NCBI RefSeq assembly: GCF_030643825.1
Contig: NZ_CP101717.1
Coordinates: forward strand, 1,302,001-1,366,000
DNA from: Salinispirillum sp. LH 10-3-1
GTDB taxonomy: Bacteria; Pseudomonadota; Gammaproteobacteria; Pseudomonadales; Natronospirillaceae
Reading direction: 5' to 3'
DNA: 64,000 nt
The translations under genes were made by a program, and so were the position numbers. Shown here in pieces: positions 1 to 64,000 of the stretch. Positions within the stretch are counted from its first letter, which is position 1; the number at the start of each line of letters is the position of its first letter. A model generated the notes under the pieces. The model did not search any database. It had not been told where the DNA came from and saw only the letters and a list, made by a program, of their open reading frames with translations.

Positions 1-1425
1 CACGATCTTCATGCGGTTTGTGCCACCGTGTACGCCTAAATGATCGCCTTTAGAGATGATCACGAGGTCGCCATCGGTCACGACACCGCGTTTCTTGAGT
101 TCGTTCACCGCCAAGTGATTCACTTGGTCGGGGGCCACACTGGTTACGTCTAAGAACAGCGGCTCTACACCGCGGTACAGCGTAACCTTGCGCGCCGTAT
201 CAATGTGGCGCGTCATGGCGAAAATAGGTATACCAGAGCTGATGCGTGACATCCACAATGGTGTAGAACCGGATTCGGTCACACACACAATGGCCTTGAC
301 ACCTTTCAGGTGGTTCGCTGCGTACATGGTCGACATCGCAATGGCTTCGTCCACGTGCTTGAACTCCAAGTCAAGACGGTGGCGCGAGCGGGTCGCTTTG
401 CGGTGCTTCTCGGCACCCAAGCACACGCTGACCATGGTGTTAACCGTTTCAATCGGGTAATCACCCGCCGCTGTTTCAGCGGAACACATGACGGCGTCAG
501 TGCCGTCCAGTACCGCGTTCGCAACGTCGAACACTTCAGCTCGTGTTGGGAACGGGTTAGTAATCATCGACTCCATCATCTGTGTCGCGGTAATGACCAC
601 GCGGTCCAATTCACGAGCACGCGAGATCAAATGCTTCTGTACGCCGATCAATTGCGCGTCACCAATCTCAACGCCCAAGTCGCCGCGTGCGACCATGACA
701 CCGTCGGACGCCAAAATGATGCCGTCGAGTACAGCATGGTCATTGACCGCTTCCGCACGCTCAACCTTAGCAATCAACTGCGCGTTCGAACCTGCAGCGG
801 TTAACAGCTCGCGAGCTTCGATCATGTCTTCCGCGCTGCGCGGGAATGATACGGCGATGTAGTCCACACCAATCGCCGCAGCGGTCTTGATGTCAGCAAT
901 GTCTTTTTCGGTCAGCGCCTTGGCACTCAGACCGCCACCCAGTTTATTGATGCCCTTGTTGTTAGACAGCGGGCCACCCTGAGTGACTTTGGTAAATACT
1001 TTGTTGCCTTCAACACGCGTGACTTCCAGTAGTACCCGGCCGTCGTCGAGCAGATAAATGTCTCCCGGTGCTGAATCTTCTGCCAATGCAGGATAGTCGA
1101 TACCTACTTTGGTCTCGTCGCCCATGTCTTTCGGCAGATCCAAATCGAGCAGGAATTCCTGACCGGTCTTCACCATGATCTTGCCGTCTTTAAAGCGGGC
1201 AATGCGTATCTTTGGACCCTGCAAGTCACCTAGGATGCCGACAAAACGATTATGCTTGGCGGCCAGTTCACGCACCATGTCGGCACGTTGCTTATGGTCT
1301 TCCGGGCTGCCGTGGGAGAAGTTCAGGCGCACGACGTTGGCACCCGCAAGAATCAACTTTTCCAGCATGTCCGGTTTATCCGTTGCCGGACCCAGGGTGG
1401 TTACGATTTTGGTTCTACGCATCAT
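1..1425 (-). CDS. pyk: Pyruvate kinase, 3' end cut by window edge
   Basis: Converts phosphoenolpyruvate and ADP to pyruvate and ATP, the last step of glycolysis, in the cytoplasm. Read on the minus strand from 1425, the protein opens [16 protein letters not shown], then shows the family segments VVRLNFSHG and GDLQGPKIR and ends GGTNRMKIV at base 1. The frame stays open for 475 codons, close to the roughly 480 residues usual for the PykA type, so only a few residues are missing. Two ATG codons lie in tandem (1425 and 1422) and no strong ribosome site decides between them. It lies downstream of gap on the same strand, but a terminator between them suggests separate transcripts. Family assignment is secure; the paralogue (pykA or pykF) is less so. 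Confidence 0.95.
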
Positions 1426-1570
1426 GATAAAGAAACTCGCTCTGTCATCTTACGATAAGGAGGTACTTCTGCTGCACAGCTGAACCGAAACCCGAGCTAG
1501 TCTATAGAAAAGTGGCTTGTTATATAAGCCGAAGACGGGGGTGATTCCGCGAGCCTCAGAAAAACACAAA

Positions 1571-1612
1571 TCAAAAAAAAGAAAAACCGACCTCTGTGAG
1601 GGAGGTCGGTTT
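1571..1612 (-). terminator. Rho-independent terminator of gap
   Basis: An 11-bp perfect stem (1584-1594 pairs with 1602-1612, AAACCGACCTC against its complement) is followed on the minus strand by a U-rich tract from the A-run at 1573-1583. It starts 8 bases past the gap stop codon and separates gap from pyk. Confidence 0.9.
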
Positions 1613-1619
1613 CGTTGTT

Positions 1620-2648
1620 TTACTTCGCTGTCATCAGAGCAAGTGCGCTGTCGAGCATCTTGTTCGAGAAGCCCCACTCGTTGTCATACCAAGACATGAC
1701 TTTAACGAGGCTACCCTGCACACGCGTTTGTGTAGCGTCGTAATTAGATGTGTAGGTGCTGTGGTTAAAGTCAATGCTTACTAACGGCTCTTCGTTCACC
1801 ATCATGGCTTCAGCCAAGGCGGGGTCTTTGGCGATTGCATCAGCAATAGCCTTGTTGACTTCAGCGGCGTCTTTCGGTGCTTTTTTAGCAATAAACGACA
1901 GATCCACCAACGACACGTTCACTGTCGGTACGCGTACGGCCATGCCATCGAACTTGCCTTTCAGCTCAGGAACGACCAAGCCTACCGCTGCAGCTGCACC
2001 GGTTTTGGTTGGGATCATGTTCATCGCAGCGGCACGCGCCCGGTACAGGTCTGAATGGTAAACGTCAGACAAGCGCTGATCGTTAGTGTAAGCGTGGATG
2101 GTGGTCATCACGCCCGCTTCGATACCGAATGCATCGTTCAATACTTTGGCGACGGGCGCTAAGCAGTTGGTGGTGCATGAAGCGTTTGAAATGACAGTCA
2201 TATCTGAGGTTAGGACGTTGTGGTTCACGCCATAAACAACGGTGGCATCTACTTCAGTGCCTGGAGCAGAGATGATGACTTTCTTGGCGCCTGCTTGAAT
2301 GTGCGCAGAAGCAGTCGCTTTAGAGGTGAAGAAACCGGTGCATTCGAAAACCACGTCAATTTTCAGCTCAGCCCAAGGCAGGTCGGCAGGGTTGCGTTGT
2401 GAAAAAGTACGGATTTTGTCGCCGTTCACGTACAGAGCTTCGTTGTCGAAATCGACTGGGAAACCAAAGCGGCCATGCACGGTGTCGTACTTGGTCAGGT
2501 GCGCGTTGATCTTGGAGTCGCCGAGGTCGTTGATGGCAACGATGTCGATAGGGTAGTTCTTGCCTTCAGCTTTGGCTTCATACAAAGCTTTCAGAATGTT
2601 GCGACCGATGCGGCCGTAGCCATTGATAGCGACGCGAATATTAGACAT
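1620..2648 (-). CDS. gap: Type I glyceraldehyde-3-phosphate dehydrogenase
   Basis: Oxidises glyceraldehyde 3-phosphate to 1,3-bisphosphoglycerate with NAD+, in the cytoplasm. The 342-residue protein has the Rossmann motif NGYGRIGRN at 9-17, the catalytic cysteine C158 in SNASCTTNC, its partner H185 in TTIHAYTND, and the C-terminal [11 protein letters not shown]. It is about ten residues longer than E. coli GapA. The ATG at 2648 follows GGGAGC at good distance. Upstream are a sigma-70-like promoter and a HexR palindrome, matching the known role of HexR in controlling gap in Pseudomonas and other gammaproteobacteria. A terminator follows directly. Confidence 0.97.
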
Positions 2649-2720
2649 GTTGAGCTCCCATTATTTGTGTGTACGGCCTTCTCTGCCTACTGCACGGGTT
2701 GGTGTAATTATTAGTAACTT

Positions 2721-2735
2721 TGTAAGTTAGTTACA
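2721..2735. promoter_or_regulatory. HexR operator in front of gap
   Basis: TGTAAGTTAGTTACA fits the HexR consensus, a palindrome with TGTAA and TTACA arms. It sits just downstream of the predicted -10 of gap, where a bound repressor would block transcription. hexR itself is the next gene. Seen: the palindrome and its position. Known: HexR site consensus. Inferred: repression. Confidence 0.8.
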
Positions 2736-2737
2736 TA

Positions 2738-2765
2738 ATCATACGCCTAAGTTCGTAATTTTCAA
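2738..2765 (-). promoter_or_regulatory. Predicted sigma-70 promoter of gap
   Basis: On the minus strand, TTGAAA (2765-2760) and TATGAT (2743-2738) are separated by 16 bases. The HexR palindrome begins two bases after the -10, overlapping the expected start of transcription. Confidence 0.6.
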
Positions 2766-2793
2766 ACATTCTGGCGTTCTTAATCGTTAAAAT

Positions 2794-2808
2794 TGTAGTT
2801 TTGTTACA
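2794..2808. promoter_or_regulatory. Second, weaker HexR-like site
   Basis: TGTAGTTTTGTTACA keeps one perfect arm (TTACA) and one arm with a single change (TGTAG). It lies about 30 bases upstream of the -35 of gap, where it could give cooperative binding or activation. Weaker than the other two sites. Confidence 0.45.
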
Positions 2809-2865
2809 TGAGGGGCGCGCAGCAAGCCGTTGTGCGCTTGCTACGCCAGGACAGCATGGAGTGAG

Positions 2866-3711
2866 TTAGATCGTTCGCCGAGTCGAGGACAGCGCGCTCT
2901 TCACCTTGCGGAAGTTTTCTTCAACGGTGTCGCCTTTCGCCAGCGTTACGCCCGTCATCAGAATGTCGATCAGGGTGAGGTGCAGCATACGACTGACCAT
3001 GGGGGTAAAGAGATCCGTGTTTTCCCGCGACGGCGCACCCACCGTGACGGTGGCTACTTCCGACAGCGGTGAGCCAGGTGTAGTCAGGGCGATTACCTTG
3101 CCGCCGTTCATGGCGGCTTCGGCAGCGACCTCAATCAAGGGCTGCGTACGACCGGTATAGGAGATGACCACAAAGGCGGTGTCTGGCGTGGCCATGGCTG
3201 CGGTCATCTTCTGCATCAGGTAGTCGGTGCTGGCGTCTACCGGGACGCCTAAGCGGAAAAACTTGTTCAGGGCATCTTGGGCTACCGGGCCAGAGGCACC
3301 CAGTCCGTAAAAGTGAATGCGCTTGGCACTGGTGAGAATGTCGACAGACTGCCGTAAGGCGTGGTGGTCAATCTGCTTCTCCAGCTCTTGTAGGCTGGAG
3401 ATGGTCGAATGAATGACTTTCTCGACGACGGTGCCCATGTCGTCCTGGGGCGATATCTCACGGCGCACGAACGAGCCATGACTGGCGAGGCTTTGCGCCA
3501 AGCGCAGTTTGAAGTCAGGAAAGCCCTTGCATTGAATGCTGCGGCAGAACCGGTTGACCGTCGGCTCGCTGACGTTGGCGAGCACAGCCATGCTGGCAAT
3601 GCTGGTGTGAATAGCGGTTTCTGGTGACGCCAAAATAGCGTCCGCTACCTTCTTCTCAGATTTGGAGAGCCGGTCGAAATGCGTTTGTATCAGCTCTATG
3701 ACATCGGACAT
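2866..3711 (-). CDS. hexR: HexR, RpiR-family regulator of sugar catabolism
   Basis: Transcription factor of the RpiR family. HexR is known to bind 2-keto-3-deoxy-6-phosphogluconate and control gap, glk, zwf and edd. The 281 residues hold an N-terminal helix-turn-helix domain (about 1-77, with SIASMAVLANVSEPTVNRFCR) and a SIS phosphosugar-binding domain (about 120-255, with FYGLGASGPVAQDALNKFFR and VVISYTGRTQPLIEVA). The ATG at 3711 follows AAAGGG. It sits between gap and the divergent glk, and HexR-type palindromes lie on both sides, so autoregulation is likely. edd and zwf are not in the window. Confidence 0.93.
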   Translation of the reverse strand: MSDVIELIQTHFDRLSKSEKKVADAILASPETAIHTSIASMAVLANVSEPTVNRFCRSIQCKGFPDFKLRLAQSLASHGSFVRREISPQDDMGTVVEKVIHSTISSLQELEKQIDHHALRQSVDILTSAKRIHFYGLGASGPVAQDALNKFFRLGVPVDASTDYLMQKMTAAMATPDTAFVVISYTGRTQPLIEVAAEAAMNGGKVIALTTPGSPLSEVATVTVGAPSRENTDLFTPMVSRMLHLTLIDILMTGVTLAKGDTVEENFRKVKSALSSTRRTI

Positions 3712-4020
3712 GCGTGAAAACCCTTTTGCGAGGCACTAATTGTAGTTAACTTTCAGGTTGGGCGAAACCATCATCGCATTCGAAGCCGTCAATACTGGTT
3801 TTTGTAATTGAATTACAGTGCAAGTGCACGGAGAATCATGGTGAAATGGTTTTCTTCGGCCGGCATGGCTGGCTTGGGGTGGCGGTTAAGCGTGGCTAGG
3901 GGTGGCCAAGGGTGGAGAGCAACGTCAGATTTCCTCCTTGGGCGTGCATTCCGATCCGGTTATTATGGCCCGAGTGAATAAAACATAAGAACTACATAAA
4001 GATTTGGAAAGGGGTTCAGC
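3712..4020. other. hexR-glk divergent intergenic region
   Basis: 309 bases without a gene. It holds the perfect HexR palindrome at 3803-3817, a TACAAT -10 for hexR on the minus strand (3744-3739, with only a weak -35), and a G-rich stretch at 3876-3918 with three GGGTGG words. I could not place a convincing glk promoter. Confidence 0.6.
3803..3817. promoter_or_regulatory. Perfect HexR operator between hexR and glk
   Basis: TGTAATTGAATTACA is an exact inverted repeat with a single central base and matches the HexR consensus. It lies about 90 bases upstream of hexR and 200 upstream of glk, so it could serve both divergent genes. Confidence 0.85.
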
Positions 4021-5025
4021 ATGGCACAGCAGTATGGGTTGATTGCAGACATTGGCGGCACAAACGCACGTTTTGCGTTGGTACCTCAGGTAGCAATGGA
4101 AGAGGGTACGTTGGCGCTCAGCGAACAGCATGTGGTTGCTGAGCAAACCCTTAACGGTGCCGACTACGCCACTATTGCGGATGCCATTCAGTTCTACTTG
4201 GCGCAACTGCCTGCTGAATATGCTCAGCCAACCCGTGGCTGTTTGGCGATCGCTTGTCCAACCGACCAAGATTGGATCAAGATGACCAACCATACGTGGG
4301 CTTTCTCCGTCAGCGAGTTAAAAGCTACCTTGGGTTTCGAAGAGCTGCGCTTTATTAACGACTACCACGCCCTCGCCAATTCCATCCCCTATTTGGGTGC
4401 GCACGGAGCGATAAAAGTGGGTGGCGGTGAGCCCATGCCAGGCAAGCCTATGGCAGTTACCGGACCGGGTACAGGCCTCGGCTTGGCTGCCTTGGCTTTC
4501 AGCCCGGTCGGGCCAGTGACGTTGGAAACCGAAGGCGGCCATGCGCATTTTGCAGCGACCGATAAAACGGAAATGCAGATTGTTGAGTTCTTGCTGCAAG
4601 AATTGCCGCGCGTCTCGTCGGAGCGGCTCATTTCAGGAATGGGTCTGGAAAACATCTATCGTGCCCTGTGCAGTGTTCGTGGTGTTGCCGCGCAGTCGCT
4701 TAAGGCGCCGGAAATCAGCAAGGCCGCGTTGGCGGGCAGTGATGCCGTCTGTGTCGAAGCGTTGGAGCGTTTCTGTGCCGTGATCGGCAGTTACGCAGGC
4801 GACGTAGCGCTGACCTTTGGTGCCAAGGGCGGGGTGTTTATTGCGGGTGGCATCGTGCCGCGTTTTATGGATTTCTTCAAAGCCAGTGCGTTTCGCCAGC
4901 GCTTCGAAAATAAAGCGCGTTTTGAATCCTATAACGCCGGAATTCCGACCTATGTGATCGTGTCAGCACAGCCAGGCTTGTTGGGTGCAGCAGCGGTACT
5001 GAATTACGATTGGCAGGCCGCTTAA
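4021..5025 (+). CDS. glk: Glucokinase
   Basis: Phosphorylates glucose to glucose 6-phosphate with ATP in the cytoplasm, feeding the pathways HexR controls. The 334-residue protein starts with the phosphate-binding signature LIADIGGTNARFALV (7-21), followed by the glucose-site segment RFINDYHALA and the motif GPGTGLGLA. This matches the bacterial hexokinase-like Glk family (E. coli Glk has 321 residues). The ATG follows AAAGGGG. Its place beside hexR and upstream of malQ fits use of glucose released from maltodextrins. It is not a ROK-type kinase: no ROK zinc signature is seen. Confidence 0.95.
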   Translation: MAQQYGLIADIGGTNARFALVPQVAMEEGTLALSEQHVVAEQTLNGADYATIADAIQFYLAQLPAEYAQPTRGCLAIACPTDQDWIKMTNHTWAFSVSELKATLGFEELRFINDYHALANSIPYLGAHGAIKVGGGEPMPGKPMAVTGPGTGLGLAALAFSPVGPVTLETEGGHAHFAATDKTEMQIVEFLLQELPRVSSERLISGMGLENIYRALCSVRGVAAQSLKAPEISKAALAGSDAVCVEALERFCAVIGSYAGDVALTFGAKGGVFIAGGIVPRFMDFFKASAFRQRFENKARFESYNAGIPTYVIVSAQPGLLGAAAVLNYDWQAA

Positions 5026-5352
5026 ACTTATCCTTGAGCGGCGGGTATGCTCTGTAGAAAAGCGCCCACCCTACATAATAGCTAATCGTAGGGTGGGTGT
5101 TCACACCCGCCATCTAGCATACCCGACCGTTCGTCTACACCCTAAAGGGGTTTGAATGCACCCTGGGGTGGCTTTTCCACCCACTGTCCGACTATTCAGC
5201 CTTGTTGTTTCCCTTCCGCTGGTGATAAATAACTCACCATTGCAAATACAATTAAAAGCACACTCAAAAAATCATTCTGTTGGCCGGTAGCCGCGCTGCT
5301 GCGTCCAATGCCACCGGACTGGTTGTCAGGAATTTAGTCTCAGGGGAAGTAC
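5026..5352. repeat. Array of GGGTGG-type hairpins between glk and malQ
   Basis: 327 bases without a gene. An outer 9-bp inverted repeat (CGGGTATGC 5042-5050 with 5117-5125) encloses a 10-bp hairpin (CCCACCCTAC 5065-5074 with 5088-5097) and the palindrome at 5095-5108. Another stem, GGGTGG (5066-5071 region words recur) is at 5166-5171 pairing with CCACCC 5177-5182. Related pieces recur at 7567-7639, 9053-9100 and 62288-62310. They look like REP-type elements. No U-run follows, so a terminator role for glk is uncertain. 5183-5352 shows only the malQ ribosome site AGGGG. Confidence 0.6.
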
Positions 5353-7554
5353 ATGGCCAATCCAGAACTCATTGCGAAACTCGCCTTTCATCGTGGTATT
5401 GCCGATCGATTTTCGAATTATCTGGGCGAAGAGGAGGTTATTCCGCAAGCGCGTAAAGAAAAAATCCTCCGGGCTATGGGTTACGATCTCAGCAATGACG
5501 AGGCTGTGCGCCAAGCTATATTTGCGCTGGATGCTGCACCATGGACTCATCTGTTGCGCCCCGTTTATGTGTTATCGCCCCGTTCCGAGCAGTGGGGTGT
5601 CGAGTTTCATCTATGGGACCGGATGCTCGAAGAGACTGGCGAGTGGTCGATTACGCTGGAGCAAGGCGGTACGGGTGGTGAAGGCAGCTTTGTTGCAGCG
5701 CAGCTACCGGAGTCCGGTGAGTATTGGATAGAAGACCGACGTTATGTGCGTCGTGTGCTCATGTTGCCGCAGAGTCTGGAGCTGGGTTATCACCGTTTAT
5801 ACATGCGACTAGGCGATAAGCAGGCCGAGGCGTCATTGATTATTGCTCCGGCGGAGAGCTACCAAAACGACGTCATGGCGCGTGGCGACAAAATATGGGG
5901 TACGGCCATTCAGCTTTACACCCTGCGCTCCGAACGCAATTGGGGCATGGGTGATTTTTCTGATCTGGAAGAGTTGATCCGCGAAATGGCCCCGCGTGGT
6001 GCCGGAGTGATTGGTCTCAACCCGATTCATGCGCTGTACCCCGTCAGTGCTGAGCACGCCAGCCCTTACAGTCCGTCCAATCGCAGCTTTATTAATCCGT
6101 TGTATGTGGACGTCACCCGGGTGCCAGAGTTCGAGCAATCAAAGGCACTGCAGAAGAAGGTGAATGCAAAAGCATTTCAGGCGCAGTTGATTGCGGCACG
6201 AGAAGCCGAGCAGGTGCCTTATGCGCAGGTCAGTCCGCTTAAGTACGGCTTGTTCGAGGCGCTGTTTGCCGAATTCTTAAAAAACCACCTAGCCAAAGAC
6301 ACTGCGCGCGCGCAGGCGTTCCATGCGTTTGTTGAAGCCAATGGTGAGCCGCTGCGTCAACATGCCCTGTTTGAGGCGCTGCTGGCGCACTTTAAGGCAC
6401 TGGATATCAATGCTTGGGGTTGGCCGGTCTGGCCTGAAGCTTATCAGCGTCATGATTCGCCAGAGGTGCAGGCGTTCGCCGCCGAACACGAAGAAGCCTT
6501 GCTGTATTCAATGTATCTGCAATTCATTGCCGATGAACAGCTGCGGCAAGTGAATCAGGTGGCCGAAGATTTGGGTATGGCCGTAGGACTGTATCGTGAT
6601 TTGGCCGTGGGTGCCGACCGTGGCGGTGCCGAAATTTGGTCGAATCGTGAGCGTTTCTGCACTGAAGCCAGTGTCGGAGCGCCGCCTGATGCCTTGGGGC
6701 CGACCGGGCAAAATTGGGGGTTGCCACCGCTGGATCCGATCAAGCTGGAAGAAGATGGCTATCAATCGTTCATAACCTTGGTGCGCAACAACATGCGCGG
6801 CTGCGGTGCGCTGCGTATTGATCATGCCATGGCGTTGTTTCGCTTGTGGTGGTGCCCGCCAGGTGAGGACGCGTCACAAGGGGCTTACGTACATTACAAG
6901 CTGGACGACTTGCTGGGGATTCTCAACCTCGAGAGCCAGCGGCAGCAGTGCATGGTGATTGCTGAAGATCTGGGGACAGTGCCTGAGCAGGTCGTAGAAC
7001 TATTTCCGGCAGCACAACTTTACTCAAACAAGGTGTTCTACTTTGAAGCGTCGCCAGCGGGCGTGACGCCACCCAGTGCTTACGCCCAGAAGGCCTTAGC
7101 CATAGTGGCGAATCACGATATGCCGACCGTGGCAGCCTATTGGAATAAGAGTGACTTGGCGTTGCGGCGTACCCTGAGTATGTTCCCCACGCCTGAGTCG
7201 TACGATGTAGAGTTGGTGAATCGCGATGGCGCAAAACAACAGATACTCAACGCCTTGGCGGCTGATGGTCGTTTGCCCGAAGGTGTGCCCGCGCAAGCCA
7301 GTGACCTCCCCGAAATCACCTTGCCATTGAGTCACGCCATTCATGAATACCTGGCCAGCGGTCGTTCTCAGATGGTGGTGGTGCAATTGGAAGACATGCT
7401 GTTGATTAACAAGCCAGTCAATGTGCCCGGCACCAGTGACGAATACCCGAACTGGCGGCGAAAGTTGTCGCGCAATACGCAAGAACTCTTTGGCGAGCCA
7501 GAGACGCAGGCGTTTTGCGAGCGATTGACACGGGTACGAGAAGGGCGCAGTTGA
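5353..7554 (+). CDS. malQ: 4-alpha-glucanotransferase (amylomaltase)
   Basis: Transfers alpha-1,4-glucan segments between maltodextrins and releases glucose, in the cytoplasm. The protein is 733 residues, long like E. coli MalQ (about 694), with an extra N-terminal domain. The GH77 catalytic domain starts near residue 180 with WGTAIQLYTLRSERNWGMGD. Family motifs include GLYRDLAVGADRGGAE with the nucleophile Asp, GALRIDHAMALFRLWW, AEDLGTVP and NHDMPTVAAYW. The ATG follows AGGGGAAG. Its position after glk suggests that glucose released by MalQ is phosphorylated by Glk. No malP or maltoporin is nearby. Confidence 0.96.
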   Translation: MANPELIAKLAFHRGIADRFSNYLGEEEVIPQARKEKILRAMGYDLSNDEAVRQAIFALDAAPWTHLLRPVYVLSPRSEQWGVEFHLWDRMLEETGEWSITLEQGGTGGEGSFVAAQLPESGEYWIEDRRYVRRVLMLPQSLELGYHRLYMRLGDKQAEASLIIAPAESYQNDVMARGDKIWGTAIQLYTLRSERNWGMGDFSDLEELIREMAPRGAGVIGLNPIHALYPVSAEHASPYSPSNRSFINPLYVDVTRVPEFEQSKALQKKVNAKAFQAQLIAAREAEQVPYAQVSPLKYGLFEALFAEFLKNHLAKDTARAQAFHAFVEANGEPLRQHALFEALLAHFKALDINAWGWPVWPEAYQRHDSPEVQAFAAEHEEALLYSMYLQFIADEQLRQVNQVAEDLGMAVGLYRDLAVGADRGGAEIWSNRERFCTEASVGAPPDALGPTGQNWGLPPLDPIKLEEDGYQSFITLVRNNMRGCGALRIDHAMALFRLWWCPPGEDASQGAYVHYKLDDLLGILNLESQRQQCMVIAEDLGTVPEQVVELFPAAQLYSNKVFYFEASPAGVTPPSAYAQKALAIVANHDMPTVAAYWNKSDLALRRTLSMFPTPESYDVELVNRDGAKQQILNALAADGRLPEGVPAQASDLPEITLPLSHAIHEYLASGRSQMVVVQLEDMLLINKPVNVPGTSDEYPNWRRKLSRNTQELFGEPETQAFCERLTRVREGRS

Positions 7555-7566
7555 AGTCAGTTTTCT

Positions 7567-7639
7567 AGGGTGGATATTTTAGAAAGGTGGAGATTATTTA
7601 TAAAAAGGGTGGAGATTAGTGTAGGGTGGATTTTAAAAT
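7567..7639. repeat. Four imperfect copies of an AGGGTGGA word
   Basis: Between malQ and malK (7555-7853, 299 bases without a gene) the words at 7567, 7584, 7606 and 7623 read AGGGTGGATATTTT, AAGGTGGAGATTATTT, AGGGTGGAGATTAG and AGGGTGGATTTTA, spaced 17-22 bases apart. Each is G-rich on the left and A/T-rich on the right. They may be degenerate repeats or binding sites. The rest of the gap shows no clear promoter. Confidence 0.5.
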
Positions 7640-7853
7640 AGCCACTTTCGCTTGAATTGTCTCCGCGCTTTACGCATAGTGCTTTCTACAAGAAGCACTG
7701 CGGCGTATGCGCCAGCACTGCCAATAATAAAAAGACTACATCCAGGACAGCAGCTCATGACTTTCAGAGCAACGCGGATGGGTAAGGTAGCTTCGGTCTA
7801 GCCGGACTGCTTTGCAAAAGAGCAATTCACAGAAGAACAACGAGTGGATACCA

Positions 7854-8948
7854 ATGGCCAGTATAAAATTTGATAAAGTTGTAAAAAGTTACGGTGACGT
7901 AAACATCATTAAGAGTCTTGATCTTGAGATCAAAGACAAAGAATTCATGGTGTTGGTAGGCCCATCAGGCTGTGGTAAGTCGACCACGCTGCGGATGATT
8001 GCCGGCCTTGAAGAAATTTCAGAAGGCGACTTGTACATTGGCGATCGCCGCGTTAACAACGTCCATCCGAAAGATCGCGACGTTGCCATGGTATTCCAGA
8101 GCTACGCCCTGTACCCACACATGACAGTACGTGAAAACATCGCTTTCGGTCTGCGTCTGCGTAAATTGCCGAAAGATGAAATTGATCGTTTGGTAAACGA
8201 AGCCGCACATACCCTGGGTATGGCGCATCTGTTGGACCGCAAGCCTAAAGCTCTGTCGGGTGGTCAGCGTCAGCGTGTGGCCTTGGGTCGCGCTATTGTT
8301 CGTAAGCCATCGGTATTCTTATTCGACGAGCCGCTGTCTAACTTGGACGCCGAACTGCGCGTGCAAATGCGTGCCGAGATCGGCAAGTTGCAAAAGCGTT
8401 TGGCTATCACCTCAGTCTATGTAACGCACGACCAAGTAGAAGCTATGACCATGGGTGACCGTATTGCTGTATTGCACGACGGTAACCTGCGCCAAGTAGG
8501 TACGCCGCTTGAGTTGTACGACACGCCGGCAAACCTGTTCGTGGCGCAGTTCATTGGTACGCCTAATATGAACATCGCCAAAGGCCAGTTCTCGGCTGAT
8601 GGCAGCAAAGTAGAGTTGCCTGGCAGTACCTTCGCCGTGCCAGCAGCTTGGGCCGACGCCGCTAAAGCCAATGCCGGAAAATCCGTGTACGTTGGCTTCC
8701 GTCCTGAGCACACGCGTCAGGCCGATGAGCATGAGTGGAAGAACACCGCGACCTTCGAAGGCACGGTAGAGATTGTGGAAACTCTGGGTCACGAAGTGGT
8801 GGTTTATGTAGCAGTTGAAGGCGTGGAAGAGCGCATCATTGCCAAGATGGACGCGCACAAGGTGCCGAGCATCGGTGATCGTATCAAGATTGACGTGAAT
8901 CTTGAGCGCCTGCACATGTTCGACGGTGAGACTCAGAACCGCCTGTAA
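7854..8948 (+). CDS. malK: Sugar ABC importer ATPase (MalK/UgpC family)
   Basis: Cytoplasmic ATPase that drives a carbohydrate ABC importer. The 364-residue protein has Walker [10 protein letters not shown] (about 37-45), Q-loop [10 protein letters not shown], signature [14 protein letters not shown], Walker [15 protein letters not shown]-loop [10 protein letters not shown], and a C-terminal OB/TOBE regulatory region with GFRPEH. I chose the ATG at 7854, behind GAGTGG, over an upstream TTG at 7812 that adds 14 unrelated residues. No binding protein or permease gene is adjacent. It may energise permeases encoded elsewhere, as MsmX-type ATPases do; the substrate is inferred only from malQ next door. 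Confidence 0.9.
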
Positions 8949-8971
8949 TCGGGCAGGGGTAAGAGGACAAG

Positions 8972-8996
8972 AAGCCGGCCTTAGTGCCGGTTTTTT
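8972..8996 (+). terminator. Terminator after malK
   Basis: Stem CCGGC (8975-8979) with GCCGG (8986-8990), extended by A-T and G-T pairs and followed by six T, 24 bases after the malK stop. Confidence 0.85.
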
Positions 8997-9052
8997 ATTG
9001 CCGTCATTTATACCGCCTTTCTCTGGGAGATTTGCTTGAGAACTGAGTGGTT

Positions 9053-9100
9053 TAGGGGGCTTTTCCATAGGTAGCGCTTGAAAAGCGCACTACACTACCC
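9053..9100. repeat. Diverged copy of the glk-downstream hairpin repeat
   Basis: The segment has GGGGGCTTTTCCA and then GAAAAGCGC followed by ACTACACTACCC, resembling pieces at 5166-5182 and 5057-5074. A short stem AGCGCTT / AAGCGC lies inside. It precedes the DUF4032 gene by about 30 bases. Confidence 0.4.
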
Positions 9101-9132
9101 AACTATAGTCTCTGTTCGTTGACGGAAACCTT

Positions 9133-10401
9133 ATGAAATTTCAGATTGCCTCACCATCGCACTACTTTACGGATTTGGAGCTCCCTTGGAGTAAACACCT
9201 CACCGAATGGCCGGATGAGTTGTTTGTGCCAGTGGCGCGAGGCATTCATCGCAATGTGGTGCGCTTTGTACCGCGTGGCGACAAAGTCTATGCGTTAAAG
9301 GAGCTGGCGCAGCACATCGCGGAGAAAGAGTACCGTTTGCTGCGTGAGCTGGGGGAGTTGGGTTTGCCCGTGGTAGAGCCGATCTGTGTGGTGACCGAGC
9401 GCGACAAAACGCTGTCGGGCCGCGCCAAGCCAAACGATGGCATGGACATGACCGGGCGCGCCTTGTTGATCACCGAATACTTGGACGGAGCTCTGCCGTA
9501 TCGGGTCATTATTGAGCGGGGCACGACGGAAAAGCGTCTGCATCATATGCTGGATGCACTGGCTGAGTTGTTAGTCAGGTTACATTTATCCGGTTTTTAC
9601 TGGGGCGATTGCTCCTTATCGAACGCTCTGTTCCGCCGCGATGCGGGCCAGTTGGCAGCCTACTTGGTCGATGCAGAGACTGGTGAATTGCTGCCCGAGC
9701 TGAGCCTAGGCCGACGCCAGTACGATCTTGAAGTCGCCTTCACCAATTTGGCCGGTGACCTGATGGACATTGAGGCGCTGCTCAATGGCTTGCCGGGCGG
9801 GCTGGACCCGGTGGAGTTGGCTGAGTCGCTGGTGGCACGGTACAACACGCTGTGGGATGAGCTGACGTCGGAACAAATTTTTGCGCGCGATGAACAATAT
9901 TTGGTTGAACAGCGTATCCAACGCCTGAATAACATGGGCTTTGATGTTGAAGAGATTCAATTGGAGTCGGTAGAAGAAGGGCAGCGCATGCGGATGCGCG
10001 CTAAGGTCGTGGAGCCGTGGCACCATAAGCGCATTTTAGCGACCTTGACGGGCTTGCGTGTAGAAGAGAATCAGGCGCGTCGGTTGTTGAATGATTTGAA
10101 TCGCTATCGCGCGTGGTGGTCGGGTGAAGCAGGGCGGGAAGTGCCCGAATCGCTGGCGGCCTACCGTTGGCTCACCGAGATCTTTCAGCCGGCCATTGAT
10201 GCCTTGCCCGACGAGTTACGCGGCGAATTGGACGACGCCGAGCTTTATCACGAGATTCTGGAACACCGCTGGTTCATCTCGGAAAGCTCCAAAACGGACG
10301 TCGGACTAAGTGCCGCAGTGCAATCGTACATCGACAATGTGCTGCGTCAGCGCTCCGGTACGGATATGACGGACACCACTTTGTTTCAAGAAAGTCGCTA
10401 A
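9133..10401 (+). CDS. DUF4032-family protein with kinase-like fold
   Basis: 422 residues. The sequence resembles the DUF4032 family, whose N-terminal half looks like a small-molecule or lipopolysaccharide-core kinase: a lysine in KVYALKELAQHIAEKEYRLL, a catalytic-loop-like HLSGFYWGDCSLSNALF (near 150-166) and a DFG-like YLVDAETGEL. The C-terminal half (about 250-400) is acidic and helical. The substrate is not known. It is followed 11 bases later by an ABC exporter ATPase and permease and then queF, all on one strand, so it is probably co-transcribed. It might phosphorylate something handled by the exporter, but that is inference. There is no signal peptide or membrane segment. Confidence 0.75.
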   Translation: MKFQIASPSHYFTDLELPWSKHLTEWPDELFVPVARGIHRNVVRFVPRGDKVYALKELAQHIAEKEYRLLRELGELGLPVVEPICVVTERDKTLSGRAKPNDGMDMTGRALLITEYLDGALPYRVIIERGTTEKRLHHMLDALAELLVRLHLSGFYWGDCSLSNALFRRDAGQLAAYLVDAETGELLPELSLGRRQYDLEVAFTNLAGDLMDIEALLNGLPGGLDPVELAESLVARYNTLWDELTSEQIFARDEQYLVEQRIQRLNNMGFDVEEIQLESVEEGQRMRMRAKVVEPWHHKRILATLTGLRVEENQARRLLNDLNRYRAWWSGEAGREVPESLAAYRWLTEIFQPAIDALPDELRGELDDAELYHEILEHRWFISESSKTDVGLSAAVQSYIDNVLRQRSGTDMTDTTLFQESR

Positions 10402-10412
10402 TACAGGTATTT

Positions 10413-11333
10413 ATGACAAACGCATTAGAGATTCGTGGACTCACCAAAGTCTACGGGAACGGTTTTGAAGCCTTGAAGGGCATTGATCTGTCGGTGAAAT
10501 CCGGCGACTTCTTTGCTTTGCTGGGCCCCAATGGGGCGGGTAAATCCACTACGCTGGGCATTGTGTCAGCCTTGGTGAATAAAACCGCAGGCAGCGTCCA
10601 TGTGTGTGGTATTGATCAGGATGCAGCACCGGAAGAGGTCAAGAAGAAACTCGGTGTGGTTCCGCAGGAGTTCAACTTCAACACCTTTGAGAAGGTGTGG
10701 GACATTCTGATGCAGCAGGCTGGTTACTACGGCATGCCGCGTGCTTTGGCCAAGAAGAATGTTGAAAAGTACCTGCGCCAACTCGAGCTGTGGGACAAGC
10801 GTGATGTGCAAGGGCGGATGCTGTCGGGTGGTATGAAACGCCGCCTGATGATTGCGCGGGCGTTGATCCACGAGCCGGAACTGTTGATTCTGGACGAACC
10901 AACAGCCGGGGTAGACATCGAGATCCGCCGCACCATGTGGGAGTTTCTGCGCCGCATCAACGCCGAAGGCACGACCATCATTCTGACCACGCACTATTTG
11001 GAAGAAGCAGAGAGTCTGTGTCGTAACATCGCCATCATTAATCGCGGTGAGATCATTGCCAACACCACAGTGAAAGACTTATTGCGCCAAATGAATAAGG
11101 CATCCTTTGTGGCTGAATTGGGCAGTACGCTTAATGGTGTTGAATTGCCCGATCAATTCGGTTTGATGCAAACCGATGACCATACTCTGGAATTTCAAAT
11201 TTTGCGCAGTGAAAGCCTGAATCAAGTGTTTGCGTTGTTTGAGCAGGCAGGCATTCAAGTCAACAGCGTGCGTCCGAAAACCAATCGATTGGAAGAGCTG
11301 TTCGTCGATATCGTGCAAGGAGATGCCCTGTGA
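10413..11333 (+). CDS. yadG: ABC-2 exporter ATPase, YadG type
   Basis: ATP-binding subunit of an ABC-2 exporter, 306 residues (E. coli YadG 308). It shows Walker A GPNGAGKST, signature LSGGMKRRLMIARAL, Walker B LLILDEPTAGVD and H-loop TTHYLEEAE. The last 80 residues form the accessory region usual in drug and polysaccharide exporter ATPases. The stop overlaps the start of the permease gene by 4 bases, indicating translational coupling. The exported substrate is unknown for this family. Confidence 0.9.
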   Translation: MTNALEIRGLTKVYGNGFEALKGIDLSVKSGDFFALLGPNGAGKSTTLGIVSALVNKTAGSVHVCGIDQDAAPEEVKKKLGVVPQEFNFNTFEKVWDILMQQAGYYGMPRALAKKNVEKYLRQLELWDKRDVQGRMLSGGMKRRLMIARALIHEPELLILDEPTAGVDIEIRRTMWEFLRRINAEGTTIILTTHYLEEAESLCRNIAIINRGEIIANTTVKDLLRQMNKASFVAELGSTLNGVELPDQFGLMQTDDHTLEFQILRSESLNQVFALFEQAGIQVNSVRPKTNRLEELFVDIVQGDAL

Positions 11334-12103
11334 TTCGTATACCCTACCTGATTGCCTTTAACGCCATCGTTTATAAAGAAGTGAAGCGCTTCATGCGCAT
11401 CTGGCAACAGACGTTGTTGCCTCCTGCCATGACCATGGTGCTGTATTTTGTTATTTTCGGGAACTTGATCGGCAGCCGCATTGGCGAGATGGGCGGCTAC
11501 GACTACATGTCCTTCATCGTGCCAGGGTTGATCATGATGTCGATCATCACCACGTCTTACGGCAACGTCAGCTCGTCGTTTTTCAGCAACAAGTTCCAAC
11601 GCAGTGTGGAAGAGATCCTAGTCGCTCCCGTACCTAACTACGTCATTCTGGCCGGGTTTGTCGCCGGGGGGATGGCGCGCGGTATTATGGTGGGTATCAT
11701 TGTTACGTTGCTGTCGTTGGCCTTCACCAGTTTGGCGGTACACAACCTGTTTGTGGTGGTCAGTGTGATCATCATGACCTCCATTCTGTTTTCAGTGGGT
11801 GGTTTTATTAACGCTATGTTCGCCACCAAGTTTGACGACATTGCCATTGTGCCCACCTTCATACTGACGCCGCTGACCTATCTGGGTGGGGTCTTCTACT
11901 CCATAGATCTGTTACCGGAGTTTTGGCAATGGGTGAGTAAGTTCAATCCCATCTTGTATATGGTCAATGCCTTCCGTTACGGCGTTCTGGGTGTGAGTGA
12001 TATTGATGTGTGGATTGCCTTCACCATGGTGGTGGTGTTCACGGTGTTGTTAGTGACCTGGGCGATGTGGTTGCTGGGTCGAGGTAAGGGGTTGAAGAGC
12101 TGA
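11330..12103 (+). CDS. yadH: ABC-2 exporter permease, YadH type
   Basis: Inner-membrane permease of 257 residues with six predicted helices, partner of the preceding ATPase. It has the ABC-2 features of an N-terminal cytoplasmic stretch (YKEVKRFMRIWQQTLLPP), an internal SSFFSNKFQRSVEEILVAP segment, and a late PTFILTPLTYLGGVFY helix. Length and motifs match E. coli YadH (256). The start is an NTG codon embedded in the end of the ATPase gene, and queF begins two bases after its stop. Confidence 0.9.
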   Translation: MIRIPYLIAFNAIVYKEVKRFMRIWQQTLLPPAMTMVLYFVIFGNLIGSRIGEMGGYDYMSFIVPGLIMMSIITTSYGNVSSSFFSNKFQRSVEEILVAPVPNYVILAGFVAGGMARGIMVGIIVTLLSLAFTSLAVHNLFVVVSVIIMTSILFSVGGFINAMFATKFDDIAIVPTFILTPLTYLGGVFYSIDLLPEFWQWVSKFNPILYMVNAFRYGVLGVSDIDVWIAFTMVVVFTVLLVTWAMWLLGRGKGLKS

Positions 12104-12104
12104 T

Positions 12105-12926
12105 ATGGCGGATCTAAAAAACAGTGCGTTGGGGCGCGAGGTCGACTACCCGCAAGAGTACGAGCCGAGCGTGCTCTTTCCAGTACCGCGAGCCGATAAC
12201 CGGCAGGCTTTTGGTTTGACCGATTGGCCTTATTATGGCTTTGATCTATGGAATGCGTATGAACTGTCGTGGCTGAACGACAAAGGCTTGCCGCAGGTCG
12301 GGATGGCGATTATTGAATTGCCCGCGCAGTCGCCGAACATCATCGAGTCTAAGTCGCTCAAGTTGTATTTGAATTCTTTTAATATGACGCGGCTGTCGGG
12401 AACAGAAGAGCTGCATAATTTGTTGGTGCAGGATCTCAGTCGCGTCAGCGGTGGGCCGGTGTCGGTGCGTCTGCTTAATGTGGATGACTATCAGCAAGCG
12501 GCGCTGTTGGACAAAGAAGCGGCAGTGCTGCTGGATACTCAGGATATCGCCATAGACGACTACGAAGTCGATTCCTCTTTACTGCAAGTCAACACCGACG
12601 AATACCGCGAAGAAATGGTCTATAGTCATTTGCTGCGCTCCAACTGTCCGGTGACAGGTCAGCCTGACTGGGGAACCTTGTTCATTGCGTACGCCGGGCC
12701 TGCACTGAGTCACGAGGCTCTGCTGAAGTACATCTGTTCTTTCCGTTCGCACACGGAGTTTCATGAGCACTGTGTCGAGCGCGTGTTTATGGATATTTTG
12801 GCCTTGGGTACTTTCGATCAGCTGACCGTGACGGCGAAATACGTGCGGCGTGGCGGTTTGGATATTAACCCGTGCCGGAGTTTGCATGAGCACAGACCGG
12901 ATATGGGGCGACTGGCGCGGCAATAG
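12105..12926 (+). CDS. queF: NADPH-dependent preQ0 reductase
   Basis: Reduces 7-cyano-7-deazaguanine (preQ0) to preQ1 in queuosine biosynthesis for tRNA, in the cytoplasm. The 273-residue protein is the long, duplicated-domain type (E. coli QueF 282). C181 in RSNCPVTGQPDWG is the expected nucleophile that forms the thioimide, with D188 as acid. SFRSHTEFHEHCVER carries the QueF substrate and NADPH site residues, and ESKSLKLYLNSFN is the family signature. It begins two bases after yadH and ends directly against a palindromic repeat that may terminate transcription. Other queuosine genes are not in the window. Confidence 0.95.
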   Translation: MADLKNSALGREVDYPQEYEPSVLFPVPRADNRQAFGLTDWPYYGFDLWNAYELSWLNDKGLPQVGMAIIELPAQSPNIIESKSLKLYLNSFNMTRLSGTEELHNLLVQDLSRVSGGPVSVRLLNVDDYQQAALLDKEAAVLLDTQDIAIDDYEVDSSLLQVNTDEYREEMVYSHLLRSNCPVTGQPDWGTLFIAYAGPALSHEALLKYICSFRSHTEFHEHCVERVFMDILALGTFDQLTVTAKYVRRGGLDINPCRSLHEHRPDMGRLARQ

Positions 12927-12995
12927 CTTAAAAACATCTTTTTCTCAATCTGGCGTTCTTTACCTAGTCAGCTTTTCGCCTCTGATGTTTTTAAG
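12927..12995. repeat. Palindromic repeat and likely bidirectional terminator
   Basis: CTTAAAAACATC (12927-12938) is the exact reverse complement of 12984-12995. The interior has CTC-N3-CTGGCG. It fills the gap between convergent queF and cyaB; each arm ends transcripts with a T5 run. The layout CTTAAAAAC, N7-8, CTC, N3, CTGGCG is shared with 25635-25758 and 46224-46260. Confidence 0.7.
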
Positions 12996-13004
12996 TGCAC
13001 TTTT

Positions 13005-14405
13005 CTACGGCGCTGACTTGATGTGTTTGTGCGCCTTCACTAAGGCCGTGAGGATTTTCTCGCGGTCGTAGTGGCGCAGCTTTTCCAAATCTAACTGCAT
13101 GTTAAAACCTTCGACATCGATGTCGGTGAAGGTCGATTTTTCGCCGAGGTCACGGCGCAGCCCCACCACTTCATAAACGGTCACCGGGCGGGCAAAGCCT
13201 TTGGCGCGAATTTCGCCTTTCGGGCGACAGGAGGCAATTTGTTTAACAAATTCGAAGGTGCTGCTGCTGATCAGGATCTCATTCGGCCCGGCACTGTTTT
13301 CTAAGCGGCTCGCTAGGTTCACTTCCTTCCCGATGATGGTGTAATCCATCCGGCTTTCCGCACCGAAATTGCCGACCGTGCAGAAGCCGGTATTGATGCC
13401 CATGCGGATGTTAAGTTCGTTATCAATGCCTTGCAACTTCCAACGGCGCCGTAACTCGGTCATTTTTTTGCGCATTTCCAACGCCATCATCACGCACGCC
13501 TGTGCGTCTTTTTGCGTGCCCTGAGTGTCTGGGTCACCAAAAAACACCATGATACTGTCACCAATGAATTTATCGATGGTGCCGCCGTGGTTAATGGTGA
13601 TGCGGGTCATTTCTTCGAAATACTGGTTGATGATTTGCGTCAGGTTTTCGGGCTCCATTTGCTCCGAAAGCTCGGTAAATCCTTGAATGTCGGAGAAGAA
13701 CACCACCAAGCGTTTGCGGGAAGTTTCCAAACGCACGTCTTTTTTACCTGAGAAAATGGTTTGCCAAACTTGCGGTGCAATGTACTTGGCCAGCTTGCGC
13801 GAAATGTTTTTGTAGGATTCAGTTTGCTCGCTGATGGCGATTTGGGTGGTTTGTAGGGTCTTCGCCAGCATGATCATGTAATAAGCGCTGACCAACACAT
13901 AAATGCCTAGAAAAGCGCCACAGACGTAAATCATTGCGTCGTCCGGCGTTCGGTCAATCAGTTCCGGAAAATAATACCAAGCACCTGCCCCGGCCAAGGC
14001 CATAAATAATACAGCGGTCGAGAACGTACTGATGCGACCGGCGACGATGAAAGCCGCACACGCCAGGATGACCAATAGCATGGTCAGCATTGGCGTCAAA
14101 CCAAAGGCCACAATAACCACGCCAAAAAGGGCAGCGTCGAGCACGATGATGATGGAGCGGGTAGCATTCGGAAAACGGACACGCAGCGGTGTAGTAAGAA
14201 TGTGACTGGCAATGGGGTAGGCGACCAATGCCACTACCACTACGGCCCAAAAAGCGTCAAAAAACTCAGTTAGAATACCTGCGCCCATGGTGGCTGCAAA
14301 GGTTAAGTAAGCCAGTAAGCGAACATTCAGTTCCTGAGTTGTGGGCAAAAAAACGGTATTGACGTCTGAATGCTCCGGCTTATTGGGAAGGGTGTTGGTT
14401 GACAT
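13005..14405 (-). CDS. cyaB: Class III adenylate cyclase with MASE2 membrane domain
   Basis: Makes cyclic AMP from ATP. The 466-residue protein resembles Pseudomonas aeruginosa CyaB (463): about six membrane helices in the first 190 residues (MASE2), then a class III cyclase domain (about 225-410). Visible are metal-site aspartates in FFSDIQGFTELSE and GDSIMVFFGDP, the substrate lysine in GTIDKFIGDS, the adenine-type aspartate in SRMDYTIIG, and the transition-state VNLASRLE. These residues favour an adenylate over a guanylate cyclase. It is convergent with queF and divergent from the nitroreductase gene. A Vfr/Crp-type receptor is expected elsewhere. Confidence 0.9.
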   Translation of the reverse strand: MSTNTLPNKPEHSDVNTVFLPTTQELNVRLLAYLTFAATMGAGILTEFFDAFWAVVVVALVAYPIASHILTTPLRVRFPNATRSIIIVLDAALFGVVIVAFGLTPMLTMLLVILACAAFIVAGRISTFSTAVLFMALAGAGAWYYFPELIDRTPDDAMIYVCGAFLGIYVLVSAYYMIMLAKTLQTTQIAISEQTESYKNISRKLAKYIAPQVWQTIFSGKKDVRLETSRKRLVVFFSDIQGFTELSEQMEPENLTQIINQYFEEMTRITINHGGTIDKFIGDSIMVFFGDPDTQGTQKDAQACVMMALEMRKKMTELRRRWKLQGIDNELNIRMGINTGFCTVGNFGAESRMDYTIIGKEVNLASRLENSAGPNEILISSSTFEFVKQIASCRPKGEIRAKGFARPVTVYEVVGLRRDLGEKSTFTDIDVEGFNMQLDLEKLRHYDREKILTALVKAHKHIKSAP

Positions 14406-14498
14406 AAAATACTGAGATTTGCATCGCTGTGACTAAGCTGCTTTTATACCACAGGGGTTGCACTGACAGAACCATATCGAGCAAATGAGAATGAGTGA

Positions 14499-15059
14499 AT
14501 GACAACATCGACGCTACAACAACTATTGACGCGCTCCTCTATGGCAAAACTAGCCGAGCCGGGCCCATCGGAAGAAGAATTGAAGCAGATTCTGCATGCG
14601 GGTTTGTTGGCGCCCGACCATGCTTATTTACGCCCAGCTCGACTCACCGTTGTATCGGGCGAAGGACTAAAGCGTTTGGGTGATTTATTGGCGCAGGCTG
14701 CCATGGCTGAAGACACCGAGGTGACGGCTGAGCAGTTGGAAAAGATTCGCCTTAAACCGATGCGAGCGCCGCTGATTATTGTAGTTGGGTGCCGCGTTAA
14801 GAGTCATGGCAAGGTGCCCGAAATCGAGCAGGTGGCTTCAACCGCGGCGGCGGTTTCATTGATGCAGGTAGCCATTGATGCGTTAGGCTACGGCAGTATG
14901 TGGCGCACCGGCGCGATGGCCTACAGTGGTATCGTTAAGCGTGCGTTTGGCCTGTCATCGCAAGACCATCTGATCGGCTTTCTGTACGTTGGCACCGCAG
15001 TGAAAGAACCTAAGAAGCGCGCCGACGTGCTGTGGGACGAGAGGGTATCAACCTTTTGA
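14499..15059 (+). CDS. ydjA: YdjA-type nitroreductase
   Basis: Small FMN-dependent NAD(P)H oxidoreductase of 186 residues (E. coli YdjA 183), cytoplasmic. Family features are an N-terminal RSSMAKLAEPGPSEEELKQILHAGLLAPDH, with the flavin-binding R-S-x segment, and YGSMWRTGAMAYS. The physiological substrate is unknown. Its last 12 bases overlap the 3' end of the convergent hydrolase gene. It faces cyaB divergently with about 90 bases between. Confidence 0.88.
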   Translation: MTTSTLQQLLTRSSMAKLAEPGPSEEELKQILHAGLLAPDHAYLRPARLTVVSGEGLKRLGDLLAQAAMAEDTEVTAEQLEKIRLKPMRAPLIIVVGCRVKSHGKVPEIEQVASTAAAVSLMQVAIDALGYGSMWRTGAMAYSGIVKRAFGLSSQDHLIGFLYVGTAVKEPKKRADVLWDERVSTF

Positions 15060-16016
15060 TGCCTCTCGTATCGCTTGATTTGAGTTCATAAATCGAGCCA
15101 TAGCATCGTAGGCCTGCTTGCAGTCATTTTTGATCAGGTCTTCCATATTTAAGAAAGCATGCAGTAAGTCAGGAAAGTGCAGGTGTTGGCTCGCCACACC
15201 GTGCGCTTCAAGTTGCGCCAGATAAGCTATGGCCTCGTCTTTGAGTGGGCAGTAGCCTGCAGTAATGATGAGCGTTTCAGGCAGTCGGCTGGTGACGGGC
15301 ATGTTCAGCGGTGATACTGCACGCCGATCTTCTTGATGCTGAAAATACAGTTCGTAGTACCACTGAATGCGACGTTTCTCCAACATGTACCCTTCGGCCA
15401 GGTCGTCTATCGACGCATGGTTTAAGGTGTAGTCCAAATTGGGGTAGATCAATATCTGCCGGTCTATCAACCGCTCCGGAGCGTCCTGCAATTGAGCACT
15501 CAAGGTGGCTGTCAAGGCGCCTCCACCCGAATCACCCACTACCGTCAGCTCTCGAATAACGTGACGCTGTAAGCGATCCAGGGTATCCCATAGGTGCATG
15601 ACGACAGTGCGGCAGTCGTTCAGGCCACTGGGGTAAGGGCATTCTGGCGCTAGGCGATACTCAACCGACACCACCAGTTGATGGCTGCTGGCCGCCAGTT
15701 TACGGCATATAGGATCGTAAACGCTGACGCCGCCCGCAATATGACCGCCGCCATGAATATAAATACACACCGGCTTGGCGATCGTGGGGTCCGGGTCGTA
15801 AATACGCACGGGTACGGCGTAATCATCGCCCTGGACCAAAGCGTCAGCAATCCATGGGAGTACAGGCTTGCGCGTCACCAAGGTCGATGTCATGTTGGCA
15901 AGACCTTCGCGAGCACTGATGGGCGTAGGTTCTGAGCCCGCAGACCGCTGCTGGCGGGTAATGCGGTTTAATTTGTCCAGCCAGTCGGCTAGTTGGGTAT
16001 TTAATGCGGTTGTCAT
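15048..16016 (-). CDS. HSL-family alpha/beta hydrolase, acid residue replaced
   Basis: Carboxylesterase-like protein of 322 residues, the last gene of the tetR-led minus-strand operon. The oxyanion motif HGGG is at 88-91 (YIHGGGHIAGG), nucleophile S163 in GDSGGGA, and histidine H286 in DLLHAF. In this family the catalytic aspartate opens a DPLxDE motif; here the motif reads AGYCPLKDEA, so C256 replaces it, and D260 is the nearest acid. Either the triad is altered or D260 substitutes. AGGGAAG precedes the ATG. Position suggests hydrolysis of an ester, lactone or CoA thioester in the pathway; this is inference. No signal peptide. Confidence 0.85.
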   Translation of the reverse strand: MTTALNTQLADWLDKLNRITRQQRSAGSEPTPISAREGLANMTSTLVTRKPVLPWIADALVQGDDYAVPVRIYDPDPTIAKPVCIYIHGGGHIAGGVSVYDPICRKLAASSHQLVVSVEYRLAPECPYPSGLNDCRTVVMHLWDTLDRLQRHVIRELTVVGDSGGGALTATLSAQLQDAPERLIDRQILIYPNLDYTLNHASIDDLAEGYMLEKRRIQWYYELYFQHQEDRRAVSPLNMPVTSRLPETLIITAGYCPLKDEAIAYLAQLEAHGVASQHLHFPDLLHAFLNMEDLIKNDCKQAYDAMARFMNSNQAIREASKG

Positions 16017-16035
16017 AATACTTCCCTGTGGGTCA

Positions 16036-16416
16036 TCAGAGTCTATACATCACTAAGGCGTGGCCGTGGCAAACCAGCCGACCAAGATGGTCCGTGCACT
16101 GGGTATCCAAGTTCACTAACGACTTGTCTTTGCGCAGTCGTTGAATGGTGACCACGGCCTCAAGCGGCGTGTCGACTTGTGCCGCCATCTCAAATGTCAT
16201 GTCCTGTTTGAGGTACATGGTTCCGCTGCCGGGCAACTTGACCCCAAGCAAGTAAGAAAACAGTCCGGCAATCAGTGGCTCAGGTACTTGTTGTGTTGGC
16301 CCGTTGGCTTTGGCAATGGCTTGCCACGACAACACATCGGCGGCGGTGAAGGTGCGCGTAACCTGGGCTTGCTGACCCACAGAGAGGGTGTTGAATAGGC
16401 GGTCGGTCACGGTCAT
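16036..16416 (-). CDS. MaoC-like hot-dog protein without the catalytic motif
   Basis: 126 residues from the ATG at 16416, which overlaps the upstream stop (ATGA). The hot-dog fold is suggested by FTAADVLSWQAIAKANG, EPLIAGLFSYLLGVKLPGSGTMYLKQDMTF and VTIQRLRKDKSLVNLDTQC. The hydratase motif GDxNPxH, intact in the neighbour, is missing: the matching region reads AKANGPTQQVPEP. It is probably the non-catalytic half of a heteromeric enoyl-CoA hydratase with the adjacent gene. An upstream ATG would add 11 residues but ignores the coupling. Confidence 0.75.
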   Translation of the reverse strand: MTVTDRLFNTLSVGQQAQVTRTFTAADVLSWQAIAKANGPTQQVPEPLIAGLFSYLLGVKLPGSGTMYLKQDMTFEMAAQVDTPLEAVVTIQRLRKDKSLVNLDTQCTDHLGRLVCHGHALVMYRL

Positions 16417-16814
16417 GCCAGATCCTCCGTTGGCAGGGTGAGCGTGCATTGGCCTTCAAGGCACAGGGTGCCATTGGCCTTGCGAATTTCGGTGTTGAGC
16501 GTCAGCGAAGACGGTGTTGCAGGCATCGAACGCAATTGAATGGTCAGCGTTTCATCGGCGTAAGCCGGGTTGGCGAACATCAAGTCTTGATGCCGCAACC
16601 TGGAGTTTGGAAAGTGCTGCTGTACAACGCCCCGCACCAAGCTGAACAGCAGCATGCCGTGCGAGACCGTGGCGCCAAACACGGTAGACGCAGCAAATAT
16701 CGGATCAACATGAATGGGGTTGTCGTCACCGCTGAGGCGCGCGAATTGGTCAAAGTCAGCCTGCGACAAACGGGTTGTCACGGTGTGAGTGATGGGCGTG
16801 TCAAACGGTAGCAT
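16413..16814 (-). CDS. MaoC-like enoyl-CoA hydratase, catalytic motif intact
   Basis: Hydrates trans-2-enoyl-CoA (R-specific type) or dehydrates the reverse. It has 133 residues from the ATG at 16814, 14 bases inside the end of the acyl-CoA ligase gene; longer frames would start deeper in that gene. The catalytic motif is clear: FARLSGDDNPIHVDPIFAA followed by FGATVSHGMLLFSLV. The last codons overlap the next MaoC gene, so the two are translationally coupled and probably assemble together. In this operon it should act on the CoA ester formed by the ligase. Confidence 0.85.
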   Translation of the reverse strand: MLPFDTPITHTVTTRLSQADFDQFARLSGDDNPIHVDPIFAASTVFGATVSHGMLLFSLVRGVVQQHFPNSRLRHQDLMFANPAYADETLTIQLRSMPATPSSLTLNTEIRKANGTLCLEGQCTLTLPTEDLA

Positions 16815-18369
16815 CGCGTAACTCCTGTTTGGTAATCTTGCCCAGCGCGTTGCGCGGCAGCGTCGGCACAATGGCAATAGAATGCGGGATTTTGTATCCG
16901 GCAAGGTGTTGTCGACAGTATTGTTTGATGGCTTCGGGTTCGGGCGCTAAGTCGCTATGACACACCACGAAAGCTCGGCCCACTTCGCCCCAGCGCTCGT
17001 CCCTGACGCCGATGACGGCGGCTTCTTTGATGTCAGGATGATGCAGCAGTACTTGCTCGACCTCGGCTGGATACACGTTTTCGCCGCCGGAAATGAACAT
17101 GTCTTTGCAGCGATCAACAATGTAGTAATATCCGTCGCTGTCGCGGCGGGCAATATCGCCGGTTCTCAGCCAACCATCAGCATCAATGGCTTGCTGTGTG
17201 GCATCGGGCTGGCGCCAATAGCCGGGTGTAATGCCTGGGCCGCGCACCAGCATTTCACCCGCTCGCTGGTCAAGAATGTCGTTACCGGAGGGGTCTACCA
17301 AGCGCACTTCAGCCAGCAATTGGGGTACGCCGACGGAGCCAATTTTATCGAGTACGCGGTCGGCCTCTAATAGAAACACCGCCGGTCCTGTTTCGGTCAT
17401 GCCGAAACCTGTACGTACCTGAATGCCCATATCAACAAATCGTTGGGCGACGGGCAAGGCAAGCGCTGCACCGCCGCAGCTCCAAGAGCGCACGGCCGAT
17501 ACTTTTTCGCCGGAAAAGTCAGGGTGTTCCAATAACGTTTGGTACACCGCAGGTACGCCAAAAAACAGCGTGGCGCGGGTAGACAATACCTCAATGGCTT
17601 GGTCAGGCTCGAAGGATGGCGCGATCAACACGGTTCCACCCACCAGCAGCACGCCCGTCGAGAACAGGTTGATGCCTCCGGTATGGAACAGCGGCAAGAC
17701 GTTGAGCAATACGTCTTCTCGGGTCAGTGCGACCGACAAGCCAATATTGAAATAATTCGCCAGCATCATGCGGAAGGTCTGGATGACGCCCTTGGGGCGT
17801 CCCGTGGTGCCAGAGGTGTAGAGCAAATACCACGGTGCATCTGGGTCGCGCGGTGGGTAGGCACTTACGTCCGGCTCAACCGCGTTGAGATCCGCTTGAT
17901 AGCTGCGCGTGAATCGATTGGCGGTAAGGCTTGCTGGCGCAAGCTGTGCCAGTTGCTCGGCATCTTCATCGGTGGCGTCTAGAGCTACCAATGTCATGGT
18001 CGGGTGCGCCGCCGCCAGAGTGTGCACGGTAGCGGAAAAGGCGGCGGTGTAAACTAAGGCTTGTGGTGCGCAATCGTGCAGCAAAACCTCGAGTTCGGGT
18101 GGGGCCAGGCGCCAATTGAGGGGCACCAGGACCAAGCCGGCTTTCGCACAGCCAAATAAGAAAGCGAAAAATTCCGCTCGGCTGTGGCCCAGATAAGCAA
18201 TACGATCACCCGCTGACAATCCCCAATCGGTCAGCGCAGCAGTCGCGAACGCCGCGGCTTCGCGGTTCAGTTCTGTGTACGTAAAGGTACGCCCGGTGCC
18301 CAAGTCTTCCACGGCCAAATGAGTGGGTGATACGCGGGCACGCTGGGCCAGCAGGTCAAACATCTCCAT
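16801..18369 (-). CDS. AMP-forming acyl-CoA synthetase
   Basis: Activates a carboxylic acid to its CoA thioester through an acyl-adenylate. The 522-residue protein has the P-loop YTSGTTGRPKGV (near 185), GFGMTETGP, and the hinge and C-terminal motif GWLRTGDIARRDSDGYYYIVDR with the catalytic lysine region NALGKITKQELRD. The length suits medium-chain, aromatic or cyclic acid ligases rather than acetyl-CoA synthetase. The neighbours (crotonase, two MaoC proteins, hydrolase, divergent Liv-type importer) suggest a beta-oxidation-like route for an imported acid. Substrate unknown. Confidence 0.92.
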   Translation of the reverse strand: MEMFDLLAQRARVSPTHLAVEDLGTGRTFTYTELNREAAAFATAALTDWGLSAGDRIAYLGHSRAEFFAFLFGCAKAGLVLVPLNWRLAPPELEVLLHDCAPQALVYTAAFSATVHTLAAAHPTMTLVALDATDEDAEQLAQLAPASLTANRFTRSYQADLNAVEPDVSAYPPRDPDAPWYLLYTSGTTGRPKGVIQTFRMMLANYFNIGLSVALTREDVLLNVLPLFHTGGINLFSTGVLLVGGTVLIAPSFEPDQAIEVLSTRATLFFGVPAVYQTLLEHPDFSGEKVSAVRSWSCGGAALALPVAQRFVDMGIQVRTGFGMTETGPAVFLLEADRVLDKIGSVGVPQLLAEVRLVDPSGNDILDQRAGEMLVRGPGITPGYWRQPDATQQAIDADGWLRTGDIARRDSDGYYYIVDRCKDMFISGGENVYPAEVEQVLLHHPDIKEAAVIGVRDERWGEVGRAFVVCHSDLAPEPEAIKQYCRQHLAGYKIPHSIAIVPTLPRNALGKITKQELRDATV

Positions 18370-18426
18370 CCTATCCTCCGTCTCCGTGGGTCGACTTGTT
18401 GTGCGCTGTGCTTTAGGTCGCGGCGT

Positions 18427-19209
18427 TCATGTCGTTAAAAAAGCGGCCATACCGTGGTCGGCGTCCGGCGTCATAATTTGTTGGCAAAACAGGTGTTGCT
18501 CGGCGCGCAGTTTGGCCGCCAACTGGATGGGCTCAGGGCGCATCAAGGTCAATGTGTGGCGGTGGCTGCTGCGGTAACCGGTGGTGATTTGTTGCACGAC
18601 TTCATGGGTGGCTTCGGTCAGCTCGGTGGCTGAAACCAGGTAGGTTAAAAGCCCCAAATGGTGTGCTTCTTCAGCCGCCAAGGTGCGGTTGGTCAGCAGC
18701 AGATCTAAAGAACGTGTGCGACCGATGCGCTCTGGCAGCAGGGCTGTCCATCCGCCGTCGGGGGCAAAACCCACGCGGGCATACCAAGGCGCAAACTGCG
18801 CTTCCCAGGTGCCGATCACCACGTCGCACGCCAGTACCAACCCCAAACTGCCACCGGTGACCAGTCCGTGGACTTTTGCCACCGTGGGGCAGGGTAATTG
18901 TGTTAAGGCCAAAATGGCATCGTGCAGACTGCCGACCAGAGCAGACGCATACTCTGCGCGCACCGCGTTGGGTTGCTGATAAAAGGCTGTAACGTCGCCG
19001 CCGGTCGAGAAGGTCTTTCCGGCGGCCTGCAACACGAGTACATCCGGGGTCTGGTCGCGTACGTCCTCTAACGCGTGCAGTAATTGGTGAACCAGTTCGG
19101 GCACCAATGCGTTAGCGCGCTCTGGGCGGTTCAGTGTTAACGTTGCCACCGTGCACTGGCCCTGCAGGCAGGGCATGGTTTCGTAGGTGATGCGCACCAA
19201 GTTCGTCAT
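18427..19209 (-). CDS. Enoyl-CoA hydratase/isomerase family protein
   Basis: Crotonase-fold protein of 260 residues. The oxyanion-hole segments are AAGKTFSTGGDVTAF and KVHGLVTGGSLGLVLACDVVIG. The usual catalytic glutamate positions are partly changed: GGSLGLVLA where hydratases have GGGxELA, and GFAPDGG keeps an aspartate where isomerases and ring-cleaving members have D. It may therefore be an isomerase-like or thioesterase-like crotonase rather than a classic hydratase. Its start overlaps the tetR stop by 4 bases. The operon context supports CoA-ester catabolism. Confidence 0.88.
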   Translation of the reverse strand: MTNLVRITYETMPCLQGQCTVATLTLNRPERANALVPELVHQLLHALEDVRDQTPDVLVLQAAGKTFSTGGDVTAFYQQPNAVRAEYASALVGSLHDAILALTQLPCPTVAKVHGLVTGGSLGLVLACDVVIGTWEAQFAPWYARVGFAPDGGWTALLPERIGRTRSLDLLLTNRTLAAEEAHHLGLLTYLVSATELTEATHEVVQQITTGYRSSHRHTLTLMRPEPIQLAAKLRAEQHLFCQQIMTPDADHGMAAFLTT

Positions 19210-19871
19210 GATCCGTGTTGGCGGTCGTCTGGGTTGGCCAATCCGTGGCGCAGTAAATCGGCCATGGTGGCGACAATTTCATCCATGGGTACATCGTCTT
19301 TCCACAGGCCGAAGCGCATACCGAGAAAGTGCGACATACCCATTAAGGCCCAGTTTCTGATCTGGTTGTTGCCGGGGCGAAGCTCTCCTGCCTGAGTGGC
19401 TTCGGCTAACATATTGCCGTACGCCTCACTGAAGGTTTCATAGTATTCACGGTAAATGTCTTCGTCGACGAACTGAACTTCCTGCAGTACGCGGTACATC
19501 CACGGGTTGCTTTGCACATATTCAAGAAATGCCCGCAGACCGCGGGTTTCGGCGTCGATTCTATCGGTAGCGCCCTCTACACTCTGCGCAAGGTGCGCAC
19601 GCAGGTTGTGGCCCATTTCCTTGATGAGTTCGCGCATAGCTTCTTCTTTTCCTTCGAAATAGGAGTAAAAAGAACCCAGTGCTACACCAGCCACTCGGGT
19701 GATGTCGCTGATGCCGGCCTGATGGTAACCCAGGGTGCCAAAGCACTCTTCGGCCGCCGCGAGAATACGCAACCGTGTGCGTTGCCCGCGAGCAGTTTTA
19801 GGCTTGCGCGGCACTTTAGGATCTTTGGTCGGGCGCTCGCTGGCCCGAGCGCTTAATTTTGTTGATGTCAT
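19206..19871 (-). CDS. TetR-family regulator of the CoA/Liv cluster
   Basis: Transcription factor of about 221 residues from the ATG at 19871 (MTSTKLSARASERPTKDP). The HTH lies at about 35-80 (TRLRILAAAEECFGTLGYHQAGISDITRVAGVALGSFYSYFEGKEEAM); the C-terminal ligand domain has the acyl-CoA-regulator look EVQFVDEDIYREYYETF. A longer frame from 19925 would start inside the palindrome at 19900-19928, so I prefer the internal ATG although its ribosome site is weak. First gene of the minus-strand operon and divergent from the importer, it likely represses both arms and is released by a CoA ester. Confidence 0.85.
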   Translation of the reverse strand: MTSTKLSARASERPTKDPKVPRKPKTARGQRTRLRILAAAEECFGTLGYHQAGISDITRVAGVALGSFYSYFEGKEEAMRELIKEMGHNLRAHLAQSVEGATDRIDAETRGLRAFLEYVQSNPWMYRVLQEVQFVDEDIYREYYETFSEAYGNMLAEATQAGELRPGNNQIRNWALMGMSHFLGMRFGLWKDDVPMDEIVATMADLLRHGLANPDDRQHGS

Positions 19872-19899
19872 AAGGAAAACCGATTTCCGTGGTTGTATT

Positions 19900-19928
19900 T
19901 TTATGAAACATGAATCATTATTCATAAA
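19900..19928. promoter_or_regulatory. Nested palindrome, probable TetR operator
   Basis: TTTATGAA (19900-19907) pairs exactly with TTCATAAA (19921-19928), and inside it ATGAAT (19910-19915) pairs with ATTCAT (19920-19925). It lies between tetR and the divergent binding-protein gene, the usual place for an autoregulatory operator. Confidence 0.65.
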
Positions 19929-20019
19929 GGTTAAGGCGCTGCCGTAGTTCTGTCAAGCAAAGTGCAGCGACGCCGAACCATAAACAACAATAACATTGAC
20001 CCATCCAGGAGAAAGCACA

Positions 20020-21240
20020 ATGAAGCGTCTTCTCAACGCTATGGCCGTCGGCACAGGAGCACTGGCCTTCAGTGCATCAGCCCTCGCCTCAGACTCTATC
20101 CGTATTGCCCACGTTACCGGTTTTTCCGGCCCATTGGCAGCCTATGCCGAGCAACTGCATGTTGGTATGCAGATGGGATTCGAATACGCCACTGATGGCA
20201 CCATGTCTATTGATGGTCGTGCCGTTACCATCATTCGTAAGGACGATCAGACGGACCCGGCTCGTGCTCGGGCTCTAGCGGAAGAAGCCTACGCTGAAGA
20301 CGACGCGCATATTGTTGTGGGCTCAGTCGCGTCGGGTGTGGCCTTGGCCATGTTGCCCATCGCAGAAGAGTACGAGCGCATCATGATGCCGGAAGGTGTA
20401 GCGGATGCGATCACCGGTTCTGAATGGAATCGGTATGTGGTGCGTGTGGGTCGTAACTCAACGCAAGATGCTATTTCCAACGCCGTCGCTGTCAGTAAGC
20501 CTGGCGTCTGCATTGCGACCATTGCGCAAGATTACGCGTTTGGCCGTGATGGCGTAGCTGCTTATAAAAATGCCGTGAATGCGACCGGTGGCAGCGTGGT
20601 TCATGAAGAGTACCTACCGACCGACGCGACCGACTTCACTGCTGCATCGCAACGTTTGTTCAACGCGCTGCGTAACCGCACCGACTGCGCTGAGGGTAAA
20701 TACATCTTCTCTATTTGGGCCGGTGCGGCTAACCCCTTGGCGCGAATTCAGGACTTGCAGCCTGAGCGGCACGGTATTCAGTTGACGACGGGTGGTAACA
20801 TTCTGCCTGCCTTGGTGAGCTACGCCGATTTCCCTGGTATGCAGGGTGCGACGTACTACTACTACGAACTGCCGCAGAACGAGATCAATGATTGGTTCGT
20901 GGCGCAGCACTTCGAGCGTCACAACTCCGCTCCGGATTTCTTCACAGCGCAAGGTTTTGCTCAGGCGATGGCCATTTCTGCTGCGGTGCGTAAGGCCGGT
21001 GGTTCGACCGACACCGAAGACCTCATTACAGCCTTTAAAGGCCTGGAGTTCGATTCACCAAAGGGTCGAATCCACATTCGGGCGGACGATCATCAAGCTT
21101 TGCAGGCCATGTACCACTTCACCACAGTGCCACAAGAGCGCAGTGACTGGTTCAACAACCGCACGGTAACGGCCGGTGTGCCCGAACTGGTGCGGGTGGT
21201 CGAGTTGGAAGAGATGACTATCCCGATCATGAATCGCTAA
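20020..21240 (+). CDS. Liv-type ABC substrate-binding protein
   Basis: Periplasmic receptor of a branched-chain-amino-acid-type (HAAT family) importer. From the ATG at 20020, behind AGGAG, the product has 406 residues. The signal peptide MKRLLNAMAVGTGALAFSASALAS ends in ALA; the mature start DSIRIAHVTGFSGPLAAYAEQLHVGMQMGFEY is typical of this fold, followed by RKDDQTDPARARALAEEAYAEDDAHIVVG. Although the family name is leucine-isoleucine-valine, members also import aromatic and aliphatic acids and amides. Divergence from a CoA ligase operon suggests a carboxylic acid here. Confidence 0.9.
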   Translation: MKRLLNAMAVGTGALAFSASALASDSIRIAHVTGFSGPLAAYAEQLHVGMQMGFEYATDGTMSIDGRAVTIIRKDDQTDPARARALAEEAYAEDDAHIVVGSVASGVALAMLPIAEEYERIMMPEGVADAITGSEWNRYVVRVGRNSTQDAISNAVAVSKPGVCIATIAQDYAFGRDGVAAYKNAVNATGGSVVHEEYLPTDATDFTAASQRLFNALRNRTDCAEGKYIFSIWAGAANPLARIQDLQPERHGIQLTTGGNILPALVSYADFPGMQGATYYYYELPQNEINDWFVAQHFERHNSAPDFFTAQGFAQAMAISAAVRKAGGSTDTEDLITAFKGLEFDSPKGRIHIRADDHQALQAMYHFTTVPQERSDWFNNRTVTAGVPELVRVVELEEMTIPIMNR

Positions 21241-21306
21241 TTTAAGGCCAAAAGGGGTGGCGTGGGCTGCCCCATTATCCACCACCAAACGATTGGGCAG
21301 ACAACC

Positions 21307-22092
21307 ATGACAAAAACAGCCCCCGTATTGGAAACACGCGACCTGACCATTAAATTCGGTGGTCATGTTGCGGTTGATGCGGTTTCCTGTGCATTCCATG
21401 CTGGCTCCTTGACCACCATTATTGGTCCGAACGGTGCCGGTAAAACCACCTTGTTCAACCTGATCTCCGGACAACTGCAGGCCACCTCCGGGCAAGTCAT
21501 TTTGTCCGGCGAAGACCTTGCAGGGCTTTCCGCCGAAGCACGCTCTGATCGCGGGCTAGGACGGGCGTTTCAGCTAACCAACCTGTTTCCTAATTTGTCG
21601 GCACTTGAAAATGTCCGATTGGCCGTCGCGGCACGCCACAAGATTGGTCATATATTCTGGCAACGCGCCGCGTCTCGCACTGATTTGACCGAATTGGCGC
21701 ATGACTATTTGTCGCGCGTGAACCTGGCGCACAAAGCCACCATGATGGTGGGGAATTTGCCGCACGGTGACCAACGGAAGCTCGAAGTCGCTTTGTTGAT
21801 GGCCTTAGAACCCAAAGTCTTTATGTTTGATGAGCCGACGGCCGGCATGAGTGTGGACGAAGTACCGGTAATTTTGGACTTGATCGCCAATCTGAAACAG
21901 CAGACTGACAAAGTCATCCTGTTGGTAGAGCACAAGATGGACATCGTACGTTCGTTATCCGACCGCATCATCGTGTTGCACAACGGACAAATGGTCGCCG
22001 ATGGCGAGCCCGCTGAAATCATTGCGTCGTCCGTGGTGCAAGAAGCTTACCTTGGGACGTCCGCGCCCAGCGACGCGGAGGTCGAAGCATGA
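21307..22092 (+). CDS. livG: Liv-type ABC ATPase, LivG
   Basis: One of two ATPases of the importer, 261 residues from the ATG at 21307. It has Walker A GPNGAGKTT, the LivG-type degenerate signature LPHGDQRKLEVALLMA, Walker B VFMFDEPTAGMS and H-loop LLVEHKMDIV. A longer frame starting 15 codons earlier adds residues without family similarity. The 3' end overlaps livF by 4 bases. Confidence 0.92.
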   Translation: MTKTAPVLETRDLTIKFGGHVAVDAVSCAFHAGSLTTIIGPNGAGKTTLFNLISGQLQATSGQVILSGEDLAGLSAEARSDRGLGRAFQLTNLFPNLSALENVRLAVAARHKIGHIFWQRAASRTDLTELAHDYLSRVNLAHKATMMVGNLPHGDQRKLEVALLMALEPKVFMFDEPTAGMSVDEVPVILDLIANLKQQTDKVILLVEHKMDIVRSLSDRIIVLHNGQMVADGEPAEIIASSVVQEAYLGTSAPSDAEVEA

Positions 22093-22814
22093 GTGATTAC
22101 ATTCTAGAACTGAAAAACGTGCACGCCGACATCGACCAGTACCACATTCTGCATGGTGTTGATCTGCAGGTGCGTACCGGTGAGCTGGCCGTATTGCTGG
22201 GTCGTAACGGCGCCGGGAAAAGCACCACTTTGCGCACGATCATGGGCCGCACCAAGGTGCCCAAGGGCGAGGTTCTGTTTCGTGATCAACCCATCACACA
22301 TTTATCGACGCCCAAAATAGCGCGTAAGAACATCGCCTTTGTACCCGAGAACATGGGTATCTTCAGCCAATTAACCGTGCGGGAGAACATGCTGTTGGCG
22401 GCGACCAGCGGCACGCTGGATCAGGACCGCTTGGGTTGGATATTTGATCTCTTTCCGCCGTTGGATCGATTCTGGCAGAAGGCCGCAGGCAACCTGTCAG
22501 GCGGTCAAAAACAGATGTTGGCGATAGCGCGTGCCTTGATCGAGCCACGCGACCTGATCTTGGTGGACGAGCCCACCAAAGGCTTGGCGCCTGCCATCAT
22601 CGATGATCTCGCAGTGGCTTTTGAGCAACTGAAAGCGCAGCAGGTGTCGATTCTATTGGTGGAACAAAACTTTAATTTCTCGCGTCGTCTCGGTGAGTCA
22701 GTTGCGGTGATGGACGATGGCCGCGTGGTTCATCAGGGTTCCATGGCCGACCTTGCCGCCGATGAAGACCTACAACACGAACTGCTTGGCCTTGGCCTGG
22801 CAGCGCATCAATAA
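22089..22814 (+). CDS. livF: Liv-type ABC ATPase, LivF
   Basis: Second ATPase of the importer, 241 residues. It shows Walker A GRNGAGKST, signature LSGGQKQMLAIARAL, Walker B LILVDEPTKGLAP and H-loop LLVEQNFNFSRRL. The start codon overlaps the livG stop and the permease genes follow within 10 bases, so all five importer genes form one operon. Confidence 0.92.
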   Translation: MSDYILELKNVHADIDQYHILHGVDLQVRTGELAVLLGRNGAGKSTTLRTIMGRTKVPKGEVLFRDQPITHLSTPKIARKNIAFVPENMGIFSQLTVRENMLLAATSGTLDQDRLGWIFDLFPPLDRFWQKAAGNLSGGQKQMLAIARALIEPRDLILVDEPTKGLAPAIIDDLAVAFEQLKAQQVSILLVEQNFNFSRRLGESVAVMDDGRVVHQGSMADLAADEDLQHELLGLGLAAHQ

Positions 22815-22824
22815 GGGGTAAGGT

Positions 22825-23889
22825 ATGTCTACGCAAGAAGCTCGACTCCGACTGGTCAGCGGATTAACGCAGGGGCGTGAGAAAATCCGTTACCTGCGGG
22901 ACGAACGCCCACATTGGCTGATTTTAGGCGGCATGGTGTTTATCGCGCTGTTGCTGATGGACCCAGCGACCTGGTTAACCCTGACCATCAGCGGTATGGC
23001 AATGGGTGCTATGTTGTTCTTGATGGCCTCAGGTATGACCTTAACGTTCGGCCTGATGAGTGTCCTTAACCTTGCCCACGGCGCATTTATTTCTTTGGGT
23101 GCCTTTGTCGGTGCCACCGTGCTCACCACCTGGCTTACCGGTTATACCGGCCCAGCCTCGCTGGCGATCAATATGATGGCGGTCATACCGGCACTGGTGT
23201 TGGCTTTGCTGGTGGCAGGGCTGGTTGGCTGGGCATTTGAATTGCTGGTTATTAAGCCTGTTTACGGTGATCACCTGAAACAAATACTGGTCACCGTGGG
23301 GGGCTCCATCGTTTTGATTCAGTTGATCGAAGTGGTGTGGGGGGCGAACGAAATTCCGGTGCCTCGGCCTTCGGGGCTGCGCGGTGCCTTTATTGTACCG
23401 GACGCCATTCCGCTGATCGGTGGGCTGGTGTTGGAAAAATATCGTTTGATCGCTCTGACACTTGGCCTGGCCGTTTACGGTGCCATGGTGTGGACCATTG
23501 AGCGTACCCGACTCGGTATTTTGATTCGTGCTGGCGTAGAAAGCCGCGAAATGGTGGAGATCCAAGGCTATCGGATTGGATTGCTGTTTCTCGGCGTCTT
23601 TATTGCCGGCTCAGCACTGGCCGGAATGGGTGGCGCGATGTGGGCCATGTACCGCGAAATCATCACCGCACACATGGGCGAAGAGCTGATGATTTCGGTC
23701 ATCGTCATCATCATTCTTGGGGGGCTGGGTTCGGTACGCGGTTGCTTCTATGGAGCGCTTTTGGTGGGCTTGATTAACCTGTATGTCGGGTACTTGGAGC
23801 CGCGCTTGGCGGCGGTGGCAACCGTTGGCTTGATGGTCGGTGTGCTGATGTGGCGTCCGCAAGGGCTCATACCAGTCATCAAGGTTTAA
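22825..23889 (+). CDS. livH: Liv-type ABC permease, LivH
   Basis: Inner-membrane permease of 354 residues, about eight helices. Family landmarks are LTFGLMSVLNLAHGAFISLGAF and the late GGLGSVRGCFYGALLVGLIN. The N-terminus carries a roughly 50-residue charged stretch before the first helix (STQEARLRLVSGLTQGREKI), longer than in classical LivH (about 308 residues). AAGGGGTAAGG precedes the ATG. Pairs with LivM in the transporter. Confidence 0.9.
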   Translation: MSTQEARLRLVSGLTQGREKIRYLRDERPHWLILGGMVFIALLLMDPATWLTLTISGMAMGAMLFLMASGMTLTFGLMSVLNLAHGAFISLGAFVGATVLTTWLTGYTGPASLAINMMAVIPALVLALLVAGLVGWAFELLVIKPVYGDHLKQILVTVGGSIVLIQLIEVVWGANEIPVPRPSGLRGAFIVPDAIPLIGGLVLEKYRLIALTLGLAVYGAMVWTIERTRLGILIRAGVESREMVEIQGYRIGLLFLGVFIAGSALAGMGGAMWAMYREIITAHMGEELMISVIVIIILGGLGSVRGCFYGALLVGLINLYVGYLEPRLAAVATVGLMVGVLMWRPQGLIPVIKV

Positions 23890-23901
23890 GGAGGCGGTAT
23901 T

Positions 23902-25113
23902 ATGTTGAACGCAGTATTTTCGGGTGATTTTCCACGCAGTCGCATCCTGACAGCAGCACTGATATTGATCGCCATATCGTTGGCGCTTGGGCCCTTCCTG
24001 TTTCCGGGTACCCGCGCGTTTGCCACGCTGGGTATGATCTGTATCTTCATCATCGTGGTAGCGTCCTATGATTTGATGTTGGGCTATACCCACATTGTGT
24101 CCTTTGCTCATACCATGTTCTTTGGCATTGGCTCCTACGGCATTGCCTTGGCACTGGGGCACGTTGGCACGGGCTTTGGCGCCATCTTCATAGGTATTGC
24201 TGGTGCCTTGGTCGTCAGTATCGTCTTGTCTTTGGTGTTGGGGTTGTTGTCCTTACGGGTAAAAGCGATCTTTTTCGCGCTGGTAACCTTGGCGGTGGCC
24301 TTCGCCTTTCTCAGCTTGGTGACCCAGTTATACCATGTGACCGGTGGTGAAGATGGCCTTCGTGTGCGTGTACCGCGCGAACTAGGTCCCGCGTATCGGC
24401 CGCTGGATGGTCCCCTGACCGGATTTAACATTCTGGCCTTCTTAAAGGTGTTGGTGACCCAGCCGTGGAACCTTGCCGACGGTTTCCGAGAAGCGTTTTT
24501 CAACGTCAACGTCAACGGACGGGTATTGATGTACTACGTGCTGGTGGCAGTGGCGACCCTGGTGTTTCTCTTCCTATTGCGCTTGGTAAACTCGCCGTTC
24601 GGTCGCGTACTGCAAGCCATTCGTGAGAATGAGTTTCGCGCGCAGGCATTGGGCTACAAAACCGTGTACTACCGCACCGCAGTGGTGATCTTGTCAGCGG
24701 CACTGGCTACCTTGGCTGGTTGCTTGTTTGCCTTGTTCAATCGCTACGTTAACCCGGAGAATACCCTGAACTTTGAACTCATGGTGTTTATCCTGCTGAT
24801 GTGCGTATTAGGCGGAATGGGGACCCTTTACGGTGCTGTCATCGGTGCCGTTGTGTTTATACTGGCGCAGAACTACCTGCAAGACGTACTGTCCGCCATT
24901 GGCGATCAGGTAGCTGTAGGCGGCTTCCTAGGCAAACTGATCGCGCCCGAACACTGGCTGCTCTGGTTCGGCCTGCTGTTTGTGGTCAGTGTGTACTTCT
25001 TCCCATCCGGTATCGTCGGGCAACTTCGCCTGCGTGCCGAACGCCGCCAGATGGCAGAAGAAGAGAAAGACAGTTCAGCTGCAACTGATCTGCAAGAAAA
25101 AACCGTTGAATGA
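23902..25113 (+). CDS. livM: Liv-type ABC permease, LivM
   Basis: Second permease, 403 residues with about ten helices. It shows the LivM landmarks DLMLGYTHIVSFAHTMFFGIGSYG, IRENEFRAQALGYKT and GGMGTLYGAVIGA. A hydrophilic tail of about 35 residues (LRLRAERRQMAEEEKD and onward) follows the last helix. It completes the binding protein-LivGFHM set. The next gene on the strand is tRNA-Ser, 110 bases away with its own promoter. Confidence 0.9.
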   Translation: MLNAVFSGDFPRSRILTAALILIAISLALGPFLFPGTRAFATLGMICIFIIVVASYDLMLGYTHIVSFAHTMFFGIGSYGIALALGHVGTGFGAIFIGIAGALVVSIVLSLVLGLLSLRVKAIFFALVTLAVAFAFLSLVTQLYHVTGGEDGLRVRVPRELGPAYRPLDGPLTGFNILAFLKVLVTQPWNLADGFREAFFNVNVNGRVLMYYVLVAVATLVFLFLLRLVNSPFGRVLQAIRENEFRAQALGYKTVYYRTAVVILSAALATLAGCLFALFNRYVNPENTLNFELMVFILLMCVLGGMGTLYGAVIGAVVFILAQNYLQDVLSAIGDQVAVGGFLGKLIAPEHWLLWFGLLFVVSVYFFPSGIVGQLRLRAERRQMAEEEKDSSAATDLQEKTVE

Positions 25114-25158
25114 GCCGGTGCTAAACACCTGATTTAACACGAAAAAGGCTCGTTGTCG

Positions 25159-25187
25159 TTGCAATTCGGGGAGGCTTCCAGTAAAGT
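25159..25187 (+). promoter_or_regulatory. Promoter of tRNA-Ser
   Basis: TTGCAA (25159-25164), 17 bases, TAAAGT (25182-25187), then a GC-rich discriminator CCTCGCCCG as in growth-rate-controlled stable-RNA promoters. The tRNA begins about 30 bases past the expected start. Confidence 0.65.
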
Positions 25188-25223
25188 CCTCGCCCGATTC
25201 TGTGCTAAAGCAACGAATCACCC

Positions 25224-25313
25224 GGTGAGGTGTCCGAGTGGCTGAAGGAGCACGCCTGGAAAGTGTGTATGGGAGAAATCTCATCGAGGGTTCGAATCCC
25301 TCCCTCACCGCCA
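25224..25313 (+). tRNA. tRNA-Ser(GGA)
   Basis: 90-base class II tRNA with encoded CCA. The acceptor stem GGTGAGG (25224-25230) pairs with CCTCACC (25303-25309), discriminator G25310, CCA 25311-25313. The anticodon loop CTGGAAA gives GGA, reading UCC and UCU. The T-arm has GGTTCGAATCC and the long variable arm typical of serine tRNAs is present. Confidence 0.95.
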
Positions 25314-25361
25314 TATCCACAAAAAAGGGCTGCCCAAAAGGCAGCCCTTTTTTGTGGATAT
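25313..25361 (+). terminator. Long-stem terminator after tRNA-Ser
   Basis: A perfect 22-bp stem (25313-25334 with 25340-25361) closes a 5-base loop. Its inner 14 bp consist of an A6-GGGCTGCC arm and a GGCAGCCC-T6 arm, a standard U-run terminator; the outer ATATCCAC arm lengthens it unusually. Confidence 0.85.
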
Positions 25362-25630
25362 CCCGGAGGGCGTGGAAAGAACCCCCGGTTCGACCAATCG
25401 CGCCAGCGATTGAGACCGCACCAAGGTGCGCCCGTAGGGCAAGAAAAATGCAAGCGCATTTTTCTTGGTCAATCCCGACCGTCCCCAGTCTTAGTTCTTT
25501 GCCTCGCAAAAGGCAGCCCTTTTTTTATGGCCATGGATGGCCGGTATGCTGGCAACGCAGGAGCAGTTGCCAGTTTGGATATTCCGTAGGGCGTGGAAAG
25601 AACCCTCCGGTTCGACCAATCGCGCAGGCC
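25336..25630. repeat. tRNA-Ser downstream repeat region
   Basis: Two copies (25356-25403 and 25577-25625, about 48 bases, roughly 90% identical) share the core AGGGCGTGGAAAGAACCC and GGTTCGACCAATCGCGC. Each is preceded by a copy of CAAAAGGCAGCCC plus T-run (25335 and 25507). Between them are perfect hairpins: CAATCGC/GCGATTG (25395-25412), CGCACC/GGTGCG (25417-25430) and a 12-bp stem at 25440-25467. TCAATCCC near 25469 echoes the tRNA 3' strand. 25314-25857 (544 bases) contains no credible gene; open frames here are repeat translations. Confidence 0.7.
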
Positions 25631-25634
25631 ACAC

Positions 25635-25758
25635 CTAAAAACTACTGCGCTCGTGCTGGCGGCGTTAAAATCGAATTCAAAATGCTCACCTACAGGAAGT
25701 AGGCTCCGCTTCTGAATTCGATTTTGCCTTGCCAGTCCGTCGCTCGTAACGTTTTTAG
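25635..25758. repeat. Large nested palindromic repeat
   Basis: Four nested inverted repeats share one centre: CTAAAAAC/GTTTTTAG (25635-25642, 25751-25758), CTGGC/GCCAG (25656-25660, 25731-25735), a 13-bp AAAATCGAATTCA arm (25667-25679, 25713-25725) and CCTAC/GTAGG (25689-25693, 25699-25703). The left part, GCGCTC-N3-CTGGCGGCGTTAAAA, recurs at 46238-46260. Confidence 0.75.
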
Positions 25759-25857
25759 CTGCGCCCTAGGCGGCGGATGACGCTTCGCTCTTCTCGTCCT
25801 GCTGTGAAGCGCCGTAGGTATACCCCGAGAGCCTGCTCCCTGGGTACCAGAGAAAGA

Positions 25858-27861
25858 CTAAGCAACCCCCACGCGGCGATACTGCACAAAATTCACCAGC
25901 AGCAACAGCAACATGACCGCCACAGCGGCAATCTCTGCCGTCATCGAGGGGTAAAACACCCCAATTACTGACAACGCCAAAATTGCCCGCATCCACGGCT
26001 TCATCCACGTAAACAAGAATCCCTCAATCGCCGCAGCGAAAGCCACCAACGCCGTGATGATCAAGAACCCATTCCACAGCAATACCGGTAACGGGCCACC
26101 GGTGATGATCTCCGGGTTAAACACCATAAACAACGGAATCAAGTACAACCCCTTGGCGAACTTCCAAGACTGCACACTGGTTTCCATCGTCTTACTGCCC
26201 GCTATCGCCGCCGCCGCAAAGGCGGCGAGTGCCACCGGCGGTGTGACGTTGGAGTCTTGCGAGTACCAGAACACCAGCAGGTGTGCCACCAACAACGGAA
26301 TACCAAATTCATTCGTCAGGGCAGGGCCGACCAATACAATCAGTACGATGTAGCTGGCCGTCACTGGTAAGCCCAAGCCGAGAATCAAGCTGGCGATGAT
26401 GACCAACAGCAGAGCAAGCAAAATATTGCCACCCGAGAAGGCAATCATCATGGATGAGAACTTCAATCCCAACCCGGTCAGACCGACTACGGCAACCACA
26501 ATACCGGCGACACCACAGGCAATACTCACGGCAACGGCATTGCGCGCCCCCAGCTCCAAGCCCTGCATCAAGCGGATAAAGCCCAACTTAATGGCAGCGG
26601 TGACCTCTTTAGCGAGGGCACCGTTTTCTTGGCCGCGCCGAACGGCTAACCACAAGCCGTTCAGTCCAGCTACTACGATGATGCCGCTGACGGCATAGAA
26701 GCCAACCCGCATCGGCGAAAGCCCCATGACCAGCAAGAATACCAGCAGAATCAGTGGGGCGAGGAAGAACCAGCCGCGCATCAATACCTCACGCATCACG
26801 GGCAGTTGGCTTTGTGGCAAGCCGGTCATGCCTTGTTTGATGGCGATGATGTGGACAAAGAGATAAACGGTCGCAAAGTACAGCAGTGCCGGGAAAATAG
26901 AGACCTTAACGATTTCCAAATAAGGCAAGCGGGTGTATTCAGCAATTAAGAAGGCGCCGGCGCCCATCAATGGCGGCATGATTTGCCCACCGGTACTGGA
27001 GGCGGCTTCGATGCCACCGGCTTGTGCCGGTTTGTAACCCAGCTTCTTCATCAGCGGGATGGTGAACGCACCGGTGGTCACCACGTTGGCAATGGAACTA
27101 CCAGAGATCGACCCCATGCTGGCGGACGCCAATACTGCCGCTTTAGCCGGGCCGCCACGTTGACGTCCGGTTGCTGCAAAGGCGACATCGATAAAGAACT
27201 TGCCCGCGCCGGTGACTTCCAACATGGCGCCAAACAACACAAAGATAAAGACAAAGGTCGCGGCCACACCGAGTGGCAGGCCAAAGATGCCTTCTTGGCC
27301 AAGATAGAGCTGCGCCGCGACACGTTCGAGCGAATACCCGCGGTGATTCAAGATACCCGGTAACCACTCACCCAGCCACGGCAAACTGCCACGTGCGCCA
27401 GACAGGGCGTAAATAATTGCCACTGCACCAATGATGGTGAGTCCCAAGCCCACCGCACGGCGGCTGGCCTCTAAAAGGGTAACCGCGGTAATGCAACCGA
27501 CGATGATATCGGTCTCGCTCCAAAACCCGGCTCGGGCGAAGATTTCATCTAGGTTGTACACCAGATAGAAGCCGGAAAAGGCCGCGGCGCCAAAGAAGCC
27601 GAGGTCAATGATCGATCCAATCACGCCACGCGGACGACCAAAGGGCGGAAAAATAAGGAACGCCAGCATCATCACCAAGGCAAGGTGAATGCTGCGTTGA
27701 TAAAAGAGTCCCAGTGGCTGAATACCAGCACTGTAGAGTTGAAACAGAGAAAGGCCAATGCCTAAGATGGTGATGAGCCAAAGGATCGGCTTAGGGCCCT
27801 TGCGTTCAGGGGGTTGCCAAGCAGCTTCCGGCTGGTCTGTCACTACGGATGAGGTGGTCAT
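25858..27861 (-). CDS. TRAP transporter fused permease (DctQM, TAXI type)
   Basis: Inner-membrane permease of a sodium-driven tripartite importer. From the ATG at 27861 it has 667 residues and about 17-18 helices, the small (DctQ) and large (DctM) subunits being fused as usual for TAXI-type systems. Landmarks are the large-subunit segment ASASMGSISGSSIANVVTTGAFTIPLMKKLGY, GGIEAASSTGGQIMPPLMGAGAF and LGLGLPVTASYIVL. A longer frame starts 20 codons upstream without a ribosome site. It lies 100 bases downstream of its binding protein, probably in the same sigma-54 transcript. Confidence 0.93.
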   Translation of the reverse strand: MTTSSVVTDQPEAAWQPPERKGPKPILWLITILGIGLSLFQLYSAGIQPLGLFYQRSIHLALVMMLAFLIFPPFGRPRGVIGSIIDLGFFGAAAFSGFYLVYNLDEIFARAGFWSETDIIVGCITAVTLLEASRRAVGLGLTIIGAVAIIYALSGARGSLPWLGEWLPGILNHRGYSLERVAAQLYLGQEGIFGLPLGVAATFVFIFVLFGAMLEVTGAGKFFIDVAFAATGRQRGGPAKAAVLASASMGSISGSSIANVVTTGAFTIPLMKKLGYKPAQAGGIEAASSTGGQIMPPLMGAGAFLIAEYTRLPYLEIVKVSIFPALLYFATVYLFVHIIAIKQGMTGLPQSQLPVMREVLMRGWFFLAPLILLVFLLVMGLSPMRVGFYAVSGIIVVAGLNGLWLAVRRGQENGALAKEVTAAIKLGFIRLMQGLELGARNAVAVSIACGVAGIVVAVVGLTGLGLKFSSMMIAFSGGNILLALLLVIIASLILGLGLPVTASYIVLIVLVGPALTNEFGIPLLVAHLLVFWYSQDSNVTPPVALAAFAAAAIAGSKTMETSVQSWKFAKGLYLIPLFMVFNPEIITGGPLPVLLWNGFLIITALVAFAAAIEGFLFTWMKPWMRAILALSVIGVFYPSMTAEIAAVAVMLLLLLVNFVQYRRVGVA

Positions 27862-27961
27862 GTTTTTATTATTCCAAAGGCACGAATAGTCTTGAAAACA
27901 ATCGACGTGGAGCCGACCCAAGGGTCGGCTCCCAGAAACACGTCAGTATTTCTTTGGCCTG

Positions 27962-28921
27962 TTACTCGCGCAGGCGATCAGGGATAACCGCCCCAATTTC
28001 TTCGTAGTAACGCAGTGCACCAGGGTGCATTGGAATAGGTGTTGAAGTCAGGCTGAATTCCACCGTGGTGTCATTTGCGGCGGGGTGAATAGCGCGCAGA
28101 TACTCGACTTCTTCGAACAACAGCTTGGTGAGCTGGTACGCTAGCTCCTCCGACATCGCAGGGTTAACTGTCAGTACGTTAGGAATGCTGACTGATTGAG
28201 TCGGGCTGGTAACGCCTTCGTATAAGCCTGCACGGAGCACGTAGGGTGCGAAGACCGGTTCCACCGACTGAGCGTTGCGAATCTGTGTCGTTGTCAGGCT
28301 GACCAGACGAATATCACGCTGTGTTGCCAGGCTCAAAATTGAGCTGGTTGGTGGGCCCACGCTCCAAAAACCGGCATCGATGTCGCCATCACGCAAGGCG
28401 TCGGCTGTCTCGTTGAAATTCAGACGCTGCACACTCATGTCGTCGTAACTTAAGCCGTTAGACTCTAACAACGCCCGAGCATTCAACTCCGTGCCGCTAC
28501 CGGGTGCTCCCACAGAGACACGCTTGCCACGCAAGTCGTCCAATGAAGTAATGCCTGAATTGGCCAGTGTTACGATTTGAACTGCATTGGGATAAATCGA
28601 AGCCAGTGCCACTACGTCCAGTGGGCGGCCATCGAAGCGGCCTGTACCGTTATAAGCCTGAAACACGGTATCAGCCAAAGCAATAGCTAGGTCGGAATCT
28701 TCACGGTGAATCAATCCCATGTTTTCGACCGACGCGCCAGTCACTTCTACCGCGCCGCTGTAGCCTGGAATGTGTTGTCCAATCAGCTCGGCCAGACCCC
28801 CGCCAATCGGGTAGTAAACGCCGCCGGTACCACCGGTAGCAATCGACAGAGTGGTTTGTGCTTGGGCCGTTGAGAAGCCCAGCGCCAGAGTTGCACAGAG
28901 TGCTACGCTTAATTTGCGCAT
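27962..28921 (-). CDS. TAXI-family TRAP substrate-binding protein
   Basis: Periplasmic receptor of 319 residues. The signal peptide MRKLSVALCATLALGFSTAQA is cut after AQA; the mature protein begins QTTLSIATGGTGGVYYPIGG, the TAXI hallmark, followed by VEVTGASVENM and GKRVSVGAPGSGTELNARALL. TAXI receptors bind glutamate, glutamine, alpha-ketoglutarate and other anions; the ligand here is not readable. A sigma-54 promoter lies 84 bases upstream. Confidence 0.93.
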   Translation of the reverse strand: MRKLSVALCATLALGFSTAQAQTTLSIATGGTGGVYYPIGGGLAELIGQHIPGYSGAVEVTGASVENMGLIHREDSDLAIALADTVFQAYNGTGRFDGRPLDVVALASIYPNAVQIVTLANSGITSLDDLRGKRVSVGAPGSGTELNARALLESNGLSYDDMSVQRLNFNETADALRDGDIDAGFWSVGPPTSSILSLATQRDIRLVSLTTTQIRNAQSVEPVFAPYVLRAGLYEGVTSPTQSVSIPNVLTVNPAMSEELAYQLTKLLFEEVEYLRAIHPAANDTTVEFSLTSTPIPMHPGALRYYEEIGAVIPDRLRE

Positions 28922-29004
28922 GTGTAGTCTCCATTGTGTTGTTGTTTTTGTTGTATCGAAGTTGCTGTGCCCAACGGGCGATCAGTAACGTCCACTATCA
29001 ATAG

Positions 29005-29020
29005 AGCAAGGGTTATGCCA
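29005..29020 (-). promoter_or_regulatory. Sigma-54 promoter of the TRAP operon
   Basis: The minus strand reads TGGCATAACCCTTGCT, with GG at -24 and GC at -12 in the exact spacing of the RpoN consensus TGGCAC-N5-TTGCT. Transcription would run left into the TAXI receptor and permease. The adjacent NtrC-type regulator has the GAFTGA motif needed for sigma-54. Confidence 0.85.
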
Positions 29021-29071
29021 CAACCGCAACCTCAGGAACCATGCGGCTTTCGGTGGCGGCCAAGCCTCTAG

Positions 29072-29124
29072 TAAGCAAAAAATAGCCTATTGGCGCTGAA
29101 ATGATAAGCAAAAAACAGCCTATT
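29072..29124. promoter_or_regulatory. Duplicated upstream activating sites
   Basis: Two 20-base direct repeats, TAAGCAAAAAATAGCCTATT (29072-29091) and the same with one T-to-C change (29105-29124), start 33 bases apart, about three helical turns. They lie 50-105 bases upstream of the sigma-54 promoter, where enhancer proteins bind. The right half of copy one, AATAGCCTATT, is palindromic. Confidence 0.7.
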
Positions 29125-29180
29125 TGAGCATCTAAAACACTTCTTTTTACAGAGCCCGAAGTAGCAAATTGTGCGGTGTT

Positions 29181-30545
29181 TTAAATAAAGTCCTCGCGGC
29201 GCAAACCGTACTTCTGCATTTTCTGGTTTAGGGTCCGTCGTGGTAGGTCCAGTACTTCCATCACCTCCTTGATGGAGCCCTTGTGGTGCGCCAGTTCGGC
29301 GCTCAGTAGAGCCTTTTCTACCTGCTCTAACCGGGCACTGAGCGACCCTTCTTCGCTCGTTGGGGCGGTCCGGTTGGTGGAGCCCAGTTGCAGCAGCTCC
29401 TGCACCGAGATGTCATTGAAGCTGTGTGTCAGCAGGTAGCGCTCAGCAGTATGCTTAAGCTCTCGCACATTGCCGGGCCAGTCATGCAGTTCCAGAGCGA
29501 CCAAATCTTCGTAGCTCAGTTCCGGCATGTCGACTTGATTGTTGTTGCTGGCCTCGCGCAAGAAATGGCCAAACAATAAGGGAATATCACCGGGCCGCTC
29601 GCGTAAAGGCGGCAGATGAATGTCGGCGACCATCAGGCGGTAGTAGAGGTCTTCGCGGAAGTGGCCGGCATTGGCTGCCTGCCTTAAATCTTCTTTGGTG
29701 GCCGATACGATGCGTACATTCAGCGGAATGCTCTGGCGTGAGCCAACACGGGTGACTTCGCGCTCTTGCAGCACGCGCAACAGTTTGATCTGGAATGCCA
29801 TCGGCATGCTTTCAATTTCATCCAGAAAGAGGGTGCCGCCATTAGCGGCTTCGAAGATCCCCGGCTGTTGTTTAATGGCACCGGTAAAGGCGCCGGCCTC
29901 ATGACCAAAAAGCTCACTTTCGAGAAGGTTTTCCGGAATGGCCGCCACATTAATGGCCACAAAGGGATGGTCACGCCGAATACTCAGGTCGTGTAGGCTC
30001 CGTGCCACCAGCTCCTTACCTGTACCTGTTTCACCGGAAATGATCACATCGGCATTTACGCGCGCCAGCGACTGAATGTGCTGGCGCAGAGTGTGCAGCG
30101 TATCGGACTGGCCAATAATAATGTGCTCCAAGGCCGACTGATCATCGTTCTGCGGCCTATGTGGCGCCGTTGCCAAGGACACTTGGCGCTGTTCGCAGGC
30201 GCGCCGCACCATGTCGACCAGGCGCTCCGGGTTGTAGGGCTTTTCTAAAAAGTCGTAGGCCCCCAGCTTCATGGCCTCAACCGCCTGCGCTATACCGCCA
30301 TGGCCGGTGATCAATATTACCGGAATGTTGCGGTCGGTGGCTTTGAGTAGGCTCATGCCATCCATCTCGGGCATGCGAATGTCGCTGATGACCACGCCAT
30401 TGAAGTCCGCGGTCAGCATTGCCATCGCTTGCCGCGCGCTGGCAAAGGGATGCACCTCAATGTCGGCAAGATTTAGCCATTGGGCCAGTGACTCAAGGGC
30501 TGCGGGATCATCGTCGATGATCACGGCCGACAGCGTATTGTTCAT
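29181..30545 (-). CDS. dctD: DctD-like sigma-54 response regulator
   Basis: Enhancer-binding regulator of 454 residues. It has a receiver domain with DDD at 11-13, phosphate acceptor D55 and K102; an AAA+ domain with Walker A GETGTGKE (171-178), the sigma-54 contact loop GAFTGA (218-223) and Walker B GGTLFLDEIE; and a C-terminal Fis-type HTH (IKEVMEVLDLPRRTLNQKMQKYGL). Start overlaps the kinase stop by 4 bases, so the two are co-translated. It should be phosphorylated by the kinase and activate the TRAP operon from the repeats at 29072-29124. Rhizobial DctD controls C4-dicarboxylate uptake, so the symbol marks the family, not the ligand. Confidence 0.9.
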   Translation of the reverse strand: MNNTLSAVIIDDDPAALESLAQWLNLADIEVHPFASARQAMAMLTADFNGVVISDIRMPEMDGMSLLKATDRNIPVILITGHGGIAQAVEAMKLGAYDFLEKPYNPERLVDMVRRACEQRQVSLATAPHRPQNDDQSALEHIIIGQSDTLHTLRQHIQSLARVNADVIISGETGTGKELVARSLHDLSIRRDHPFVAINVAAIPENLLESELFGHEAGAFTGAIKQQPGIFEAANGGTLFLDEIESMPMAFQIKLLRVLQEREVTRVGSRQSIPLNVRIVSATKEDLRQAANAGHFREDLYYRLMVADIHLPPLRERPGDIPLLFGHFLREASNNNQVDMPELSYEDLVALELHDWPGNVRELKHTAERYLLTHSFNDISVQELLQLGSTNRTAPTSEEGSLSARLEQVEKALLSAELAHHKGSIKEVMEVLDLPRRTLNQKMQKYGLRREDFI

Positions 30546-32350
30546 GCGGGCTCCTCTGCGGGTTCTGAAACGACGGCTTGAAAGGTCAGCGAGAAGGTTG
30601 TGCCGGAGCCGGGTTCACTTTGCACGGTCAATTCGGCACCCATATCGTGGGCCAGACTGTAGCTGATTGCGAGCCCTAAGCCCATGCCGTCGCCCACCGA
30701 CTTGGTGGTAAAGAAGGGTTCAAAGACCTTAGTTTGTAACTCGCGATCCATACCGGGGCCGTTGTCGTGAATGGAAAGGCAGGCGCTGGATTTTCCCGTC
30801 ATCGCGAGCTGAACGCGAATGAGAGGGTTTGGGTGTCCGGCCAGTGCGTCCACCGCATTGCCCATCAAGTTAACCAGAATCTGCTCCAGCATCATGGTGT
30901 TGGCTAAGACCCAGCGTTCGGTTCCCAAGTCTATGTGACACTCAATGCCTTCCGCTTCCAAGCGTGGCTGCATTACGTCCAGCGCATAGCGCACTGGTGA
31001 GTGCAGCGACGCATGACCACTGCCGGTGTTACGCTTGCCGGCGAAGATGCGCAGCTGGCGCGACAGGGCGGATAGGCGCTCGGTTAAGGCATCCATTTTT
31101 TCAATGTTCTGTTTCACCGTGTCCGTTTTGCCGCGCTCCAACAACAGACGACTACTGGCGGTGTAGTTGCGCAGAGCGGTAATGGGTTGGTTGATTTCAT
31201 GCGCAATGGCCGACGACATACGCCCCAAAGCCGCCAGTTTTTGATTTTGCGCCAAGGCGTTCTGCGCTTCGCGCAGGTCTCGAGTGCGTTCCTCAACACG
31301 ATGCTCCAACACTTCATTGGCTTGCTCCAGAGCGCGCTGAGCTTCATGGCGTCTATGCCGCTCGCGGTAATAGAGCAGCGCACCAGCAAAGGCCGCCATG
31401 CACAGCAACAGCAGCCCCTGCTTGATGCGTACCTGTTGGCGAATGTCGGCCATGGGCAGCCTTAGGTGCATGTCCCATGGGTAGCCGTTAATGGCGGAAG
31501 AAAAGGCCATCTGTTCGCCGACGTCTCCCAGATCAAATGCTGCCCATTGCGGCGTATTCCAATCGGGTAAACGCGACAATTCGGTAACCGGCGTCATGCC
31601 GTATTGACGCGTACTGGCCAGTAGGTCGAGGTGCGTTTCCGACAAAGGCCTGGTCGCTTTGTAGTGCCAACGTTCAGACGACGAGAGGAAAATAATGCCC
31701 TCGCGATCCGTTACCCAGACAGAATCGCCGGACTCCATCCAGCTGTGTTCCAACGGTCGCAAGTCAATTTTTACCACAATCACGCCCAGAATATCGTTGG
31801 CGGCATTGCGCACGGGGGCCGAGAGGAACAAGCCTGGCTCGCCGGACGTTGCCCCTACAGCAAAGTAGAAGCCTTGTTGACCACTGATGGCGGATAAGAA
31901 ATAAGGGCGGAAACCGTAGTTGCTGCCAACGAAACTGTGCACCGTATCAAAGTTGCTGGACCAAAACGTCATGCCGTCGGGTGCCATCAGAAAGATTTCA
32001 TCCGATTGGGCCTCCGCATTGATACTTTGCAGCAGCTCGGATATGTATTGCACCGCACCATCACCGGGCTCGTATTGCGTGCCTTCCGCCAGCGCGTGTT
32101 CGATCCGTGGATCTGACGCCAATATGCGTGGCAAATAGTGATGGCGATTAATGGTGGCTTGCAATGATGTTTTGTAGGCGCCCATGCGCTGCACCGACCG
32201 ATCAGCCGTACGATTCACTTCCAGTGACATCAGCAGGTGATTGGTCATCGCCAGCAGCACCAGAGCCACCAAAAAACCCAACGCCAACAGGCGTGGCAGA
32301 TGTCGATAACCCAGAGGGGTGCCGAATTTCGAAGCGAGTAACGAAGTCAT
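30542..32350 (-). CDS. dctB: DctB-like sensor histidine kinase
   Basis: Membrane sensor of 602 residues: a helix at about 21-41, a periplasmic dCache-type sensing region (about 42-305), a second helix at 311-327, a coiled-coil linker (HEAQRALEQANEVLEHRVEERTRDLREAQNAL), then the histidine kinase with H384 in AIAHEINQPITALRNY, N-box ILVNLMGNAVDALAG, and G-boxes DNGPGM and GMGLGLAIS. This is the DctB architecture. It presumably senses the substrate of the TAXI transporter in the periplasm. Its start faces the left repeat of the defence island, 53 bases away. Confidence 0.9.
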   Translation of the reverse strand: MTSLLASKFGTPLGYRHLPRLLALGFLVALVLLAMTNHLLMSLEVNRTADRSVQRMGAYKTSLQATINRHHYLPRILASDPRIEHALAEGTQYEPGDGAVQYISELLQSINAEAQSDEIFLMAPDGMTFWSSNFDTVHSFVGSNYGFRPYFLSAISGQQGFYFAVGATSGEPGLFLSAPVRNAANDILGVIVVKIDLRPLEHSWMESGDSVWVTDREGIIFLSSSERWHYKATRPLSETHLDLLASTRQYGMTPVTELSRLPDWNTPQWAAFDLGDVGEQMAFSSAINGYPWDMHLRLPMADIRQQVRIKQGLLLLCMAAFAGALLYYRERHRRHEAQRALEQANEVLEHRVEERTRDLREAQNALAQNQKLAALGRMSSAIAHEINQPITALRNYTASSRLLLERGKTDTVKQNIEKMDALTERLSALSRQLRIFAGKRNTGSGHASLHSPVRYALDVMQPRLEAEGIECHIDLGTERWVLANTMMLEQILVNLMGNAVDALAGHPNPLIRVQLAMTGKSSACLSIHDNGPGMDRELQTKVFEPFFTTKSVGDGMGLGLAISYSLAHDMGAELTVQSEPGSGTTFSLTFQAVVSEPAEEPA

Positions 32351-32402
32351 GGCGGGCTCTGTTATTGTTGTGAGTTAGGCTTGCGCCAGCAACATTATCT
32401 GC

Positions 32403-32440
32403 TATCGATACCCGTGCAGCAATGCCAACACCCCGAACAG
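32403..32440. repeat. Left 38-bp direct repeat of the defence island (attL-like)
   Basis: Identical over 38 bases to 42453-42490. It begins TATCGATACCCGTGCAG and ends CAACACCCCGAACAG. It is a displaced copy of the last 12 codons plus two bases of the stop codon of the GDT1-family gene at 42452-43015. The flanks differ on both sides. Confidence 0.9.
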
Positions 32441-32618
32441 TCTGAACTCCACAGCAATTTGTTTCGACTTCGCGTTGTTCTAAACAAGCTTATATAAGGC
32501 GATGCGTTGCTAGCCTGTTGATTCTAAATGCGTTAAGTTAGTTTGATTCTCCATGTTGCCCTCACCGGGCATGAATACAATGCGTGCGTGATGCACGACA
32601 TACGGACATACCTAAACC

Positions 32619-34190
32619 ATGCTACAAGACATCAAGAAAACCCTGTGGGCCACCGCCGATAAACTGCGTGCCAACGTCGATGCCGCCGAGTACAAGCACA
32701 TTGTACTGGGGCTGATTTTCTTAAAATTTATCTCTGACTCATTCGCCGGCCGCCGGGCAGAATTGCTTAAGCGTTTAAAAGACCCAAAAGACGAGCTGTA
32801 TTTTGCCGATGCCAGCGAAGATGATTTAGCGGCAGAGCTGGAAGACCGCGACTATTTTAAAATGGCCAATGTGTTTTGGGTGCCGGAAGGTGCGCGCTGG
32901 GAAGCCCTGCGCGCTAATGCCAAGCAGGCCGATATTGGCAAGCGCATTGATGATGCCTTAGCCGTGATCGAGCTCGAAAACCCTACCTTAAAAGGCATTT
33001 TAGATAAACGCTACGCCCGTGCGCCGCTGCCCGATGGCAAGTTGGGTGAGCTGGTGGATGTGATCTCCACCATTGGTTTTGGTGAAGACCAAAGCAAAGC
33101 GCGCGATATTTTGGGCCAGGTATACGAGTACTTTTTAGGCCAGTTTGCCAGTGCCGAGGGTAAAAAGGGCGGCCAGTTCTACACGCCGCAGTCTATCGTT
33201 AATACCTTAGTAGCGGTGCTCGACCCACACCAGGGCAAGGTTTACGACCCCTGCTGTGGCAGTGGCGGCATGTTTGTGCAATCTGAGAAGTTTATTGAAG
33301 CCCACGGCGGCAAGCTGGGCGATGTGTCTATTTACGGCCAGGAGTCTAACCCGACCACTTGGCGCTTAGCGGCAATGAACCTGGCCATTCGCGGTATCGA
33401 TTTTAATTTAGGCCGCGAGCCTGCTGATACCTTTATTAAAAACCAGCACAGCGATTTACGCGCCGATTATATTCTGGCTAACCCGCCGTTTAATATCAGC
33501 GATTGGTGGCACGGCAGTTTGGAAGGCGACCCGCGCTGGGTCTATGGCACACCGCCACAGGGTAATGCCAACTACGCCTGGTTGCAGCACATGCTGTATC
33601 ACCTAAAACCCAATGGTCGCGCCGGCATTGTGCTGGCTAATGGTTCGATGAGTTCCAGCCAAAATAGCGAAGGCGAGATCCGCCGCGCCATGGTCGATGC
33701 CGATGTGGTGGAGGTGATGGTCGCGCTACCGGGCCAGCTGTTCTTTAACACCCAAATACCAGCCTGTTTGTGGTTTTTAACCAAGCAAAAGCAGCAGCGT
33801 AAAGGCGAAGTATTGTTTATTGATGCACGTAAACTCGGCAAGATGATCAGCCGCGTGCAAACCGAACTTGATCAAGCCGCCATTGATCGCATTGCCAATA
33901 CCGTAAAAGCCTGGCGCGGTGATGACTTATCCAACGTCGAAGGCTTTGAGCAGGGTTACACCGATATTCCCGGCTTTTGCCGCAGCGTGCCGCTTTCTGA
34001 GATTGCCGAACACGGCCATGTACTCACACCAGGGCGTTATGTTGGCGCGGAAGCAGTGGAAGATTGCGACGAAGCCTTTGCCGACAAGATGACTGTGCTT
34101 ACCGAAAAGCTTGGCGAGCAAATGGCCAAAGGCGCAGAGTTGGACCAGTTAATCCGCCAGAAGCTGGGAGGGCTGGGGTATGAGTTCTGA
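32619..34190 (+). CDS. hsdM: Type I restriction-modification methyltransferase HsdM
   Basis: N6-adenine methyltransferase subunit of a type I system, 523 residues. It has an N-terminal HsdM_N helical domain (about 5-140), SAM-binding DPCCGSGG (210-217) and the catalytic NPPF (288-291). Size (EcoR124I HsdM about 520) fits the type IC group. It acts with HsdS to methylate and with HsdR to cut. Its last 11 bases overlap hsdS. First gene of the island; 178 bases separate it from the left repeat, with no clear promoter found. Confidence 0.96.
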   Translation: MLQDIKKTLWATADKLRANVDAAEYKHIVLGLIFLKFISDSFAGRRAELLKRLKDPKDELYFADASEDDLAAELEDRDYFKMANVFWVPEGARWEALRANAKQADIGKRIDDALAVIELENPTLKGILDKRYARAPLPDGKLGELVDVISTIGFGEDQSKARDILGQVYEYFLGQFASAEGKKGGQFYTPQSIVNTLVAVLDPHQGKVYDPCCGSGGMFVQSEKFIEAHGGKLGDVSIYGQESNPTTWRLAAMNLAIRGIDFNLGREPADTFIKNQHSDLRADYILANPPFNISDWWHGSLEGDPRWVYGTPPQGNANYAWLQHMLYHLKPNGRAGIVLANGSMSSSQNSEGEIRRAMVDADVVEVMVALPGQLFFNTQIPACLWFLTKQKQQRKGEVLFIDARKLGKMISRVQTELDQAAIDRIANTVKAWRGDDLSNVEGFEQGYTDIPGFCRSVPLSEIAEHGHVLTPGRYVGAEAVEDCDEAFADKMTVLTEKLGEQMAKGAELDQLIRQKLGGLGYEF

Positions 34191-35475
34191 GTGGGTATTG
34201 CAGAAGTTATCGACACTTGGAACATTCGATCGGGGCAAGTCGAAGCATCGACCGCGTGATGCAGCTCATTTATACGGTGGTCCTTATCCTTTCATTCAAA
34301 CTGGTGACGTTACAGCATCAGGAGGGAGAATAACTACATATCGGCAAACTTATTCTGAGGCAGGATTGGCGCAGAGTAGGTTATGGCCAGTCAATACGCT
34401 TTGTATCACTATTGCTGCCAATATTGCGGAAACAGGCCTATTAACATTTCCCGCATGTTTTCCTGATAGTGTTGTCGGTTTTACGGCAGATCCTAAAAAA
34501 GCAGACATTAGATTTATCGAGTATATTTTCCAAGCGTTTAGAGCTTCGGTTAAAAGCAAGGCTTATGGAAGTGTTCAGGAGAACATTAATCTCGAAGTGC
34601 TGAGGAATTTAGAGTTCCCTATACCTTCTTTAAATAATCAAAAGAAAATTGCTGACTTTTTCACCCTGATAGACGACCGCATAGCCCTGCTACGCGAAAC
34701 CAACACCACCTTAGAAGCCATCGCCCAGGCGCTGTTCAAATCCTGGTTTGTCGATTTTGACCCAGTGCACGCCAATGCCGGCACGCAAGCCCCCAGCCTG
34801 CCAGCTGACATCCAAGCGCTATTCCCCTCCCGCCTGGTGGAATCCCCGCAGGGGTTGATACCGGAGGGGTGGGAGTGGAAGCAACTTGTTGAAGCTTATG
34901 AAATAAATCCTAAAAGACAACTAAAAAAGGGGGCGGTAGCGAAATACTTGGATATGGCCAGTGTTCAGACACAAGGCCATGTTACAGCAGATGTTATTGA
35001 ACGGGAGTTTGGTTCAGGTACAAAGTTCTGCAATGGCGACACTTTGCTGGCGCGAATTACACCATGCCTTGAAAATGGTAAAACGGCATTCGTTGATTTT
35101 TTAGATCCTGATGAAATTGGTTGGGGATCCACAGAGTTTGTTGTCTTGAAGCCAAAAGCACCATTACCAGATTTTCATGGCTACTTATTGGCGAGACAAT
35201 CGGTTTTCAGAGATTTTGCAATTCAAAGTATGTCAGGTACCAGCGGGCGACAACGTGTTCAAAATGATGTGTTAGGCAGTTTTACTATTGCAATGCCAGA
35301 TGAGAGAGTCGCTAATGCATTTTCGCAAGTGGTTACCCCAATACAGCAAAGTATTTCAGCTAATCATAGGAAAGCTCAAACACTCGCTAACTTGCGAGAC
35401 ACCTTACTTCCCCGTCTAATTTCCGGCCAGTTGCGTTTGCCAGAGGCTGAAGTAGTTTTGGTAGAGGTGTCATAA
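34180..35475 (+). CDS. hsdS: Type I specificity subunit HsdS
   Basis: Recognises the two halves of a bipartite DNA site and bridges HsdM and HsdR. The 431 residues hold two target-recognition domains (about 1-155 and 215-380), each followed by a conserved helical spacer: KKIADFFTLIDDRIALLRET near 155-200, and KAQTLANLRDTLLPRLISGQ at the C-terminus. The recognition domains are AT-rich, the spacers GC-rich. The ATG at 34180 lies behind GGGAGGG inside hsdM. The DNA site cannot be read from sequence alone. Confidence 0.95.
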   Translation: MSSEWVLQKLSTLGTFDRGKSKHRPRDAAHLYGGPYPFIQTGDVTASGGRITTYRQTYSEAGLAQSRLWPVNTLCITIAANIAETGLLTFPACFPDSVVGFTADPKKADIRFIEYIFQAFRASVKSKAYGSVQENINLEVLRNLEFPIPSLNNQKKIADFFTLIDDRIALLRETNTTLEAIAQALFKSWFVDFDPVHANAGTQAPSLPADIQALFPSRLVESPQGLIPEGWEWKQLVEAYEINPKRQLKKGAVAKYLDMASVQTQGHVTADVIEREFGSGTKFCNGDTLLARITPCLENGKTAFVDFLDPDEIGWGSTEFVVLKPKAPLPDFHGYLLARQSVFRDFAIQSMSGTSGRQRVQNDVLGSFTIAMPDERVANAFSQVVTPIQQSISANHRKAQTLANLRDTLLPRLISGQLRLPEAEVVLVEVS

Positions 35476-35600
35476 ATCATGCTCAACAATCAACTCAGTG
35501 GGTTGATAGCCACGCTGGAGGCTAGAATTGTATTCGAAAAGCTACAGCAGTAATCAAGTTCTAGTTATCTGTTGTGTCAAATAATGGGCAGGGAGTGTTT

Positions 35601-37961
35601 ATGAAAGGTTTTTCTAATCCGGAAGCGCGTGAATTTTTACAACGGATGAAGACTGAAAAAAACCATGAATGGTTTAGTGCTGCAATTACTGTAATCAGGG
35701 CCACATTCCCTAATGCTGATGTTTGGTTAACTGGCGGGATGGATAAACAATACATCGACGTTCGAATTGGCCGTAAGACTAGAGACAGTAAGGCAGGTCA
35801 GCCGGTTCTGTATGTCTTTTGTCGCAAAGGCTGGGATGAGCCGAAACTGGAGACTAGCGAAAGCCAACTGAACTCCACTTTTGTTCTCACTCCAAGCAGT
35901 CATCGAACCGTTTCAGAACTAACAGCATTTTTTGCTGAGAACAGTGAAGTGTTCTCGGCTGTAAAACACAAGTTGGAGGGCAGTGGTTTAAACCCCGATG
36001 ATTATGGTTACGAAGTAAGTGATGACTTGCTATATAAGGAAAAAATAATTAAGAGTATAACCTTGCCCCTGAACCAAATTCTCTATGGCCCGCCCGGCAC
36101 TGGAAAAACCTACGAAACAATTCGAGCTGCGCTTGCCATTCTCGATCCTGAATCAGTAGCGGACTATGATGCCATGATGCAACCGTCTAGAACTCCTGCA
36201 GAAAAGCAAAATGCGCGTCAGGTGTTAAAAGCGCGGTTTGACCTTCTGCACCATGACAACTACGTCCAGTTTGTGACCTTTCATCAAAGCTTTAGCTATG
36301 AGGATTTCGTTGAGGGTATTAGGGCGGAGGCAGATGAGGTAACCAAACAAATTCAGTATCAAGTGGTAGATGGTGTTTTTAAAAGCTTGTGCGAGCTTGC
36401 AGACGTTCGGGTCACAAAACAAGCCGAAGCACCGGTTGATTTGTCAGGCCGAAGGGTTTGGAAAATGTCCTTAGGTAACACCTTAGGCAGTGATGCTAGC
36501 ATCTACGACGAGTGTATTGAGAACGACTGTATATTACTGGGCTATGGTGACAACATAGACTTTTCTGCTTGTAACACAAGAGCTGAGATCCGAGCTCAGT
36601 TTGAGCAGCAAGGAATAAGCTTAAATGGCAATAATGATTACAACTTAACCAGCGTGAGCATCTTCATCACTAAAATGAAGTTGGGTGATTTGGTTGTAGT
36701 GAGTGATGGAAATTTTAAGTTCCGTGCAATCGCGGAAATCACTGGTGACTATGATTATCATCCACACCCAGACTATGACGATGGTTATGCACAGAAAAGA
36801 AAAGTGAAGTGGTTACGTCAATTCACACCTTCGTTGCCGCATACAGAGCTACTCACCGGACAATTTAGCCAAATGACATTGTATGAGCTGAAGAAACCCA
36901 GCTTAGACAAAGTAAAACTTGAAACCCTGCTGGGTACGAAAACATCTGCTGCAAGCTCAGCAAATTTCAGTATTGGGCAAGTAATAGGACGAGATTACAA
37001 AATTGTCAGGGTAACGCCCGATTTGGTTGAGCTTAAAAAGCCCAACGATAATTTACTGCCTTTTGCCATGAGCATGCTTGATGAGTTAGCAACGGCGGTT
37101 CGCCAAGGTAAAATAACCGTCGAGGATATTCGAAAGAAAACAGCCATAGAGAAGTTGCCAGGTTCAAATTTGGAACCTTACCTGGTGAATGGTTATCAGA
37201 ATGTTTTGGCACCCCTTGTTCAGTTCATGCTTTCTGTGAACAGCGAGAAACTGAAGGGCACAGCACCGAATGCGCGAGTTCTGATCATTGATGAAATTAA
37301 CCGTGGCAACATTTCGCGGATTTTTGGTGAGCTCATCACATTGATTGAGCCCAGCAAGCGAGCCGGAGCAGGTGAAGAGCTTGAAGTCGTTCTTCCGTAT
37401 TCGAAAAAGCGATTTAAAGTGCCAAGCAACCTCTACATCATTGGCACAATGAACACGGCCGACCGCTCTTTAGCCGGGCTAGATTTAGCGTTGCGCCGCC
37501 GTTTTACTTTTGTCGAAATGCCACCCAAGCCGGAACTGTTAGATGGCCTGATGGTTGAAGGTATTGATATTGGACAAATGCTGCGGGTGATGAACCAGCG
37601 TATCACGGCACTGCTGGATCGCGATCACTGTATTGGCCATGCTTACTTTATGCCGCTTTTTGATAGCCCAAGCCTGCAACGGCTGGCAGATATATTCTCG
37701 CAAAACATCTTGCCGCTGCTGCAGGAGTACTTCTTTGAAGACTGGCAGCGCATTCGGTGGATACTGGCCGACCAGACTAAATCAGTTTCTTTTGCCTTTG
37801 TGGTCAACGATGAACAAATCGATGCGCAACAGCTGTTCCCTAGCGTGGCACAATTTAAGCCACGTGAGTGCTGGCGCATAAATACCAGCGCATTTATGCA
37901 GGTTGAAGCCTATCAACGTATTTACCAAGCTGAAAAAGAAGTAACGGGGCCGGAAGCCTAA
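35601..37961 (+). CDS. mcrB: McrB-like GTPase with an internal EVE/PUA-like domain
   Basis: NTP-driven motor of a type IV, modification-dependent restriction system. From the ATG at 35601 (behind AGGGAG; an upstream GTG lacks a site) it has 786 residues. Order: an unrecognised N-terminal region (1-145); Walker A GPPGTGKT (163-170) of the McrB AAA+ module; an inserted domain (about 285-431) starting VWKMSLG and containing ILLGYGDN, GDLVVVSDG, AEITGDYDYH and KRKVKWL, which resembles EVE/PUA-like modified-base readers; then Walker B VLIIDEINRGN (560-570) and the McrB signature GTMNTADRS (615-623). The classical DUF3578 DNA-binding domain is not evident. The insertion call is from motif memory, not a search. 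mcrC follows with overlapping TAATG. Confidence 0.88.
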   Translation: MKGFSNPEAREFLQRMKTEKNHEWFSAAITVIRATFPNADVWLTGGMDKQYIDVRIGRKTRDSKAGQPVLYVFCRKGWDEPKLETSESQLNSTFVLTPSSHRTVSELTAFFAENSEVFSAVKHKLEGSGLNPDDYGYEVSDDLLYKEKIIKSITLPLNQILYGPPGTGKTYETIRAALAILDPESVADYDAMMQPSRTPAEKQNARQVLKARFDLLHHDNYVQFVTFHQSFSYEDFVEGIRAEADEVTKQIQYQVVDGVFKSLCELADVRVTKQAEAPVDLSGRRVWKMSLGNTLGSDASIYDECIENDCILLGYGDNIDFSACNTRAEIRAQFEQQGISLNGNNDYNLTSVSIFITKMKLGDLVVVSDGNFKFRAIAEITGDYDYHPHPDYDDGYAQKRKVKWLRQFTPSLPHTELLTGQFSQMTLYELKKPSLDKVKLETLLGTKTSAASSANFSIGQVIGRDYKIVRVTPDLVELKKPNDNLLPFAMSMLDELATAVRQGKITVEDIRKKTAIEKLPGSNLEPYLVNGYQNVLAPLVQFMLSVNSEKLKGTAPNARVLIIDEINRGNISRIFGELITLIEPSKRAGAGEELEVVLPYSKKRFKVPSNLYIIGTMNTADRSLAGLDLALRRRFTFVEMPPKPELLDGLMVEGIDIGQMLRVMNQRITALLDRDHCIGHAYFMPLFDSPSLQRLADIFSQNILPLLQEYFFEDWQRIRWILADQTKSVSFAFVVNDEQIDAQQLFPSVAQFKPRECWRINTSAFMQVEAYQRIYQAEKEVTGPEA

Positions 37962-39274
37962 TGCAGCCGGTCGTGGTGCGCGAATATGCTCGCCTAACGT
38001 CTGCGCCTCTGGCTGCGAATACGCTGGATCAAGCGCACATACCGGTGTCAGCCTTTAGCTGGTTGGTAAAGCTGGGCCAGCAATTTAAAGCCAACGGTTT
38101 GCAATTGTTGCAGCTTGATGATCAGCAGTGGCTGCGGCTGGATAACTATGTTGGTGTGCTGGAATCGCCCTGCGGCCAGGTAATTGAGATATTGCCTAAG
38201 CACAGGGTTGAGGGCGAATGTGTTGGTAGCGCCCGTATGTTGCTGCGTAAGCTTATTTTAAATGCCATGCAGCTTAAGCAACGTGAAACACAGCATACCG
38301 ATATAGAGCGCTTTGATGCGCCCTTGCCTGAATGGTTAATGCAGCAGTTTTTAACCGAGCTGGATCATTTGATAAAGCGTGGTTTGCGTTTTGACTACCA
38401 CCGGGTAGAAGAGCAACAACGATTTTTGCGTGGCCAGTTAGATGTAGTAAAGCAGTTGCGCCAACCGCCTGGGCGCGAGCATGTGTTTCATATCCGCCAT
38501 GATGTATTTTCCGCCGACCGGCCAGAAAACCGGTTGCTTAAAGCGGCACTGCTGCGCGTATGCAAAACTACGCAAGATAACAACAACTGGCGTTTAGCGC
38601 ATGAACTGCAAAGCATGCTGCAAGAATTGCCGGTATCAACGGATTTTCAAAGTGATTTTAAGTTCTGGCGCACTGATCGCTTGATGGCGCATTATCAGGC
38701 GATCAAGCCTTGGTGCGAGTTTGTGCTTAGCCAGCATGTGCCCCTTGCAGTGCAAGGGCAGTGGCAGGGCATTAGCATGCTGTTCCCGATGGAGCGCTTA
38801 TTTGAAAGCTATGTTGCCGCTGAACTTGGTGCAGCGGCCCAGCGCATGCCGGGTATCAAAGGCGAAGTGAATACCCAGCTAGCCAGCAAGTATTTATGTA
38901 CACACCAAGGCAAAGACTTTTTTCAGTTAAAGCCAGACTTGCAACTTAAGTTGGGTGCAAAGCGTTGGATCTTGGATACCAAGTGGAAGTTACTTGATGT
39001 CGCGGATCGGGAAAAAAAGTATGGGTTAAGCCACCAGGATTTTTATCAGCTTTTTGCCTATGGTCAATATTATCTGGGCGGTGAGGGCACGCTGGTACTG
39101 ATTTATCCCGCATGGGAAAAGTTTCCGAGTGGTACTCGTTTGGCAGAATTTTGTTTTAATGATCAACTCAGGCTTTTGGTACTGCCTTTTGATCTTGAAG
39201 ACGACGATGCAGCGTTCAATTTGATTGTGCAGCTGCAGCAGAGTAACCCGCAGCCGATACATCGAGTAGGCTGA
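37961..39274 (+). CDS. mcrC: McrC-like nuclease subunit
   Basis: Nuclease partner of McrB, 437 residues. N-terminal McrC domain (about 40-290) and a C-terminal PD-(D/E)xK nuclease with D326 in LKPDLQL and D339-x-K341 in WILDTKWK. It binds the McrB hexamer, stimulates NTP hydrolysis and cuts DNA. Its start overlaps the mcrB stop by one base. It lies 17 bases before hsdR, so the type IV pair sits inside the type I operon. Confidence 0.92.
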
Positions 39275-39291
39275 AAGTATTGGGGAGTGGT

Positions 39292-42200
39292 ATGACGGAA
39301 GACCAGTTAGAGCAGGAAGTGCTGGGATGGCTGAGCGAGGTTGGCTATACACCGGTTAATGGCTATGACATTGCCCCGGACGGACCCGCTGCCGAGCGCG
39401 CTGATTATGTGCAGCCCTTGTTACTCGAACGCCTTAAGGCATCGATTGCCCGCTTAAATCCCCATATCCCCCTAGTAGCTCAAGATGATGCGCTGGCTCA
39501 GCTTAAGGAGCTGGGTATACCGGCGCTGATGTCAGCCAACCGACGTTTTCACAACCTGCTGTTAAGCGGCGTGCCGGTGCAGTACCAAAAAGACGGTGAA
39601 ACCCGTGGTGATTTTGTTCAGCTGATTGACTGGGAAAACAGCCCCGGCAGCAATGAGTTTTTAGCGGCCAACCAATACACCCTCAAAGGACCGAAGCATT
39701 CGCGCCGGCCAGACATCATTCTGTTTATTAACGGCTTGCCGCTGGTGCTGATTGAGCTAAAAAACCCGGCCGATGTGCATGCCGACATCTGGAAGGCGTT
39801 CGATCAAATTCAAACCTACAAAGAACAAATCCCTGATGTATTTCAGTACAACGAAATACTGGTGATCAGCGATGGCTCGGAAGCGCGCATGGGCTCGCTC
39901 TCGGCCAATGCTGAGCGCTTTATGCAGTGGCGTACCATAGATGGCGCTAACCTGGATCCTTTGGGGCAGTTTGATGAACTGGAAACCATGGTGCATGGCG
40001 TGTTTGCACCAGAGTACTTGCTGGATTACCTGCGCTTTTTTGTGTTGTTTGAAGACGATGGCACCCTGGTAAAAAAGATAGCCGGTTATCATCAGTTCCA
40101 TGCGGTGCGCTCGGCGATTCAGCAGGTGGTGACCGCTTCGCGTGATGATGTGCAGGCCAAGCATAAAGGCAAAGGTGGGGTGGTGTGGCATACTCAGGGC
40201 AGTGGTAAAAGCATTACCATGACTTGCTTTGCTGCTCGGGTGATGCGTGAAGCCGCGATGGAAAATCCGACCATTGTCGTGATCACCGACCGTAATGACC
40301 TTGACGGCCAGTTGTTTGGCGTATTTTCGCTGGCGCAAGACTTATTGCGCGAGCAACCAGTGCAGGTGGATACGCGGCAAGACTTACGCGAAAAGCTCAG
40401 CAACCGACCTTCGGGCGGGATTGTCTTTGCCACTATTCAAAAGTTTGCTCCGGGTGCTGATGAGGATAAGTTCCCAGTGCTTTCCACTCGACATAATATC
40501 GTGGTGATTGCTGATGAGGCGCATCGCACCCAGTACGGCTTTGATGCCAAGTTGAAAGAAAAAACCCACGTCAGAGAGGCAGCAGAGCCTAAAGCGACGT
40601 ACAACGTGTTTCAAGTTGGCTACGCACAGCACCTTCGTGACGCCTTACCCAACGCTACTTTTGTGGCTTTTACCGGTACACCGGTATCCAGTGAAGACCG
40701 TGATACTCGTGCGGTGTTTGGCGATTATATTCACATCTACGACATGCAGCAGGCGAAAGAAGATGGTGCTACGGTGGCCATATACTATGAGTCGCGTTTG
40801 GCAAAGCTCAGCCTGAAGCAGGATGAATTGCCGCAAGTAGATGATGACGTAGACGAGTTGGCCGAGGACGAAGAGGAAGAGCAGCAGAGTAAGTTGAAAA
40901 GTAAGTGGGCAGCGCTTGAGCGCGTAGTCGGTGCTGCACCTCGTATTCAGCAGGTTGCCCAAGATCTAGTAGCGCATTTTGACGAAAGAAATAAAGCTCA
41001 GCAGGGTAAAGCCATGGTGGTCGCGATGAGTCGCGAGATCTGTGTACACCTGTACAACGAAATTGTGTCGCTGCGCCCAGAATGGCATGACGATGACCCC
41101 GAAAAGGGCGGTATTAAAGTGATTATGACTGGCTCAGCCAGCGACAAAGCCTTGTTGCGGCCACACATTCACCCTAAGCAGGTGAAAAAGCGACTGGAGA
41201 AGCGCTTTAAAGACCCGGCAGATCCGTTGCAGCTAGTGATCGTGCGCGATATGTGGCTGACGGGTTTTGATGCACCTTGCGTGCATACTTTGTATGTCGA
41301 TAAGCCGATGAAAGGACACAACCTGATGCAGGCTATTGCTCGCGTAAATCGGGTATTTAAAGACAAACAAGGTGGTTTGGTGGTGGATTACATAGGCATC
41401 GCCAATGAGCTTAAAGCCGCTCTTAAGGAATACTCCGCCAGCAATGGCCGAGGTAAACCTACCGTGGATGCTGCAGAAGCCTGGGCAGTGCTGGAAGAGA
41501 AGCTCGACATACTGCGCGGTATGCTGCATGGCTTTGACTATGGTGACTTTGGCGTCAGTAGCCATAAGTTGATTGCTGGTGCGGCTAACCATGTGCTGGG
41601 CGTTCAGGATGGAAAGAGGCGCTTTGCCGATACGACGCTTGCCATGAGTAAAGCCTTCAGCTTGTGCTGTACGCTGGACGAAGCTAAAGCGGTACGAGAG
41701 GAAGTTGCCTTTCTGCAGGCCGTGAAGGTGTTGCTGACTAAGCGCGAAATCAGTAATAAAAAGCGCAGTGATGAAGAAAAGGAACAGGCAATTCGGCAGA
41801 TTATCGGTCAGGCCATAGTGTCTGATCAGGTAGTGGATATTTTCGATGCGGTCGGTTTGGATAAGCCCAATATCGGACTGTTAGATGATGAGTTTTTGAA
41901 TGAGGTGCGAAACCTGCCTGAACGCAACTTGGCGGTTGAACTTTTGGAGCGCTTGCTGGAAGGTCAGATAAAGACTCGCTTTGCCAGTAACGTAATTCAG
42001 CAAAAGAAATTCTCCGAGATGCTCATCAATGTGGTCATTCGTTATCAAAACCGCAGCATAGAAACCGCTCAGGTCATGGAAGAATTGGTCGAGATGGCGA
42101 AGAAATTCCGCGAAGCAGCCAAGCGTGGCGAAGAACTCGGTTTGTCAGATGACGAGGTGAAATTTTACGATGCTTTGGTGAACAATCAAGCGGCTGTACT

Positions 42201-42423
42201 GGAGCTGGGGGACGAAACGCTTAAGAAAATTGCTCATGAGCTTACCGAAAATCTGCGTAAGAACATCAGTATCGATTGGAGTAAGCGTGAGAGCGTGCGT
42301 GCCAGTTTGCGACTGATGGTTAAGCGTATCCTGCGTAAATATAAGTACCCGCCAGACCAAGCTGAGGAAGCGATTCAGCTCGTGTTACAGCAGGCAGAGG
42401 CATTGGGAGAAGAGTGGGTGTGA
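39292..42423 (+). CDS. hsdR: Type I restriction subunit HsdR
   Basis: ATP-dependent translocase and endonuclease of the type I system, 1043 residues from the ATG at 39292 behind GGGGAG; a TTG 12 bases earlier is less likely. N-terminal nuclease [22 protein letters not shown] (D141, E155, K157); SF2 motor with Walker A TQGSGKS (about 301-307), DEAHRTQYG and VAFTGTP; later SF2 motifs [10 protein letters not shown] and [10 protein letters not shown]; then a helical C-terminal region for HsdM contact. Length near EcoR124I HsdR (1038) supports type IC. It lies 29 bases from the right repeat. Confidence 0.96.
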
Positions 42424-42451
42424 ATCGAGCGCACCTACCGTCCACATCGCT

Positions 42452-43015
42452 TTATCGATACCCGTGCAGCAATGCCAACACCCCGAACAGCATAAACAGC
42501 GCTGCGGAAAGTCCGCGTATCCATGTGAGGGAAACGCGCTGCATTAACCACTGTCCACCGAAGATCACTGGTGCATTAGCCAACACCATTCCCAGCGTCG
42601 TGCCGATGATAACAGCCACTAAATTATCGAAACGTGCGGCCAGCAGCACGGTAGCCACCTGGGTTTTATCGCCGATTTCAGCAATGAAAAACAGTACGAA
42701 GGACGCCGTAAAAGCCCCCATGCCCAGCCAGCGCGAGTCTGCACCATCGTCTTTGTCGGGTATCAGCACCCAAGCACCGAGTAAAATGAAACTGCCGCCA
42801 ACAATCAGCGGCAACCAGTGCGCAGGCAGTAATCCAGCCATCCAGTGACCAAGCCAAGCGGAAACGCCGTGGTTGAGTAGCGTGGCAACGATAATGCCCC
42901 ACAGCACAGGCCATGGGCGCTTAAAGCGCGCTATCAGGAAGAGCGACAACAGCTGGGTTTTGTCGCCGATTTCGGCCAGGGTGACGGCGAGCGTTGAGTA
43001 GAGAAAAGCCTCCAT
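42452..43015 (-). CDS. GDT1/UPF0016-family membrane transporter
   Basis: 187-residue inner-membrane protein with six to seven helices and the duplicated family motif AEIGDKTQ (14-21 and 111-118). Members (MneA, TMEM165, Gdt1) move Mn2+ or Ca2+; bacterial ones are mainly manganese exporters, which is the likely role. The last 12 codons (ending LHGYR) are the sequence duplicated at 32403-32440 and mark the insertion point of the defence island; the gene itself is intact. A small unknown gene ends 6 bases upstream and is probably co-transcribed. Confidence 0.92.
   Translation of the reverse strand: MEAFLYSTLAVTLAEIGDKTQLLSLFLIARFKRPWPVLWGIIVATLLNHGVSAWLGHWMAGLLPAHWLPLIVGGSFILLGAWVLIPDKDDGADSRWLGMGAFTASFVLFFIAEIGDKTQVATVLLAARFDNLVAVIIGTTLGMVLANAPVIFGGQWLMQRVSLTWIRGLSAALFMLFGVLALLHGYR
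42453..42490. repeat. Right 38-bp direct repeat (attR-like)
   Basis: Identical to 32403-32440 and forms the authentic 3' end of the GDT1-family gene. The distance between copies is exactly 10,050 bases. Confidence 0.9.
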
Positions 43016-43021
43016 AGCTAC

Positions 43022-43369
43022 TTAGGCTGGCTCGTCGTCGCTGTAAAGCTCCCAGACTTTTTCTAATTGGTCCTGGTGCCACATCTCCGCCTCAGTGCCG
43101 TCTTCCGGTCCGGCGTACAAATTGAGCGTGTTGGCCGTCAGGAAATAACCCGGCCGTGGGAACTCTTTACCTTTTTGTACTACAACCGAAGTTAGCTGCG
43201 GACGACCCAGTACGGCGTCTTCCCATTGTAAGGTTTCCAGCGCCTGCGTCAGCGTTTTCATTGCGGGTGACTTCAACGCCAATGCCTTGATCACCGCTTG
43301 ATAGGGTAGGGTAGAGCGCGTTTCTGCCACGCCTTTTAGCAGGCTGCGCAGGTGACTGAGGTTGAGCAT
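43022..43369 (-). CDS. Small protein of unknown function
   Basis: 115 residues from the ATG at 43369 (GGA nearby; an upstream TTG is less likely). Not recognised. The N-terminus (MLNLSHLRSLLKGVAETRSTLPYQAVIKALAL) and SPAMKTLTQALETLQWED look helical and could form a small winged-helix-like domain; the middle RPQLTSVVVQKGKEFPRPGYF is strand-like and the C-terminus is acidic (YSDDEPA). Soluble, no signal peptide. Six bases separate it from the GDT1-family gene, suggesting an operon. Confidence 0.7.
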   Translation of the reverse strand: MLNLSHLRSLLKGVAETRSTLPYQAVIKALALKSPAMKTLTQALETLQWEDAVLGRPQLTSVVVQKGKEFPRPGYFLTANTLNLYAGPEDGTEAEMWHQDQLEKVWELYSDDEPA

Positions 43370-43553
43370 GGTGACTGTTCCGTTGGCCAAAGATCGATCA
43401 GGTGATCCGATGAGGGTGATAGAGTATCGCCAAACCCGTGCCTTTACAAAACCAGAGCACGACCCGTATCACGAAATTGTTATAAAATAGGCGCCGCTCA
43501 TGGCCTTGCTGTGCGAGCATAGCGGTCTCTTTTTCATGTGGTAGAGGTGAATT

Positions 43554-45320
43554 TTGAAGCAGGTTGTCCAATTTCTGCTGGTGTGGCTGTCCGTCGGGGC
43601 AGTGTACGCTCAGACGCACACATTTTTGCCGGTGGATGAAGCGCTGCGCATGTCTCACTACTCTGATCGTGGCGAGTTGGTTGTAGACTGGGTTATTGAA
43701 CCCGAACACTACATGTACAAAGAGCGCACACGCATTGAGATGGGCCCCGGGCAGTCGGCTCAAATGGGTGATGTACAACTGCCGAATCACTACATTGCGA
43801 AGTACGACGAGTTCTTCGATGAAACACTGAATGTCTATTATGACTATCTCACCCTTACAGTACCTGTCGTTGCTGATCAGCCGGTGACGTTCACGGTGCA
43901 TTATCAGGGCTGTGCTGAAGCTGGACTCTGTTATCCGCCACAGGCACGTACCGTCACCTTTGACCCTTCGGGTATGGCCGATGCCAATGTGAGCAGTTCC
44001 GCCACGGCGCGCGGATTGCCCAGTGACCTGACCGGTGGTGGCCTGGCGGGTTTTTTAACACAGGGCTCGTTGCTGTTGTCGATTGGATTGTTTTTTGCGT
44101 TGGGTGTGGGCTTGGTGTTTACCCCTTGCGTGCTGCCCATGGTGCCTATCATGTCGGCCCTGGTGATGGGAGAAAATCGCCCTAGCACAGGTCGCGCCAT
44201 TGCGATTGCAGTGACCTATGTCGTGGCGATGGCGTTGACCTACGCCTTGGCGGGGTTGCTGGCCGCTTCGCTCGGTGCGGCTGGCAACATTCAGGCGACC
44301 ATGCAGACGCCTTGGGTGTTGACGGTTTTTGCGGTGGTATTTGCTTTGTTGGCGCTGGCGATGTTTGGGGTGTTTTCCATGCAGTTGCCCGCTGGTATGA
44401 GCCAAGCGATTACCGGATTACAAAACCGCATTCAACGGGGCAATCTTGCCAGTATTGCAGTGATTGGTAGTCTGTCCGCGTTGGTTGTATCGCCCTGTGT
44501 CAGTGCTCCCCTGGCCGGTGCGTTGATTTATATCTCGGCGACCGGTGACATGGCGCTGGGCTTCTTCGCCCTGTTGGCGTTGGGATTGGGCATGGGGATG
44601 CCGTTGATTCTGGTGGCCGTGGGTGGTGCGCGTTGGCTGCCGCGCAGTGGGCCTTGGATGGTGCAGGTAAAGAATTTCTTTGGCGTGTTGCTCTTGGGGG
44701 TCGCTATCTGGCTGTTGAGCCGGTGGTTAAACCCGATTATCACGCTGGCCCTGTGGGGGCTGTTGGCGTTGGGTTACGCCGTGGCTTTAGGGGTGTTTGA
44801 TGCGTTTCGTCAACCGGTTCATCGCTTCCGGCAGGCCATTGGGCTACTGATGTTGATCTACGGTGTGGCTGCACTGTGGGGGGCGCTGGGTGGCGCAACG
44901 AATCCACTGCAGCCTGTTGCCCGAGCGGGTGGTGCCGGTGGCGCTTCGACGCAAGCAGAAGTGAATCCGTTTTATCGGGTTGGCGATGTGGCGGAATTGC
45001 GGGTGCAGTTGGCACAGGCGGCGGACAGCGGCCAGCCCGTGATGTTGGATTTCTATGCCGACTGGTGCATCTCTTGTAAAGTCATGAAACGCACTATTTT
45101 TAGTCAGGATGATGTACAAGCGCTGTTGACCGACTATCGTTGGTTGCAGATTGATGTGACGCAGAATAATCGTGAACAACAGGCGCTGCTGAACGAATAT
45201 GGGCTCTTTGGGCCGCCAGCCATCCTCTTTTTTGATCAAGAAGGGGTTTGGAAAACAGGGCTCACAGTGCAGGGTGAAGTCAGTAAAACACAGTTTTTGC
45301 GCCACATGGGCTTGATCTGA
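43554..45320 (+). CDS. dsbD: Thiol:disulfide interchange protein DsbD
   Basis: Carries electrons from cytoplasmic thioredoxin across the inner membrane to periplasmic DsbC, DsbG and cytochrome c maturation. 588 residues with a TTG start behind AGAGGTGA. Signal peptide to about residue 19 (ends VYAQ); N-terminal domain with C120 and C126 in YQGCAEAGLCYPP; eight-helix core with C192 (FTPCVLP) and C315 (VSPCVSAP); C-terminal thioredoxin domain with CISC at 505-508 in FYADWCISCK. All six functional cysteines are present. Confidence 0.96.
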   Translation: MKQVVQFLLVWLSVGAVYAQTHTFLPVDEALRMSHYSDRGELVVDWVIEPEHYMYKERTRIEMGPGQSAQMGDVQLPNHYIAKYDEFFDETLNVYYDYLTLTVPVVADQPVTFTVHYQGCAEAGLCYPPQARTVTFDPSGMADANVSSSATARGLPSDLTGGGLAGFLTQGSLLLSIGLFFALGVGLVFTPCVLPMVPIMSALVMGENRPSTGRAIAIAVTYVVAMALTYALAGLLAASLGAAGNIQATMQTPWVLTVFAVVFALLALAMFGVFSMQLPAGMSQAITGLQNRIQRGNLASIAVIGSLSALVVSPCVSAPLAGALIYISATGDMALGFFALLALGLGMGMPLILVAVGGARWLPRSGPWMVQVKNFFGVLLLGVAIWLLSRWLNPIITLALWGLLALGYAVALGVFDAFRQPVHRFRQAIGLLMLIYGVAALWGALGGATNPLQPVARAGGAGGASTQAEVNPFYRVGDVAELRVQLAQAADSGQPVMLDFYADWCISCKVMKRTIFSQDDVQALLTDYRWLQIDVTQNNREQQALLNEYGLFGPPAILFFDQEGVWKTGLTVQGEVSKTQFLRHMGLI

Positions 45321-45395
45321 CCGGCCACAGGTTCAATACTGAGTAGTATTGTGTCAGTGCTTTCAGTTCGCACTGGAATTAAGGAGTGAACAGCA

Positions 45396-45908
45396 TTGCG
45401 AATTCCCGCCATATTGGATATTGAGGCCTCCGGCTTCGGACGCGGCAGCTATCCGATAGAGGTGGGAGTAGCGATGCCTGACGGTACCGTCGTCAGCTAT
45501 TTGATAGCGCCGCATCCAGACTGGACGCATTGGAGCGATGAAGCCGAGCGTTTGCATGGGTTGTCGCGCGAACTGTTGCTGGAGAAAGGGTTTGCGCCGC
45601 GCCAAGTGGCGGAGCAGCTTAATGTTCTGTTGGAAGGGCAGACGGTATATTCTGATGGTTGGGGTGTAGACAGTAGCTGGTTAGCATTGCTGTTTTATTA
45701 CGCTGGATGTCGCCAAGCGTTTCAACTCGACACCCTGACCCGTATTTTGGCAGACGAGCAATTGGCCGTCTGGGACAAAACCCGAGACGATCTTTTTGCC
45801 GCGCACGACGGGCGACGTCACCGTGCGGGGCACGATGCGCGCATTTTGCAGCAGACTTACATTGATACGCATGGGTTATTGCGGAAAGCCCAGCGTCAAC
45901 AACGCTAA
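45396..45908 (+). CDS. DnaQ-fold 3'-5' exonuclease-like protein
   Basis: 170 residues with a TTG start behind AAGGAG. DEDDh-type exonuclease features: D8 and E10 in ILDIEASG, a second-site aspartate in YSDGWGVDSS (D87 or D92), and H142-x4-D147 in RHRAGHD. No other domain. Members act on DNA or RNA ends; no specific role can be assigned. It lies between dsbD and bolA on the same strand with short gaps. Confidence 0.8.
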   Translation: MRIPAILDIEASGFGRGSYPIEVGVAMPDGTVVSYLIAPHPDWTHWSDEAERLHGLSRELLLEKGFAPRQVAEQLNVLLEGQTVYSDGWGVDSSWLALLFYYAGCRQAFQLDTLTRILADEQLAVWDKTRDDLFAAHDGRRHRAGHDARILQQTYIDTHGLLRKAQRQQR

Positions 45909-45919
45909 AGAGGTAGTAC

Positions 45920-46228
45920 ATGAGCGTACAGGACACCATCATCGAGAAACTGCAGGATGCTTTGAACCCGGTGCATCTGTCGGTTGAGAACGAAAGCCAC
46001 AAGCACAGCGTCCCGCCCAATTCAGAGACGCATTTTAAAGTGACGATTGTTGCGGAAAGCTTACGTGGTCAGACACCGGTACGCCGTCATCAAATGGTGT
46101 ACAACGCGTTGCAGCAGGAGCTGGCAGGACCCGTGCACGCACTGGCAATACATGCTTTTGCGCCGGATGAGTGGCAGGGGGCGGCGCCAGCGTCGCCAGA
46201 TTGCCTAGGCGGAAGCAAGCGCGCTTAA
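45920..46228 (+). CDS. bolA: BolA-family protein
   Basis: 102 residues. BolA/IbaG proteins partner monothiol glutaredoxins in iron-sulfur handling, and some affect cell shape. Landmarks: ESHKHSVPPNSETHFKVTIVAESLRGQTPVRRHQMVYNAL and HALAIHAFAPDEW, with the conserved histidines of the Fe-S site. The last residues (CLGGSKRA) and the stop codon fall in a dispersed repeat beginning near 46204, so the C-terminus has probably been altered by repeat insertion. Confidence 0.92.
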   Translation: MSVQDTIIEKLQDALNPVHLSVENESHKHSVPPNSETHFKVTIVAESLRGQTPVRRHQMVYNALQQELAGPVHALAIHAFAPDEWQGAAPASPDCLGGSKRA

Positions 46229-46260
46229 AAACGATGGCGCTCACGCTGGCGGCGTTAAAA
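46204..46260. repeat. Partial copy of the CTTAAAAAC/CTGGCG repeat
   Basis: CCTAGGCGG (46204-46212), CTTAAAAAC (46224-46232), then GCGCTCACGCTGGCGGCGTT to 46257, matching blocks of the full palindrome at 25635-25772. Beyond 46261 a variant (GCCCGCTGGCGGAGTTGAAA) gives a second, weaker match. 46229-46331 between bolA and the UPF0149 gene holds nothing else. Confidence 0.6.
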
Positions 46261-46331
46261 CCTTCCCCAAGACAGTTGCGCGCCCGCTGGCGGAGTTGAA
46301 ACTCGTCAGCGGTGGCGCATACTCTATCGTG

Positions 46332-46874
46332 TTATTTTTCCGGCGAGTTGAACAGCAGGTACATGTCGACCAATACTTCTGGCACCTGATTCAGGAAGCT
46401 GATTAATAGGTCATCGTCTTTATAGACATCAGCGAAGATGTCTTCTTCCATAAACAAGCCTGACGCCACCTGAATCGGTAACAACAACTCGGCGAACTCG
46501 TCTTCGTCGGCTTCGGCAAAAGCGTTTTCGTGCGCAAATACGATCTCCATGAAGCCTACGGCCCAGGCCTGCTGTTCGGAGTCTTCCCAGTCTAGGGTGA
46601 TGTCGAAGGGCAGTTCCAGATCGGTATCGTCGTACAGTGCGGCGTGGATCAGATCCAGCATTTCCTGCCACTGCGCTTCGAGTTGAGTTAATTCGTCCTT
46701 TGGCACGTCGGCTAAGTCGTCGCCAAACACGTGAGCGGCGAAGTCAGCTGGTAGCTTTGTGCCGCCGCTGATTGCCCATGCGGTCAGTGCGCCGTGCACA
46801 CACATGCCATCCAGTGTGTCTTCACCCGCCAGCTCATCCAGCGTGTCGGTCATTTTTTCCAGTAAATCGGTCAT
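46332..46874 (-). CDS. UPF0149 (YecA/YgfB) family protein
   Basis: 180 residues, strongly acidic and helical. It matches the UPF0149 pattern: LDGMCVHGALTAWAISGG at the N-terminus, SEQQAWAVGFMEIVFAH in the centre, and a LLPIQVASGLF segment. There is no C-terminal SEC-type zinc motif, so it is the short form. Function in this family is poorly defined. Monocistronic, convergent with bolA. Confidence 0.8.
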   Translation of the reverse strand: MTDLLEKMTDTLDELAGEDTLDGMCVHGALTAWAISGGTKLPADFAAHVFGDDLADVPKDELTQLEAQWQEMLDLIHAALYDDTDLELPFDITLDWEDSEQQAWAVGFMEIVFAHENAFAEADEDEFAELLLPIQVASGLFMEEDIFADVYKDDDLLISFLNQVPEVLVDMYLLFNSPEK

Positions 46875-46963
46875 GCCTAGTCTCCGAACACCTCAATGAG
46901 GCATCCTTGTGTGGTGATGTCATTTAGGCTCGTAGTGTAGTGATTACCGGCGCGGTATTCTAT

Positions 46964-46992
46964 TTGTATGTGATAAAAATACCGACTAGAAT
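46964..46992 (+). promoter_or_regulatory. Promoter of tRNA-Arg
   Basis: TTGTAT (46964-46969), 17 bases, TAGAAT (46987-46992), with the tRNA starting about 35 bases after the predicted start site. Confidence 0.6.
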
Positions 46993-47033
46993 TGCCGACC
47001 TTACGGAAGCCGGTATTGCGCAGGCTTCTGGCT

Positions 47034-47109
47034 CTCCCCATAGTTCAACTGGATAGAACGAGCCCCTCCTAAGGGTTAAATCCAGGTTCGAGTCCTGGTG
47101 GGGGGACCA
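47034..47109 (+). tRNA. tRNA-Arg(CCU)
   Basis: 76 bases with encoded CCA. Acceptor CTCCCCA (47034-47040) pairs with TGGGGGG (47099-47105) with one U-G wobble; discriminator A, CCA 47107-47109. D-arm GTTCAACTGGATAGAAC, anticodon loop CTCCTAA giving CCU (47068-47070), T-arm CCAGGTTCGAGTCCTGG. It closely follows E. coli tRNA-Arg(CCU) except for the unusual C1-G72 first pair. Confidence 0.9.
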
Positions 47110-47155
47110 CTTTCCATTCGGTGCCATCTTAGCGCCCGTGCTTGCAGAGGACATA

Positions 47156-48274
47156 ATGAAGCCCAGCGTTCGTCCCAATAACCCCAATTTCTCATCCGGA
47201 CCTTGCAGCAAACGTCCGGGGTATGATGTCAGTCAGCTTGATCTGCGAGTGCTCGGGCGGTCACATCGTTCAGCGCTGGGTTCGGCTGTATTGGCGGACG
47301 CCATTGATAAAACGCATCAAGTGCTTGGCCTGCCGGAAGGTTATCGTGTGGGCATCGTGCCAGCTTCGGATACCGGTGCAATGGAGATCGCTATGTGGTC
47401 GCTGTTGGGTGAGCGTCCGGTTGATGTGTTGGCGTGGGAAGCCTTTGGTGCGGGTTGGGTCAATGACATCGAAACCCAGCTTAAGCTGAGCCACGTACGC
47501 ACCATGAGCGCCGACTATGGTCAGCTACCTGATTTGCAGAAGGTGAATTTTGATCACGATGTGGTGTTCACTTGGAACGGCACGACTTCCGGTGTGAAGG
47601 TGCCCAATGGTGACTGGATTCCGCAGGACCGCCAAGGCTTGACTATCTGTGACGCCACTTCAGCCGTTTTTGCCATGGAGATGCCATGGGAAAAGCTGGA
47701 CGTTGTGACTTACAGTTGGCAAAAGGTATTGGGTGGTGAAGGGGCACACGGTGTCATGATCCTATCACCGCGTGCGGTTGCGCGGTTGGAAAGCTATACC
47801 CCGATCTGGCCAATGCCCAAGTTGTTTCGTTTGACCAATAACGGCAAGCTGGTAGAGAGTATCTTTAAGGGTTCAACCATCAATACACCGTCTATGCTTT
47901 GTGTAGTCGACTATGTCGATGCGCTCGACTGGGCTGCTTCAATTGGCGGTTTGCCGGGTTTAATCGCTCGTTCAGAGGCCAACCTAGCGGTATTGAGCGA
48001 GTTCGTTGCGCAGCGTTCGTGGATTCACTTCCTAGCCGAAGACCCTGCCTTACGCTCTAATACGTCGGTGTGTTTTACCTTGGATGTTACGCCCGCTCAA
48101 GTTAAAAGAATGGTCGAGCTGTTGGAGCAGGAGGCCGTCGCCTATGACATCAGCAGTTACCGTGACGCGCCTGCGGGACTGCGTATTTGGTGCGGTGCGA
48201 CCGTCGAAAGTAGCGATCTAACAGCGTTACTGCCTTGGCTCGATTGGGCTTACCAAGAAATACAGGCCAGTTGA
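47156..48274 (+). CDS. serC: Phosphoserine aminotransferase, Methanosarcina/alphaproteobacterial type
   Basis: PLP enzyme converting 3-phosphohydroxypyruvate and glutamate to phosphoserine. 372 residues from the ATG at 47156 behind AGAGGA. It opens [18 protein letters not shown], and the PLP lysine is in [37 protein letters not shown] follows. This is the type seen in methanogens and alphaproteobacteria rather than the enterobacterial SerC. It begins 47 bases after tRNA-Arg and may be read through from it. serA and serB are not present. Confidence 0.9.
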
Positions 48275-48302
48275 GGCCTATTGGGGTACAGGAGAGCACT
48301 GC

Positions 48303-49502
48303 TTGCCTTTACTGATACTGTTGCCAATTTTCGCTTTGGCGGCGCTGCAGGTGTTTTGGCCGCAACACGAGTTTCATACGTCTGTGCCATTTCCGGCAAC
48401 GCCGTTCGTTATTATGGCGTTGGTAGGGTTGCTGGCTGGCTTGATGCGGCAATGGCAATGGTTGTATTGGCTGGCGCTGTTGGCGGGTCATTATTGGGCG
48501 GCACAAATTGGCCTGCAACGACCCTTGTCAGAGCCGGATGTGGCGGCGCTCTATATGCTCCTCCCGTTGTTGGTGTCAGTGTTCATGTTGCTGCTGGCGG
48601 TAATTCCGCTGCCTACGGCCTCATCGGTACCCGGTGTGTTGCTCTTATTTGCCTGTTTTTTCTTGCCGGTGGCAATGACCGACGCGCCCTTGGTCGCTTG
48701 GTTGTTGTTGATCGACTTGCCGGAGTTTATGCTGGCACGACCACAAGCAGGGTGGTTCCTGACGTGGGGGCACCTGTGGTGGCAGAGCGTGATACTGTTC
48801 ATATGGCTGGCCTTGGTCAGTGTGCGTCGGTACCGAGCCACTGTTTGGGGGTGTTTTGCGGTCTGGCTCGCGGTTATGCTTTTTTATGCGCTGATTGATC
48901 GAGTGAACGCATCCGGCTGGGTTACCTTGGCTGCAGGCCTGAGTTTGTTGCTCACGCTGGCGTATGAAATGCTGCGGTTGGCGTATGTTGATGAGCTGAC
49001 GCAGCTGCCACAGCGGCGGGCACTGGAAGGGCATCTCAGTCGTTTGGGGCGACGTTCTGCTATCTGTATGCTTGATGTGGATCACTTCAAGCAGTTTAAC
49101 GATACGTGGGGCCATGAGGTGGGTGATCAGGTATTGCGGTTGCTGGGCAGTATCCTGGCAGACGTGAAAGGCCTATCGGCTTATCGTTATGGTGGAGAAG
49201 AATTTACGCTGGTATTCAGCCATAATCGTGCTGATGCTATTGCGGAAAAGCTCGAAGACGTGCGGCAACGTGTCGAGAACTATCCGTTGACCTTGCGCCG
49301 TGACGATCGCCCCGATAGTAAAAAGGACGGTAAGGCGCAACGGGGTAAGGCGTCGGGTACGCAAAAGGTGAATATTACGATCAGCTTGGGTTGTGCATTA
49401 CGCCAGCCTAAAGAAGAACCGGAAGCGCTGTTAAAGCGCGCCGATGAAGCGCTCTACAGTGCCAAGAAAGCCGGTCGGAACTGCGTTAAAATCGCGAAGT
49501 AG
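48303..49502 (+). CDS. Membrane GGDEF diguanylate cyclase
   Basis: Makes cyclic di-GMP from GTP. 399 residues with a TTG start behind AGGAGA; about seven helices in the first 225 residues, then a GGDEF domain (228-399) with the active motif YGGEEF (GGEEF 297-301) and CMLDVDHFKQFNDTWGH. The RxxD inhibitory site is absent: V and L occupy the R and D positions before the motif. A basic insertion of about 25 residues (RRDDRPDSKKDGKAQRGKAS region, 332-351) precedes the ISLGCA strand. The N-terminal sensor type is not recognised. Confidence 0.9.
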   Translation: MPLLILLPIFALAALQVFWPQHEFHTSVPFPATPFVIMALVGLLAGLMRQWQWLYWLALLAGHYWAAQIGLQRPLSEPDVAALYMLLPLLVSVFMLLLAVIPLPTASSVPGVLLLFACFFLPVAMTDAPLVAWLLLIDLPEFMLARPQAGWFLTWGHLWWQSVILFIWLALVSVRRYRATVWGCFAVWLAVMLFYALIDRVNASGWVTLAAGLSLLLTLAYEMLRLAYVDELTQLPQRRALEGHLSRLGRRSAICMLDVDHFKQFNDTWGHEVGDQVLRLLGSILADVKGLSAYRYGGEEFTLVFSHNRADAIAEKLEDVRQRVENYPLTLRRDDRPDSKKDGKAQRGKASGTQKVNITISLGCALRQPKEEPEALLKRADEALYSAKKAGRNCVKIAK

Positions 49503-49567
49503 GCGAGGGAAGCTGAGCTACTGCGTCTGTCCTAAAATATATACTGCTGCAAGCAGGAGAATTGAGT

Positions 49568-50323
49568 ATGACTAAAACCATCGCCATTATTGGTGGCACC
49601 GGGCTGACGGAGCCCAAGCAGTTGCAGGTGATCTCCGCCCATGACGTACAAACGCCTTATGGGTCCACGTCTGCCCCTATTCTAGAAGGAGAAATGGCCG
49701 GTTATCGTGTGCTTTTTCTGGCGCGCCATGGTCACCCGCATCGCATCCCGCCCCATCAAGTTAACTATCGCGCCAATATGTGGGCACTGCAAAAGCTATA
49801 TGCCACCGATATTGTATCGGTCAATGCGGTCGGCAGTATTGCGATAGACGCCATGCCTACTCGGGCGTTGGTGTTGCCTGATCAGATTATTGATTACACA
49901 TGGGGGCGCATCCACACCTATTATCAGGGCGACCTGGAAGCCGTTAAGCATGTGGACTTGTCGTTTCCGTATTCGGAAAGTCTGCGTGACTTGTTGGCCC
50001 AAGCGGCTCACCACGCCGGTAAGTCGATCGTCAATGGCGCGGTTTACGGCGTGACTCAAGGGCCTCGTTTGGAAACTGCGGCTGAAATCGTCCGTATGGA
50101 GCGAGACGGCTGTGACATCGTGGGCATGACCGGGATGCCGGAAGCCGCGTTGGCGCGCGAACTGCAGTTGAACTACGCTTCCTTGGCGCTGGTGGTCAAC
50201 CCGGCGGCAGGTAAGAGCAATTCAGTGATCACGCTGAAAGAAATTCAGACGGCGTTGGATGCAGGCATGACCGATGTGCGTGATGTGATCGCGCAAGCCA
50301 TCCGACTCTTCTACGAAGACTGA
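49568..50323 (+). CDS. S-methyl-5'-thioinosine phosphorylase
   Basis: Purine salvage enzyme of the nucleoside phosphorylase family, 251 residues from the ATG at 49568 behind AGGAGA. Phosphate-site and family motifs: IIGGTGL, FLARHGHPHRIPPHQVNYRANMWAL, and TQGPRLETAAEIVRMERDGCDIVGMTGMPEAALARE. The close relative in Pseudomonas aeruginosa (PA3004) is a methylthioinosine phosphorylase; methylthioadenosine phosphorylases look similar, so substrate is inferred from that relative and the shared csiV-mfd neighbourhood. Confidence 0.85.
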   Translation: MTKTIAIIGGTGLTEPKQLQVISAHDVQTPYGSTSAPILEGEMAGYRVLFLARHGHPHRIPPHQVNYRANMWALQKLYATDIVSVNAVGSIAIDAMPTRALVLPDQIIDYTWGRIHTYYQGDLEAVKHVDLSFPYSESLRDLLAQAAHHAGKSIVNGAVYGVTQGPRLETAAEIVRMERDGCDIVGMTGMPEAALARELQLNYASLALVVNPAAGKSNSVITLKEIQTALDAGMTDVRDVIAQAIRLFYED

Positions 50324-50362
50324 GTTCGTCATCAAGTCGGATGGTTTTGTGGCTGGCCGAAG

Positions 50363-51229
50363 TTAAGACCCTACATTCAGGGTAGACACTTCGGCTGGCA
50401 CATAGGGAGTAAACTGAATCACCATGCCCAGATTTGGGCTGTCTAGGTAGTGAATCTCTCCACTGGCCATACGGCGTCGCTCAGCCAAGTGCACACTCTT
50501 CGTTGGCACATAGTATTCGCGTTGGCGTAGCGGAAAGATCCGCCGCGCTTCTTGATCCAAAGCGTTGGCGTGGTCCATCTCACTGAATCCGTCCCAGCTC
50601 AGACCATCACTGCTGTCCGGCGTCAGAGTAGGGGTGGTTTGGCGAAAGAACTGGCCTAGGGGTTCATCAGTAAGTACGTACTGACTGTGGTACAAATCCG
50701 TTTCGACGTGCAGAAAACGGCCGACATGCACGGCAAAGAAACCATCCAGTTCAAAATGATTGCCGAACTTCTCACCACCCTGTATGCGTATGATGGTGCG
50801 TTCTTCTTCGCCCCATACCGGCATATTCCAGGCTTTATGCGCGATCACCTGCCGACCACCCCGACCATTAATGGCCCGCGCAGCATCGGTCATTTGTAAC
50901 AGCACTTCAGGGACTAGTACAAAGGGCTTTTCCTGGCCGGTGGTTAAGTCCACTTCAGGCCAGCGCAGCGGCATGGGTGGTGGGCTGTCGCTGCTCGAAG
51001 CTGATTGCGTCGGCATAAATTCGGGTGGCGTTAAACGCACGGCTTCTTGCATGTAATTCAGGAGCGGAAAATCTGGCCAGATTTCATTGTCGCCAGCCCG
51101 TGATGGCTGACTGAACAGAATGATTTCCACTTGATACCAGCGCCCGGCGTTAGGGTTGTCGACCGACTGTGCGGTGCTGTAGGCACTGAACAGCAGTAAA
51201 CCCGCTAGGCCGAAGATCAATGTTTTCAT
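50363..51229 (-). CDS. csiV: CsiV-family cell-envelope protein
   Basis: 288-residue periplasmic protein with signal peptide MKTLIFGLAGLLLFSAYSTAQS. It begins the mature part with GRWYQVEIILFSQ, typical of CsiV, and carries VHVGRFLHVETDLYH and a C-terminal ERRRMASGEIHYLDSPNLGMVIQFTPY. In Vibrio cholerae CsiV binds peptidoglycan and is needed for cell shape with D-amino acids. It overlaps mfd by 4 bases, the usual arrangement. Confidence 0.85.
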   Translation of the reverse strand: MKTLIFGLAGLLLFSAYSTAQSVDNPNAGRWYQVEIILFSQPSRAGDNEIWPDFPLLNYMQEAVRLTPPEFMPTQSASSSDSPPPMPLRWPEVDLTTGQEKPFVLVPEVLLQMTDAARAINGRGGRQVIAHKAWNMPVWGEEERTIIRIQGGEKFGNHFELDGFFAVHVGRFLHVETDLYHSQYVLTDEPLGQFFRQTTPTLTPDSSDGLSWDGFSEMDHANALDQEARRIFPLRQREYYVPTKSVHLAERRRMASGEIHYLDSPNLGMVIQFTPYVPAEVSTLNVGS

Positions 51230-54200
51230 GGTTGCAACTCTTTGCTCAGTCGTTCCAAGACTTCTGTCACTACCGCGAAACGCTGTTCGGCGGTATCGGA
51301 AGCCAACGTGAAGTTCAGTCTATCACCTTGTTTCATTTGATACGTCATCGACATGGTTTGTACCAATTGTACGATGGTCATGGGGTTTACCTTGGTTTGT
51401 GCGGCAAATTCAACCTGGCCGCCGACCGAGCCAGCGGTGATTTTAGCAATTCCCATGTCTTCGAGCTTGTGTCGCAGTGCCGTAACCTTGAAAAGATTCT
51501 TTAAAGGCTCAGGCAGGAGTCCGAATCGATCAATCATTTCCACTTTTAGTTCATTGAGTGCCGCATCGTCATCGGCGCTGGCAATGCGTTTGTAGAGCGT
51601 CAGACGACTGTTAACGTCTGGGATATAGTCGTCGGGAATAAGCGTTGGGATGTTCAAGTTCACTTCGACATGATGCACATTGTCGAGGCTGACGTTTGGT
51701 ACCTTGCCCGATTTTAGCGACTTCACGGCTTGTTCGAGCATTTCCATATACAGGGTAAAGCCAATGGACTCGATATGGCCGCTTTGTTCCTCACCCAGGA
51801 GTTCTCCCGCCCCGCGAATCTCTAAGTCGTGGGTTGCCAGCATAAAGCCAGCGCCCAAATCTTGGGCTTCCGAGATGGCTTCCAAGCGTTTTTGTGCATC
51901 ACCGGTTAGGGCTTTCCAGGGCGGTGTCATCAGGTAAGCATAGGCCTGATGGTGGGAGCGACCGACCCGACCACGCAACTGATGCAATTGCGCCAAACCG
52001 AACTTGTCTGCCCGATCAATGATGATGGTGTTGGCCGACGGTACGTCGATGCCGGTTTCTATGATGGTGGTACACACCAGTACGTTGTAGCGCTTGTGAT
52101 AGAAGTCCGACATGACACGCTCAAGATCGCGCTCACGCATCTGTCCGTGACCAATGGTAACCCGCGCCTCTGGCACGTTAGTGGTGATTTCCTCGGCAAT
52201 GCGATCAATGTCTTTGACTTCATTGTGCAGGAAATACACCTGACCGCCGCGCAGCAGCTCACGATAAATGGCTTCTTTAATCTGTGCAGTATCGCGCTCG
52301 CGGACAAAGGTCTTTACCGACAGACGTCGTGCTGGTGGTGTGGCAATGATCGACAAGTCACGGATGTTCGACATCGCCATGTTCAGTGTGCGCGGTATCG
52401 GTGTGGCCGTCATGGCGAGAATGTCGACGTCCGCACGCAATGCTTTGATGCGTTCTTTTTGCTGCACGCCGAACCGGTGTTCCTCGTCAATGATCAACAA
52501 TCCGAGGTCTTTGAATTTGACGTCCTTTGACAAGAGTTTATGCGTGGCGATAACGATATCCACACGGCCCGATTCCAGACCTGCCAACACGGCATCGGTC
52601 TCTTTGCCCGTGCGAAAGCGCGACAGGCTTTCCACGCGAATGGGCCAGTCGGCAAAGCGATCGACGAAACTTTCATAGTGCTGTTGTGCGAGCAAGGTGG
52701 TGGGTACTAAAACGGCGACCTGTTTACCCGCGTGGGCGGCCAAGAAGGCCGCACGCATGGCCACTTCAGTTTTTCCAAAGCCGACATCACCACAGACCAG
52801 TCGGTCCATCGGCTGGGCGCGCATCATGTCTTGCAAGACGGCGTTAATGGCGACCGATTGGTCTTCTGTTTCTTCAAAGGGAAAGCTGGCGGCGAAGCGT
52901 CGATAGTCTTCATTCGGTGGTGGAAACGAGTACCCGGTTCTGGCCTCACGCTGTGCATAGATGTCCAGCAACTCGGCCGCGGTGTCGCGAATTTTTTCGG
53001 CGGCTTTGCGCTTGGCAACACTCCAGCGGTCGGTGCCGAGCTTGTGCACAGGAGCGTGGCTCTCTTCGCCTGCTGAGTAGCGACTGATCAAATGCAGGCT
53101 CGTCACAGGCACGTACAACTTGGCGTTGTCGGCGTATTCGAGCATAAGAAATTCATTAGACTGGCCATCGACCTGCAACGTCTCTAAGCCCAGATAGCGA
53201 CCGACACCGTGGTCGAGGTGAACCACCGGTTGGCCAGGCTTCAGTTCGGTCAGGTTGCGGATCAGTAGCTCTGCATTGCTGGCCTCTGAGCGCGCACGGC
53301 GCTGGGCCATGGTGACGGTCTGTTCGCCAAACAACTGACTTTCGCTGAGCAGGCGAAGGTTGGCGGCCGGAAATTCGATGCCTTTAGCCAGCGGTGCAAC
53401 GGTAATGCCAATGGTGGCGTCGCTGTCGATAAAGTCTGCAATGCGGTCAAAGACGGGTGCTTTTACCCGAATGCCCTGCAGTAGTTCCAGTATGCTTTCA
53501 CGGCGGCCCTGAGAGTCGGCACAAAATAAAACCCGGCGCGAGGTTTCCATCAACATGGCCTCTACGGCCTGCATGGGCTCCGCAGCGCGGTGATCCACTA
53601 AATAGTTTTCGGTCGGTACGAAGCCTAGGTCGAGCGCCCCTGCACCGTCCACTGTGTGTTGGGTCAGAGCGACTTGCGGGTAGTTTTTGAGCGCCGCAAA
53701 CGCTTCGTCAGCGCGCAAGTAAATCAGTTCGGGTGCAAGCACCGGACGGGTAACATCATGACGACGGTTTTCATAGCGCGCCTTGACGTCATTCAGAAAA
53801 TGCTCGGCTTCCGCGACCATGTCACCCACGGTAATCACCAGCGTGTTGCTGGGTAGATAGTCGAACAGGGTGCTCAGCTCTGGAAAGAACAGGGCTAAAT
53901 AGAATTCAATGCCCGCTGGTGTGAGCCCGTTAGACATATCTTGATACAGTGGGCAGCGCCGGGTATCGACATCAAACATTTCGCGGAAGGCCGCGCGAAA
54001 CTGTGCTATACCTGCTTCATCAAGCGGAAATTCTCGGCCGGGCAGCAATTCGAAGTGTTCAATGGGCTTGCGCGTGCGCTGCGACTCGGGATCGAACACC
54101 CGGATCGATTCAATTTCGTCGTCAAACAATTCCAGTCTAAGCGGGGCATCAGCCCCCATGGGAAAGACGTCGATGAGGCCGCCGCGCAGAGTGAATTCGC

Positions 54201-54675
54201 CGTGCTCAGCGACGGTACTGACAGATTGATAGCCAGCGTTCGTTAAGCGTAGGCGTAAAGCATCGAGATCCAAACGGTCGCCCACCGACACCATCAACGC
54301 TGTGCGTTGCACGTATTGGCTGGGTGGTAGTCGGTGCAAAGCACTGGCCAGAGTAGTGAAAATGGGCTGCGTTTGCCCCTGCTGTAGGCGATAGAGCGTT
54401 GAAATTCGGTCGGAGATGATGTCTTGATGCGGCGAAAAATTGTCGTATGGCAGCATCTCCCAGTCCGGCAGCCAATGGTTGTCTGCCGTGCCGAGCGGTA
54501 AAAACAGTTGTGATTCTTGCATTAGGCGCTGCAGCTCGCTGGCTTCGGTGCCTAATACCAGTACTTGGCCGGGGTGGCTGGCGATGATCTGCGCCAAAGC
54601 CCATGCATCGGCGCTCGCCGGGAGTGGGCCCCAGCGACGACGGTCACTGGCTTGGGTAGGCAAAGAGATGTGCAC
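51226..54675 (-). CDS. mfd: Transcription-repair coupling factor Mfd
   Basis: Removes RNA polymerase stalled at lesions and recruits UvrA. I place the start at the GTG at 54675 behind AGGA, giving 1149 residues (E. coli Mfd 1148); a longer frame adds 31 residues of arginine-rich non-family sequence. Order: UvrB-like N-terminal module (GGLIDVFPMGADAPLRLELFDDEIESIR), RNA polymerase interaction domain (LKPGQPVVHLDHGVGRYLGL), RecG-like motor with Walker A CGDVGFGKTEVAMRAAF, DEEHRFGVQQKE and MTATPIPRTL, then the TRG motif region and C-terminal domain. It ends overlapping csiV. Confidence 0.96.
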   Translation of the reverse strand: MHISLPTQASDRRRWGPLPASADAWALAQIIASHPGQVLVLGTEASELQRLMQESQLFLPLGTADNHWLPDWEMLPYDNFSPHQDIISDRISTLYRLQQGQTQPIFTTLASALHRLPPSQYVQRTALMVSVGDRLDLDALRLRLTNAGYQSVSTVAEHGEFTLRGGLIDVFPMGADAPLRLELFDDEIESIRVFDPESQRTRKPIEHFELLPGREFPLDEAGIAQFRAAFREMFDVDTRRCPLYQDMSNGLTPAGIEFYLALFFPELSTLFDYLPSNTLVITVGDMVAEAEHFLNDVKARYENRRHDVTRPVLAPELIYLRADEAFAALKNYPQVALTQHTVDGAGALDLGFVPTENYLVDHRAAEPMQAVEAMLMETSRRVLFCADSQGRRESILELLQGIRVKAPVFDRIADFIDSDATIGITVAPLAKGIEFPAANLRLLSESQLFGEQTVTMAQRRARSEASNAELLIRNLTELKPGQPVVHLDHGVGRYLGLETLQVDGQSNEFLMLEYADNAKLYVPVTSLHLISRYSAGEESHAPVHKLGTDRWSVAKRKAAEKIRDTAAELLDIYAQREARTGYSFPPPNEDYRRFAASFPFEETEDQSVAINAVLQDMMRAQPMDRLVCGDVGFGKTEVAMRAAFLAAHAGKQVAVLVPTTLLAQQHYESFVDRFADWPIRVESLSRFRTGKETDAVLAGLESGRVDIVIATHKLLSKDVKFKDLGLLIIDEEHRFGVQQKERIKALRADVDILAMTATPIPRTLNMAMSNIRDLSIIATPPARRLSVKTFVRERDTAQIKEAIYRELLRGGQVYFLHNEVKDIDRIAEEITTNVPEARVTIGHGQMRERDLERVMSDFYHKRYNVLVCTTIIETGIDVPSANTIIIDRADKFGLAQLHQLRGRVGRSHHQAYAYLMTPPWKALTGDAQKRLEAISEAQDLGAGFMLATHDLEIRGAGELLGEEQSGHIESIGFTLYMEMLEQAVKSLKSGKVPNVSLDNVHHVEVNLNIPTLIPDDYIPDVNSRLTLYKRIASADDDAALNELKVEMIDRFGLLPEPLKNLFKVTALRHKLEDMGIAKITAGSVGGQVEFAAQTKVNPMTIVQLVQTMSMTYQMKQGDRLNFTLASDTAEQRFAVVTEVLERLSKELQP

Positions 54676-55022
54676 GTAAAGAATCCTGTTTGACGAATTT
54701 CGAGTTGGCCTGATGCCTACGGCATTTAGCAAGCGGCGGATTCTAACAGGCGCGAGCCGGATGCGCACTAATTGGCGCGGCCTTAAGTGAGAATGAATCT
54801 CACCTGTAATGTTGGCCTAATTTAGCAGGGTCATCTGTAGCAAAAGGTGGCTCACACCATTATACTTACGCGCAATTTTCGGGTGGGAAATATTGTTGCT
54901 AACCTTGCTAGAAATGGTGGGGGTCAAGGCCGTATTGTTTCCTGAAACCAATCAGAATTTCCGGGATGGATCTGTCGTTGAATCCTTCCGGCACCGTTTT
55001 ACATTCACTAACGGGCATAACT
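54676..55022. other. mfd-nqrA divergent intergenic region
   Basis: 347 bases without a gene. It contains an inverted repeat GTGAGA (54787-54792) / TCTCAC (54798-54803) that might be an operator. No convincing promoter for nqrA was identified; an in-frame ATG at 54966 is not the likely nqrA start. Confidence 0.4.
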
Positions 55023-56360
55023 ATGATCACAATCAAAAAAGGCTTAGACCTTCCTATAACTGGTGATCCCACACAAACCCTCGAGCAAGGCAAGCCGGTG
55101 AAAACCGTTGCGCTCGTCGGGTACGATTACCCCGGTATGAAACCCACCATGCTAGTGAAAGAAGGTGACGTCGTAAAACTCGGCCAACCTGTATTCGCTG
55201 ACAAGAAGACAGAGGGTGTGACCTATACTGCACCCGCTGCTGGTGTGGTGAAGGCCATTAATCGTGGTAATCGTCGTGTATTCCAGTCATTGGTCATCGA
55301 GGTTAAAGGTGACGAGGCAGAACAGTTTGCACAGTACGATGCCGCTGCCTTAAATACGCTGACGCGTGAAAACATTGTTGATAACCTGCTGAAGAGTGGC
55401 CTGTGGACTGCTTTGCGCACCCGCCCTTTCAGCAAGGTGCCAGCCCCAGACGCGGTGCCAGCGGCGATTTTTGTCAGTGCGATGGATACTAATCCGCTGG
55501 CCGCTGATCCGACCGTAATTATTGCAGCTGAAGCCGAAGCCTTTAAGCAGGGTCTCACTATTTTGACCAAGCTGACCGAAGGCAAAACCTATCTGACGAA
55601 GAAGCCTGGGGCATCGGTTGATGTGCCTGAAGGCGTTACCGTTGCAGAGTTTGATGGTGTTCATCCTGCGGGTAATGTGGGTACTCACATCCATTTTCTG
55701 GAGCCGGTTTCGGCGAAGAAAACCGTATGGACGGTGGGCTATCAGGACGTTATTGCCATCGCTAAATTGTTCACCACGGGTAAGCTGAGTGTTGATCGTG
55801 TGGTTGCACTGGGTGGCCCTAAAGTCAAAACCCCTCGTTTGATCAAAACTGTTTTGGGTGCAAACCTGGCGGAGTTGACCGATGGCGAGTTGGCAGAAGG
55901 TGAGAATCGCCTGATTTCCGGCTCTGTTTGGGGTGGTCGGGCGACCTTCGCTGAAGTCGGCTTCTTAGGACGCTACCACAATCAAGTGAGTGTTTTGGAA
56001 GAAGGCCGTGAGCGCCTGATGTTCCATTACCTGCGTGCTGGGGTGAATCGTTTCTCTGTACTGAATATCTATGTGTCCAAGCTGTTGGGCGGTAAGAAGT
56101 TTGACTTCAATACCACCACGAATGGCTCTGAACGCGCCATGTTGCCGCTCGGTCAGTTCGAGAAAATCATGCCTTTGGATATTTTGCCAACCCAATTGCT
56201 GCGCGCATTGGCAGTGGGCGATCTGGATCAAGCCGAACAACTGGGTGCGTTAGAGCTGGATGAAGAAGATCTGGCGTTGTGTACCTTTGTGTGTGCTGGC
56301 AAATACGAATACGGCCCGATTCTGCGTGAGAACCTCACGCGAATAGAGCAGGAGGGTTAA
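55023..56360 (+). CDS. nqrA: Na+-NQR subunit A
   Basis: Peripheral subunit of the sodium-pumping NADH:quinone oxidoreductase, on the cytoplasmic face. 445 residues from the ATG at 55023, where the family start [14 protein letters not shown] falls; an upstream ATG adds 19 unrelated residues. Landmarks: [39 protein letters not shown] and [16 protein letters not shown]. NqrA takes part in quinone binding with NqrB. First gene of nqrABCDEF. Confidence 0.95.
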
Positions 56361-56362
56361 GC

Positions 56363-57571
56363 ATGAAGGCTTTAAGAAATATGTTGGACAAAGTGGAGCA
56401 CCACTTTGAGCCAGGCGGTAAATTAAACAAGTTCTATGCGTTGTACGAAGCGGTTGATACGGCTTTGTACATGCCCAGTAAGGTAACCGCCACCACGGCA
56501 CACGTGCGCGACGGTATGGACTTGAAACGCATCATGATCACGGTGTGGTTGTGTACCTTCCCGGCCATGTTCTTCGGTATGTGGAACATTGGTTATCAGG
56601 CCAATACTGCGATTGCGGGTGGTTTGGAAATGTCTGCCGGCTGGCGCGACTATTTCATCAGCCTGTTGGCAGGCAATAATCCTGAGAGTATTTGGGATAA
56701 TTTCTGGTACGGCTTTTGGTATTTTGTGCCCGTGTATGCGGTGACCTTCTTGGTCGGTGGTTTCTGGGAAGTGGCGTTCGCTGCCGTGCGTAAGCACGAA
56801 GTGAATGAAGGCTTCTTTGTAACCTCGGTATTGTTTGCCTTGATATGCCCGCCAACCATCCCTCTGTGGCAGGTTGCTTTGGGTATTACTTTCGGCGTGG
56901 TCGTTGGTAAAGAAGTGTTCGGTGGTACCGGCAAGAACTTCTTGAACCCGGCCTTGACGGGTCGTGCTTTCTTGTACTTTGCTTACCCAGCCAGCATGTC
57001 GGGTAATGAAGTATGGACCGCCGTTGACGGCTACAGCGGTGCGACGCCGTTAAGCATGGCGCAAGAAGGTGGCGTGAACGAGATTCTGGCCAATAACATC
57101 ACTTGGTTTGATGCGTTCTTCGGCACGATTCAGGGTTCAATGGGCGAAACCTCGACCCTGCTGGTGTTGCTGGGTGGCGCTGTGTTGTTGGTGATGGGTA
57201 TCGCCAACTGGCGTATCGTCGCCGGTGTCATGATCGGCATGATTTTGATGTCGACCCTGTTCAACTTTATTGGTTCCGAAACCAATCCTTTGCTTGAACT
57301 GCCTTGGTACTGGCATTTGGTCATCGGTGGCTTCGCCTTCGGTATGATGTTTATGGCCACGGACCCCATTTCTGCGTCCATGACCAACGCCGGTAAATAC
57401 TGGTTTGGTGCCCTGATCGGGGTCATGACCGTGTTGATTCGCGTGGTTAACCCGGCTTTCCCGGAAGGCATCATGCTCGCCATTCTGTTCGCCAACCTAT
57501 TTGCACCGCTCATCGACTACTACGTCGTGAAAGGTAACATTAAGCGGAGGGCTGCTCGTGTCCAAGCGTAA
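56363..57571 (+). CDS. nqrB: Na+-NQR subunit B
   Basis: 402-residue membrane subunit with about ten helices, carrying covalent FMN and riboflavin and forming part of the sodium path. The flavinylation motif SGAT is at 225-228 (YSGATPLS), FMN expected on T228. [20 protein letters not shown] is conserved. It starts 2 bases after nqrA and overlaps nqrC by 14 bases. Confidence 0.96.
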
Positions 57572-58340
57572 AGACTCTATTCAACACACCTTGCTGGTGG
57601 CCTTCCTGGTCTGCTTGGTGTGCGCTATCGTGGTATCGGCCGCAGCTGTATCGTTGCGCCCTATGCAGCAGCAAAACGTGGTCGAGGATATGAAACGTAA
57701 TATCCTGGCTGCAGCAGGTATGCTGGATACCGGTCGCTCTGTAGCAGAGCAATTTGAAATCATCGAGACACGCGTGATCGAGCTGGCCACGGGTCAGTTT
57801 GCTGATCACATCAACCCTGATGAGTTCGACCAGCGTAAAGCAGCGCAAGATCCTGAATTGTCACGTCGTCTGACACCAGATGCCGACATGGCGGGTATTC
57901 GTCGCTTGGAAGACTATTCCTTGGTTTACATCGTGCGCGGTGCTGATGACGGTATTGAAACGCTGATTTTACCAGTGCGTGGCTATGGTCTGTGGTCGAC
58001 CATGTACGGTTTCTTGGCGCTCGAAGGTGATCTTAATACCGTGACCGGTTTGGGTTTCTACGAGCACGCTGAAACACCGGGCCTGGGTGGTGAGATTGAT
58101 AACCCACGCTGGCAGCAGCAGTGGATCGGCCGCAAGGTCTTTGATGCCAACGACGATCTCGCTTTGAGTGTGCGTCGCGGTCAGGCAGAGCGGTCAAACG
58201 ACTTTGAGCGTGACCACTACATCGATGGGCTGTCTGGCGCAACACTGACCAGTCGTGGTGTAGACGGTATGATCCGTTTCTGGCTGGGCCGTGATGGTTT
58301 CCGACCATTCCTTGATAATCTGCAAGCAGGGGAGGCTTAA
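57558..58340 (+). CDS. nqrC: Na+-NQR subunit C
   Basis: 260 residues: one N-terminal helix (about 10-32) and a periplasmic FMN domain with SGATLTS at 226-232, FMN expected on T229, attached by the ApbE encoded downstream. [14 protein letters not shown] and ETPGLGGEI are family segments. Confidence 0.95.
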
Positions 58341-58342
58341 TC

Positions 58343-59005
58343 ATGTCACCTAAAGCAAAAAAGGCGTTGTTGAACCCGTTGTTCAACGAAAACCCCATCG
58401 GCTTGCAGATGCTGGGCATCTGTTCTGCCTTGGCGGTAACGACCAGCATGAATGTGGCCTTGGTTATGTGTATCGCACTGACCACAGTGTGTGCGTTTTC
58501 CAACCTGTTTATTGCGGTCATCCGCAGTCAGATACCTTCAAGTATCCGTATCATCGTGCAGATGACCATCATTGCCTCCTTGGTTATCGTGGTAGACCAG
58601 ATCCTGAAAGCCGTGGCTTATGATATTTCTAAGCAATTGTCGGTGTTCGTGGGTTTGATCATCACCAACTGTATCGTTATGGGTCGGGCGGAAGCCTACG
58701 CCATGCAAAACCCTCCGGGTTTGGCGTTCCTTGACGGTATCGGCAATGGCTTAGGCTATTCCGTGGTTTTGATCCTGGTGGCGTTTTTCCGCGAATTGTT
58801 CGGTGCCGGAAAATTGTTTGGTCTGGAAGTCCTGCCGTTAGCCTCTGAAGGCGGCTGGTACGTGGCAAACGGTATGATGCTGTTGCCGCCGAGCGCGTTC
58901 TTTATCATTGGTTTCTTAATTTGGGTGCTGCGTGAGTGGAAGTCAGATCAAGTTGAAGAGTCTGAGTTCAAGATCAAGCCCAACATGAACAAGGAGGCCC
59001 TGTAA
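58343..59005 (+). CDS. nqrD: Na+-NQR subunit D
   Basis: 220-residue membrane subunit with six helices; with NqrE it forms a symmetric pair holding an intramembrane iron centre. Conserved: [20 protein letters not shown] and [18 protein letters not shown], whose cysteine is in the iron-ligand region. Ribosome site GGGGAGG. Confidence 0.95.
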
Positions 59006-59006
59006 C

Positions 59007-59621
59007 ATGGAAGCCTTAATCAGTCTGTTTATCAAAGCCATATTCGTTGAGAACATGGCACTGGCCTTCTTCTTGGGCATGTGTACGTTCATCGCTATCT
59101 CTAAGAAGGTAGATGCTGCTATTGGCTTGGGTATTGCCGTTATCGTTGTTCAGTTGATCACTGTACCAGTGAACAACCTGATCTTTAACGGTGTGTTGCG
59201 TGAGGGCGCATTGGCGTGGATCAGTCCTGATCTGGCCAGTGTTGACCTGAGCTTCCTGGGTTACCTGACGTACATCGGCGTTATCGCGGCCATCGTACAG
59301 ATCATCGAGATGTTCCTCGATAAGTACGTACCGGCGTTGTACAACGCGCTGGGTGTGTTCTTGCCGTTGATTACCGTGAACTGTGCCATCTTGGGTGCAT
59401 CATTGTTCATGGTTGAGCGCGACTACAGCTTCTCTGAGTCTGTGGTGTATGGTGTGGGTGCTGGTGTGGGCTGGGCTTTAGCCATTGCTGCATTGGCCGG
59501 TATCCGCGAAAAGATGAAGTACAGTGACGTACCAAAGGGTCTGCGTGGTTTGGGTATTACCTTTATCACGGTAGGTCTGATGTCTCTGGGCTTTATGTCA
59601 TTCTCTGGCGTACAGCTGTAA
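59007..59621 (+). CDS. nqrE: Na+-NQR subunit E
   Basis: 204-residue membrane subunit, partner of NqrD. Conserved: [20 protein letters not shown] near the N-terminus and [15 protein letters not shown], with the two cysteines expected at the intramembrane iron site. AAGGAGG precedes the ATG; one base from the nqrD stop. Confidence 0.95.
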
Positions 59622-59636
59622 ATAGGGAGCAACATA

Positions 59637-60863
59637 ATGGCTTTAGAAATTATTCTGGGCGTCGCCGTCTTCATCATTGCCGTACTGCTGTTGGTCGGTG
59701 TGATTTTGGGTGCGCGTTCGCAGCTGGTTAATTCTGGCGAAGTAAGCATCGAGATCAACGAAGATCACGACAAAGCAATCACCACCGAAGCGGGCGGCAA
59801 GCTGCTCAACACGTTGGCGGAGAACGGGATTTTCCTGAGTTCTGCCTGTGGTGGTGGTGGTTCATGCGCACAGTGCCGCTGCATCGTTATGGAAGGTGGT
59901 GGTGAAGCCCTGCCTACCGAGGCTTCAGCCTTCACCAAAGGTGAGTTGAAAGCGGGCTGGCGTCTGGCGTGTCAGGTGCCGGTTAAGCAAAACATGAAGA
60001 TCGAGGTTGAACCTGAGTTCTTCGGTGTTAAGCGTTGGGAATGCGACGTTGTCTCTAACCCGAACGTGGCGACCTTCATCAAGGAACTGACACTGAAATT
60101 GCCAGAAGGCGAGAACGTTGACTTCCGTGCCGGTGGTTACGTGCAGCTGGAAGCGCCGCCGCATACGGTGAAATACTCTGATTTTGATATCGAAGAAGAG
60201 TACCGTGGCGACTGGGACAAGTTCGGCGTCTTCAAATACGTGTCTAAAGTGGATGAGACGGTTATCCGTGCTTATTCAATGGCGAACTACCCGGAAGAGC
60301 GTGGATTGGTGAAATTCAATATTCGTATTGCATCACCACCGCCGGGCACAGACTTCCCGCCAGGGCAGATGTCTTCTTATGTGTTTAGCCTGAAGCCGGG
60401 CGATAAGATGGCCATCTACGGGCCTTTTGGTGAGTTCTTCGCGAAAGACACCGACGCTGAAATGGTGTTCATTGGCGGTGGTGCTGGTATGGCGCCTATG
60501 CGTTCGCACATCTTTGACCAGCTGCTGCGCTTGAAGTCTAAGCGTAAGATTTCTTTCTGGTACGGTGCGCGTTCTTTGCGTGAAGCATTCTACGTCGAGG
60601 AATTCGACAAGCTGGCCGCCGAGAATGAGAACTTTGAGTGGCATTTGGCGTTGAGTGATGCCTTGCCTGAAGATAATTGGACAGGCAAGACGGGCTTTAT
60701 CCATAACGTATTGTACGAAAACTACCTGCGTGATCATGAAGCGCCGGAAGACGTTGAGTACTATATGTGTGGTCCGCCAATGATGAACGCCGCCTGTATC
60801 AAGATGTTGAAAGACTTGGGTGTGGAAGACGACAACATCCTGCTTGACGACTTTGGCGGTTAA
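59637..60863 (+). CDS. nqrF: Na+-NQR subunit F, NADH-oxidising
   Basis: 408-residue entry point for NADH electrons. One N-terminal helix, a plant-type 2Fe-2S domain with C71, C77, C80 and C112 ([14 protein letters not shown]), an FAD domain with [11 protein letters not shown], and a NADH domain with [12 protein letters not shown] and MCGPPMMN. All ligands are present. A terminator follows 48 bases after the stop. Confidence 0.96.
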
Positions 60864-60910
60864 TTAATTAGCGCCGCACTCGTGGCTACATACCGTAGCC
60901 AACGTATATA

Positions 60911-60947
60911 GCCCGCCTCGGCAGCCATCTGCTGCGGTGGGTTTTTT
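60911..60947 (+). terminator. Terminator between nqrF and apbE
   Basis: Stem CCCGCC (60912-60917) with GGTGGG (60936-60941) enclosing GCAG/CTGC (60921-60924, 60929-60932), then six T. It could separate nqrABCDEF from apbE-nqrM or attenuate read-through. Confidence 0.75.
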
Positions 60948-60973
60948 CATTTTCATTGGAGCAACCGATTTAC

Positions 60974-62002
60974 ATGCGCCAATACCTATTTGTTCCACTG
61001 CTGCTGATTGCACTGACGGTGCTCGTCGGTTGTGATCGCGGGACTATTACGGAACCCGTTCGCTTGTCCGGCAGCACCATGGGAACGTCGTACTCCGTTA
61101 TTGTATATGCACCTGCCAGTGAAAGATTACGTATCGAAATTGGTGTGCAGCGTCAGTTGGCGCGGGTGGTTGATACCATGTCAACCTATGAACCAAGGTC
61201 AGATATATCCTTGTTTAACCAGGCGCCGGTAGATACTTGGGTTTCCGTATCAGCCGATGTCGCGACGGTCGTGGCTGCTGCCTTGGATGTTGCTGAAAAA
61301 TCACGCGGAGCCTTCGAGCCGACTATTTTGCCGCTGGTGAATATCTGGGGTTTTGGTCCACTGGATCGGCCGGAAGAAGTGCCGACTGAAGTCGAATTGG
61401 CACAAGCCATGGATTTGTTAGGCTGGGAGGCCGTCGAAGTACGCATGGACCCGCCAGCGTTGCGCAAGACCGCGCCGCGCGAGCTGGATCTGTCAGCTAT
61501 CGCTAAAGGTTACGGCGCCGATGTGGTCGCGGAATATTTGCGTTCATTAGGTTATAATAGTTTTCTCGTCGAGCTCGGCGGGGATATGCGTATCTCGGGT
61601 GCTAAGCCTGATGGTTCGCCGTGGCGCGTAGGTATCGAAACGCCGGAAGAGGGCATAGCGCGCAGTGCCTACCGTGTGCTTGAGTTTTTTGATGATGCGG
61701 CGCTGGTAACCAGCGGTGATTATCGTAACTATTTCGAAGTCGATGGGGTGCGTTACTCTCACACCATTGATCCACGTACCGGTTATCCGGTGAGACACAA
61801 CATGGTGTCAGTGTCAGTGATGGCAGAGAATGCCATGTTGGCGGATGCATGGGCAACGGCCTTGGTGTCTGTAGGGCCTGAACAGGCTCGTGTGCTCGCT
61901 GATACATATGGCCTATCGATCTATTTGATCGAGCGGGTCGCTGGCGAGTTTGTCGAATACATGACAGGTGAGTTCACGCGTTTAATGAGCGCAGGAGAAT
62001 AG
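60974..62002 (+). CDS. apbE: FAD:protein FMN transferase ApbE
   Basis: Lipoprotein that attaches FMN from FAD to the threonines of NqrB and NqrC. 342 residues from the ATG at 60974; signal MRQYLFVPLLLIALTVLVGC with lipobox LVGC. Landmarks: GSTMGTSYSV, LDLSAIAKGYGADVVAEYL, FLVELGGDMRISG and the metal-site TIDPRTGYPV. A TTG 18 bases earlier lacks a ribosome site. Placement after nqrF fits its role. Confidence 0.95.
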   Translation: MRQYLFVPLLLIALTVLVGCDRGTITEPVRLSGSTMGTSYSVIVYAPASERLRIEIGVQRQLARVVDTMSTYEPRSDISLFNQAPVDTWVSVSADVATVVAAALDVAEKSRGAFEPTILPLVNIWGFGPLDRPEEVPTEVELAQAMDLLGWEAVEVRMDPPALRKTAPRELDLSAIAKGYGADVVAEYLRSLGYNSFLVELGGDMRISGAKPDGSPWRVGIETPEEGIARSAYRVLEFFDDAALVTSGDYRNYFEVDGVRYSHTIDPRTGYPVRHNMVSVSVMAENAMLADAWATALVSVGPEQARVLADTYGLSIYLIERVAGEFVEYMTGEFTRLMSAGE

Positions 62003-62006
62003 AAGT

Positions 62007-62231
62007 ATGACACTGTTTATAACCGTTTTCGTTTTTATGCTGTTGGTGGTAATGGCCATGGCAGTGGGTGTGATCTTTGGACGTAAGCCTATTGCGGGTA
62101 GTTGCGGTGGCTTGGCGGCTGTCGGTATTGAGGGCAAGTGCGAGATCTGTGGCGGCGACCCGGAGAAATGTGACGCTGACGACGAAATAAAGGGCGCACA
62201 GAGCGAGTTTTACGACGCGACCAAAAAATAG
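62007..62231 (+). CDS. nqrM: Na+-NQR maturation protein NqrM
   Basis: 74-residue membrane protein: one helix (about 4-24), then GRKPIAGSCGGLAAVG and CEICGGDPEKC, giving four cysteines as in NqrM, which is needed to install iron in the NqrDE site. It begins 4 bases after apbE. Confidence 0.93.
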   Translation: MTLFITVFVFMLLVVMAMAVGVIFGRKPIAGSCGGLAAVGIEGKCEICGGDPEKCDADDEIKGAQSEFYDATKK

Positions 62232-62287
62232 GTTAAGAGCGCGTAGAGAGTATCGCGGATACGGCGCAGTAAAAACAGGTGAGAGCT

Positions 62288-62310
62288 GTAGGGCGGGTAT
62301 TTATACCCGC
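62288..62310. repeat. Palindromic GTAGGG repeat before sthA
   Basis: GCGGGTAT (62293-62300) and ATACCCGC (62303-62310) form a perfect 8-bp stem with a 2-base loop. Together with the leading GTAGG it matches 5088-5110 at 19 of 23 positions. Confidence 0.6.
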
Positions 62311-62341
62311 AAACTTCCCACCTAAATAATTCGAGGATTTT

Positions 62342-63739
62342 ATGGCAAAACACCAATTCGATGTGATTGTAATAGGGACTGGTCCTGCAGGCGAAAGTGC
62401 TGCAATGAATGCAGCCAAGAAGGGCAAGAGCGTTGCTATTGTTGATCGCCGTGCTGATGTGGGCGGCAATTGCACGCATCAAGGAACCATTCCGTCGAAA
62501 GCCCTGCGCCATGCCGTCGATGCCTTGATGAAGTTCAACCGAACGAGTTTGTTTCGCGCCATCTCTGACCCCAAGGTGCTGGATTACCAGACCATGCTCA
62601 ACAGCGCGCGCGGTGTTATCCGCAAGCAGGTTGAGATGCGGGCGCGTTTTTATGCGCGCAATCATATTTCCGTTTTTCATGGCGATGCCAGTTTCGTAGA
62701 CAGCAATACGGTGCTGCTGAAAGAAGGTGAGCACGCCAATGAACTGTTGCACGGTGAGAATATTGTCATCGCTACCGGCTCACGGCCTTATCGTCCGCCG
62801 GAAGTGGATTTTGACCATCCGCGGATGCATGACAGCGACACCATTCTCACAATGACAGAAACGCCTAAGCGCATCGTTATCTATGGTGCGGGGGTCATTG
62901 GTTGTGAATACGCCTCGATATTTAGCGGGCTGGGCGTCAAGGTGGACTTGGTGAACCCAGGTTCTCGGCTGCTGGCCTTTATGGATGACGAAATCTCTGA
63001 CGCACTCAGCTACCACATGCGCAATCACGGTGTGCTGATTCGCCACAACGAAACCTTTAAAAGTGTGAAGGGCTTTGAGGATCATATCGAACTGACGCTG
63101 GAGAGCGGCAAGGTATTGAAGGCTGAAGCCTTTATGTGGGCCAATGGCCGGGCGGGTAACACCGAGACATTGAATCTGAGTGCCATCGGCCTTGAAGCGA
63201 ACTCACGCGGTCAACTTGAAGTCGATAAGGAATACCGGACGTCAGTTGAAAATATTTTTGCCGTTGGCGATGTCATCGGTTGGCCCAGTCTGGCCAGTGC
63301 AGCTTACGATCAGGGGCGCAGCGCATCGGGGGCCATTCTTGATGACTTTACCGCGACCTTCTTCTCCGATATTCCTACGGGTATCTATACCATTCCGGAA
63401 ATCAGCTCAGTGGGTAAGAACGAGCGCGAGTTGACCGAAGCAAGGGTTCCTTACGAAGTCGGTAAGGCGTACTTCAAAGACACGGCACGGGCGCAAATTA
63501 CTGGCGAAGACACCGGCGTTTTGAAAATTCTCTTTCATCGGGAAACCTTGGAGTTGCTAGGCATTCACTGTTTCGGTGAGCAAGCCGCGGAGATCCTGCA
63601 CATCGGGCAGGCCATCATGGTGCAGAAAAATGGCGGCAATACGCTGGAGTACTTTGTGAGCCATACCTTCAACTACCCAACCATGGCCGAAGCCTATCGG
63701 GTGGCGGCGTTGAACGGTCTTAATCGTCTCGACGATTGA
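62342..63739 (+). CDS. sthA: Soluble pyridine nucleotide transhydrogenase
   Basis: FAD enzyme moving electrons between NADPH and NAD+, mainly draining NADPH. 465 residues: FAD motif [31 protein letters not shown] where the second redox cysteine of the disulfide reductase family is replaced by T (diagnostic of SthA), NAD(P) motif [13 protein letters not shown], and [25 protein letters not shown] precedes the ATG. Its position next to nqr genes links it to NADH/NADPH balance. Confidence 0.95.
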
Positions 63740-63753
63740 TCGGAACCGTCGTT

Positions 63754-64000
63754 TCAGCGGTAGCGGTACACTCGTAAGCTAGGCACAAAGGGGTGATCCT
63801 CCAGCTTTTGATCACTCCGCGTAGCCCGGCTGCGCTCGGTTGGCGGAGCATCGGGTGGCGCAATGATGTCCGGAAAGGCATGGCCGCCTTCGGTGGGAAT
63901 GAAGATCGGCATAGCAACGTTAAAGGCTTCTCGCTCGCCGGTTTCGTAGCGCACGTTGGCACGGATCAAGGGTGCTTGGGTTTGTACCTGTGCAAGTGCT
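63754..64000 (-). CDS. 3' part of an unrecognised gene, start beyond the window
   Basis: The minus-strand frame is open from base 64000 to the stop at 63754-63756 (82 codons). It reads ALAQVQTQAPLIRANVRYET, GEREAFNVAMPIFIPTEGGH and onward to RVYRYR, with a proline- and arginine-rich stretch before the end. It converges on sthA with 14 bases between. I do not recognise the family; coding is supported by the open frame and convergent layout only. Confidence 0.5.
   Translation of the reverse strand, partial: ALAQVQTQAPLIRANVRYETGEREAFNVAMPIFIPTEGGHAFPDIIAPPDAPPTERSRATRSDQKLEDHPFVPSLRVYRYR

Follow-up and report, generated by a model that had tools for sequence, protein, structure and literature searches.

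The stretch of DNA analysed here, hereafter referred to as the window, is a 64,000-nucleotide segment of the Salinispirillum sp. LH 10-3-1 genome. At positions 32619–42423 it contains five genes in the order hsdM-hsdS-mcrB-mcrC-hsdR, with mcrBC nested between hsdS and hsdR:

32619..34190, forward strand: hsdM, type I N6-adenine methyltransferase subunit (PF02384, 2.1e-110)
34180..35475, forward strand: hsdS, type I specificity subunit (PF01420, 3.2e-22, in two stretches)
35601..37961, forward strand: mcrB, McrB-family AAA+ GTPase of 786 aa (PF07728, 1.6e-14; phmmer to 6ut3, 1.4e-58)
37961..39274, forward strand: mcrC, McrBC nuclease subunit (PF10117, 1.1e-99 over the full model)
39304..42423, forward strand: hsdR, type I restriction subunit (PF04313, PF18766 and PF11867; alternative start TTG at 39280)

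Among 80 relatives from public genomes, mcrC lies immediately 3′ of mcrB in 78, and for 18 of these 78 the fetched stretch also includes hsdM, hsdS and hsdR, mostly in the same order as in the window. This operon context fits what has been published on the E. coli K-12 McrB branch, which the cited sections of PMC11090510 describe as often located within type I restriction-modification operons.

The mcrB frame is open from the ATG at 35601 (or a GTG at 35574) through 37961. Its product possesses a Walker A motif, GPPGTGKT, at residues 163–170, and a Walker B motif, VLIIDEINRG, at residues 560–569, followed by the McrB signature NTAD (NxxD). The Pfam search identified an AAA_5-type core (PF07728) over the cut-off, and the NCBIfam McrB model PRK11331 matches at 1.3e-39, under its curated cut-off. 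In a phmmer comparison to the PDB, the McrB proteins of Thermococcus gammatolerans (TgMcrB, 6ut3, E 1.4e-58) and E. coli (EcMcrB, 6hz4, E 1.4e-37) were both matched, in separate pieces only. By its motifs, its core and its adjoining McrC, the window protein is an intact McrB GTPase of the NxxD clade, McrB being the motor of a bacterial antiviral restriction system directed at DNA with chemical marks. Membership of the CoCoNuT systems, defined by an NxD McrB and coiled coils (criterion from PMC11090510), was considered and rejected, as the motif here is NTAD and not NxD. The AAA+ core is divided in two parts:

36069..36383, forward strand: AAA+ core part 1, residues 157–261, with Walker A (163–170), FHQSFSYEDFVEG and the helix 2 motif GVFK
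37278..37958, forward strand: AAA+ core part 2, residues 560–786, with Walker B, the NTAD sensor motif, the arginines and the C-terminal helical part

The initial annotation had remarked that Walker A and Walker B are ∼390 residues apart, too far for an AAA+ core, and there are indeed ∼290 extra residues before Walker B. The EcMcrB match ends at query residue 269, at the end of helix 2, and restarts at 559, the corresponding EcMcrB points being 107 and 113. The query gap 269–559 is thus matched by ∼5 residues in EcMcrB, and the gap 269–539 by ∼43 residues in TgMcrB. With such short counterparts, the extra length is a real insertion into the AAA+ core, and from the motif order and the standard AAA+ topology I infer that it replaces the connection between helix 2 and strand 3. 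The alternative that it is a known McrB stalk element was rejected, as EcMcrB has just ∼5 residues at this place and the relative L079 almost none.

The first part of the insertion corresponds to the following feature:

36447..36938, forward strand: inserted EVE/YTH-like (PUA-like) domain, residues 283–446 (AF2, Foldseek, VIA-align and conservation)

An EVE-like block had been proposed at residues ∼285–431; the block is present, but its limits had to be corrected to 283–446. It is found at the same place in 40 of ∼70 readable proteins (window copy counted), a recurrence far beyond chance. An alignment of 39 copies of the insert, comprising 172 columns of which 14 are invariant, served as input for AlphaFold2, and the model obtained for residues 283–446 has a mean pLDDT of 92.8 and a pTM of 0.88. 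The top Foldseek matches are all EVE domains (2p5d, 1wmm), YTH domains (many) or VcaM4I, and VIA-align gave Z scores of 11.2 for the EVE protein 2p5d (rmsd 2.8 over 118 residues), 10.6 for YTHDF2 and 9.9 for VcaM4I. The prediction that this region folds as a PUA-like β-barrel of the EVE/YTH type is well supported. Together with the split McrB matches, the predicted fold bears out the earlier proposal that such a domain lies within the AAA+ module itself.

At the level of sequence, the relationship is more distant. The initial annotation had suggested an EVE profile search alongside fold prediction, and only the latter gave the expected result: the Pfam EVE family (PF01878) does not match the window's own domain, for which the curated cut-off is not reached, and matches 6 of the 39 relatives' inserts weakly (best E 2.4e-4). 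The insert is therefore filed under the EVE/YTH superfamily, and not under PF01878. Alignment by hhalign to canonical proteobacterial EVE domains was weak (4–55% probability depending on the subtype, over short stretches), and the sequence profile of the insert found no meaningful match in the PDB. The matches to the PADLOC candidate PDC-S02 (E 6.6e-12) and to the domain that accompanies Mrr_cat in nucleases (99% in hhalign) are strong, and the closest sequence kin of the insert is the N-terminal domain of Mrr-type nucleases, with Pfam EVE as a weak relative. From the match to the Mrr-linked domain, the same type of reader would serve another restriction effector.

Two proteins of this type, L083 910–1959 (reverse strand) and L086 1423–2490 (forward strand), combine an insert-type EVE-like domain at the N-terminus with Mrr_cat (7.1e-27 and 5e-23, respectively). 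Their domain composition suggests that PDC-S02 is a modification-dependent restriction enzyme.

The initial annotation had treated the insertion as a single block, and overlooked a second one. The alignment of relatives reveals that residues 447–559, labeled POSTa, form another conserved unit, and a further domain is found at the N-terminus of the protein:

36939..37277, forward strand: second inserted block (POSTa), residues 447–559, core ∼455–545, from the alignment; no recognised family
35601..36014, forward strand: N-terminal domain, residues 1–138, alpha/beta, from an alignment of 10 relatives; no recognised family

POSTa gave no convincing match against Pfam, PADLOC or PDB sequences. The block (∼110 residues) was seen in McrB-sized frames only, being found 3 times in 398 genomes, each time in a frame of 543–798 residues. 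The N-terminal domain is common to the 10 relatives at 20–34% identity, and its AF2 model has pLDDT values, by blocks, mostly between 78 and 96 up to residue 130. No match was identified for it in Pfam or among PDB sequences, and the fold searches gave no clear match either (best Foldseek E 0.084). The best VIA-align score (Z 6.4) was to the DUF1801 protein 2oc6, below the noise line of the tool, and this modelled likeness is only a hint. The N-terminal ∼145 residues thus do remain unrecognised, as had been noted. With an EVE-like insert within the motor and this N-terminal domain, the protein could have two or more modules for recognition, in line with the earlier suggestion of two; the N-terminal domain and POSTa probably add sequence or modification specificity.

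I then compared the content of the slot between helix 2 and Walker B in 67 proteins, the window counted. EVE type 1 followed by POSTa, as in the window, is found in 19, POSTa alone in 13, EVE type 1 alone in 10, EVE type 2 alone in 10, and nothing recognisable in 2. The remaining 13 possess POSTb alone, a class sorted by its missing POSTa motif, which may contain more than one family. The two EVE types are homologous (hhalign 99%, identity 22–26%), but no kinship was detectable between POSTa and POSTb (hhalign 1.7%), and POSTb had no convincing match in the PDB. On a tree of the core, built with the slot excluded, the slot states need 19 changes, compared to ∼41 for shuffled labels, and the starred branches alone force several of these changes. 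Different slot contents occur on cores up to 84% identical. For example, the window and its sister L019 are 79–82% identical in the core segments and 82% identical in the EVE block, but L019 has no POSTa and an unrelated N-terminus. L023 is 78% identical to the window in the C-terminal core, and 92–95% in HsdM and HsdR, but differs in slot content and N-terminus, and L009 and L039, a starred pair on the core tree, are set apart by the whole EVE block, which L039 lacks. The slot is therefore a swap site, which may be empty or occupied by an EVE domain or a different block on its own, or by EVE together with a block; this repeated exchange had escaped the initial annotation. The same comparison disposes of the idea that the two-block insert results from mis-assembly or from the decay of a broken gene, which has a negligible probability, had nothing in its favour and was rejected: the two-block architecture recurs in 18 other relatives, the frame is open throughout, and McrC is intact.

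Variation of this kind is also seen across the operon. HsdM, HsdR and McrC of the window are 83–95% identical to those of L019 and L023, with HsdS, the McrB N-terminus and the slot being variable. Between the window and L019 the largest divergence is found in these same three regions, with HsdS at 35% identity, compared to 83–94% for HsdM, HsdR and McrC.

The structures of EVE-type proteins provide a basis for locating a base pocket in the insert. In VcaM4I, P24, W82 and Y130 hold the flipped base, and for the EVE protein 2eve the emphasis has been on W26 and Y82 (PMC7897488). By the order of secondary structure elements, and not by coordinate superposition, Y315, Y384 and F422 of the window McrB correspond to the known EVE/VcaM4I pocket; positions 315 and 384 fit W26 and Y82 of 2eve, and also W82 of VcaM4I (PMC7897488). 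Of 69 aligned members, 68 have W, Y or F at position 315 and 68 have Y at position 384; at position 422, 55 have F and 10 have G, and most of those with G are Mrr-linked copies. W404 is invariant across the 69 members. The conservation of Y315, Y384 and F422 supports a candidate aromatic base pocket. The aromatic cage that the initial annotation named as a sign of base reading would consist of these conserved aromatics, placed by sequence order and secondary structure and not from a ligand structure.

It could be argued that the EVE-like insert is degenerate or structural, contributing to a protein contact or to the hexamer or McrC interface and not to base reading, with recognition residing in the N-terminal domain. 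The insert is indeed located in the motor, a McrB relative, PcdA, has been modelled contacting FtsZ via its EVE-1 domain (PMC10602043), and few parts of the protein vary more from relative to relative than the N-terminal domain, a trait of specificity domains. However, L023, L045, L079 and L039 have similar cores with no EVE-like insert, so the motor can do without it; the 69-member set retains the pocket aromatics, and the same domain is found on Mrr nucleases. I consider a structural role improbable on this basis, and the EVE-like insert likely reads a modified base.

In McrBC systems, once a reader domain has bound the modified site, translocation by the GTPase hexamer is followed by cleavage by McrC. 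Adapted to the window protein, the EVE-like insert would flip a modified base into the aromatic pocket, and this capture would anchor the McrB hexamer on foreign DNA, with GTP-driven translocation together with McrC then leading to cleavage. The reader would most likely be the EVE-like insert, possibly aided by the N-terminal domain and the second block. As it is joined to the strand bearing Walker B, its coupling to the motor could be more direct than that of an N-terminal reader, although this is conjecture. Overall, there is good reason to regard this protein as a McrB whose helix 2–Walker B connection acts as a socket, holding an EVE/YTH-like reader of modified bases and then a second small module.

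Regarding the base itself, a modified cytosine would be a likelier target than the type I m6A of the operon's own methyltransferase. That the insert instead reads N6-methyladenine, similarly to the YTH domain of TgMcrB, a reader of 6mA, appears rather unlikely, although the YTH folds tie with EVE (Z 10.6 against 11.2) and the fold comparison does not tell the two apart. HsdM is an N6-adenine methyltransferase by family, so its site would need sparing, a mild argument against an m6A target, and the EVE-type match VcaM4I reads 5mC/5hmC. The genome also encodes one cytosine-C5 methyltransferase, apparently within a prophage, and a bare 5mC target would consequently have to be read in a context that leaves the host unharmed; a target of 5hmC, or of 5mC limited by sequence, would be compatible with this. 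This methyltransferase (L146 1447–3114, forward strand; G000:C1, ∼2.07 Mb) lies beside a DnaQ-like exonuclease in a prophage-like setting.

Of 398 genomes sampled from the phylum, 22 contain a match to the insert profile. In 16 of the 398 (∼4%, the window's genome counted), an McrB carries the domain between its Walker A and Walker B motifs, although this profile derives from copies in the slot, which biases the proportion of slot versus N-terminal positions towards the slot. Five of the 22 matching genomes have the domain in a nuclease-sized protein (341–415 residues) with no P-loop. In the remaining one, at L145 628–3030 (forward strand), the EVE-like domain of an McrB is located N-terminal to the AAA+ core and the slot is short, so that nature provides a counterpart to the inserted form. 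The insert is encoded by none of the viral contigs.

The view that McrB readers are known at the N-terminus only was overstated, both from this ∼4% and because the cited sections of Bell et al. (eLife 2024, PMC11090510) report insertions, likely to be specificity domains, as a frequent feature of the McrB GTPase domain. The sampled genomes and this report together indicate that the window architecture is recurrent and, in general terms, already known. That census resembles the window both in the GTPase-domain insertions and in the type I operon setting; the sections cited here give no fold, position or exchange analysis of the inserts, and defer this branch to a later paper. EVE-McrB is described as the commonest EVE architecture in defence genes in the cited part of Bell et al. 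(2020, PMC7641849). These fusions, like the window protein, place a reader of the EVE superfamily on a McrB GTPase with McrC adjoining, but in the window the reader lies between Walker A and Walker B, a position absent from the part of PMC7641849 cited here. TgMcrB possesses a PUA-like reader of similar fold and is the closest solved motor by sequence, but its YTH 6mA reader is N-terminal and its slot is short. VcaM4I, an EVE-HNH protein, is comparable to the insert in fold and in its pocket, with W82 and Y130 comparable to Y384 and F422, but is a single-chain HNH nuclease with no motor. The Mrr-type nucleases (PDC-S02), which outside McrB come nearest to the insert in sequence, differ in carrying the EVE-like reader N-terminal to Mrr_cat. 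The window system is therefore not a new kind; what stands out is the slot exchange, and the second block.

A bolder and more tentative reading, which I consider to fall short of an even chance, is that the connection from helix 2 to Walker B serves as an exchangeable socket for readers, giving up to three recognition modules per protomer (the N-terminal domain, the EVE-like domain and the second block) and coupling reading directly to the GTPase site. The modules of this putative socket would be two EVE subtypes and two further unrecognised types, swapped, stacked or removed on an unchanged motor. If this is correct, McrB would retarget by exchanging domains inside its motor, much as HsdS lets type I enzymes change target, and the second block and the N-terminal domain would have a plausible role as new readers of modified DNA. 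The series of closely similar cores with an empty slot, EVE, another block or both offers a natural test of reader control over the GTPase of the AAA+ ring.
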